A stretch of DNA of 34,095 nt from positions 1-34,095 of the forward strand of contig NZ_AYKG01000031.1 in NCBI RefSeq assembly GCF_003788585.1, given 5' to 3'. The translations under genes and the position numbers were made by a program. The notes beneath the pieces are model-generated. The model was given only the letters and a program-made list of their open reading frames with translations. It had not been told where the DNA came from and searched no databases. Shown here one piece after another: positions 1 through 34,095 of the stretch (positions within the stretch are counted from its first letter, which is position 1; every line of letters starts with the position of its first letter). The DNA is from Salinisphaera japonica YTM-1 (GTDB lineage Bacteria > Pseudomonadota > Gammaproteobacteria > Nevskiales > Salinisphaeraceae).

Positions 1-71
1 ACCCTAGTAAAACGCGGTGTCGTTTCGCCGCAAAATGGCGCTGACATACGGGAATTCGTGCCCACCCGGCT

Positions 72-98
72 GCCGATCACGTATCGGCGGCTTTTTTT
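72..98 (+). terminator. Intrinsic terminator of an upstream gene
   Basis: A 6-bp perfect stem (GCCGAT at 72-77, ATCGGC at 83-88) with a 5-base loop is followed by GGC and seven T residues. It points rightwards, so it should end a plus-strand gene just outside the window. In Pseudomonas the OsmC gene and speD sit beside the crp/vfr regulator gene, so a crp homologue upstream is a reasonable guess, but none of it is visible. Confidence 0.6.
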
Positions 99-151
99 CG
101 GGCATCATCGTCCCCACGTCAATTCGACAAGCACGTACTACGTCCAAGCCA

Positions 152-571
152 ATGAAAGCGACACTCGACTGGCACCAGGGCCTGGCCTTCACCGGCACGG
201 CCGACTCCGGGCACGAAATCACGATCGATGGCCCACCTGATCTGGGCGGCGAGAACGCCGGTTTTCGGCCCATGGAGATGTTGCTCTTATCCGTGGGCGG
301 CTGTAGCGCGATGGATGTGATGCATATCCTGAAGAAATCGCGTCAGGATGTGACGGGCTGCCGGATCGAGCTGGACGGCACGCGGGCCGAGACCGAGCCG
401 AAGGTGTTCACCGATATCCATGTCCAGTTCATCGTCACCGGGCATGACCTCAAGGAAAAACACGTCGCGCGTGCGGTAGAGTTATCGGCCGAGAAATACT
501 GTTCGGCCTCGATCATGCTGCAAGAAACCGTCAACATGACGCACGGCTATACCATCGAAGCTGCCGACTGA
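152..571 (+). CDS. OsmC-family protein (YhfA-like)
   Basis: This 139-residue protein belongs to the OsmC/Ohr fold family, whose members are cytoplasmic thiol peroxidases or redox proteins. The two conserved cysteines are visible: Cys51 in [11 protein letters not shown] and Cys117 in [12 protein letters not shown], the spacing expected of the YhfA branch. The ATG at 152 is chosen because the protein from there matches the family's N-terminus; upstream in-frame starts read through the terminator stem at 72-98. YhfA-type genes are typically next to crp, and the Pseudomonas order OsmC then speD is reproduced here. The true substrate of the YhfA branch is not established. Family assignment is firm, function is not. 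Confidence 0.88.
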
Positions 572-651
572 GCGATGCATCGACGGGGCGATACCGCCCT
601 GATACTTGCCGGCCTTCGTTTTCCTCCCGGCCCGACGCGGAACTGCCCCAC

Positions 652-1413
652 ATGGACAAACTCCGGCTGCACGGTTTCAACAACCTGACGAAATCGTTGT
701 CGTTCAATATCTACGACATCTGCTATGCCCGTACGCAGGCACAGAAAAAAGCCTATATCGCCTATCTCGACGATATGTTCAACGCCGATCGGCTGACCCA
801 GATTCTGACCGAGGTCTCGGACATGATCGGTGCGCATATTCTGAATGTCGCGCGCCAGGACTATGAGCCGGAAGGCGCCTCGGTGACGATTCTGATCGCC
901 GAGGAGACCGCCTACGAAGGCCCGGTACCCGATGCCGTGGTCGGCCATCTCGACAAGAGCCATATCACGGTCCATACCTATCCAGAGTTCCACCCGGATG
1001 ACGGCATCTCGACCTTCCGGGCCGATATCGATGTCTCGACCTGTGGGCTGATCTCGCCGTTGAAAGCGCTCGATCACCTGATCCGCAGCTTCGAATCCGA
1101 CGTAGTGACGCTGGATTATCGCGTGCGCGGTTTCACCCGCGATGTCGACGGGGGCAAGCACTTCATCGACCACAAGATCGCCTCGATTCAGGATTATATC
1201 GCCCCCGATATTCGTGATCGTTATCAGATGGTGGACGTCAACGTGCTGTCCGAGCGTATCTTTCATACCAAGATGCGTCTGACGGAATTCGATCTGGACG
1301 AGTATCTGTTCGCCGAAAACGCCGCTGACCTGGCGCCCGAAGAAGCAGAAGTACTCACCGATCGTATCGCCGGCGAGATCACCGATATCTTTTACGGGCG
1401 CAACTTCAACTGA
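652..1413 (+). CDS. speD: S-adenosylmethionine decarboxylase proenzyme
   Basis: The 253-residue protein is the long, E. coli-type AdoMet decarboxylase, which makes the aminopropyl donor for spermidine synthesis. The proenzyme cuts itself at a Lys-Ser bond and the serine becomes the pyruvoyl cofactor; here this is [12 protein letters not shown] with Ser103. Cys131 in [12 protein letters not shown] matches the catalytic cysteine region of the enterobacterial enzyme. E. coli SpeD is 264 residues, so the length is normal. It follows the OsmC gene after 80 bp and precedes holA by only 10 bp, so it may be co-transcribed with the holA run. No spermidine synthase gene is in the window. The ATG at 652 has no strong ribosome binding site. 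Confidence 0.95.
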
Positions 1414-1423
1414 TGGGTCACTG

Positions 1424-2482
1424 ATGGATATTCGCGCCGAGGATTTCGCACGCGAATTCGCCCGGCATCCGTTGGCCCGCTGTTATCTAATCGGCGGTCA
1501 GGAACCCTTGCATGTGGTCGAAGCCGCGGATGCCGTGCGCGCTCGTGCCCGACGTGAAGGCTTTGACGAGCGTGACATCCTGCACGCTGAGCCTGGCTTC
1601 GACTGGGCCCAGCTTGCCGATGCCGGGGCGACGCAATCCTTGTTCGCCGAGCGCCGTATCGTCGAATTGCACCTGCCGGACAAGGGCCCAGGCGGCAAGG
1701 CCGGCAGCGCGGCTATCGTCGATTTCGTCAAACGCGATACGCCCGACACACTGCTTTTGGTCGTCGCCCCCGGCCTGGTCAGCTCGGCGCGCAAGGCGGC
1801 CTGGTACAAGGCCGTGGCCAAGGCCGGCGTGGTCAGCTATGCCTGGGGCCTGCCGGCTTCGCGCATGACGGCCTGGATCAGCGCGCGGGCCAAGGATAAA
1901 CATCTCAATATCGCCGAAGACGGCATTCAGCTGCTGGCGACACAAAACGAAGGCAATTTGCTGGCCGCTGCCCAAGAGATCGATCGGCTGGCGCTGCTCT
2001 ATCCGGATACGCGCATTGAGCGCGCGCAGGTGGCCGAGGCAGCCAGCGATCATGCCCGCTTCGATATCTTCGATCTACCGGCCAAGGCCGTCGACGGCGA
2101 TACCCAGGGCGCGCTGAAGAGCCTGTCACGCCTGCGCGCCGAAGGCGTGGACGTGGTGCCGATCACCTGGGCACTGGTCAAGGAGCTGCGCACGCTCTAT
2201 CAGGCCGCCCTGGCCGCGCGTGCCAATCGGCTGGATGCTTATCTGGGCAAGATATTCCTGCCGGCCCCGCGCAAACGCGCCTTGGCCACCGCTGCTCGCC
2301 GGGCCGAGCCCCGGCGTCTGGCGCGTCTTTTGAGCCAGGCCGCCCGGCTTGATGCCATCAACAAGGGCGCAGCAAGCGGCCGCGCCTGGGACGAACTGAT
2401 AACATTGATCATTGTGTTGTCGGGGGCGACCCCGACGATTGTCTGTGGCAACGACCCATTTCATGCGAGCCCCTTGTCATGA
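1424..2482 (+). CDS. holA: DNA polymerase III subunit delta
   Basis: The 352-residue product resembles HolA, the clamp-loader subunit that opens the beta sliding clamp. The N-terminal segment with [19 protein letters not shown], the internal [16 protein letters not shown] region and the helical C-terminal collar are typical, and E. coli HolA is 343 residues. In most gammaproteobacteria it follows leuS and lptE; here it follows speD by 10 bp and neither leuS nor lptE is seen. Its stop overlaps the proA start in an ATGA quartet, and the succession holA-nadD-rsfS-rlmH is conserved in related lineages. Identification rests on overall pattern rather than a catalytic motif, as delta is not an active ATPase. 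Confidence 0.9.
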
Positions 2483-3783
2483 GCGCGAACATTCGCGAAC
2501 CCGCCCGTGGCGGCCACGATGGCCAAAACGGTCGAATCGATAAACAGATCCGCGATATGGGCGAACGTGCCCGCCGCGCCGCCCGGCGTATGGCCGCGGC
2601 CGAGCCGGGCGAGAAGAACGCCGCTCTGTTTGCCATCGCCGAAGCCTTGATCAGCCAGAGTGATGCGATCCTTGCGGCCAACGCACGCGATGTGAAAGAC
2701 GCACGCGGCAAGCTCGACAATGCCGCCATCGAGCGGCTCGAGCTGAGCGGCGCTCGTATCGAGCGCATGGCCGAAGGCGTACGCCAGGTCGCTGCCCTGG
2801 CGGACCCGATCGGCAACCTTACGGACATGAATTTCCGCCCGTCGGGTATTCAGGTTGGGCGCATGCGCGTGCCGCTCGGCGTGATCGGCATCATCTATGA
2901 GTCGCGGCCCAACGTGACAGCGGATGCCGCCGCGCTGTGCTTGAAATCCGGCAACGCAGCGATCCTGCGCGGCGGCTCGGAGTCGGTGCACTCCAATCAG
3001 GCGATCGCCGATGCCGTGGCCCGCGGGCTCACCGATGCCGGCCTGCCGAAAGACGCCGTCCAGATCGTGGACACCACGGATCGGGCCGCCGTTGGCGCCA
3101 TGCTGGCGCTACCCGAATACATCGACGTCATCGTGCCGCGCGGCGGCAAGGGGCTGATCGAGTTCGTGGCCGACAATGCACGCATGCCGGTCATCAAGCA
3201 TCTCGACGGCGTGTGTCATGTCTATATCGATGACGATGCCGACCGCGAAAAAGCCGTGGCCATCGCCGTGAACGCCAAGACGCAGCGCTATGGCACCTGC
3301 AACACGATGGAAACCCTGCTGGTGGCCGAGTCGCAGGTCGAGCGGATTCTGGAGCCGCTGGCCCAGAACCTCATGCAGGCCGGCGTGACCCTGCGCGGCT
3401 GCGCCGAGACCCGAAAACGCCTCGGCCCCCGCATCGAGCCCGCCACTGATGACGACTGGGCCGCCGAGTATCTGGCGCCCACCCTGGCCGTGAAGATCGT
3501 GCCCGATATGGATGCCGCGATCGATCACATCGAGCGCTGGGGCTCGCACCATACCGATGCCATCGTCACCGAAAGCGTGACCCGGGCCCGCACCTTCATC
3601 CGGGCCGTGGATTCGGCCTCGGTGATGGTCAATGCCTCCACGCGCTTTGCCGACGGCTTCGAGTACGGCCTGGGTGCAGAGATCGGCATCTCCACCGACA
3701 AGCTGCATGCTCGCGGCCCGGTCGGGCTGGAAGGGCTGACCTCACAGAAATATGTCGTCTTTGGCGATGGCCATGTCCGCTAA
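2479..3783 (+). CDS. proA: Gamma-glutamyl phosphate reductase
   Basis: The 434-residue enzyme performs the second step of proline synthesis, reducing gamma-glutamyl phosphate to glutamate semialdehyde with NADPH. The aldehyde-dehydrogenase-type active site is intact: [14 protein letters not shown] with nucleophile Cys274. Further family blocks are [46 protein letters not shown] and a C-terminal [17 protein letters not shown]. The start ATG overlaps the holA stop by four bases, which fixes it and implies translational coupling. It overlaps nadD at its 3' end. The partner proB (glutamate 5-kinase) is not in the window. proA beside nadD is also the Pseudomonas arrangement. Confidence 0.97.
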
Positions 3784-4459
3784 GCAACCCCCCGTGGGGC
3801 CGGCCGGCGCCCCGATCGGTATTCTGGGCGGCACGTTCGATCCGGTACACAACGGGCATCTGCGCCTGGCCATGGAGCTTGCCACCGAGCTTGACCTGGC
3901 CCAGGTGCGTTTGATTCCCAACGGCCGGCCCCCGCATCGCGAGCAGCCCGGCGCCACCCCCGGCCAGCGCGCCAAGTGGATCCGCGTGGCAACCGCCGAC
4001 GAACCGCTGTTAGCCCTGGACGATCGCGAGCTGATGCGTGAAGGCCACAGCTATATGGTCGACACGCTGGCCTCGCTGCGTAGCGATTTCCCCAAGCATC
4101 CGCTGTGTCTGATCATGGGCCGGGATGTCTTTGCCAAACTGCCCTCCTGGCATCGCTGGCAGGAATTGTTCGATCACGCGCATATCGTGTTGATCGAACG
4201 GCCCGGGCTGCCCGCCGAACTGGCCCCCGAAGCCGTGGATCTACTCGCCGAGCGCGGCGTGAGTGATCCGGCTGCCTTGAAGAATCAGCCCACCGGCTTG
4301 ATATACAGTTATGCGCCGCCGCCGCTGGTGATATCCGCCAGCCGTATTCGCGAACTGATCGCCGCCGGTGCCAGCCCCCGTTATCTCTTGCCCGAGGTGA
4401 TCCTCGAGGACATTATGGATACCGATATCTACCGCGCGCCCCGCGCGCAGAGCACATGA
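3773..4459 (+). CDS. nadD: Nicotinate-nucleotide adenylyltransferase
   Basis: NadD transfers AMP to nicotinate mononucleotide in NAD synthesis. The nucleotidyltransferase signature [11 protein letters not shown] lies about 16 residues from the start, and the second signature appears near the C-terminus as [13 protein letters not shown]. Three in-frame ATGs are possible (3752, 3767, 3773), all inside the 3' end of proA; 3773 gives an N-terminus nearest to the usual length, about 228 residues, but the choice is not certain. The stop overlaps the rsfS start as ATGA. The gene lies in the conserved nadD-rsfS-rlmH order. Confidence 0.94.
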
Positions 4460-4872
4460 TGGTTGCACAAGAACAAAACACCGATCTCACCGCGATTGAT
4501 CATATCCTGGCCGATATTCCGGCCGATGCGCCGCTGCTGCGGCTGGCCGTGGATGCCGTGGGCGAGCTCAAGGGCGAATCGGTCAAGGTCTTCGACGTGG
4601 CCGAGCTGACCACCATCGCCGATCACATGGTGATCTGTACCGGGCGTACCAATCGGCACGTCAAACGTCTCGGCGAGACCGTGGTTCAGCACGCCAAGGC
4701 CCAGGGCCTGGCACCGCGCGTCGAAGGTCTGGATCAGGCCGAGTGGGTGCTCATCGATCTCAACGGCGTGGTCGTGCATATCATGCAGCCGGTCACACGG
4801 GCCTATTACCAGATCGAAAAACTCTGGGACGTGGATCTGGCCACCACGGGAGCCAACAGCTCGCCGACCTGA
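4456..4872 (+). CDS. rsfS: Ribosome silencing factor
   Basis: RsfS (YbeB/Iojap family) binds ribosomal protein uL14 on the 50S subunit and blocks subunit joining when nutrients are low. The 138-residue protein shows the family blocks VKVFDVAELTTIADHMVICT, GRTNRHVKRLGE and EWVLIDLNGVVVHIMQP followed by YYQIEKLWD. It starts within the nadD stop (ATGA; a second ATG follows directly at 4459) and is 10 bp from rlmH, keeping the widespread nadD-rsfS-rlmH order. The N-terminal 35 residues before the core are slightly longer than in E. coli YbeB (105 residues). Confidence 0.95.
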   Translation: MMVAQEQNTDLTAIDHILADIPADAPLLRLAVDAVGELKGESVKVFDVAELTTIADHMVICTGRTNRHVKRLGETVVQHAKAQGLAPRVEGLDQAEWVLIDLNGVVVHIMQPVTRAYYQIEKLWDVDLATTGANSSPT

Positions 4873-4882
4873 CAGGTTCGTC

Positions 4883-5353
4883 ATGCGTATCCGCCTGATC
4901 GCGGTCGGCCGCAAGATGCCCAAGTGGGTGACCAGCGCCTACGAGGATTATGCCGCCCGCCTGCCACGTGAGTGCCGCCTGGAGCTGGTCGAGATCGCGC
5001 CCGGCATGCGCAAGCAGGCCAGCGATGCCGCCAAGGCGATCGCCGCTGAAGACGAGCGCATGACCCGAGCCATCGGGCGCGATGAACACGTCATCGCTCT
5101 CGATGTCGATGCCAAGGCATGGTCGACACAGGCCCTGGCCGACGATCTGCGCGACTGGATGGCCGACGGGCGTGATCGTGCGATTCTCGTGGGCGGCCCG
5201 GACGGGCTGGGCCAGGCCTCGCGTCAACGCGCAGACAGCCGCCGCTCGTTGTCTGCACTGACCCTGCCCCACCCGCTGGTCCGCGTGATCGTGGCCGAGC
5301 AGCTCTTTCGCGCCCACAGCATGCTCATCGGGCATCCCTATCACCGGGCGTAA
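4883..5353 (+). CDS. rlmH: 23S rRNA (pseudouridine1915-N3)-methyltransferase
   Basis: RlmH is a SPOUT-class methyltransferase that methylates pseudouridine 1915 in helix 69 of 23S rRNA on assembled ribosomes. The 156-residue length matches E. coli (155). Motifs include the start MRIRLIAVGRKMPKWV, the AdoMet-binding knot VIALDVDAKAWSTQALAD and ILVGGPDGLG, and the conserved C-terminus LPHPLVRVIVAEQLFRA with HPYHRA. It is last in the overlapping holA-to-rlmH run. In related genomes maf follows it; here the next recognisable gene is rng. Confidence 0.96.
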   Translation: MRIRLIAVGRKMPKWVTSAYEDYAARLPRECRLELVEIAPGMRKQASDAAKAIAAEDERMTRAIGRDEHVIALDVDAKAWSTQALADDLRDWMADGRDRAILVGGPDGLGQASRQRADSRRSLSALTLPHPLVRVIVAEQLFRAHSMLIGHPYHRA

Positions 5354-5426
5354 TCGATATCGCTCGCCGGGCGCCTACGATGTTTGTTCAGTTGTCAGCC
5401 CCCGATCGGCTGGCGACAATCAGGAC

Positions 5427-5492
5427 ATGAGCAACAACCTGTTTTTTCACGCAGAACCTCGCACGCCGCGAGCCGGCGCCGCCACGCGGTGA
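5427..5492 (+). CDS. Possible 21-residue leader ORF before rng
   Basis: An ATG at 5427 opens 21 codons, rich in Pro, Arg and Ala at the end, that stop at TGA 5490-5492 inside the GTG start of rng. The AGGA before it lies only one base from the ATG, too close for a normal ribosome binding site. It resembles no family I recognise. It could couple translation to rng, be the remains of whatever replaced maf, or be chance. Existence as a gene is not established. Confidence 0.2.
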   Translation: MSNNLFFHAEPRTPRAGAATR

Positions 5493-6994
5493 GTGCGGCG
5501 GCCCCACAACGCCAGGCGGTTTCACCCCGGATCGAGATCCTGGTCAACGCCGGCCTGGGCGAAACCCGTGCCGCACAGATTGAAAACGGCATCCTGCAGG
5601 ATATTCATGTCCAGCGAGACGCCACCGCGAGTGCGGTGGGCAATATCTATCTGGGCAGTGTCCAGCGCGTGCTGGCCGGTATGCAGGCTGCATTTGTCGA
5701 TGTTGGCCTGGCGCGGGCGGCGTTTCTACAGCTGGCCGATATGGTGCGCCCGAGCGACGCGGCCACGGCGCGTTCTCGTATCGAACAACGCCTGGTGGCC
5801 CAGGATCGCGTGCTGGTGCAGGTCACCCGTGACGCTATGGGCACCAAGGGCGCGCGCCTGACGACGGATCTGGCCTTGCCGTCGCGGTTTCTTGTTTATA
5901 TGCCGTATACCCCGCGTATCGGCATATCCGCGCGTATCGAGGCCGACGGCGAACGGGCGCGCCTGCACGAGGGCATCACCCGGCTACGCGAGGAGCTGGG
6001 CCTTACCGGCGGTTTTATCGTACGCACCGTGGCCGATGGCTGCGATCTGGCGGCCATCGCCGCAGACATGCGGTTTCTGGCGGCCGTCTGGGCCGATATC
6101 CAGACCAGTGCCAAGCGTGTGCCCGTGGAAACGCTGGTCTACGGCAATCTACCATTGCCAATTCGTATGCTGCGCGACCTGCTCACGCCGGAGGTCGATG
6201 CCGTACTCATCGATGATCACAGCGCCTGGCAGGACATGCGAGCCTTCACCGCGCGCTTTGCCCCGGAGCTGGCTGATCGTGTTCTGTTGCACGACGGGCC
6301 GGCGCCGCTTTTCTCGCAATACGGCATCGAAGATGCCATCGAGCGTGCCCTGCAGCCCCAGGTACCTCTGAAATCCGGCGGGTTTCTCGTTATCGAGCAG
6401 ACCGAAGCCATGGTCACGGTCGATGTGAACACCGGCGGCTTCGTGGGCACCCGCAGCCTGGAGCAGACCGTACTGCGCACCAATCTCGAGGCCGCCCAGA
6501 CGATCGCCCGGCAACTGCGCCTGCGCAATCTCGGCGGCATCATCGTCATCGACTTCATCGACATGGTCGATGCCGGCCACAAGACACAGGTGCTCGACCA
6601 GCTCACGCGCGCGCTGGCAGCCGACCCTGCCAAGACCACGCTGGGCGGCATATCCGCCCTCGGCCTGGTTGAGGTCACCCGCAAGCGCACCCGTGAATCC
6701 CTGGAACAGCTGCTGTGCGCGCCGTGTCCGACGTGCCAGGGCCGGGGCCAGCTCAAGACGCCGGAAACCGTGATCTTCGAGTTATTTCGCGAGATCACGC
6801 GCCGCCACAGCCAGCGCCCGGTCGATATGGCTGCCGAGCGCCTGCTTATTCTGGCGGCCCCGGACACGGTCGATGAACTGCTCGATGCCCAGGCCGCCCC
6901 GCTGGCAGAACTGTCGCAGCGCCTGGGCTGTGATATCCAGCTCCAGGCCGAAACCCTCTACGGGCCCGAACAATTCGATGTGGTCGTCCTGTAA
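5489..6994 (+). CDS. rng: Ribonuclease G
   Basis: RNase G is a single-strand endonuclease that trims the 5' end of 16S rRNA and some mRNAs. The S1-like domain begins at IEILVNAGLGETRAAQ; the catalytic DNase-I-like subdomain has both metal-binding aspartates in MVTVDVNTGGFVG and IIVIDFIDMVD; the zinc-link motif is CPTCQGRG. From GTG 5489 the product is about 501 residues (E. coli RNase G 489). This GTG is the in-frame start nearest the domain, and it overlaps the TGA of a 21-residue ORF at 5427-5492. A TTG at 5384 in the same frame would add 35 residues unlike the family. No good Shine-Dalgarno supports any start, so the N-terminus is uncertain. Confidence 0.92.
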   Translation: MSAAAPQRQAVSPRIEILVNAGLGETRAAQIENGILQDIHVQRDATASAVGNIYLGSVQRVLAGMQAAFVDVGLARAAFLQLADMVRPSDAATARSRIEQRLVAQDRVLVQVTRDAMGTKGARLTTDLALPSRFLVYMPYTPRIGISARIEADGERARLHEGITRLREELGLTGGFIVRTVADGCDLAAIAADMRFLAAVWADIQTSAKRVPVETLVYGNLPLPIRMLRDLLTPEVDAVLIDDHSAWQDMRAFTARFAPELADRVLLHDGPAPLFSQYGIEDAIERALQPQVPLKSGGFLVIEQTEAMVTVDVNTGGFVGTRSLEQTVLRTNLEAAQTIARQLRLRNLGGIIVIDFIDMVDAGHKTQVLDQLTRALAADPAKTTLGGISALGLVEVTRKRTRESLEQLLCAPCPTCQGRGQLKTPETVIFELFREITRRHSQRPVDMAAERLLILAAPDTVDELLDAQAAPLAELSQRLGCDIQLQAETLYGPEQFDVVVL

Positions 6995-7154
6995 GCTGGC
7001 CGCCTGATGTCGTGAGCCGGGGCGTGCACTGTGACGCGCCGGGCGATTGCGACGCCGCGTTCATCGATCCGCTGCAAGCGTTTGATGCCGCCGTTCTATC
7101 CGGTGCCCGTATACCCGCCGATGCTTGACCCACGATCGCCCGCCCGGCCCAACC

Positions 7155-10100
7155 ATGACTGAAGCATCCCGTCGTCGACGACGGCGCTGGGTTCGTCGGC
7201 CATTGATCGGCCTGGCCGTCCTGCTGGTGCTGTTGGTGGGGGCGGCCGTGGTGGGTATTCCGCTGGCCGATCGGTTCGTGCCGGATTATCAGGACGCCCT
7301 CATCGCGCGCCTGGAACAGACGCTCGATGCCGATATCGACATCGACGGCCTGTCGCTGGGCATATCGCGCCAGGGGCCGATGGTCTATCTCGATGATCTG
7401 GCCATCACGCACCACGGCGAGCAGGCACCGGCATTCACGGCCAAACACGTCGGCCTGGCGTTTTCGCTGCTCGACCTGGTGCGCGGCCAATATATTCCCG
7501 ACGGCATCCGCCTCGACACGCCCAAGCTGACTGTGCTCACCGATGAAGGCCGCCCCCGCCTGGCCCACTGGCCGGCCCGTGACACCGGCGGTTTCGACCT
7601 GACACGCGTGGCCGAGCTGCGCAGGCGCCTCGGCGAGCTGATCGTGGCGGACGGCCAGCTCACCGTGGTGTCCGAGCGCCTGCCCGACGGCCGGGCGCGC
7701 TGGCAGGACATCGATATCGATATCTCGGAAAACGCCCCCGGCCAGCTTGCGGCCAGCGCGAGCGCGGACGGGCCTGAGTGGTGGCAGGACATATCCGCGA
7801 CCGGCCGTCTGACCGGGCCGGTGGATCCAGCCGCCGAGGCACACTGGCATGTCGATATCAAGGGCCTGAACGCCCCGAGGCTGCTCTCTGCCCTGGCTGA
7901 TCACGACACCGCGGAAACCCGCGGCAACACGCGTATCACGTTCGACGGGCGCTGGCAGGATCGCGGCCTGCACGATACCGAGCTGCGTATCACCCAGGCC
8001 CCGATCACAACGCCGGCCAGCGAGCCGCCCGAAACGCTGGTTCCCGGCTTTACCCGACACTTTGTCGTAACCGGCGGCGCGGGGCGTGATGTCGTGCGTA
8101 TCAAAAGCCGCGACGCCGACGCGCCCGGCGCTTTTCAGGCACGATGGTCACGGGCCGATCATACGTTCAAGGCAACGACCACCGACCTGGCCGCCACGCG
8201 CCTGGCGCGGCTGGCCGGCTGGTGGCAACCCGCACTCGCCGGGCTCACACTTGACGGCGATATCCGCTCGGTCAGCGTCACGAAAAAACCGGGCCAGGCC
8301 GTCGCGGCCAGCGGCGTCTTCGATCACATCGTGCTCGGCAACGCGCGTTATCGCATCGGCCCGATCAGTGGCCGGCTGGTCCATGACGGCAACGACAATA
8401 CCCTGGTCTTCGACGGCGCCGACGGCCGCATCGTCTCCGAGCGTTATCTGGCAGAACCGTTGGCCCTGACCGGCCTGCGTGGCCGCATCGGCTGGTCGGC
8501 GACCGACGCCGCGACCCGTATTTCGCTGGACGATCTGGCGCTGGACAGCCACGAGGCCACGCTGCGCGCCGGCGGCACGGTGCGGCTACCGGCCCACGGC
8601 GGTGCGCCCGTGCTCGATCTGGCGCTGGATCTGGCCGCCCCGGATATTCCGCGCCTCATGGATCGGCTGCCCCAGGACCCGGACCTGCCCAACCCCAAGC
8701 TGCGCGACTGGCTGGACACCGCAATCACGCGCGGCACGCTCGATGCCGGGCATATCAAAATCAAGGGCCCCGCCGATCGGTTTCCGTTTGCCGATCCGCG
8801 ACCGGGCGAGGCCTTCCAGGCGAAGCTTTCCGGGCACGACCTGGATATCGGCTACAAACCGGGGTGGCCGGCGCTGCAACAGACTCGCGGCACGCTGACG
8901 CTATCCGGGGCGACGCTCGATCTCACGATCCCGAATGCTCGTATCAACGGGGTGACCGTCGACACCGCTCATGCCCACGTTGCCGACGTGCGCGAGCCGA
9001 TCCTGGCCGTGACCGGCCACGTGAACAACGCGCCGGCACCACAGATGTTGTCGTTTTTGGCCAATTCGCCGTTATCGAAGAAATTCGGCCCGCTGCTCGA
9101 TGCCATCGATATCAAGGGCGACGCCGATCTCGATCTCGATCTGTCGCTGCCGCTCAAGCCCGAGCTGGGCGATATCTCGGTCGATGGCAAAGTGACGGCC
9201 CGCGGCGATCGGCTGATTCAGCAATATCTGCCGGCCCCGATCGATGACATCCGCGGCACGCTGGCCTTCGACGAGACCGGGCTCGTCGCGCGGGCGCTGG
9301 CCGGCCGGGTTGCCGGCGTGCCGATTGACGTCGATATTCTGCCCGCCCCAGGCAATCGCCAGAAGATCGTGGCCCGGGCCACGCCGCATCTGCCGGCCGA
9401 TTCCGATCTGTTGGCCCATTATCTGCCACCGGTATGGCTGGGCTACGTCGACGGCGCATTGCCGCTACGTATCGCGTTTTCGCTGGGCGGCAAGGGCGCG
9501 ATCAGCCCGATCAAAATCACCTCTAATCTGGCGGGCACCGCCGTGGAGCTGCCCGCCCCGGCCGATAAAGACGCCGAGACACGGATGCCTGTCGCCGTCA
9601 CCGTGGATACCGACGCGCAACGCGTCATTGCACGTGTCGATGACCAGCGCATCGATCTGGCCGCGCAACTGGATCAAGAAGGCGTGCCCGAGCGCGTGAC
9701 TGTGCGCCTGGGCGACCGCGGCCAGCCGCTCACAGCACCGCCCGGCAAGGGGCTGTGGATCGGCGGCCATGCCACCCGTATCGAGGCCAAGGGCTGGTTT
9801 GATGTCGTACGCCGTGTGCTCTACGACACGACCGGCGACGACAACAAAAACACGCCGGCCGATGCTGAACCGGATAGCGCCGGCGCGTTCTCTTTCCTCG
9901 GCAGCGATATCACCACGGATCGTCTGGCGATCCGTGATCGCTATATCACCGATGCCAGCATGCGCGCCGTGCCCCTGCGGGCGGGCAACGGTTGGCGCGT
10001 GGACTTCGACGGGCCGGACAGCCAGGGCCAGGCGACTTACACGATGGGGCCGACGCGCCAGCAACGCGCGCCCGTGGCCATCGACGGCAGCTTCAAGCGC

Positions 10101-11138
10101 GTGGTCGTGCACACCGATACCGCCGAGCAGGCAGCGGCAAAAGACGCGGCGCCGGCCAACTCGTCGAGCCTGGTCTGGCCCGACCTGTCGCCGACCGACC
10201 TGCCGGCCCTGTCACTTTACGTGGCGGATTTCGAAGTCGACGACACCGCCTTCGGCGCGTTGCACACCGATGCCCGCGTGACCGATAACGGCTGGTCGCT
10301 GGATCGTTTCGAACTGGCCGGCGGCGCGCTTACCGGGCGTGTCGCGGCCGACTGGCAGCTCGAGCGCGACATCACCAGCGCCGGGGCCCGTGCCAAGCTG
10401 GAAGGCCACGGCCTGTCGCGGCTGATCCGTATCTTCGGCTTCAAGGCGCCGGTACAGGCGGAAAAGACCCGAGTGGATGCCGATCTGTCGATCGCGCCAA
10501 ACGTGGCCGGTCTGGATCTGTTGCATCTCAACGGCCGCATGGACCTGGCCATGGACGACGGCACGTTGCTCAGCGTTGAACCCGGGCCAGGCCGGCTGCT
10601 GGGGCTGTTCAATCTGTACGTGCTGCCACGCCGGCTCACGCTCAATTTCCGGGACGTGGTCGACAAGGGCCTGGCCTTTGACAAGGCCCGCGCAGCGTTC
10701 GTGATCCGTAACGGCCAGGCCTACAGCCGCAAGGCCATGATCACCACGCCGTCGTCCAATATCGAGATCAGCGGGCGTATCGGCCTGGCCACACGGGACT
10801 ACAACGAGCGTGTGAGCATCAAGCCCAAGATCGGCAGCGGTGTGGCCATTGCCAGTGCCGTGATCGGCGGCCCGGCGATCGGGGCCGCGGTCTTCGCGGT
10901 CCAGAAACTGCTGGAAAAGCCGTTGTCTGAAATATCGGCGGTCAGCTATCGACTGAAAGGCAGCTGGGACGATCCGCAGATCGTGGAGCCGCATGCCGAA
11001 GGCCAGCCAGAAGGTCAGGCACAGAGCGACGCCGACAACCCGGCCGACAATACCGCCGAAAGCGAGACGCAAGAGGATAAGGGCAACGCCGTCAGCGAGG
11101 CCGCGTCGTCAGAGCATTCAGACGCGACGGCGGGCTGA
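7155..11138 (+). CDS. yhdP: YhdP-family (AsmA-like) envelope protein
   Basis: This protein of about 1327 residues is the AsmA-like YhdP, one of the large bridge proteins (with TamB and YdbH) that carry phospholipids between inner and outer membrane. A basic RRRRRRWVRR stretch followed by one hydrophobic helix (about residues 17-40) anchors the N-terminus in the inner membrane. The long middle is beta-rich periplasmic repeat sequence, and the C-terminal domain has the family block ATRDYNERVSIKPKIG followed by a glycine-alanine helix and LEKPLSEISAVSYRLKGSW. An acidic, Ala/Ser-rich tail of about 45 residues follows. ATG 7155 is preferred to TTG 7125 because the charged anchor starts there. The order rng-yhdP-nit-tldD is conserved. 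Confidence 0.93.
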   Translation: MTEASRRRRRRWVRRPLIGLAVLLVLLVGAAVVGIPLADRFVPDYQDALIARLEQTLDADIDIDGLSLGISRQGPMVYLDDLAITHHGEQAPAFTAKHVGLAFSLLDLVRGQYIPDGIRLDTPKLTVLTDEGRPRLAHWPARDTGGFDLTRVAELRRRLGELIVADGQLTVVSERLPDGRARWQDIDIDISENAPGQLAASASADGPEWWQDISATGRLTGPVDPAAEAHWHVDIKGLNAPRLLSALADHDTAETRGNTRITFDGRWQDRGLHDTELRITQAPITTPASEPPETLVPGFTRHFVVTGGAGRDVVRIKSRDADAPGAFQARWSRADHTFKATTTDLAATRLARLAGWWQPALAGLTLDGDIRSVSVTKKPGQAVAASGVFDHIVLGNARYRIGPISGRLVHDGNDNTLVFDGADGRIVSERYLAEPLALTGLRGRIGWSATDAATRISLDDLALDSHEATLRAGGTVRLPAHGGAPVLDLALDLAAPDIPRLMDRLPQDPDLPNPKLRDWLDTAITRGTLDAGHIKIKGPADRFPFADPRPGEAFQAKLSGHDLDIGYKPGWPALQQTRGTLTLSGATLDLTIPNARINGVTVDTAHAHVADVREPILAVTGHVNNAPAPQMLSFLANSPLSKKFGPLLDAIDIKGDADLDLDLSLPLKPELGDISVDGKVTARGDRLIQQYLPAPIDDIRGTLAFDETGLVARALAGRVAGVPIDVDILPAPGNRQKIVARATPHLPADSDLLAHYLPPVWLGYVDGALPLRIAFSLGGKGAISPIKITSNLAGTAVELPAPADKDAETRMPVAVTVDTDAQRVIARVDDQRIDLAAQLDQEGVPERVTVRLGDRGQPLTAPPGKGLWIGGHATRIEAKGWFDVVRRVLYDTTGDDNKNTPADAEPDSAGAFSFLGSDITTDRLAIRDRYITDASMRAVPLRAGNGWRVDFDGPDSQGQATYTMGPTRQQRAPVAIDGSFKRVVVHTDTAEQAAAKDAAPANSSSLVWPDLSPTDLPALSLYVADFEVDDTAFGALHTDARVTDNGWSLDRFELAGGALTGRVAADWQLERDITSAGARAKLEGHGLSRLIRIFGFKAPVQAEKTRVDADLSIAPNVAGLDLLHLNGRMDLAMDDGTLLSVEPGPGRLLGLFNLYVLPRRLTLNFRDVVDKGLAFDKARAAFVIRNGQAYSRKAMITTPSSNIEISGRIGLATRDYNERVSIKPKIGSGVAIASAVIGGPAIGAAVFAVQKLLEKPLSEISAVSYRLKGSWDDPQIVEPHAEGQPEGQAQSDADNPADNTAESETQEDKGNAVSEAASSEHSDATAG

Positions 11139-11163
11139 CGCCGAGCGACCACAGCCGTATATT
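11135..11163 (+). promoter_or_regulatory. Candidate sigma70 promoter for nit
   Basis: CTGACG at 11135-11140 and TATATT at 11158-11163 are separated by exactly 17 bp, matching the -35 and -10 consensus at four and five of six positions. It overlaps the yhdP stop and lies about 52 bp before the nit start. A GC stem without T-tract (GGCGCA 11176-11181, TGCGCC 11188-11193) follows it in the leader. Confidence 0.4.
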
Positions 11164-11214
11164 GATAGCTGAGCCGGCGCACCGTTTTGCGCCATTGATG
11201 CATACGAGTCCGTC

Positions 11215-12069
11215 ATGATCGAAACGCCTACTCGCGTCGCTGCTATCCAGATGAACTCGCTTGGCGAGGTCGCGCCCAATCTGGCCCGCGCGGATGATCT
11301 GCTGCGCGAGGCCGCACGTCGCGGCGCCAAGCTGGCCGTGCTGCCCGAAAACTTTGCGTTGATGGGCGCACACGAAACCGACAAGCTGCACGCGGTCGAG
11401 GTCGAGGTCGAGGCCGACGGCGCCGGCAACGGCCATACCCCAATTCAGGATGCGCTGGCCGAAGCCGCGCGCCGCCACGGGCTATGGATCGCCGCGGGCA
11501 CCATCCCGCTGAAAAGCCCCGAAGCCGATCGCGTGTATTCCGCGCTCTGTGTCTATGACGCGCACGGCGCGCGGGTGGCCCGCTACAACAAGATCCATCT
11601 GTTCGACGTGGGCCTGCCCGACTCGCGCGAGGCCTATCGCGAGTCGGCGACGTTCATGCCCGGCGATAACGCCCCGGTGGTCATCGACAGCCCGGTGGGC
11701 CGTCTGGGCCTGTCGATCTGCTACGACCTGCGCTTTCCCGAACTCTATCGCCAGCTCTCGGCCGCCGGTGCCGAGGTGATCGTCGCCCCCTCGGCTTTCA
11801 CCTACACCACGGGCACGGCCCACTGGCACATCCTCACGCGGGCAAGGGCCATCGAGAACCTGGCTACCGTGATCGCCCCCAACCAGGCCGGCCACCACGC
11901 CAGTGGCCGACGGACCTATGGCCATTCGTTGATCTGCGACAGCTGGGGCCAGATCACCTCCGAAGCCCGCTCGGATGCCAACGAAGTCGTCATCGCCGAT
12001 ATCGATCGCGAACGGGCGGCCCGTATTCGCGAGGGCTTTCCTAGCCTGAGCCATCGTCGTCTCGGCTGA
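11215..12069 (+). CDS. nit: Carbon-nitrogen hydrolase (Nit-type amidase)
   Basis: This 284-residue nitrilase-superfamily enzyme has the full Glu-Lys-Cys triad: Glu45 in LPENFALM, Lys126 in RYNKIHLFDV and Cys169 in SICYDLRFPELYR. The IHLFDV and YDLRFPELYR blocks place it in the Nit1/YbeM group. Members tested hydrolyse deaminated glutathione or omega-amides of alpha-keto acids, a metabolite-repair role; which one applies here cannot be told from sequence. It sits between yhdP and tldD as in many gammaproteobacteria, although qor and vapBC now lie between it and tldD. Length is normal. Confidence 0.92.
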   Translation: MIETPTRVAAIQMNSLGEVAPNLARADDLLREAARRGAKLAVLPENFALMGAHETDKLHAVEVEVEADGAGNGHTPIQDALAEAARRHGLWIAAGTIPLKSPEADRVYSALCVYDAHGARVARYNKIHLFDVGLPDSREAYRESATFMPGDNAPVVIDSPVGRLGLSICYDLRFPELYRQLSAAGAEVIVAPSAFTYTTGTAHWHILTRARAIENLATVIAPNQAGHHASGRRTYGHSLICDSWGQITSEARSDANEVVIADIDRERAARIREGFPSLSHRRLG

Positions 12070-12085
12070 TCCCGCAGGAGTCATC

Positions 12086-13063
12086 ATGTCCAGTCATCGC
12101 ATCCAGTTTCAGCAGACCGGCGGGCCCGACGTGCTCGAGTACGTCGCCGTCGACAAGCCCATGCCGGGCGCCGAGGAAGTGGTCATCGAAAACCACGCCA
12201 TCGGCCTGAACTTCATCGATATCTATTTCCGCAGCGGGCTGTATCCCGCCGAGCTGCCCAGTGGCCTGGGCACGGAAGGCGCGGGCATCGTGGTGGCCGT
12301 GGGCGACGAGGTCACCGATTTCGCCGAGGGCGATCGTGTGGCCTATGCCCAGGGCCCGCTGGGGGCGTATGCCACGCATGTGGCCATGCCCGCCCGTAGC
12401 GTCATCGCCCTGCCCGAGGCCATCGATTTCGAGACCGCGGCCGCCGGCATGCTCAAGGGCCTGACCGTGCAATACCTGCTGCGCCAGACTTATGCCGTGG
12501 GCGAAGACGACACGATCGTCTTTCATGCTGCGGCCGGTGGCGTGGGCAGCATCGCCTGTCAGTGGGCCAAGGCGTTGGGCGCGCACGTCATCGGCACCGT
12601 GTCCTCGCCCGAAAAAGCCGATATCGCGCGTAAGAACGGCGCCTGGCAGCTCATCGACTACACGAAGGAATCCGTACCCGAGCGCGTGATGGATCTCACC
12701 CACGGCGCCGGCGTGCCCGTGGTCTATGACTCGGTCGGGCGCGATACCTGGGCGGATTCGCTCAAGTGCCTGCAAAAACGCGGGCTGATGGTCTCTTTCG
12801 GCAACGCCTCCGGCCCGGTCGAGGGCGTGAACCTCGTGGAGCTCAACCGCGGCGGCTCGTTGTTCGTCACCCGCCCCAGCCTTGGCGGCTATGCCGATAC
12901 CCGGCCCCGCTTCGAGATGATGTGTGCCGATCTGTTCGCCGTACTGGAATCCGGCGACGTGCAGGTACCGATCGGCCAACGCTTCGACCTGGCCGATGCC
13001 GGTGCTGCCCAGACCGCGCTGGCCGAGCGGCGGACCACGGGCTCGACCATTCTTCTGCCGTAA
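12086..13063 (+). CDS. qorA: NADPH:quinone oxidoreductase
   Basis: The 325-residue protein is a zinc-free medium-chain dehydrogenase/reductase of the quinone oxidoreductase (Qor) type, reducing quinones with NADPH in the cytoplasm. Recognisable blocks are the start RIQFQQTGGPDVLEYV, GLNFIDIYFRSGLYP, GTEGAGIVVAVG, and the nucleotide-binding loop HAAAGGVGSIACQWAKALGA. Zinc-binding cysteines of alcohol dehydrogenases are absent, as expected. AGGAG at 12076-12080, five bases before the ATG, fixes the start. It is 16 bp after nit and probably in the same transcript. E. coli QorA has 327 residues. Confidence 0.93.
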   Translation: MSSHRIQFQQTGGPDVLEYVAVDKPMPGAEEVVIENHAIGLNFIDIYFRSGLYPAELPSGLGTEGAGIVVAVGDEVTDFAEGDRVAYAQGPLGAYATHVAMPARSVIALPEAIDFETAAAGMLKGLTVQYLLRQTYAVGEDDTIVFHAAAGGVGSIACQWAKALGAHVIGTVSSPEKADIARKNGAWQLIDYTKESVPERVMDLTHGAGVPVVYDSVGRDTWADSLKCLQKRGLMVSFGNASGPVEGVNLVELNRGGSLFVTRPSLGGYADTRPRFEMMCADLFAVLESGDVQVPIGQRFDLADAGAAQTALAERRTTGSTILLP

Positions 13064-13088
13064 TGAGAAACCAAGCCAAGTTGCGTGA

Positions 13089-13135
13089 TTGAAAAAGCAT
13101 CGATAGATTATCTGTAAAACCAAATGGCTATCGAT
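13089..13135 (+). promoter_or_regulatory. vapBC promoter and likely autoregulatory operator
   Basis: An 8-bp perfect inverted repeat, ATCGATAG at 13099-13106 and CTATCGAT at 13128-13135, ends just before the antitoxin ATG at 13137. Between and across its arms lies a possible promoter: TTGAAA at 13089-13094 and TGTAAA at 13113-13118, 18 bp apart. AbrB-type VapB proteins repress their own operon by binding such repeats, so this is the expected position for the operator. Confidence 0.5.
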
Positions 13136-13136
13136 A

Positions 13137-13346
13137 ATGTCAACGACGCTTACGCTCTCATCCAAGTACCAGATCGCTATTCCGAAAGAGGTTCGAGAGC
13201 GGCTCGGGCTAATCGCCGGGCAGAAGATTCAACTCGTGACTTACGGCGATCGTATCGAGCTTCTGCCACAGCGCGATATCCGACAAATGCGCGGCTTTTT
13301 ATCCGGTATCGATACGACGGTTCCGCGTGATGACGATCGGATATGA
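13137..13346 (+). CDS. vapB: AbrB-family antitoxin (VapB type)
   Basis: The 69-residue protein is a SpoVT/AbrB swapped-hairpin DNA-binding antitoxin. The diagnostic core is LTLSSKYQIAIPKEVRERLGL followed by GQKIQLVTYGDRIELLP, covering residues 5-44. The C-terminal 25 residues with MRGFLSGIDT would be the toxin-neutralising segment. Its stop overlaps the toxin start by four bases (ATGA at 13343-13346), the usual coupling that keeps antitoxin ahead of toxin. The pair is wedged between qor and tldD, breaking the nit-tldD neighbourhood, which suggests acquisition by transfer. Base composition looks less GC-rich than the flanking genes. Confidence 0.88.
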   Translation: MSTTLTLSSKYQIAIPKEVRERLGLIAGQKIQLVTYGDRIELLPQRDIRQMRGFLSGIDTTVPRDDDRI

Positions 13347-13714
13347 ATGTCGTCGATTCGTCTGGATGGCTCGCCTATTTCGCAGGTGACGACAACGCGG
13401 ATTATTTCGCCGCGCCTATCGAGCAGACCGCCGGACTGATTGTGCCCGCGTTGAGTATCTACGAGGTCTTTAAACGCGTCTTACAGCAGCGAAACGAAGG
13501 CCAGGCGCTCGAAGCCGTCGCACTTATGCAGCAAGGGCGCATCGTTTCGCTGGATCAGAATATCGCGCTGCTTTCAGCGCGCATCAGTCACGACCATAAA
13601 CTGGCATTGGCGGATAGCACGATGCTGGCGACCGCTCGTGTTTACAAAGCCACGCTGTGGACACAAGACGCGGATTTCGAATCATTCCCCGAAGTTCGAT
13701 TCAAGCAGAAATAG
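13343..13714 (+). CDS. vapC: PIN-domain ribonuclease toxin (VapC type)
   Basis: This 123-residue PIN-domain protein should be the toxin of the pair; VapC toxins are metal-dependent RNases that usually cut initiator tRNA or other specific RNAs. The four acidic active-site positions are all present: Asp5 in NVVDSSGWL, Glu41 in SIYEVFK, Asp91 in LALADSTMLATA and Asp109 or Asp111 in LWTQDADFE. Nothing is truncated, so the toxin looks active. The start overlaps the antitoxin stop. The target RNA cannot be inferred from sequence. Confidence 0.9.
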   Translation: MNVVDSSGWLAYFAGDDNADYFAAPIEQTAGLIVPALSIYEVFKRVLQQRNEGQALEAVALMQQGRIVSLDQNIALLSARISHDHKLALADSTMLATARVYKATLWTQDADFESFPEVRFKQK

Positions 13715-13761
13715 CCAGCAGCGCAGCACTCGCCGGCCAAGAGCAGTGTTAACGTAACGCT

Positions 13762-15216
13762 ATGAAAAATTCGCTCGATATCGCCACCGATACCCTGCTG
13801 GGGCCTGCCGCCATCGACGCGGCCCAGCTCGAGGCCACCCTGTCCGGGCTGATGCAGCCGGGCGTGGATTATGCCGATCTGTACTTTCAGATCTTTCGTA
13901 ACGAATCCTGGCTGTTGGAAGACAGCGTGGTGCGCAGCGCCGGGGCTTCGACGTCCAAGGGCGTCGGCGTGCGCGTACTGGCCGGCGAGCAGACCGGCTT
14001 TGCCTATGCCGACGAGCTGGCCCTGCCCGCGCTCACCCAGGCCTCGCAGGCCGCGCGTGCCATCGCCCGTGACGGCACGACCGCCTCGATGAACGCGCTC
14101 ACCCGGCGTGATTGCGGCCCAGCCACGCGCTATGCCCCGATCGACCCGGCCGATTCAATGGCCGCCGAGGCCAAGGTCGCGCTCTTGCACCACGCCGACA
14201 CGATCGCTCGCGATGCCGACCCTCGGGTGGTGCGCGTGACCGTGTCGCTGGCCGGCAGCGCCGACACCATGCTCGTCGCGGCCTCCGACGGCACGCTTTG
14301 TGGCGACGTGCGCCCCATGGCGCGATTCAATGTTTCTGTCCAGGTCGAGGAAAACGGGCGCCGCGAATCCGGTAGCGCCGGCGGCGGCGGGCGCCTGTCC
14401 TACGAGATCTATACCGGCGACAACGATCTCGTGGCCCAGTACGCCCGCGAAGCCGTGCGGCGTGCCGTCGTGCGCCTGAAAGCCGAAAACGCCCCGGCCG
14501 GCTCGATGCCGGTGGTGCTGGGCAACGGCTGGTCGGGCGTGCTCCTGCACGAAGCCGTAGGCCACGGTCTGGAAGGCGACTTCAACCGCCGCGGGGCTTC
14601 CAACTTCTCCGGCAAGATCGGCCAGAAAGTGGCCTCCGAGCTATGCACGGTGGTCGACGACGGCACGCTTGATGGGCGGCGCGGCTCCTTGGCCGTGGAC
14701 GATGAAGGCACGCCGGCGGCCTGCAACACGCTGATCGAAAACGGCGTGCTCAAAGGCTATATGCAAGACAAGCACAACGCGCATCTGATGGGCGTGGCCC
14801 CTACCGGCAACGCCCGGCGTGAGTCCTATGCCCATACCGTCATGCCGCGCATGACCAATACCTACCTGCGCCCCGGCGAGAGTGACCCGGCCGATATCAT
14901 CGCCTCGGTCGATGACGGGATCTATGCCGCCAACTTCGGGGGCGGCTCGGTCGATATCACCTCGGGCAATTTCGTGTTCACCGTGGACGAGGCCTATCGC
15001 ATCGAAAACGGCCAACTCGGTGCCCCGCTCAAAGGCGTGACCCTGATCGGCAACGGGCCGGACGTCATGGGCCGGGTCTCGATGATCGGCAACGACTGGG
15101 CGCTGGACGCCGGCGTGGGCACCTGTGGCAAGAACGGCCAGAGCGTGCCGGTGGGCGTGGGCCAACCCAGCCTGCGGGTGGATGCCATCACCGTCGGCGG
15201 CACCGAGGCGAGCTGA
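13762..15216 (+). CDS. tldD: TldD metalloprotease subunit
   Basis: TldD is the catalytic subunit of the TldD/TldE (PmbA) zinc protease that degrades unfolded peptides and matures some ribosomal peptides such as microcin B17. The 484-residue length is typical. The zinc site is the HExxxH motif HEAVGHGLEGD (His263, Glu264, His268), with the conserved C-terminal CGKNGQSVPVG providing the third ligand. The glycine-rich block NFGGGSVDITSGNFVF is also diagnostic. The partner pmbA is not in the window. In Gluconobacter, which lacks pqqF, TldD has been linked to PQQ production, which matters here because a PQQ cluster without pqqF lies 9 kb away. No strong Shine-Dalgarno precedes the ATG. Confidence 0.96.
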   Translation: MKNSLDIATDTLLGPAAIDAAQLEATLSGLMQPGVDYADLYFQIFRNESWLLEDSVVRSAGASTSKGVGVRVLAGEQTGFAYADELALPALTQASQAARAIARDGTTASMNALTRRDCGPATRYAPIDPADSMAAEAKVALLHHADTIARDADPRVVRVTVSLAGSADTMLVAASDGTLCGDVRPMARFNVSVQVEENGRRESGSAGGGGRLSYEIYTGDNDLVAQYAREAVRRAVVRLKAENAPAGSMPVVLGNGWSGVLLHEAVGHGLEGDFNRRGASNFSGKIGQKVASELCTVVDDGTLDGRRGSLAVDDEGTPAACNTLIENGVLKGYMQDKHNAHLMGVAPTGNARRESYAHTVMPRMTNTYLRPGESDPADIIASVDDGIYAANFGGGSVDITSGNFVFTVDEAYRIENGQLGAPLKGVTLIGNGPDVMGRVSMIGNDWALDAGVGTCGKNGQSVPVGVGQPSLRVDAITVGGTEAS

Positions 15217-15218
15217 TC

Positions 15219-15851
15219 GTGGCCCGTACCAAAAAGAAACCGACCGGCGTAACCCTGGGCCGCGAGCCCGTTTCCACGCTACGGATCATCGGCGGCGAAT
15301 GGCGAAGCCGACGGGTGCCGATCGCTGATCGCCCCGGCCTGCGGCCCACGCCCGATCGCGTGCGCGAAACCGTATTCAACTGGCTGGCCCCGCGCCTGCC
15401 CGGCGCGGCCTGTGCCGATCTGTTCGCCGGCACTGGCGCGCTCGGCATCGAGGCCCTGTCGCGCGGGGCCGCCTCCACGGTTTTCATCGAAAGCGACGGC
15501 GAGGCCACGAAAGCGATCGAGGCGGCGCTAGCCACACTGGGCGCCGGTGAGCGCGCCCGCGTGGCCCGAGGGGACGCTACCCGTGCCGATGAGCTCCTCG
15601 CCGCTGACACCTTGGATATCGTGTTCATCGACCCGCCGTTCTCGGCCCAACTCCATGGCGCGGCATTGGCTGGCCTGAGCCGCGCGCTACGCCCCGGTGG
15701 GTATGTCTATCTCGAATACCCGCTGGCCGAGGACACCGCGATCGCCGAACGCCTGGCCGCGGATTACGAGGTTCTAAAAACCTCACGCGCCGGTAGCGTC
15801 GGCTTCTGTCTGGCCACCCCGCGCCAAACTGATCCCAAGGCCCCAACATGA
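15219..15851 (+). CDS. rsmD: 16S rRNA (guanine966-N2)-methyltransferase
   Basis: RsmD methylates G966 of 16S rRNA in the 30S subunit. The 210-residue protein has the class I AdoMet site DLFAGTGALGIEALSRGA (residues 68-85) and the N2-guanine catalytic motif DPPF (138-141). RIIGGEWRSRRVPI and LRPTPDRVRETVFNWL are family blocks. The start is a GTG only 2 bp after tldD. Its stop overlaps the coaD start (ATGA at 15848-15851). The rsmD-coaD pair is widely conserved; an ftsY gene often precedes it but is absent here. Confidence 0.95.
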   Translation: MARTKKKPTGVTLGREPVSTLRIIGGEWRSRRVPIADRPGLRPTPDRVRETVFNWLAPRLPGAACADLFAGTGALGIEALSRGAASTVFIESDGEATKAIEAALATLGAGERARVARGDATRADELLAADTLDIVFIDPPFSAQLHGAALAGLSRALRPGGYVYLEYPLAEDTAIAERLAADYEVLKTSRAGSVGFCLATPRQTDPKAPT

Positions 15852-16342
15852 ACCCGCACCGCCCCGTCCGCGCGGCCTATACCGGCACGTTCGACCCCAT
15901 TACGAATGGGCATGCCGACGTCATCCGGCGTGCCGCACGCATGTTCGACGAGCTCATCGTGGCCGTATCCAGCAACGCGTCGAAGAAATCGATCTTCAAC
16001 CACGAAGAACGGGTCGAGCTCGCCCGCAAGGTCCTGGCCGACGTCGACAACGCTACCGTCATGCCCGCCAGCGGCCTGATCGTCAACTTCGCCCGCGAAA
16101 ACAACGTCGATGTCTTCGTACGCGGCGTGCGCGGCGTCGGCGACTACGAATACGAAAAACAGATGGCCGTCATGAACCGCCATCTCGATGCCAGCATCGA
16201 CACCATCTTTTTGGCCCCCTCGCCCGAATACGCCCATATCTCCTCGACGCTGGTGCGCGAGATCGCGTTCCTCGACGGGCGGATCAGCGGCCTGGTGCCG
16301 GAATTGGTGGCTGAGCGTTTGCAGGCCAAAACCGCAGGCTAA
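15848..16342 (+). CDS. coaD: Phosphopantetheine adenylyltransferase
   Basis: CoaD performs the penultimate step of coenzyme A synthesis, joining AMP to 4'-phosphopantetheine. The 164-residue protein has the nucleotidyltransferase motif GTFDPITNGH (residues 13-22), the RGVRGVGDYEYEKQMAVMNR block and the second ATP motif ISSTLVREIAFLDGRISGLVP. E. coli CoaD is 159 residues. The start overlaps the rsmD stop, so the two are translationally coupled. A ferredoxin gene often follows coaD in gammaproteobacteria; here a 250-bp gap and an unrelated helicase gene follow. Confidence 0.97.
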   Translation: MNPHRPVRAAYTGTFDPITNGHADVIRRAARMFDELIVAVSSNASKKSIFNHEERVELARKVLADVDNATVMPASGLIVNFARENNVDVFVRGVRGVGDYEYEKQMAVMNRHLDASIDTIFLAPSPEYAHISSTLVREIAFLDGRISGLVPELVAERLQAKTAG

Positions 16343-16594
16343 GACATGCCGCGAGACCCGCATTTGTAGCCACGTCCCGGCTCACAGGCCCGCCGATCGC
16401 ACTACGGTGAGGGGTCGTGCGGTCAGATGAACCCGAGCACGGCATGCGCGTGAACTACCTGTTGCTGTTTTTAGACGCGTGATTGTTCAAGATGCCGACT
16501 CGCTTCAATCGTGGATATCACCGCCTCGCACGCACGGTCACGGCGATCGATAGCGGCTGTGAGCTCGTACAGATTGGCCGGTAACTGATTATCA
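16343..16594. other. Intergenic region between coaD and the helicase gene
   Basis: No terminator with a T-tract and no clear promoter were found in these 252 bp. The only ORF of note is ATG 16492 to TAA 16584 (30 codons, basic, no visible ribosome binding site), which ends 10 bp before the helicase ATG and may be chance or a leader. An in-frame TGA at 16586-16588 shows the helicase cannot start further upstream. Confidence 0.4.
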
Positions 16595-19500
16595 ATGACG
16601 AACTTCGGGCGCACCTGGTGGGGTCAGCAGTGGCTGGCGGCATTCGACGGGATCGACCAAGACAATCGCCTGCCGCGTGGGCGACGGTATGCCAACAACG
16701 GCTCGGTGCACGCGATCGAGATCGTTGAGCACTCGGTTACGGCCCGCGTGGCCGGCAGCCGCCCGATGCCCTATGCCGTCGATGTACGGCTGCCTGCGTT
16801 TTCCGAGACCGATCAAGACGTCATTCTAGCCACGATCGAACACAGCCCGGTGCTGTTATCGCGCCTGCTCAACCGACAGCTGCCCGCGCATGTGGCCGCG
16901 CTCTTACAAGATCGCGGCATTCGTTTGTTTCCTCGCGCCTGGCGTGATCTGAGCGCGCATTGTTCATGTCCCGACGATGCCGTGCCCTGCAAGCATATCG
17001 CCGCGGTCATCTATTTACTGGCCGCGCAGATCGATGAAAACCCGTTCGTAATCTTCGCCCTGCACGGCATGAACCTGGCCGCGCGCTTGGAACAGCGCTC
17101 CGGCGTGCAGTCCGCCGCGATTGCCGAGCTGCCGGAGATCGCCGCCGCCTGGAGCGATACGCCACCCGCCGATCATGAGACGGGCCTGCCGGCAGATCAC
17201 TTTGCGGCGCTCGATTTATCGCGTATTCCACCGCTGACCCAGCGCGTGCTGTCGATCCTGTCGGCGAAGCCGTTGTTTTACTCGAAGGATTTTCACCCGA
17301 TTCTGGCGGCCGCCTACAAACATGCCCGCCGCCAGGCTGAAGTCTTCGATCGCGATGCCGATATCATCGGAGCCGACAGCACACTGCCAGCCGACGGCTT
17401 TGCCATCATCGACGACAACGGCGCGCTGGTCGAAATACGAGATCAAACCAAGTGCGTATTCAAGGCCGTGCATCGCAAGCGCGCGCCGGATCCGTTCGCC
17501 CAGTTTCTGGCCTGCCTGCACCGCGTGCCTGCCGATCGCGAAGCACGCCTGCCCGAGCGCCTGCGCTTCTGGCATACGCTGTTGCGCGTTGCGCTCAAGC
17601 TCATCGAGCAGGGGGCTTATGTGCCACAGCCGGCGACCAACAGCGCCGGTCAAACGCTGGTGCAGTGGCGCCCCGCGCGGCTGTCAGACCCCGTCAACAC
17701 CCTGATTGATAACGTCTGCCAGCTGTGTCCGCCGGATACGGTGCGTTTGAAAAACCCCGCGCGCTCAACGGACCTGACCGAACGCGTGCCCGCGTATCGA
17801 TATGCCGATGCCATCACTCAGGTAAACGCCGCGCTCCACTGTCTGTTGGTGTTTTTCATGCGTCGCGGCTTTGAAGACGGTGCTGCGGCGCGTATGCCCG
17901 ACCCGGTCAAGCAGCTGTTCTTCACCGGCCGCCCCGAACGGTTCGAAACCTTTGAAAACCAGGAAACGCCGCGCTTGATTGCCCACTGGCTGCGCCGCCT
18001 GACGCTGGCCGAACGCGCCCATCGGCTGCATCTCGTGGTCAGCGAACACGCCACGGACCACCTGGGTGTCTCACTGGCGGTGGAACATGGCGATGCGTTT
18101 GTCGAGCTTAGTCAGTACCTGGTCGAGCTCGACAGCCGGGATGTCCAGGCGCGCGCGGCGGTGCTCGCCGATCTAGCCGTGCTGGCCGATCATTTTCCGG
18201 ATATCGAAACGCTCTATGAGCCCGCCGACTCCCCCGGTGACCCAGCCACGCTGATCTATTCGCTGGCCGAATTTACCCCCGTGTTACGCGATGTTCTACC
18301 CGCGCTGCGCATGCTGGGGCTGGGCGTGGTTCTGCCCAAGGCCCTGCACAAGCTCAGCCGCCCCCAGGCCAATCTGGCGCTGTCGAGCGACGACAGCGAC
18401 GAAGGTGTGAGCTATCTCAATCTCGAGACGCTACTGAATTTCGACTGGCAGGTAGCCGTCGGCGAGGCAAGCATCTCGGTCGACGAATTCCAGCGACTCG
18501 TCCAGGGCGCCTCCGGACTGGTGCGTCTGTTCGATCAATACGTGATGATCGATGACAACGAGGTCTCGCAGCTGCTCGACCGGCTGGCCGAACCGCCGCG
18601 CGATCTGTCGCGTATGGACCTGCTACAGGCCGGCCTGGCCGGGGAACTGGACGGCGCCGACGTCACGACCGACGACGATGCCCGCAGATTATTCGACCAA
18701 CTGATCCAGCCCCAGTCCCCACCGCCGGTGCCCGCCGCGCTGGCTGCGACACTACGCCCGTACCAGCAACGCGGCTATGAGTGGCTGGCACAGAACGCAC
18801 GACTGGGCTTTGGCTCACTGCTGGCCGATGACATGGGCCTAGGCAAAACGCTGCAGGTCATCGCGCTGCTGGTGTATCTCAAGGCCAACGATCAGCTCAC
18901 CCAAGCGAAAGCGCTGGTGGTGGTGCCGACCTCGCTGCTGAGCAATTGGCGCCACGAGATTGAACGCTTCGCGCCGACGCTGCGCGTACAGGTTTATCAC
19001 GGCAGCGCCCGCAAGCTGGCACCGGCCGACCACGACGTGATTCTCACCAGCTATGGCTTGGTGCGCTCGGATGCCCGCGTGCTCGCCCGGCCCCGCTGGG
19101 CCGTGCTGGCCATTGATGAAGCACAGAATATCAAGAACCCCGCCACAGCCCAGACCAAGGCGGTCAAACGTCTCAAGGCCGATATCCGCATCGCGCTGTC
19201 GGGCACGCCGGTCGAAAACCGGCTACGTGAATACTGGAGCGTATTCGATTTCATCAACCCACAGTATCTGAATACCAAAAAACGCTTCGCCGAAGCCTTT
19301 GCCAACCCGATCGAGCGAGAACGCGACCAGGCCGCACTCGACCGCTTTCGTGCCATCACCGCGCCGTTCATCCTGCGCCGGCTCAAAACCGACAAATCGA
19401 TCATCGCCGACCTGCCTGACAAGATCGAGTCCAACCGGTACTGCACGCTCACGCCCCGCCAGGCCGCACTGTACGAAAACACCGTGGCCACCATCATGGC

Positions 19501-20146
19501 CGATCTCGAACGGGCCGAGGCCGGCATCGAGCGCCGCGGCATCATCTTCAAGCTCATCAACGCGTTGAAACAGATCTGCAACAGCCCGGCCCAGTTCGCG
19601 CGCCAGACACATGCCGCGGTGGACGAATCCGGCAAGCTGGCCGCGTTCGTCGATATCATGCGCGAGGTCGACGCCGCCGATGAGAAAGCGCTGATCTTCA
19701 CCCAGTACAAGACCATGGGCCATCTGCTCGTCAACACCCTGAGTGAAGAACTCGGCCTGGACACCGCATTTCTACACGGCGGGCTGTCACGCACGAAACG
19801 CGATGCGATGATCGAGGATTTCCAAAGCGCTGACGGCCGCCGTGTACTGGTGCTTTCGCTCAAGGCCGGCGGCACCGGCCTCAATCTCACCGCGGCCAGC
19901 CAGGTTGTGCACTACGATCTGTGGTGGAATCCAGCCGTCGAGCGCCAAGCCACCGATCGCGCCTACCGGATTGGCCAGCATCGCAACGTCGTCGTCCATC
20001 GGCTGATCACCGAAAACACGTTTGAAGAAAAGATCGACGAGATGATCCAGTCGAAAAAAGAACTGGCCGATCTCACCGTCGCCAGCGGCGAACAATGGAT
20101 CAGCGAGCTTTCCGACCGCGAGCTAGAAGAACTCGTGCGTCTGTAA
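16595..20146 (+). CDS. SWIM zinc-finger / SNF2-family helicase fusion
   Basis: This 1183-residue protein is a Swi2/Snf2-type DNA translocase. Residues 1-140 form a SWIM module starting FGRTWWGQQWL, with NRLPRGRRYA and zinc ligands Cys123, Cys125, Cys132 and His134 in CSCPDDAVPCKH. A long helicase-associated region follows. The motor begins near residue 715 with LRPYQQRGYEWL; Walker A is DDMGLGKTLQ (near 745) and the Walker B box is DEAQ, and the second RecA lobe carries LHGGLSRTKRDAM, LSLKAGGTGLNLT and QATDRAYRIGQ. Such proteins are thought to act on protein-DNA or RNA polymerase complexes; the role of this one is unknown. It stands alone between two gaps. The ATG has no clear ribosome binding site. 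Confidence 0.93.
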   Translation: MTNFGRTWWGQQWLAAFDGIDQDNRLPRGRRYANNGSVHAIEIVEHSVTARVAGSRPMPYAVDVRLPAFSETDQDVILATIEHSPVLLSRLLNRQLPAHVAALLQDRGIRLFPRAWRDLSAHCSCPDDAVPCKHIAAVIYLLAAQIDENPFVIFALHGMNLAARLEQRSGVQSAAIAELPEIAAAWSDTPPADHETGLPADHFAALDLSRIPPLTQRVLSILSAKPLFYSKDFHPILAAAYKHARRQAEVFDRDADIIGADSTLPADGFAIIDDNGALVEIRDQTKCVFKAVHRKRAPDPFAQFLACLHRVPADREARLPERLRFWHTLLRVALKLIEQGAYVPQPATNSAGQTLVQWRPARLSDPVNTLIDNVCQLCPPDTVRLKNPARSTDLTERVPAYRYADAITQVNAALHCLLVFFMRRGFEDGAAARMPDPVKQLFFTGRPERFETFENQETPRLIAHWLRRLTLAERAHRLHLVVSEHATDHLGVSLAVEHGDAFVELSQYLVELDSRDVQARAAVLADLAVLADHFPDIETLYEPADSPGDPATLIYSLAEFTPVLRDVLPALRMLGLGVVLPKALHKLSRPQANLALSSDDSDEGVSYLNLETLLNFDWQVAVGEASISVDEFQRLVQGASGLVRLFDQYVMIDDNEVSQLLDRLAEPPRDLSRMDLLQAGLAGELDGADVTTDDDARRLFDQLIQPQSPPPVPAALAATLRPYQQRGYEWLAQNARLGFGSLLADDMGLGKTLQVIALLVYLKANDQLTQAKALVVVPTSLLSNWRHEIERFAPTLRVQVYHGSARKLAPADHDVILTSYGLVRSDARVLARPRWAVLAIDEAQNIKNPATAQTKAVKRLKADIRIALSGTPVENRLREYWSVFDFINPQYLNTKKRFAEAFANPIERERDQAALDRFRAITAPFILRRLKTDKSIIADLPDKIESNRYCTLTPRQAALYENTVATIMADLERAEAGIERRGIIFKLINALKQICNSPAQFARQTHAAVDESGKLAAFVDIMREVDAADEKALIFTQYKTMGHLLVNTLSEELGLDTAFLHGGLSRTKRDAMIEDFQSADGRRVLVLSLKAGGTGLNLTAASQVVHYDLWWNPAVERQATDRAYRIGQHRNVVVHRLITENTFEEKIDEMIQSKKELADLTVASGEQWISELSDRELEELVRL

Positions 20147-20212
20147 CCCGCGCGCTGTGCCCGCGGCGATACAACATGCCGAGCGATCGCCCGCCTCGGG
20201 CAGCCGGCCCGT

Positions 20213-21070
20213 TCAGGCCACCCGTTCAAGAACCACGTCAGCAAGCGCCTGGGCCTGTCGGCTCGCCGCGCTGGGCGCCCGGCACAGACAGATCGCCATA
20301 TCCGGCAACGCGGGCAGTCCGGCGGCGGAACCGGCCAGTATCTCGAGTTCGGGCGTGGCCATGTCGGGCAAGGCCGGCGCCACAGCCAGCCCCACGGCAA
20401 TTTGAGATGAAAGCGCACCAAACGCTTGGCTTTCATAAGCGATGCGATAAGCGCGCCCGACGGCATCGAGCGCATTCAAGGCCGCGTGCCTGAATACACA
20501 GGTCTCTGGTGGCCCAACGGCCAACGGCAACGGCGCGCGCGTGGGGGCCCATGTGCCCGGCGAGCCAACCCATAAGAGCGGCCGGCGCATGAGCACGTCG
20601 CCGCGCGTTGCGTTGCCATGCAGCGTCACCACAGCCAAATCGAGGCGATCGTCGTCGAGCTGTTTGAGCAGGCACGGGCTCAAATCCGAGCGTACTTCGA
20701 CCTGTACATGCGGGTACAGGTCAGCAAATCGCGCCCAGGTTCGACGCAACAGGGGCGCCAGATCGACCGGCACGCCGATACGCACCACGCCCTCTAACCG
20801 CGGTTCATCAACAGCGGCCCAAAGCCGACGATTGGTGTGTAGCATCTCGCGGGCATACGCCACGACGCGTTGGCCGGTCGCGGTCAACCGCAGGCCACGC
20901 GTATCGCGGTGGAGCAACTGGTGGCCAAGCTCGGTTTCCAGCTTGCGTAGCTGCATGCTTACCGTGGAATGCGAGTAATACAGTCGCTCGGCTGCGGCCT
21001 GCAGGCTGCCTTCTTCAACGATGACCACGAGCGTCTGTAACGCGCGCAGATCGGCCAGGCGCGCTCTCAT
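20213..21070 (-). CDS. LysR-family transcriptional regulator
   Basis: A LysR-type regulator of about 285 residues. The N-terminal winged helix-turn-helix spans LRALQTLVVIVEEGSLQAAAERL and HSTVSMQLRKLETELG; the rest is a periplasmic-binding-protein-like effector domain. A GTG at 21094 would add eight residues, but it lies within an inverted repeat that looks like the operator, and ATG 21070 aligns with the N-terminus of the second LysR protein at 22097-22972, with which it shares much sequence, including the block ESQAFGAL. It is divergent from the SMR pair and probably controls it. The inducer is unknown. Confidence 0.9.
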   Translation of the reverse strand: MRARLADLRALQTLVVIVEEGSLQAAAERLYYSHSTVSMQLRKLETELGHQLLHRDTRGLRLTATGQRVVAYAREMLHTNRRLWAAVDEPRLEGVVRIGVPVDLAPLLRRTWARFADLYPHVQVEVRSDLSPCLLKQLDDDRLDLAVVTLHGNATRGDVLMRRPLLWVGSPGTWAPTRAPLPLAVGPPETCVFRHAALNALDAVGRAYRIAYESQAFGALSSQIAVGLAVAPALPDMATPELEILAGSAAGLPALPDMAICLCRAPSAASRQAQALADVVLERVA

Positions 21071-21079
21071 GCCGGCAGT

Positions 21080-21103
21080 GTTTTTGAACGACACATCAAA
21101 AAC
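21080..21103. promoter_or_regulatory. Inverted repeat, candidate LysR operator
   Basis: GTTTTTGA at 21080-21087 and TCAAAAAC at 21096-21103 are a perfect 8-bp inverted repeat with an 8-bp spacer, in the short gap between the divergent LysR and SMR genes. LysR proteins normally bind such dyads to autoregulate and to control the divergent gene. Confidence 0.5.
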
Positions 21104-21168
21104 AATCGCTTCACGCCGATGGGCCCGGCGACGAGGATAGCCTTGTTATTCAAAACGAGCGCCGAAGC

Positions 21169-21510
21169 GTGTACGCCAAGCGAAACCTTCATGCCGTGCC
21201 CCGATTATGGTGCTGGCTCATACCGGCCAGCGTGACAGAAGTCAGCTGGATTAACGGTATCAAGTTCGCCAGCAGCGGCCCAGCCTGGGTAGCCACCCTG
21301 CTCTGCGTGGCGCTCAGCCTGTGGTTGGCCTATCGCGCGGCTCGGCACGCGAGCCCGACGACGGTCTATGTGTTGTTCGTGGCACTCGGAACATTGGGCA
21401 CTTATATCGTTGAACACGCCGCAACAGGCAACAGGCCCGATACGACAACGCTCGTGCTACTTGGCGTGTTGCTCTTGGGAACCTGGCAGTTGGCCGAGAC
21501 ACAACCGTGA
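21169..21510 (+). CDS. SMR-family transporter, first subunit of a pair
   Basis: A small multidrug resistance family protein of up to 113 residues with four hydrophobic helices. The membrane-embedded glutamate of helix 1 is in IPASVTEVSWINGIKFA. The third-helix block TTVYVLFVALGTLGT resembles YkkC. It differs from its partner and overlaps it, the usual sign of a heterodimeric pair such as YkkC/YkkD, EbrA/EbrB or MdtI/MdtJ. Substrates of these pairs include guanidinium, quaternary amines and polyamines; which applies is unknown. The start is uncertain: GTG 21169 gives a basic N-terminal extension and GTG 21196 a more usual length. No guanidine riboswitch is visible in the 75-bp leader. Confidence 0.85.
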   Translation: MYAKRNLHAVPRLWCWLIPASVTEVSWINGIKFASSGPAWVATLLCVALSLWLAYRAARHASPTTVYVLFVALGTLGTYIVEHAATGNRPDTTTLVLLGVLLLGTWQLAETQP

Positions 21511-21827
21511 TGCTGGCCTGGGCCGCGTTGGTCGCGGCCGGCGTTTTCGAGGTCGTGGGGGTACAGGGCTTTCAGATGCTGACCCGCTCGCGGATCGTGC
21601 CCGGACTGGCCCGGTTGGTGGCCGGGTTCGGCATCGGTCTGACGTTATTGCATATGGCTGCCCAGCAGATACCGCTTGGTATTGCCTACGCCGTGTTCTC
21701 GGCGATCGGCACGATCGGTAGCACGCTGGTTGGCGTGTTCGTTTGGCACGAAACACTCGGTCTGCGGCGCGGGGGGTGGCTCTGTGTCGTGATCGGCGCC
21801 ATTATCGGCTTGAAGCTGTGTCAATGA
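21510..21827 (+). CDS. SMR-family transporter, second subunit of a pair
   Basis: A 105-residue, four-helix SMR protein resembling YkkD. The coupling glutamate is in LVAAGVFEVVGVQGF, and the helix 3 and loop block PLGIAYAVFSAIGTIGSTLVG is typical of the family. Its ATG shares bases with the stop of the preceding SMR gene (TGATG), so the two subunits are translationally coupled and probably assemble as an antiparallel heterodimer. A GTG one codon earlier is also possible. The pair lies between two LysR genes with a small membrane protein following. Confidence 0.88.
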   Translation: MLAWAALVAAGVFEVVGVQGFQMLTRSRIVPGLARLVAGFGIGLTLLHMAAQQIPLGIAYAVFSAIGTIGSTLVGVFVWHETLGLRRGGWLCVVIGAIIGLKLCQ

Positions 21828-21848
21828 TTCCGGCTTGGGGTAAGCATC

Positions 21849-22055
21849 ATGACGAGTCTCACGATCCGCGCTCTTTCGATTGTCATCACTACCGCGGCGG
21901 CCATCGCGGTGCTGATCCACGCGATGTGTTCGATGCGCGCAAACACGGTGGTGCTCGATTTTGCCGTGGCGGTTTCGCTGTTCTCGATCGCCACGTATCA
22001 CGCAGCGTGTCTCTACGATCGCGGGCGACGTACGGGCCGCCCGTCGGGGCACTGA
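21849..22055 (+). CDS. Small membrane protein of unknown function
   Basis: A 68-residue ORF 21 bp after the second SMR gene. It has one or two hydrophobic segments (LSIVITTAAAIAVLIHAM and VLDFAVAVSLFSIATYH) and a basic tail. I do not recognise a family. GGGGTAAG lies upstream of the ATG at moderate spacing, and position and orientation suggest it belongs to the SMR operon. It could be an accessory peptide of the transporter, but this is inference from position. Confidence 0.5.
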   Translation: MTSLTIRALSIVITTAAAIAVLIHAMCSMRANTVVLDFAVAVSLFSIATYHAACLYDRGRRTGRPSGH

Positions 22056-22096
22056 TTTTTTTTCGCCGGCTAAAAGCCTGCGCCCGGCTGGCCGAC

Positions 22097-22972
22097 CTAT
22101 CGCATCACGACACGCCCGACGCGTTCGATGATCAGATCGGCCAATGAGGCCGCGGCCTGGGTCGCACGCCCGCGCCCGCGATACAGGCGGATATCGATGG
22201 CCGGCAGGCGCGGCAGTCCTGCTGTGTCCGGGTCAAGAATCTGCAGATCGTCATCGACCATGCTGGGAATGGCGACGGTCACGGCCAGCCCGGCCAGTAC
22301 AGTGGCTCGCAGGGCACCGAAAGCCTGGCTTTCAAACGCCGAGCGCCAAGGCTGCCCGGCAGCCTCCAACGCGTCGGTGGCAGCGGTTCGAAACGCACAG
22401 ATCCCCTCGGGCCACATGGCCATCGGCAGCGGACGCCGTAGGTGCGCGCCCGAACCGGGCGCGGTGACCCAGACCAGCGATTCCCGGCGTAGCTGATAGC
22501 CGCCCGTGATATCAGACTCGCGGGTGACGATCGCCATGTCGATATCGCCGGCGTTGACCTGCTCGACGAGCGTCACGCTGAACTCCGAGCGTACCTCCAG
22601 CTCCACCTGGGGATGACGTTCGGCGAACAGCCCCAGTGTTTCCGGCAAGTAGAGCGCGAAATCGGCCGGTAGCCCGAGACGCACGCGCCCGGCGATCTCG
22701 CTATCGGAGAGCCGATCGCGCAGCGCGTTGTTCAAGCGCAGCATCTCGCGGGCATAGCCCAGTGTTTCACGCCCGGCGCGGGTAGGTGCCAACCGCCGCG
22801 AGGTGCGAACGAGCAACGCTACGCCGAGCGCTGTTTCCAGACGCTGTACCTGCATGCTGATGGCCGACTGCGAGTAACGCATCTGCGACGCCGCGGCCGT
22901 AAAACTGCCGGTTTCGACGATGGCAATGAAACTCTGCAGTGCTTTCAGATCAAGAACCGGGGTTCGTGCCAT
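22097..22972 (-). CDS. LysR-family transcriptional regulator
   Basis: A 291-residue LysR-type regulator with the helix-turn-helix in LKALQSFIAIVETGSFTAAA and SQSAISMQVQRLETALG, followed by an effector-binding domain. It is paralogous to the LysR protein at 20213-21070: both share ALQ-IVE-GS, YAREML, RVGLP-like and ESQAFGAL blocks and near-identical layout. It is divergent from the small ORF and DMT exporter at 23072-24054, and a T-N11-A dyad lies 3 bp before its ATG. It is therefore the likely regulator of that exporter. Inducer unknown. Confidence 0.93.
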   Translation of the reverse strand: MARTPVLDLKALQSFIAIVETGSFTAAASQMRYSQSAISMQVQRLETALGVALLVRTSRRLAPTRAGRETLGYAREMLRLNNALRDRLSDSEIAGRVRLGLPADFALYLPETLGLFAERHPQVELEVRSEFSVTLVEQVNAGDIDMAIVTRESDITGGYQLRRESLVWVTAPGSGAHLRRPLPMAMWPEGICAFRTAATDALEAAGQPWRSAFESQAFGALRATVLAGLAVTVAIPSMVDDDLQILDPDTAGLPRLPAIDIRLYRGRGRATQAAASLADLIIERVGRVVMR

Positions 22973-22974
22973 GT

Positions 22975-22989
22975 ATCAATATTATTGAT
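22975..22989. promoter_or_regulatory. LysR-type operator (T-N11-A palindrome)
   Basis: A perfect 15-bp palindrome with arms ATCAATA and TATTGAT around a central T. It contains ATC-N9-GAT and a T-N11-A core, the classic LysR box. It lies 3 bp upstream of the lysR start on the minus strand and about 20 bp upstream of the candidate promoter of the divergent exporter, so it could serve autoregulation and activation together. Confidence 0.65.
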
Positions 22990-23010
22990 GAATGTCTCAA
23001 AAAATAGCGT

Positions 23011-23039
23011 TTAACAGATAGACGAGGCAAGCGCATATT
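23011..23039 (+). promoter_or_regulatory. Candidate promoter of the DMT exporter operon
   Basis: TTAACA at 23011-23016 matches the -35 box at five of six positions, and CATATT at 23034-23039 matches the -10 at four of six, with a 17-bp spacer. The LysR palindrome at 22975-22989 sits just upstream, the usual place for LysR activation. Confidence 0.45.
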
Positions 23040-23071
23040 GCCCGCCGATCAGCGCTTACGAGGCACGCGAT

Positions 23072-23164
23072 ATGACACCCCGTGATTTTCCCGATCTGGC
23101 GGTGGCCCCGGCCGAGCTACCGGTCACGCACGAGCCAGCCGAAACAACACCGGTGGCCGGCTGA
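23072..23164 (+). CDS. Possible 30-residue ORF coupled to the DMT exporter
   Basis: ATG 23072 opens 30 codons, Pro-, Ala- and Glu-rich, ending at TGA 23162-23164, whose last base is the first base of the exporter ATG. GAGG at 23060-23063 stands 8 bases before the ATG, a fair ribosome binding site, whereas the exporter's own start depends on the overlap. The peptide is acidic and soluble, with no signal or membrane segment, and resembles nothing I know. It could be a real small protein, or a leader whose translation gates the exporter. Confidence 0.45.
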   Translation: MTPRDFPDLAVAPAELPVTHEPAETTPVAG

Positions 23165-24054
23165 TGACCGTTGATCTGCGTCCCCACGGCTCCAATACCC
23201 GTTTATTGGCATTGAGTCTTCTGGTGGTCGTGATGTGGGGCATCACGGCCTGGCTCCGACAGATCGCGGCCAGTCTCTCGCCGCTGGAGCTGACCGGCTT
23301 CGCGATGCTGGCCTCGGCGCTGTGTAGTCGGTTACTGCCACACACGCGGGGCACGGCGTGCCGGGCGCCGGCACGCCACCCCTGGTATGCGTGGCTGTTC
23401 GTGTCCGGCGGGCTCGTTGGCGGGGCCGGTTTTTATTTCGCCGCCCTCGAATACGCGCCCGCTGCCCAAGTGGTGGTCATCACCTATACCTGGCCCCTGC
23501 TGTTTGCGCTGGCAAGCGATGTCTATAACCGTCGGCGTCCGTCGGTCATCACGTTTTTCAGCCTGTTACTTGGCCTGGGCGGGGTCGTGGTCATCAACGG
23601 GGGCATGACATTACCCAGCGGTTCCGCCTGGCTCGGCTACGGCGGCGGTTTGCTGGCCGGCCTGTCGTGGGTGGCTTATTCGCTGTTCCTGCAAGTGTAT
23701 GAGCGCCCGATCCGACGAGATTTCCCGATGTTTTTCGCTGCCGGTGGCGCGCTGGCCTTGGCCGGCCAGCTCGTTCTCACCGGTGAGCTGAGCCTGCCCG
23801 GCGACTGGCAAGCCTACGCCGCCGCGGCACTGCTGGGGCTTGGCCCGTACGGACTGGGCTTCGTCGCGTGGGGCCATGTCGTGCGAAACGGTAACCCGCG
23901 CATCATTCCGGTCCTGCCGTACGGTGTACCGGCAATCGCGGCCATAACGCTCGTTATTGCCGGCAGCACTGAGCCGTCGCTGTCGCTGTTCGCCGGCTGC
24001 GCATTGGCCGCTGGCGCCTGCCTGGGGGTTTTCGCGCAGCCAGACTCAGCGTGA
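23164..24054 (+). CDS. DMT-superfamily (EamA) exporter
   Basis: A 296-residue inner membrane protein with about ten hydrophobic helices arranged as two EamA repeats, the drug/metabolite transporter fold. The blocks VVVMWGITAWLRQIAASLSP at the start of repeat one and YAPAAQVVVITYTWPLLFAL near its end are family-typical. The layout recalls the aromatic amino acid exporter YddG, but substrate specificity cannot be read from sequence. Its ATG overlaps the stop of the 30-residue ORF. It is divergent from lysR and followed by a 7-bp GC hairpin (24072-24088, arms CAACCGA and TCGGTTG) with no T-tract. Confidence 0.9.
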   Translation: MTVDLRPHGSNTRLLALSLLVVVMWGITAWLRQIAASLSPLELTGFAMLASALCSRLLPHTRGTACRAPARHPWYAWLFVSGGLVGGAGFYFAALEYAPAAQVVVITYTWPLLFALASDVYNRRRPSVITFFSLLLGLGGVVVINGGMTLPSGSAWLGYGGGLLAGLSWVAYSLFLQVYERPIRRDFPMFFAAGGALALAGQLVLTGELSLPGDWQAYAAAALLGLGPYGLGFVAWGHVVRNGNPRIIPVLPYGVPAIAAITLVIAGSTEPSLSLFAGCALAAGACLGVFAQPDSA

Positions 24055-24228
24055 CACCCGGGCCGGCTCGCCAACCGACAATCGGTTGCCGTCCCGGCAT
24101 GCCTTGGCCGAAGCGCCGCGCTAAAAACACGCCCCGGCGCCCGATTTCGATGATGTCGAATACACTTTCGATCGAGACAAATCACACTACTGCACAACTT
24201 AAAAAAAAGGCGTAGAGTGAGTGTCATA

Positions 24229-24275
24229 CACAGCACATCGCTGTGCCGATATTCCCACCCACCGCAGTTGAGGAG
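24229..24275 (+). promoter_or_regulatory. pqqA leader: hairpin and strong ribosome binding site
   Basis: In the pqqA leader a perfect 6-bp stem (CACAGC 24229-24234, GCTGTG 24240-24245) is followed by the ribosome binding site GAGGAG at 24270-24275, seven bases before the pqqA ATG. The strong site fits the high PqqA supply that PQQ synthesis needs. No convincing -35/-10 pair was found; TAGAGT at 24213-24218 is a weak -10 candidate. Confidence 0.5.
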
Positions 24276-24282
24276 AATGCCA

Positions 24283-24360
24283 ATGAAACAATGGACGCAA
24301 CCGAAGGCTCATGACCTGCGCCTGGGCTTTGAGATCACGATGTACGTCAGCAACAAATAA
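24283..24360 (+). CDS. pqqA: PQQ precursor peptide PqqA
   Basis: A 25-residue peptide that is the ribosomal precursor of pyrroloquinoline quinone. The conserved Glu and Tyr that become the PQQ backbone are Glu17 and Tyr21 in the motif FEITMYVSNK, with the exact E-x3-Y spacing. The N-terminus with KQWTQPKAHDLRLG is the leader recognised by PqqD and PqqE. A GAGGAG site seven bases upstream supports the start. It is followed at once by a stem (24361-24374) and then an intrinsic terminator before pqqE, so pqqA is probably transcribed in excess over pqqE. Confidence 0.97.
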   Translation: MKQWTQPKAHDLRLGFEITMYVSNK

Positions 24361-24374
24361 GTCGCTGATGCGAC
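24361..24374 (+). other. Hairpin directly after the pqqA stop codon
   Basis: GTCGC and GCGAC form a 5-bp stem with a 4-base loop starting at the base after the pqqA TAA. A second weak stem (CTCG/CGAG) follows within 30 bases. With the terminator at 24411 this would give a short structured pqqA mRNA, possibly more stable than the long read-through message. Confidence 0.35.
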
Positions 24375-24410
24375 ATTGCAGGGCTCGCTCTTACGAGTCT
24401 TAGCAGGGAA

Positions 24411-24438
24411 AAGGGGGCGCTAACCGCCCCCTTTTTTT
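24411..24438 (+). terminator. Intrinsic terminator between pqqA and pqqE
   Basis: A strong stem, AAGGGGGCG against CGCCCCCTT with loop CTAAC, is followed by a run of seven T. Partial termination after pqqA is known in several PQQ operons and lowers expression of the enzyme genes relative to the precursor peptide. pqqE begins about 20 bp later without an obvious promoter of its own, so it likely depends on read-through. Confidence 0.85.
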
Positions 24439-24460
24439 CGTCTTGAACAAGCGAGACGCC

Positions 24461-25621
24461 ATGACACAGCCGCTTCGACACGACGCACAGACGATCGCAC
24501 GCCCGCTCTGGCTGCTGGCCGAGCTGACTTATGCCTGTCCGTTGCAGTGCCCGTATTGCAGCAACCCCACCGAGATGGCCCAGATCGGCGCCGAGATGAC
24601 GACCGATGACTGGTTCAAGGTGCTGCGCGAGGCCCGCGAGTTGGGTGCGGCCCAGTTGGGGCTGTCTGGCGGCGAGCCGTTGGTCCGTCGGGATCTCGAG
24701 GCGATCGTGGCCGAGGGCGCGCGGCTGGGTTATTATAGCAACCTCATCACCTCGGGCATCGGCATGGACGAGGCCCGTGTCAACGCGCTGGCCGAGGCCG
24801 GGCTGGATCATATCCAGATCAGTTTTCAGGCCAGTAACGCCGAGCGCAATAATTTTCTGGCCGGCTCGAACACCTTCGAGCAGAAGAAAGCCATGGCCCG
24901 TGCGATCAAGGCCGCGGGCTATCCGATGGTGCTCAATATCGTGCTGCACCGGCACAATATCGATGATATCGACGACATCATCGCCATGGCCGAGTCGCTG
25001 GATGCAGACTACGTTGAGCTGGCCAATACGCAGTATTACGGCTGGGCCTGGCACAACCGCGCCCAGCTTCTGCCGACCCGCGAGCAGCTCAACCACGCAG
25101 AAAGCGTGACCACGCGCTATCGCGACAACGGCGGGCGCATGAAGCTGTATTTCGTCGTGCCCGATTATTATCAGGACCGGCCAAAGGCCTGTATGAGCGG
25201 CTGGGGCGACTTATTCCTGAACGTGGCCCCGGACGGCCTGGCCCTGCCCTGTCATGCCGCGCGCCAGCTGCCTGGCATCGAGTTTCCTGATGTGCGCGAG
25301 CACGACATCGCCTGGATCTGGAACGAATCACCGGCGTTTAATCATTTTCGGGGTTTCGACTGGATGGCCGAGCCGTGTCGCTCATGCGTGGAAAAACATG
25401 ACGACTTCGGCGGCTGTCGTTGCCAGGCTTTCATGCTTACCGGCGATATGTATGCCACCGATCCGGTCTGTGCCAAGTCGCCGTCGCACCACTTGATCAC
25501 GGATGTGGTGGCCGAGGCCAACGCGCCGACTTCAGCACGCGCCGAGGCCCAGCCGATCGTGTTCCGCAACCCGAAGAACTCGAAGCGGCTACACGCCACC
25601 CCGCCCGCAGGCGAGCGCTAG
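24461..25621 (+). CDS. pqqE: PqqA peptide cyclase (radical SAM)
   Basis: PqqE is the radical SAM enzyme that crosslinks the Glu and Tyr side chains of PqqA. The 386-residue protein has the iron-sulfur motif CPLQCPYC (Cys26, Cys30, Cys33) after WLLAELTYA, and a SPASM domain with [19 protein letters not shown] and [19 protein letters not shown] holding the auxiliary clusters. LSGGEPLVR is the family's GGEP block. ATG 24461 is chosen over TTG 24443 because the extra six residues are not family-like. It follows pqqA by 100 bp across a terminator and converges on pqqD; the stop codons of the two genes are the same palindromic CTAG (25618-25621). Confidence 0.97.
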
Positions 25622-25899
25622 CCGATCACCACCCATCCGTGGGAGATAGCCAGGCGCAGGAACTCGTACACGTCGTCGCTTACATCGGCGCCGCCGAACT
25701 CGGCTGAAATCAGCTCACACACCGTGGCCACCGAGCGCTGGCCATCGCAGCGCGTGAGTATTTCGGTCGCCGGCTCGTTGAGCGTGACCATGCCCTCGGG
25801 ATAGAGCAAAACATGACAATCCTGGGCCGGCTCGTATTGCAGCCGATGGCCGCGGGCGATACGCGCCACGCTAGTGGCATGAATCACGGGCCGGCTCAT
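25618..25899 (-). CDS. pqqD: PqqA-binding chaperone PqqD
   Basis: PqqD is a RiPP recognition element that holds PqqA and presents it to PqqE. The 93-residue protein has [39 protein letters not shown] and a C-terminal [15 protein letters not shown], matching the family's length and pattern. The ATG at 25897-25899 overlaps the pqqC stop (ATGA), which decides the start. It is the last gene of the minus-strand M48-pqqB-pqqC-pqqD operon. Its stop shares CTAG with pqqE on the other strand. Confidence 0.95.
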
Positions 25900-26657
25900 T
25901 CGGCCACCTCGGGCACCGCCGGGCAGCCATGATACGGCGGGCGGTCTTCGACATAGGCCATCCACATCGCATCCAGCATCGTCCAGAGCACGTCGAGCTT
26001 GAACTGCAGAATCTCCAGCGCGCGTTCCTGATCGGCGCGGGTGACGAAATGATCGAGCGTGACCGTCAGCCCGTGGGCAACATCGCGGCGTGCTTCCGAC
26101 AGGCGCTTGCGGAAATACGTCAGGCCCGAATCATTGATCCACGGATAATGATCCGGCCAGCCGGTCAGGCGCTGCTGATGGATTTCCGGGGCGAACAGCT
26201 CGGTCAGCGAGGAACAAGCGGCTTCTTGCCAGCTCGCCCGCCGGGCGAAGTTCACGTAGGCATCCACGGCAAACCGCACGCCGGGCAGTACATCGGCCTC
26301 GGCCGCCACGCGGGTGCGATCCATGCCACAGGCCTCGGCCAGGGCCAGCCAGGCCTCGATGCCGCCGGGATCATCGCCCACGCCGTCGTGATCCAGAATC
26401 CGCTGCACCCAGAGCCGGCGCGTGGCCGGGTCCGGGCAGTTGGCCAATACGTTGGCGTCCTTGATCGGAATCGAGACCTGATAATGATAGCGATTGGCCA
26501 CCCAGCCGCGGATCTGCTCGCGCGTGGCCCGGCCCTCGTGCATCAGGCGATGATACGGGTGATGGATATGATAGCGCGCGCCCAGCGCCCGCAGCTTGGC
26601 CTCGAAGACATCGCGCGGCCAGGCATTACCTTGCACAGCGTCGTGGGTCTGGCTCAT
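25896..26657 (-). CDS. pqqC: Pyrroloquinoline-quinone synthase PqqC
   Basis: PqqC is the cofactorless oxidase that closes the ring and performs the last eight-electron oxidation to PQQ. The 253-residue, mostly helical protein shows the family blocks [14 protein letters not shown] near the N-terminus, [20 protein letters not shown] and [18 protein letters not shown] in the middle, and [14 protein letters not shown]. The active-site histidine, tyrosine and arginine positions within these blocks look intact. Both ends overlap its neighbours by ATGA quartets (pqqB before, pqqD after), so the three are translated as a coupled set. Confidence 0.97.
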
Positions 26658-27568
26658 GGGCGAATCTCCATGCCGTCGTAGGCGACTTCCACGCCGGCGG
26701 CCGCGACCGTGGCGCGCTCGGGCGAGTCCGGGTCGAGGATCGGGTTGGTGTTGTTGATATGGATCAGGATACGGCGCTTGTCGGCAAAACGGGCCAACTT
26801 GGCCAGCATGCCGCGCTCGCCGGACTGCGGCAGGTGGCCCATCGAGGCCGCGGTTTTCGTGCCCACGCCCTGGTCGATCATCTCGGTTTCGGTGAAGAAC
26901 GTGCCGTCGACCAGCAGCGTGTCACAGCCGGCCATCAAGCCAGCCAGCGCCTCATCGACCGCGCCAAGACCCGGCGCGTAGAACACCCGATGCCCGGTGT
27001 GCTCATCGATGATCACCAGGCCGATATTGTCGCCCGGGTGCGGGTCGGCCCGGTGCGGCGAATACGGCGGTGCCGCCGAGGATAGCGCCACCGCGATGAA
27101 ACGCACGCCCGGCAGGTTGGCGATCGTGAACGTGTTGTCGCCGTCGGGCACGATTTCCTGCCAGCGCACGCCACAGAAATGATCCAGCACGTTCAAAAGC
27201 GGCAGGCCGGTCGTCAGGTCTTCGTGGACCTGGCGCGTGCAATACACGTTGAGCGGCGCGCCCTCGCGCATGAGCGTAAGGCCCGTGGTGTGATCGATCT
27301 GGCTGTCCATCAACAGGATGGCCTCGATGCCGGTGCCCCGCTCACCCGGCGTGGCACGCAGGGCCGGCGTTTCCAGGATCTGCTGGCGGATATCCGGCGA
27401 GGCATTGATCAACAGCCACCGGTCGTTATCACCGCGCACCGCAATCGATGACTGCGTGCGTGCCACGGCGGCCGTGGTGCCTTCGTGCAGGGCGCGGTTG
27501 AGCCCCACGTTGCTGTTCCATTGCGGAAACCCGCCGCCGGCGGCCGATCCCAGAACACGTATTTGCAT
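26654..27568 (-). CDS. pqqB: PQQ biosynthesis hydroxylase PqqB
   Basis: PqqB belongs to the metallo-beta-lactamase fold and is proposed to hydroxylate the tyrosine of the crosslinked Glu-Tyr intermediate. The 304-residue protein begins with the family signature [18 protein letters not shown] and has [22 protein letters not shown] and [14 protein letters not shown]. It starts 39 bp after the M48 peptidase gene on the same strand and overlaps pqqC, so all four are probably one transcript. Length is typical. Confidence 0.97.
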
Positions 27569-27607
27569 AAGCGGATTCGCTGGTTTTGAAAACAGATGCC
27601 GAGCGGC

Positions 27608-28732
27608 TTAGCTTACCCGCCCGCGCAATCGATCGAGCCGGGCGCGGTCGGCCGGGTGCGTGGCATTGAACACGCGATACCACGGATGCAAACCAGCCCG
27701 GTTCGGGTTGATCGAGAACAGATCAGCCAGCGTATCCGCCAACCGGTGGCTGCCCACATGGCCGGCGGCAAAGGCATCGGCCGCGAACTCACACCCACGC
27801 CGATACCCGTTGAGCGCGGGCCGCACGACCCAGGCGGCTGGCCCGATCGTGACATAGATCAGCCACAGGACCACGGGCGCCGACACTTCAGGGGGTGCGG
27901 CTATCAAACCACTGGCCACCAGAACGATATAGATCGCCACGAGCCCGGCCCGCATCGCATCGAAGCGCGTGAGATGGCCCAGGCAGGCATGGCCGAATTC
28001 ATGGGCCACCACGGCCAGGATGGCCGAAGACGACAACCGATCGACCAGGCCTTGTGTCAACACGATCTGCCCGCCGCGCCCACGGGCCTCGACGCGCGCA
28101 CCGACCTGTGCGGACAGCGGCGACTGATCGGCGACGGTGATCGTGCAACGTGGCCGCCCACAGGCCTCGGCCAGCCCGCGCAAACGCTTGCGCAAGCCCG
28201 AATCCGTCAACGCCGCGCCGGCCATCGCACCCGGCTGGCTCACGCTGCGATAGACCCGCCGAGCCCCCGCCAATATCAACCAGCCGATGGCCCAAAGCCA
28301 CGGCATGAATACGTCGGGCAAAATGAGCGCCACACACCAGAGCGCCAGGCCCAACAGCAACGGCAAGAAGAACTGGCGCGCCTGAGCGCCAAGCGCTGCG
28401 AGCCTGTTTTGCGCTTGGCGGCCAGTGGACCAAAACGCGCGCAGGACTTGATCGCCGACGACCGCCAGGGCCAGGCACAACGCCACAAGACCGGGGCCAA
28501 GCGTGCCGGACAACAATCCAGCGCCCCAAGCAAACACGAGCGCCAACAGCGCAAGTGCCGTCTCACGACCCTGACCGGCCAGGCGCTGGCTGGCGCGTCG
28601 CTCGCCCTCGGCGTGGGCCGCCGGATCCGGGGCAGCCGCCGCCAGATAACGACGCTGCAAGACATACAACCCCGCATCGACGATCACGCCGAGCACAAGC
28701 CAGCCGCCAAGCAGCCATAGAACGACGCTCAT
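27608..28732 (-). CDS. Membrane M48-family (Ste24-like) zinc peptidase
   Basis: A 374-residue integral membrane peptidase. Hydrophobic helices lie near residues 2-24, 58-78, 80-98, 122-157 and 262-302. The gluzincin motif HEFGH is at 244-248, and the third ligand is in CEFAADAFA (Glu315), with the M48 C-terminal signature NATHPADRARLDRLR. M48 enzymes cut peptides or CAAX-like substrates at the membrane. It is first in the operon followed by pqqB, pqqC and pqqD, and no M16-type pqqF gene is visible. It is therefore a candidate for trimming crosslinked PqqA; this is inference from position. A plain membrane quality-control protease is the alternative. The upstream terminator at 28848-28878 separates it from the PQQ dehydrogenase gene, so it needs its own promoter. 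Confidence 0.9.
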   Translation of the reverse strand: MSVVLWLLGGWLVLGVIVDAGLYVLQRRYLAAAAPDPAAHAEGERRASQRLAGQGRETALALLALVFAWGAGLLSGTLGPGLVALCLALAVVGDQVLRAFWSTGRQAQNRLAALGAQARQFFLPLLLGLALWCVALILPDVFMPWLWAIGWLILAGARRVYRSVSQPGAMAGAALTDSGLRKRLRGLAEACGRPRCTITVADQSPLSAQVGARVEARGRGGQIVLTQGLVDRLSSSAILAVVAHEFGHACLGHLTRFDAMRAGLVAIYIVLVASGLIAAPPEVSAPVVLWLIYVTIGPAAWVVRPALNGYRRGCEFAADAFAAGHVGSHRLADTLADLFSINPNRAGLHPWYRVFNATHPADRARLDRLRGRVS

Positions 28733-28847
28733 CGTCGGGCCAGTGGCCCGGCGCCCGCGACGGCTCGGCCTGTCATTCGCGCGCGAAAGTGATTCATGCC
28801 AATAAGTTTAAACGGCCGAGGCGCCCGCATCGAAACGTCGGCCATAA

Positions 28848-28878
28848 AAAAGACGAGCCGATCATCGACTCGTCTTTT
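28848..28878 (-). terminator. Intrinsic terminator of the PQQ dehydrogenase gene
   Basis: AAAAGACGAG at 28848-28857 and CTCGTCTTTT at 28869-28878 form a perfect 10-bp stem with an 11-base loop. On the minus strand it ends in TTTTTTAT, 25 bp after the dehydrogenase stop. The plus strand has a shorter T-run, so it may work weakly both ways. Confidence 0.85.
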
Positions 28879-28902
28879 CTGCCAGCCGGCTGACGTACCG
28901 AT

Positions 28903-30921
28903 TTAGTCCTCCGGCAAGGCGTACACCACGATCTGATCGCCCACCTGGTCTTTCAGAATCGTGTTGCCGCCCGATACAAAAGCCACATACTCACGGCCCT
29001 CGTATTCATAAACCGACGGATTAGCCACCACGGGCGCCATGGCCTGATCCGACCAGAGCTCGTCACCGCTTTCCAAGCTGAACGCCCGCACCTTGGAATC
29101 CATCGACGCGCCGATGAATATCACGCCACCGGCGGTCACCGCTGGCCCGCCGATCGTCGGCGAGCCCCAGGCTTCGGGCATGATGAAGCCAAACTGCTGC
29201 GACGCGCCCATCGGGCGGCGCCATTTCACGTCACCCGTGTGCATGTCGATGGCCACCAGCTCACCAAACGGCGGCTGCCAGCACGGCATGCCCAGCCAGT
29301 TGCGGGCCACTTCCAGGCGCATGCCATAGGGCGAGCCGGCCTGGGGTGAAAAGCCGGCCTCGTTGCCCGAGGTCTTGTCGGCGGCCTCGTAGGCTTCGCG
29401 GTCATAGAGCTTGATGGTCTGCACGATGCGCGAGGTGTTCACGATCGCCGTCTGGCTGGCCGGGTCATAGGCCACGCCGCCCCACTGCACCGCACCCGCG
29501 CTATCGGGAAAGGCCATTGTCCCCTCGCCTTTCGTGGTCGGCGGGGTGTACATGCCGCGATAGTCGAGGTTATTCCACAGGCGCGTGCACGACCCGCCGC
29601 CGACGATATCGGCCAGCTTCCAGACATCCGGCTTTTTGGACTGGTCGAGCAGCGGGGCCGGCTTGGTCGGGAACGGCTGGGTGGGCGAGAGCTGTTCGCC
29701 GGCCACTGAGCCATCGCCGCCCGGCACCGGGCGTTCCTCGATCGGCCAGATATCTTCACCGGTCTTGCGGTTGACCGCGAACAGAAAGCCCATCTTCGTG
29801 GCCTGCAACAGCGCCGGGATGGTTTTACCGTCAACGGTGATATCCATCAACGTTGGCGCGGCCACCGTGTCGTAATCCCACACATCGTGATGCACCCACT
29901 GGCGCGACCAGGCGACCTTGCCCGTCTCCACGTCGACCGCGGTGGTGGATGTCGCCAGTGGGATCGACTCGGTGCGATTGCCACCCCAGTAGTTTGGCGA
30001 GGGCGACGACACCGGCAGATAGACCAGGCCCAGCTCTGCATCGGCCGACATATGGGTCCAGACGTTGGCCGTGCCCGACTTGGCCCGTACATCATCCGGC
30101 AGCGCCTGGAACGTCCACTCGCGCTCGCCCGTGCGGGCATTGATCGACCATACCGTGCCCGGCGGTGCCTGCTTGTAGGCCCAATCCTTGCCGGCCCAGC
30201 CGAGAATCAGATGATCACCCACCACCGTTGGTGGCTGCAGCAGCGACAACGGATATTTGTCGTGTGTTTTGTTCCACTGGTTCACGTCGAGCACGCCGTT
30301 ATCGGCGAAACTTTCACACGTCTTGCCGGTATCGGCATCCAGCGCGAACAGCTTGGCATCGACCGTGCCCATGTAGACCACTTTCTGGCAGGCCTGGCCC
30401 GGCACCGGGTCCTCGGCCTGCCAATACGCCACGCCGCGGTTCTTCAAGACCGGCTGGGTCAGCGCTTTCTTCGGGGCATGGGTATCGAACACCCATTTCC
30501 TCTCGCCCGTGCCCGGATCAATGGCAAACAAGCGCCCGAACGGCGTGCCAACGAACAGCGTGTCGTTGGCAAACACCGGCGTGGAGGACCACACCGTGGC
30601 CGGCACGTCCCCGCTACCGTCGGACAGATCGCCGGTATGGATCGACCAGACTTTTTCCAGCTCGCCGACGTTGTCCGCCGTGATCTGTGTCAGCGGGCTG
30701 TACTTCTGCGCGCTGAGCTGGCCGTGGAACGAATCCCAGATCGGCTGGCGCGGGTTGGCGATGCCGTTGGCCGCGTTGGCCGCCGGACCGGCCGGCGAGC
30801 TTTGATCATCAACCCCGGGCGCATCCTGGGCGAACACTGGAGCCGCCGCGGCGCTCAAACCCACCACGGCCGCTACCCGGGCTAGGCCCGACAAGCGATA
30901 GTTCAAAAAACGATACAACAT
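28903..30921 (-). CDS. PQQ-dependent dehydrogenase (glucose/quinate type)
   Basis: A periplasmic quinoprotein of about 672 residues in the membrane-type glucose/quinate/shikimate dehydrogenase family. A signal sequence ends near APVFA-QD (residue 31). The eight-bladed propeller follows with PATVWSSTPVFANDTLFVGTP, YMGTVDAKLFALDADTGKTC and, at about residue 350, WVHHDVWDYD carrying the catalytic-type Asp, then LLQATKMGFLFAVNR with the active-site Lys. No CxxCH haem motif exists, so electrons should go to ubiquinone. Classical mGDH has five membrane helices fused at the N-terminus; here they are missing and a four-helix protein is encoded 2 bp upstream. ATG 30921 is chosen because it gives a clean signal peptide. 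Substrate is undetermined. Confidence 0.93.
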   Translation of the reverse strand: MLYRFLNYRLSGLARVAAVVGLSAAAAPVFAQDAPGVDDQSSPAGPAANAANGIANPRQPIWDSFHGQLSAQKYSPLTQITADNVGELEKVWSIHTGDLSDGSGDVPATVWSSTPVFANDTLFVGTPFGRLFAIDPGTGERKWVFDTHAPKKALTQPVLKNRGVAYWQAEDPVPGQACQKVVYMGTVDAKLFALDADTGKTCESFADNGVLDVNQWNKTHDKYPLSLLQPPTVVGDHLILGWAGKDWAYKQAPPGTVWSINARTGEREWTFQALPDDVRAKSGTANVWTHMSADAELGLVYLPVSSPSPNYWGGNRTESIPLATSTTAVDVETGKVAWSRQWVHHDVWDYDTVAAPTLMDITVDGKTIPALLQATKMGFLFAVNRKTGEDIWPIEERPVPGGDGSVAGEQLSPTQPFPTKPAPLLDQSKKPDVWKLADIVGGGSCTRLWNNLDYRGMYTPPTTKGEGTMAFPDSAGAVQWGGVAYDPASQTAIVNTSRIVQTIKLYDREAYEAADKTSGNEAGFSPQAGSPYGMRLEVARNWLGMPCWQPPFGELVAIDMHTGDVKWRRPMGASQQFGFIMPEAWGSPTIGGPAVTAGGVIFIGASMDSKVRAFSLESGDELWSDQAMAPVVANPSVYEYEGREYVAFVSGGNTILKDQVGDQIVVYALPED

Positions 30922-30923
30922 GA

Positions 30924-31283
30924 TCAAACGCGTCCTTCGGCGCCAGCCGATCCGAAACAGTCGATGACAAGGCCCACCACGCCTATAAGCATGCCCAGGC
31001 ATAGCCACCATTCATGCAATAGCGCCCCGGCGAACGCGTTGCCCACAAGACCCACAAGAATGACGCAGCGCCAGGCAACGCGCGCCCCGCGACTGCCGGC
31101 GCGGGCCAGTGCAAGGCCGAACACGATGAGCACAACGCTTACCACGATCGTAAGCAATGCGCCCAGCGTGGCGTTCACGCCGGTCAGCGGTGCGAAGTAC
31201 CCATAAAGCGCTGCCACCAGGCTCATGATCGTGCCGATGAACAACACGATCACGCCCGGTCTGGCGGCCGAAGGCTTTGACAT
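30924..31283 (-). CDS. Four-helix membrane protein, putative anchor of the PQQ dehydrogenase
   Basis: A 119-residue protein with four predicted membrane helices (about residues 10-30, 40-61, 69-90 and 93-112), a short basic loop between helices 2 and 3, and a Trp-rich HEWWLCLGML in the last turn. It resembles the N-terminal membrane domain that is fused to the propeller in ordinary membrane glucose dehydrogenase. AGGGAG eight bases upstream fixes ATG 31283. Only 2 bp separate its stop from the dehydrogenase ATG, so the two are co-translated and probably form one quinone-reducing complex. Homology to the mGDH domain is inferred from size, topology and position, not from a motif. Confidence 0.8.
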   Translation of the reverse strand: MSKPSAARPGVIVLFIGTIMSLVAALYGYFAPLTGVNATLGALLTIVVSVVLIVFGLALARAGSRGARVAWRCVILVGLVGNAFAGALLHEWWLCLGMLIGVVGLVIDCFGSAGAEGRV

Positions 31284-31739
31284 CACTTTTAACTCCCTGA
31301 AAAGCCAGCTACTGAGCACGCTGACATCGTTGGCGGCGAGGCGCTGCCCGCGCGAACCGTGCCGGGCGCCGCGGGTGTTTCGAACACGGCCCGCGGCTGA
31401 AACCGTTCCCAAAGCGTCATTATACAGCGATTCCCGCGGCTCGCTTTCCCGCGGATAGCGCGTGGCCATGCATTCACGTGTCGACACGAGCCGATCCCAA
31501 AGCTCTCACCGAGCCGCTTGTTCGAGAGTCAAGACACGCCAAAGACGATCGGCCCTTCGGCGATGCCAGCATCCCGGCAGCCGCGCGGCGCGCCTGTCTG
31601 GCGTCATCCTTTAATCGCAGCCCCATCAACACGCCGCACCGCGTACGTTATTGTATATTTTTAAAAGATACGTGCTGCCGTATCGATAACCTGCGCCATG
31701 ACGCTAGCCGGCAGAGCGCGCGATTATAAGGAGCTTGAC
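31284..31739. promoter_or_regulatory. Divergent promoter region of the two PQQ-enzyme operons
   Basis: This 456-bp gap separates the minus-strand anchor/dehydrogenase operon from the plus-strand DUF2231/sorbosone-dehydrogenase operon. On the minus strand a perfect TATAAT lies at 31419-31424 with no good -35, giving a leader of about 130 nt. On the plus side an AT-rich stretch at 31648-31668 is followed by a 6-bp inverted repeat, GATACG 31667-31672 and CGTATC 31679-31684, a possible operator. The ORFs here (for example 31478-31729) show no coding character. Confidence 0.45.
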
Positions 31740-32165
31740 TTGACCGCCAAAGAACGACGACCTGCGGGGCGCGGGATTCACCCGTTTCACGCCTTACTGC
31801 TCTCGGGGACTTTCCCATTGTTTCTCGGCGCCGCGTTAAGCGACTACGCCTACCTGACCTCTTATCAGATCGAATGGAGCATATTCTCCTCCTGGCTGAT
31901 CATCGGCGGCTCGCTGTTTACCGGCCTGGCCGCAATCTGCGCGCTGCTCGGCATTTTCGTGTCCGATCGCAAGGGCGTGTACGCGATCTACCTGCTGCTT
32001 TTGCTCATCGTCACGGCAACCGGCGTGTTGAACGCGCTCATCCACGCGCGTGATGCCTGGGCCATGATGCCCGGCGGCTTCATCCTCTCGATTGTGGCGG
32101 CCGTACTCGGCTGTATCGTCACGCTGCTCGGCTTTTCTCGTATCGGCGTTGGAGCCCGGTCATGA
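31740..32165 (+). CDS. DUF2231-type membrane protein
   Basis: A 141-residue, four-helix inner membrane protein of the DUF2231 type. It begins HPFHALLLSGTFPLFLGAAL, then has the conserved LSDYAYLTSYQIEWSIFSSW and LNALIHARDAWAMMPGG. Such proteins are often encoded next to sorbosone-dehydrogenase-like genes, and here its stop overlaps the next start (ATGA). A role as quinone-side or anchoring partner of that enzyme is plausible but unproven. AAGGAG at 31728-31733, six bases before TTG 31740, favours this start; ATG 31698 in the same frame would place the Shine-Dalgarno inside the gene. Confidence 0.82.
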   Translation: MTAKERRPAGRGIHPFHALLLSGTFPLFLGAALSDYAYLTSYQIEWSIFSSWLIIGGSLFTGLAAICALLGIFVSDRKGVYAIYLLLLLIVTATGVLNALIHARDAWAMMPGGFILSIVAAVLGCIVTLLGFSRIGVGARS

Positions 32166-33739
32166 AGATTCAATCACTCGCATCGCCCGCCATCCTGTGT
32201 GCTCTGGCCCTCGGGGCCGTCGCTGGCACGGCCGTCGCGGCGCCGGACGGCCAGGAATTCGGCCCCAACCCGAACCTGCCCGAGCCCCAGCGCGGCCTGT
32301 TGCCCAACATGACCATCCCCGAGCCCATGCCGTGGGATGGCCAAAAGCCGACCGTGCCCGACGGCTACTCGATCAGCGCCATCGCCACCGATCTGCAAGT
32401 GCCCCGTCACCTGCTGGTTCTGCCCAACGGCGACATCCTGGTCGCTGAAGGCAAAGGCGGCGGCAAAGCCCCGAAGCTCAAGCCCAAGGACTACATCGCC
32501 GGCATGATCCAGTCGCGCGGCACCACGCCCGTCAAAAGCGGCAATCGGTTGACCCTGCTGCGGGACGGCGACGGTGATGGCACCTACGAACAGCAGGGCG
32601 TCTTCGCCAAAAACCTCAACGCGCCTTACGGCCTAGCGCTGATCGACAACCATCTCTACGTCGCCGATCAAGACGCGCTCATTCGTTTCGATTATCAGGA
32701 CGGCCAGCGCCAGGCCAGCGGCCCGCCGCAACTGGTGACTTACCTGCCGTCTGAAATCAATCACCACTGGACGAAATCGCTCACCGCGAGCGCCGACGGT
32801 GAGCATCTGTATGTCGGCATCGGCTCGAACAGCAACATCACCGAGCGCGGCATGGAAGCCGAAGTGGACCGCGCCGAGATCTGGGAAATCGACCCCGACA
32901 CCGGCGCCCATCGGGCTTATGCCACCGGCCTGCGTAACCCCACCGCCCTGGCTATCCAACCTGGCACCGACACCCTGTGGACCGTCGTCAACGAGCGCGA
33001 CGAACTCGGCCCCAACCTCGTGCCCGACTACCTGACCTCGGTTAAACAAGGCGCCTTCTACGGCTGGCCGTACAGTTACTGGGGCCAGAACGTCGACCCG
33101 CGCGTGCGGCCGAAAAACCCGCAAAAGGTCGAATCGGCCATCGCCCCCGACTACAGCCTGGGCTCGCACCACGCGCCGCTCGGCGTGGCGTTTTCCAACA
33201 ACGCCGTCGGCGGCCAGTTCACCAACGGCGTATTCGTCGGCGAGCACGGCAGCTGGAACCGCGGCAATCCCGTCGGCTATCGCGTCGTGTTCATCCCGTT
33301 CCAGAACGGCCAACCCACCGGCAAACCCGTCGACTTCGTCTCCGGCTTCCTCAGCGGTGACAAAAAGACCCGCGGCCGCCCGGTCGGCGTAGCCGTCACG
33401 GATGACGGCGCCGTGCTCGTCGCCGACGACCTCACCAACGCCGTCTGGCGCATCAAGCGCGATGGCGCCCGGACAGGCGACGAGGCTTCGACGTCGAACA
33501 GCGACATGAATGACGCGCTGGACGAGAACTCAAACGCCGCGATGGATCAGGCACAGCCTGAAACCCAGAACGCCGAGAGCCCGTCCGCCGAGCCGACCGA
33601 GCCGATGACCAGTGAGAGCGGTTCGTCCGATGACGACGTGCAGATGACGCCATCGGCCGATACGTCCGACGACACCGCGAGCCAGTCCACCGGGACGCCC
33701 GCGACCAGCGATGACGACACCATGTCCACGCAAAACTAG
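32162..33739 (+). CDS. Secreted sorbosone-dehydrogenase-family sugar dehydrogenase
   Basis: A 525-residue exported protein of the glucose/sorbosone dehydrogenase six-bladed propeller family, soluble enzymes that oxidise sugars with PQQ. The signal peptide ends near TAVA-AP (residue 27). Family blocks include VPRHLLVLPNGDILVAEG, LNAPYGLALIDNHLYVAD, ATGLRNPTALAIQPGT, VNERDELGPNLVPDYLTSV, YGWPYSYWGQN and FVGEHGSWNRGNPVGYRVV. The fold ends near residue 440 (VLVADDLTNAVWRIKR). About 80 further residues form a Ser/Thr/Asp/Glu-rich acidic tail with no fold signature. No haem motif is present. It overlaps the DUF2231 gene by four bases. Substrate is unknown. Confidence 0.92.
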   Translation: MKIQSLASPAILCALALGAVAGTAVAAPDGQEFGPNPNLPEPQRGLLPNMTIPEPMPWDGQKPTVPDGYSISAIATDLQVPRHLLVLPNGDILVAEGKGGGKAPKLKPKDYIAGMIQSRGTTPVKSGNRLTLLRDGDGDGTYEQQGVFAKNLNAPYGLALIDNHLYVADQDALIRFDYQDGQRQASGPPQLVTYLPSEINHHWTKSLTASADGEHLYVGIGSNSNITERGMEAEVDRAEIWEIDPDTGAHRAYATGLRNPTALAIQPGTDTLWTVVNERDELGPNLVPDYLTSVKQGAFYGWPYSYWGQNVDPRVRPKNPQKVESAIAPDYSLGSHHAPLGVAFSNNAVGGQFTNGVFVGEHGSWNRGNPVGYRVVFIPFQNGQPTGKPVDFVSGFLSGDKKTRGRPVGVAVTDDGAVLVADDLTNAVWRIKRDGARTGDEASTSNSDMNDALDENSNAAMDQAQPETQNAESPSAEPTEPMTSESGSSDDDVQMTPSADTSDDTASQSTGTPATSDDDTMSTQN

Positions 33740-33747
33740 GATGCAAA

Positions 33748-33783
33748 GCTGACCGCCGAATGCGACAGCAAACGGCGGTCAGC
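33748..33783 (+). repeat. Perfect 11-bp stem-loop after the dehydrogenase gene
   Basis: GCTGACCGCCG at 33748-33758 and CGGCGGTCAGC at 33773-33783 pair perfectly around a 14-base loop, 8 bp after the dehydrogenase stop. There is no T-tract, so this is either a 3' mRNA-stabilising stem or an atypical terminator. Confidence 0.6.
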
Positions 33784-33904
33784 CAGCGTCATTTAATATC
33801 CAGGCATCGCGTGTATACGCGTTTTCTCAAGTCGTGGTTGGACAGCAGGCACTTGGCCCAGCCCGCCTCATTGTCGAGCGAATAAAACAACCTGGAAACG
33901 CACG

Positions 33905-33935
33905 AAAAGCCGCCGAGCAAGAATCGGCGGCTTTT
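33905..33935. terminator. Bidirectional intrinsic terminator
   Basis: A perfect 12-bp stem with arms AAAAGCCGCCGA (33905-33916) and TCGGCGGCTTTT (33924-33935) has a 7-base loop and continues as TTTTATTTTG on the plus strand. A-rich and T-rich flanks let it work in both directions. The interval from 33784 to here contains no ORF I can support. Confidence 0.85.
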
Positions 33936-34018
33936 ATTTTGTTCAAAGATAGCGAGTTACTTGAGGAATGGTGGATTCAGGTTCTAATCGCAACACGGCT
34001 GTTTTGAGTGAGCGTATA

Positions 34019-34095
34019 AAACAGGGACATGAAACAGGGACAGACCCTGAGGGTTCCCCACAAATAGCGCTGCATTAACAGCGAGTTATCGCTGT
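34019..34095. repeat. Short repeats and hairpins at the window end
   Basis: AAACAGGGACA occurs twice with a 13-bp period (34019-34029, 34032-34042). The second copy leads into a hairpin, CAGGG/CCCTG around ACAGA (34035-34049), and the last 18 bases form another, ACAGCGA and TCGCTGT around GTTA (34078-34095). I recall GGGACAGACC-like motifs flanking REP-associated tyrosine transposase genes, so this may be the edge of such an element; the window ends before any gene is seen. Confidence 0.35.

Follow-up and report, generated by a model that had tools for sequence, protein, structure and literature searches.

The window analysed here (the whole stretch of DNA, 34,095 nt) encodes a set of genes for PQQ synthesis together with a membrane peptidase of family M48, and the features relevant to this analysis are the following:

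13762 to 15216, plus strand: TldD metallopeptidase (PF19289, PF19290 and PF01523), a rival candidate for PqqA processing
24283 to 24360, plus strand: pqqA, a 25-aa precursor with an E-x3-Y pair, recognised from its sequence and a pattern scan
24461 to 25621, plus strand: pqqE, radical SAM/SPASM (TIGR02109, 543 bits, for the ORF scored from 24443)
25618 to 25899, minus strand: pqqD, 93 aa from the ATG at 25899 (PF05402 matched and TIGR03859 passed, both scored on the ORF from the GTG at 25965)
25896 to 26657, minus strand: pqqC, 253 aa (TIGR02111, 368 bits)
26654 to 27568, minus strand: pqqB, 304 aa (TIGR02108, 396 bits)
27608 to 28732, minus strand: M48 membrane peptidase, Ste24/ZMPSTE24-like, 374 aa with an ATG start (PF01435, 72.8 bits)
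28846 to 28880, no strand assigned: terminator-like hairpin between the quinoprotein gene and M48 (-21.4 kcal/mol, z -6.3)
28903 to 30921, minus strand: PQQ-dependent dehydrogenase upstream of M48 (PF01011, 624.6 bits; start taken from the gene call)

The sequence-only reading had described an intact HEFGH peptidase preceding pqqB-pqqC-pqqD by 39 bp, and this layout was confirmed by the ORF at 27608-28732 with its PF01435 match, the pqqB start (27568) lying 39 bp past the last base of the M48 gene. Within pqqBCD each gene overlaps the next by 4 bp, and pqqE is convergent with pqqD, their gene ends also overlapping by 4 bp. The products of pqqB, pqqC and pqqE score over their NCBIfam cut-offs, and the nearest model to the PQQ-dependent dehydrogenase is TIGR03074 (glucose/quinate/shikimate), with 523 bits versus a cut-off of 833. 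The upstream hairpin, which is absent from the hairpin listing of a scan with a loop limit of 8, is consistent with M48 being the first gene of its transcription unit; a consensus scan revealed no sigma-70-like promoter. M48 is probably co-transcribed with pqqBCD.

The HEFGH motif corresponds to residues 244-248 of the M48 protein. Residues H244, E245, H248, E315, H359 and R365 are invariant in 14 aligned rows, and they align to positions 335, 336, 339, 415, 459 and 465 of ZMPSTE24, which we take to be active-site and zinc residues. The protein thus holds the HExxH motif, the distal zinc Glu and the active-site His and Arg of Ste24/M48A peptidases, and its predicted model adopts the whole-protein fold of Ste24. 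All 12 Foldseek matches of this model at E<=0.001 are Ste24/ZMPSTE24 proteins, and comparison with their structures gave Z values of 21.4-23.1 over 352-366 residues (23.1 to 4aw6 and 22.9 to 4il3), the next family reaching 8.2; the model has a pLDDT of 77.6, with a weak region at about 71 to 170. According to this model, the protein is a membrane zinc protease resembling Ste24p/ZMPSTE24 (CAAX prenyl protease 1, MEROPS M48A). However, it is bacterial, it is encoded before pqqB, it has a Gly where ZMPSTE24 has N265, and CAAX substrates are not expected for it. Furthermore, the N-terminal five-helix domain PF16491, matched in its relatives from G029, G011 and L056 and in a plasmid protein, found no match in the window protein, which is therefore named Ste24-like and not a strict Ste24/M48A member. 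The gene is under purifying selection (dN/dS of 0.32, 0.31 and 0.41 against G010, G008 and G013), with values about 2-5 times those of pqqB. Assignment to HtpX or LoiP was rejected because of weak matches far below the cut-offs; HtpX (M48B) is also an M48 membrane peptidase, but the window protein scores about 20 bits with the HtpX NCBIfam models, versus cut-offs of 245 (20.0 bits) and 341. Neither is it a PqqF, since it belongs to PF01435 and does not show the HxxEH motif and over-cut-off TIGR02110 score of that M16 protein.

In the order of the source organism, represented by 85 genomes, a strong M48 match (E<1e-25, a threshold set after the list had been inspected) was found in 23 genomes, all of them (23/23) among the 39 with pqqB over its cut-off, and in none of the 46 pqqB-less genomes, counts that carry no adjustment for the relatedness of the genomes. 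Just under the threshold lie G042 (1.8e-20, with no pqqB over the cut-off) and a second match in G045 (6.2e-19). Within the 85 genomes of this order, M48 belongs to pqq loci and is restricted to pqq-bearing genomes. M48 and pqqB lie within 39 kb of each other in the 18 genomes (18/18) that carry them on one contig, and on separate contigs in the other five M48 genomes. The prediction that the adjacency would be seen in related genomes was borne out in three further genomes of the same genus: M48 stands directly before pqqB in four genomes, all of one genus, with a spacing of 40 bp in G010, 19 bp in G008 and a 4-bp overlap in G013. At 14 of the 23 loci the distance is 7-39 kb, mostly amid PQQ alcohol-dehydrogenase genes. 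The immediate neighbours of M48 vary with the lineage (labels such as HK, RR and DMT were given by eye, save where a representative was profile-scanned), and the linkage to PQQ genes is kept. Because the basic gene caller overlooks some genes or assigns them to the wrong strand, such as the M48 of G013 and G081, the absences seen in the neighbourhoods of M48 and pqqB draw on its calls along with tblastn of chosen proteins (in part of the stretches) and the places of TIGR02110 matches.

The sequence-only reading had also noted that no M16 peptidase is visible, which is correct for the window. One M16 protein is encoded elsewhere in the source genome, the sole TIGR02110 match there, and it reaches 74 of 320 bits with this PqqF model; the search for an M16 pqqF thus yielded an M16 protein of another kind. 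Its N-terminus resembles a signal peptide by eye. The expectation that M48 would occur where M16 pqqF is missing stood in part. An M16 peptidase is encoded beside pqqB in four genomes of the order, all without M48, and no pqqB-positive genome of the order was found to have both this M48 and a pqqB-adjacent M16 (0/39, some of the stretches being short). Nevertheless, on the pqqB tree of the order M48 needs two changes and M16 needs one, and because these are few evolutionary events the split carries little weight as an independent argument. In addition, canonical PqqF is over the cut-off in only one of the 53 pqqB genomes of a sample of the whole class and missing in the other 52, so that its absence is normal. 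Neither M48 nor a pqqB-adjacent M16 was found in 12 of the 39 pqqB genomes of the order, and therefore another enzyme must serve there. A pqqA pattern scan gave matches in 8/23 M48 genomes and 1/4 M16 genomes, and the lone PqqA peptide from an M16 genome (n=1) resembles those of the M48 genomes. M48 may stand in for M16 PqqF.

A phylogenetic tree separated the 23 M48 proteins of the order and two from alphaproteobacteria from 37 other Ste24-like proteins with values of 100/98, on long branches that may draw the PQQ rows together, with a bootstrap that had not settled and an uneven outside sample (26 best-scoring class matches plus 11 proteins from a contig scan). G042, which fell outside the PQQ branch in a first tree with an end branch of 4.76, was left out of this second one. 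On this sequence-based grouping, the window protein is a member of a PQQ-linked branch of Ste24-like proteins. The branch has two known members outside the order, each in a pqqADE cassette (one on a plasmid, one on a MAG contig) with the arrangement pqqA-pqqD-pqqE-urate-oxidase-N-aminotransferase-DHODH-M48. By tblastn, PqqB, PqqC and two quinoproteins had no match in the fetched DNA of these cassettes, and therefore the partners common to all M48 loci are PqqA, PqqD and PqqE. Methylovirgula pHY1 also carries a pqqADE cassette, and no M48 was found in the 25 kb fetched. A Nevskia-type M48 searched against plasmids returned three records, one being the cassette plasmid, and in a contig scan (80 loci kept from 91 relatives) pqq genes flank M48 in L055 and L056 among the matches listed. 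L109 shows a match to the pqqE query at 24% identity.

Across the class, Ste24-like M48 proteins (E<=1e-20) occur in 168 of 369 sampled genomes, and a general link with PQQ is unsupported (35/53 pqqB genomes versus 133/316 others, counted by hand). Outside the order, 32 pqqB genomes hold such a protein, and places were listed for 31 (all save G331): 28 have the two genes on separate contigs and three on one contig, at about 28 kb (G426), about 163 kb (G190) and more than 3 Mb (G219). M48 was thus within 40 kb of pqqB in 1/31 placed cases, and the contrast with the order rests on few same-contig cases because many assemblies are fragmented. We restrict the claim of an M48-PQQ link to the order and the two cassettes.

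The best explanation of these data is that M48 is a PQQ-dedicated peptidase of PQQ maturation, most simply the PqqA protease, to which we give a probability of about 0.5. In this mechanism, PqqE and PqqD would crosslink Glu and Tyr within PqqA, the crosslinked peptide would pass from the cytosol into the membrane chamber of M48, and its cleavage there would make the crosslinked unit available to PqqB and PqqC. The substrate, the cleavage positions and the cytosolic entry are all putative. Like PqqF/PqqG, M48 is a zinc peptidase encoded at a pqq locus and proposed for the same step, but it is an HExxH membrane M48 protein of a family unrelated to the HxxEH M16 enzymes. The proposal that M48 cuts PqqA is favoured by the recurrent adjacency and the lack of M48/M16 overlap, and tempered by the few events, the common lack of PqqF, the other-kind M16 protein and the presence of tldD. 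No paper linking M48 or Ste24 to PQQ was found in the open-licence literature, and the term "M48" is absent from a review of the ped cluster (PMC12997753).

TldD and TldE, which belong to a family unrelated to M48, have a general peptide-processing role. It is possible, although unlikely, that they cut PqqA as proposed for Gluconobacter, M48 having another PQQ role such as clearing leader or linker peptides or uncrosslinked PqqA. A tldD gene, which the sequence-only reading did not mention, does lie in the window, and according to the cited papers, TldD/TldE is an alternative metallopeptidase for PqqA without pqqF: disruption of tldD in G. oxydans left no detectable excretion of PQQ (as cited in PMC4869267), and bioleaching fell by 92% in a tldD mutant and by 63% in a tldE mutant (PMC8602642). 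However, a general TldD leaves unexplained both the restriction of M48 to the pqqB genomes of the order and its place within the pqqADE cassettes of alphaproteobacteria.

It is rather unlikely that M48 serves PQQ-dependent alcohol or glucose oxidation, by maturing or quality-controlling a membrane protein or a regulator of quinoprotein dehydrogenases, a rearrangement of the cluster having brought it to pqqB. TIGR03863, an alcohol-dehydrogenase ABC marker, is strongly matched (E<1e-80; nine over the cut-off) in 17 genomes, and each of these has M48 (17/17), which is often near genes for quinoprotein alcohol dehydrogenases, TonB-type receptors, relays or ABC proteins, and whose next upstream gene in the window encodes a quinoprotein. 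Nevertheless, the marker is absent from 6/23 M48 genomes, and M48 precedes pqqBCD in four genomes without it (completeness of two of these TIGR03863-less genomes: G008 87%, G010 81%). G047 and G048 hold quinoprotein alcohol-dehydrogenase and relay genes near pqqB with no strong M48, and the two quinoprotein queries were unmatched in the alphaproteobacterial cassettes. Finally, an ordinary housekeeping Ste24-like protease that is near pqq genes through hitch-hiking, a single gene block having been inherited, would fit the wide occurrence of such proteins in the class and a possible origin of the order's loci from one or two gains, but is very improbable given the separate branch, the lack of strong M48 in pqqB-less genomes of the order, the linkage that persists while neighbours differ, and the cassettes of another class.

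Returning to M48 as the PqqA protease, Ste24-like membrane-chamber proteases might, tentatively and at somewhat less than even odds, constitute a third independent class of PqqA proteases beside M16 PqqF and TldD/E. This class would serve ordinary PQQ operons in one gammaproteobacterial order and a second, alphaproteobacterial pqqA-pqqD-pqqE pathway, where an aminotransferase, a dihydroorotate-dehydrogenase-like flavoprotein and a urate-oxidase-N membrane protein would take the place of pqqB and pqqC. The pqqADE-M48 cassette hints that a PQQ-like compound might be formed in the absence of PqqB and PqqC. Among genomes lacking canonical PqqF, the PQQ-linked Ste24-like branch offers a concrete candidate gene and enzyme for the release of the crosslinked Glu-Tyr unit. 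ZMPSTE24 is the prelamin-processing protease and, if this explanation is true, a protease of that type would enter cofactor synthesis.

The M48 peptidase of the window belongs to a PQQ-linked branch of Ste24-like proteases. Its gene lies in a pqq locus with these features:

27608-28732, minus strand: M48 peptidase gene, 39 bp before pqqB
24283-24360, plus strand: pqqA
ending at 25621, plus strand: pqqE, convergent with pqqD
28846-28880: hairpin (-21.4 kcal/mol) that separates the M48 gene from the quinoprotein dehydrogenase gene upstream of it

The window is one entire contig (G000:C31) of a 3.26 Mb genome. On the minus strand the order is M48, pqqB, pqqC, pqqD, with 4-bp overlaps at pqqB/pqqC and pqqC/pqqD, and what the sequence-only reading had observed in the sequence is borne out. 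Since the hairpin (equalled by 0 of 200 shuffled sequences) separates M48 from the quinoprotein dehydrogenase gene, M48 probably heads its own transcription unit. The TIGR03074 match of that dehydrogenase (28903-31253 with the preceding ORF, minus strand) begins at model position 113, and a separate small hydrophobic ORF with no Pfam match (30924-31253) precedes it; together they may be a split membrane-bound glucose/quinate dehydrogenase.

The M48 protein matches PF01435 (72.8 bits); Pfam gave it no match to the N-terminal domain of CAAX prenyl proteases (PF16491), which is matched by the M48 of two same-order relatives. A 14-member M48 profile searched against the PDB retrieved Ste24p (1.3e-51) and ZMPSTE24 (3e-47 to 1e-45), with HtpX and BepA far behind. 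An AlphaFold2 model built from 15 alignment rows (mean pLDDT 77.6) gave 12 Foldseek matches at E<=0.001, every one Ste24/ZMPSTE24, with Z of 21.4-23.1 across 352-366 residues. All zinc and catalytic residues are intact; Gly211 stands at the position that aligns with N265 of ZMPSTE24, a residue with a role in that enzyme. The gene is under constraint but evolves faster than pqqB, as dN/dS against G010, G008 and G013 is 0.32, 0.31 and 0.41 for M48 versus 0.07, 0.10 and 0.17 for pqqB.

In a maximum likelihood tree of 62 rows, the 23 M48 proteins of the order and two from alphaproteobacterial cassettes split from 37 other Ste24-like proteins (branch support 100/98), in a tree with many long branches, a program warning of possible false joins and an unsettled bootstrap. 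An earlier tree without the plasmid row also placed the 23 together with L056, an alphaproteobacterial MAG contig (100/99).

In the family, 11/17 genomes hold an M48 relative, the identical set to the 11 with pqqB. In the order, pqqB exceeds the cut-off in 39/85 genomes, and strong M48 matches (E<1e-25, a threshold set after the list had been seen) occur in 23/85, all 23 within those 39. Both genes share a contig in 18 of the 23, never more than 39 kb apart, and lie on separate contigs in five (G006, G036, G041, G044, G045). The adjacency seen in the window recurs in other genomes, all of the same genus (spacing 39 bp in G000, 19 bp in G008 and 40 bp in G010; 4-bp overlap in G013), and the distance is 7-39 kb in 14 genomes. 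In contrast, a second M48 match lies on a different contig from pqqB in 10/10 family pqqB genomes, and in the class sample outside the order a Ste24-like gene is near pqqB in 1/31 placed cases (same contig in just 3/31).

Outside the order, three cassettes were found:

L311:13231-18492, Acidibrevibacterium plasmid
L056:1428-6711, alphaproteobacterial MAG contig
L312:11611-15555, Methylovirgula plasmid pHY1

The order is pqqA, pqqD, pqqE, a urate-oxidase-N protein (a membrane protein), a class V aminotransferase, a DHODH-like protein and, last, M48. The families are backed by Pfam, the MAG urate-oxidase-N match being below cut-off (20.8 of 26.9 bits). M48 ends the first two cassettes (2/3); pHY1 holds the first six genes, and M48 was not found in the 25 kb examined around them. 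All three PqqA share the C-terminal end GFEVTAYVYVR, and in the DNA examined at each of the three neither pqqB nor pqqC was found. PqqB, PqqC and two quinoprotein queries had no match within the DNA examined around the Acidibrevibacterium and L056 cassettes; therefore, the partners common to M48 loci are PqqA, PqqD and PqqE. The cassette possibly represents a different peptide-derived cofactor pathway. Near that of pHY1, annotation gives another radical-SAM modified-peptide pair, cbpA/cbpB (L312:8194-9773). In Thiodictyon and Paraburkholderia plasmid loci, pqqBCDE are present, and the annotation, from an incomplete plasmid gene table, lists neither M48 nor M16 in the part covered.

Canonical PqqF (TIGR02110) is over cut-off in 0/85 genomes of the order and in 1/369 of the class sample, 53/369 of which have pqqB, so its lack in the window genome is ordinary. 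For Pseudomonas, PMC12997753 describes PqqF as enough without PqqG. The window genome does encode one M16 (933 aa, N-terminus resembling a signal peptide), with proteins of like size and score in relatives without pqqB. In G024, G025, G026 and G055, which have pqqB but no strong M48, an M16 protein (826-862 aa, HxxEH) is the third gene product of a run divergent from pqqB, after two genes that by eye resemble those of a histidine kinase and response regulator (Pfam scan for G024). These M16 proteins are probably PqqF-like, with TIGR02110 scores well under the cut-off (57 of 320 bits for that of G024, L209:12367-14955). No genome combining strong M48 with M16 beside pqqB was found among the order's 39; on a quick pqqB tree of these, the M48, M16 and TIGR03863 labels need 2, 1 and 4 changes. 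Neither M48 nor M16 was found beside pqqB in 12/39 pqqB genomes, of which ten have a divergent pqqB (37-43% identical to that of the window) and two, G020 and G054, have pqqB contigs <10 kb.

The reading that M48 cuts PqqA has two main rivals. M48 may act in dehydrogenase maturation: in many genomes it lies amid PQQ-dependent alcohol-oxidation genes (TIGR03866, TIGR03863, TIGR04558, a TonB-type receptor, quinoprotein ADH), and it is present in 17/17 of those that match TIGR03863 strongly. Such a match is absent in 6/23 M48 genomes, namely the four in which M48 directly adjoins pqqB (completeness 81 and 87% for two of these), G045 (86%) and G056; G047 and G048 carry quinoprotein ADH and relay genes close to pqqB, yet without strong M48. 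Alternatively, TldD/E may process PqqA, with M48 as a helper. TldD is encoded within the window, and work on G. oxydans ties tldD to PQQ (PMC4869267, PMC8602642). For Acinetobacter, PMC2294125 states that four genes suffice for PQQ.

That M48 itself cuts PqqA, as the sequence-only reading proposed, has in our estimate a probability of about one half. Ste24 biology makes it plausible that a membrane protease whose chamber is enclosed could accept a 25-residue cytosolic peptide.

An EamA-type transporter gene lies upstream of pqqA (23164-24054), and another (L192:9925-10776) directly follows M48 in G029 with a 4-bp overlap; the two show hardly any mutual similarity. The transporters of both loci are candidates to ask about PQQ export.
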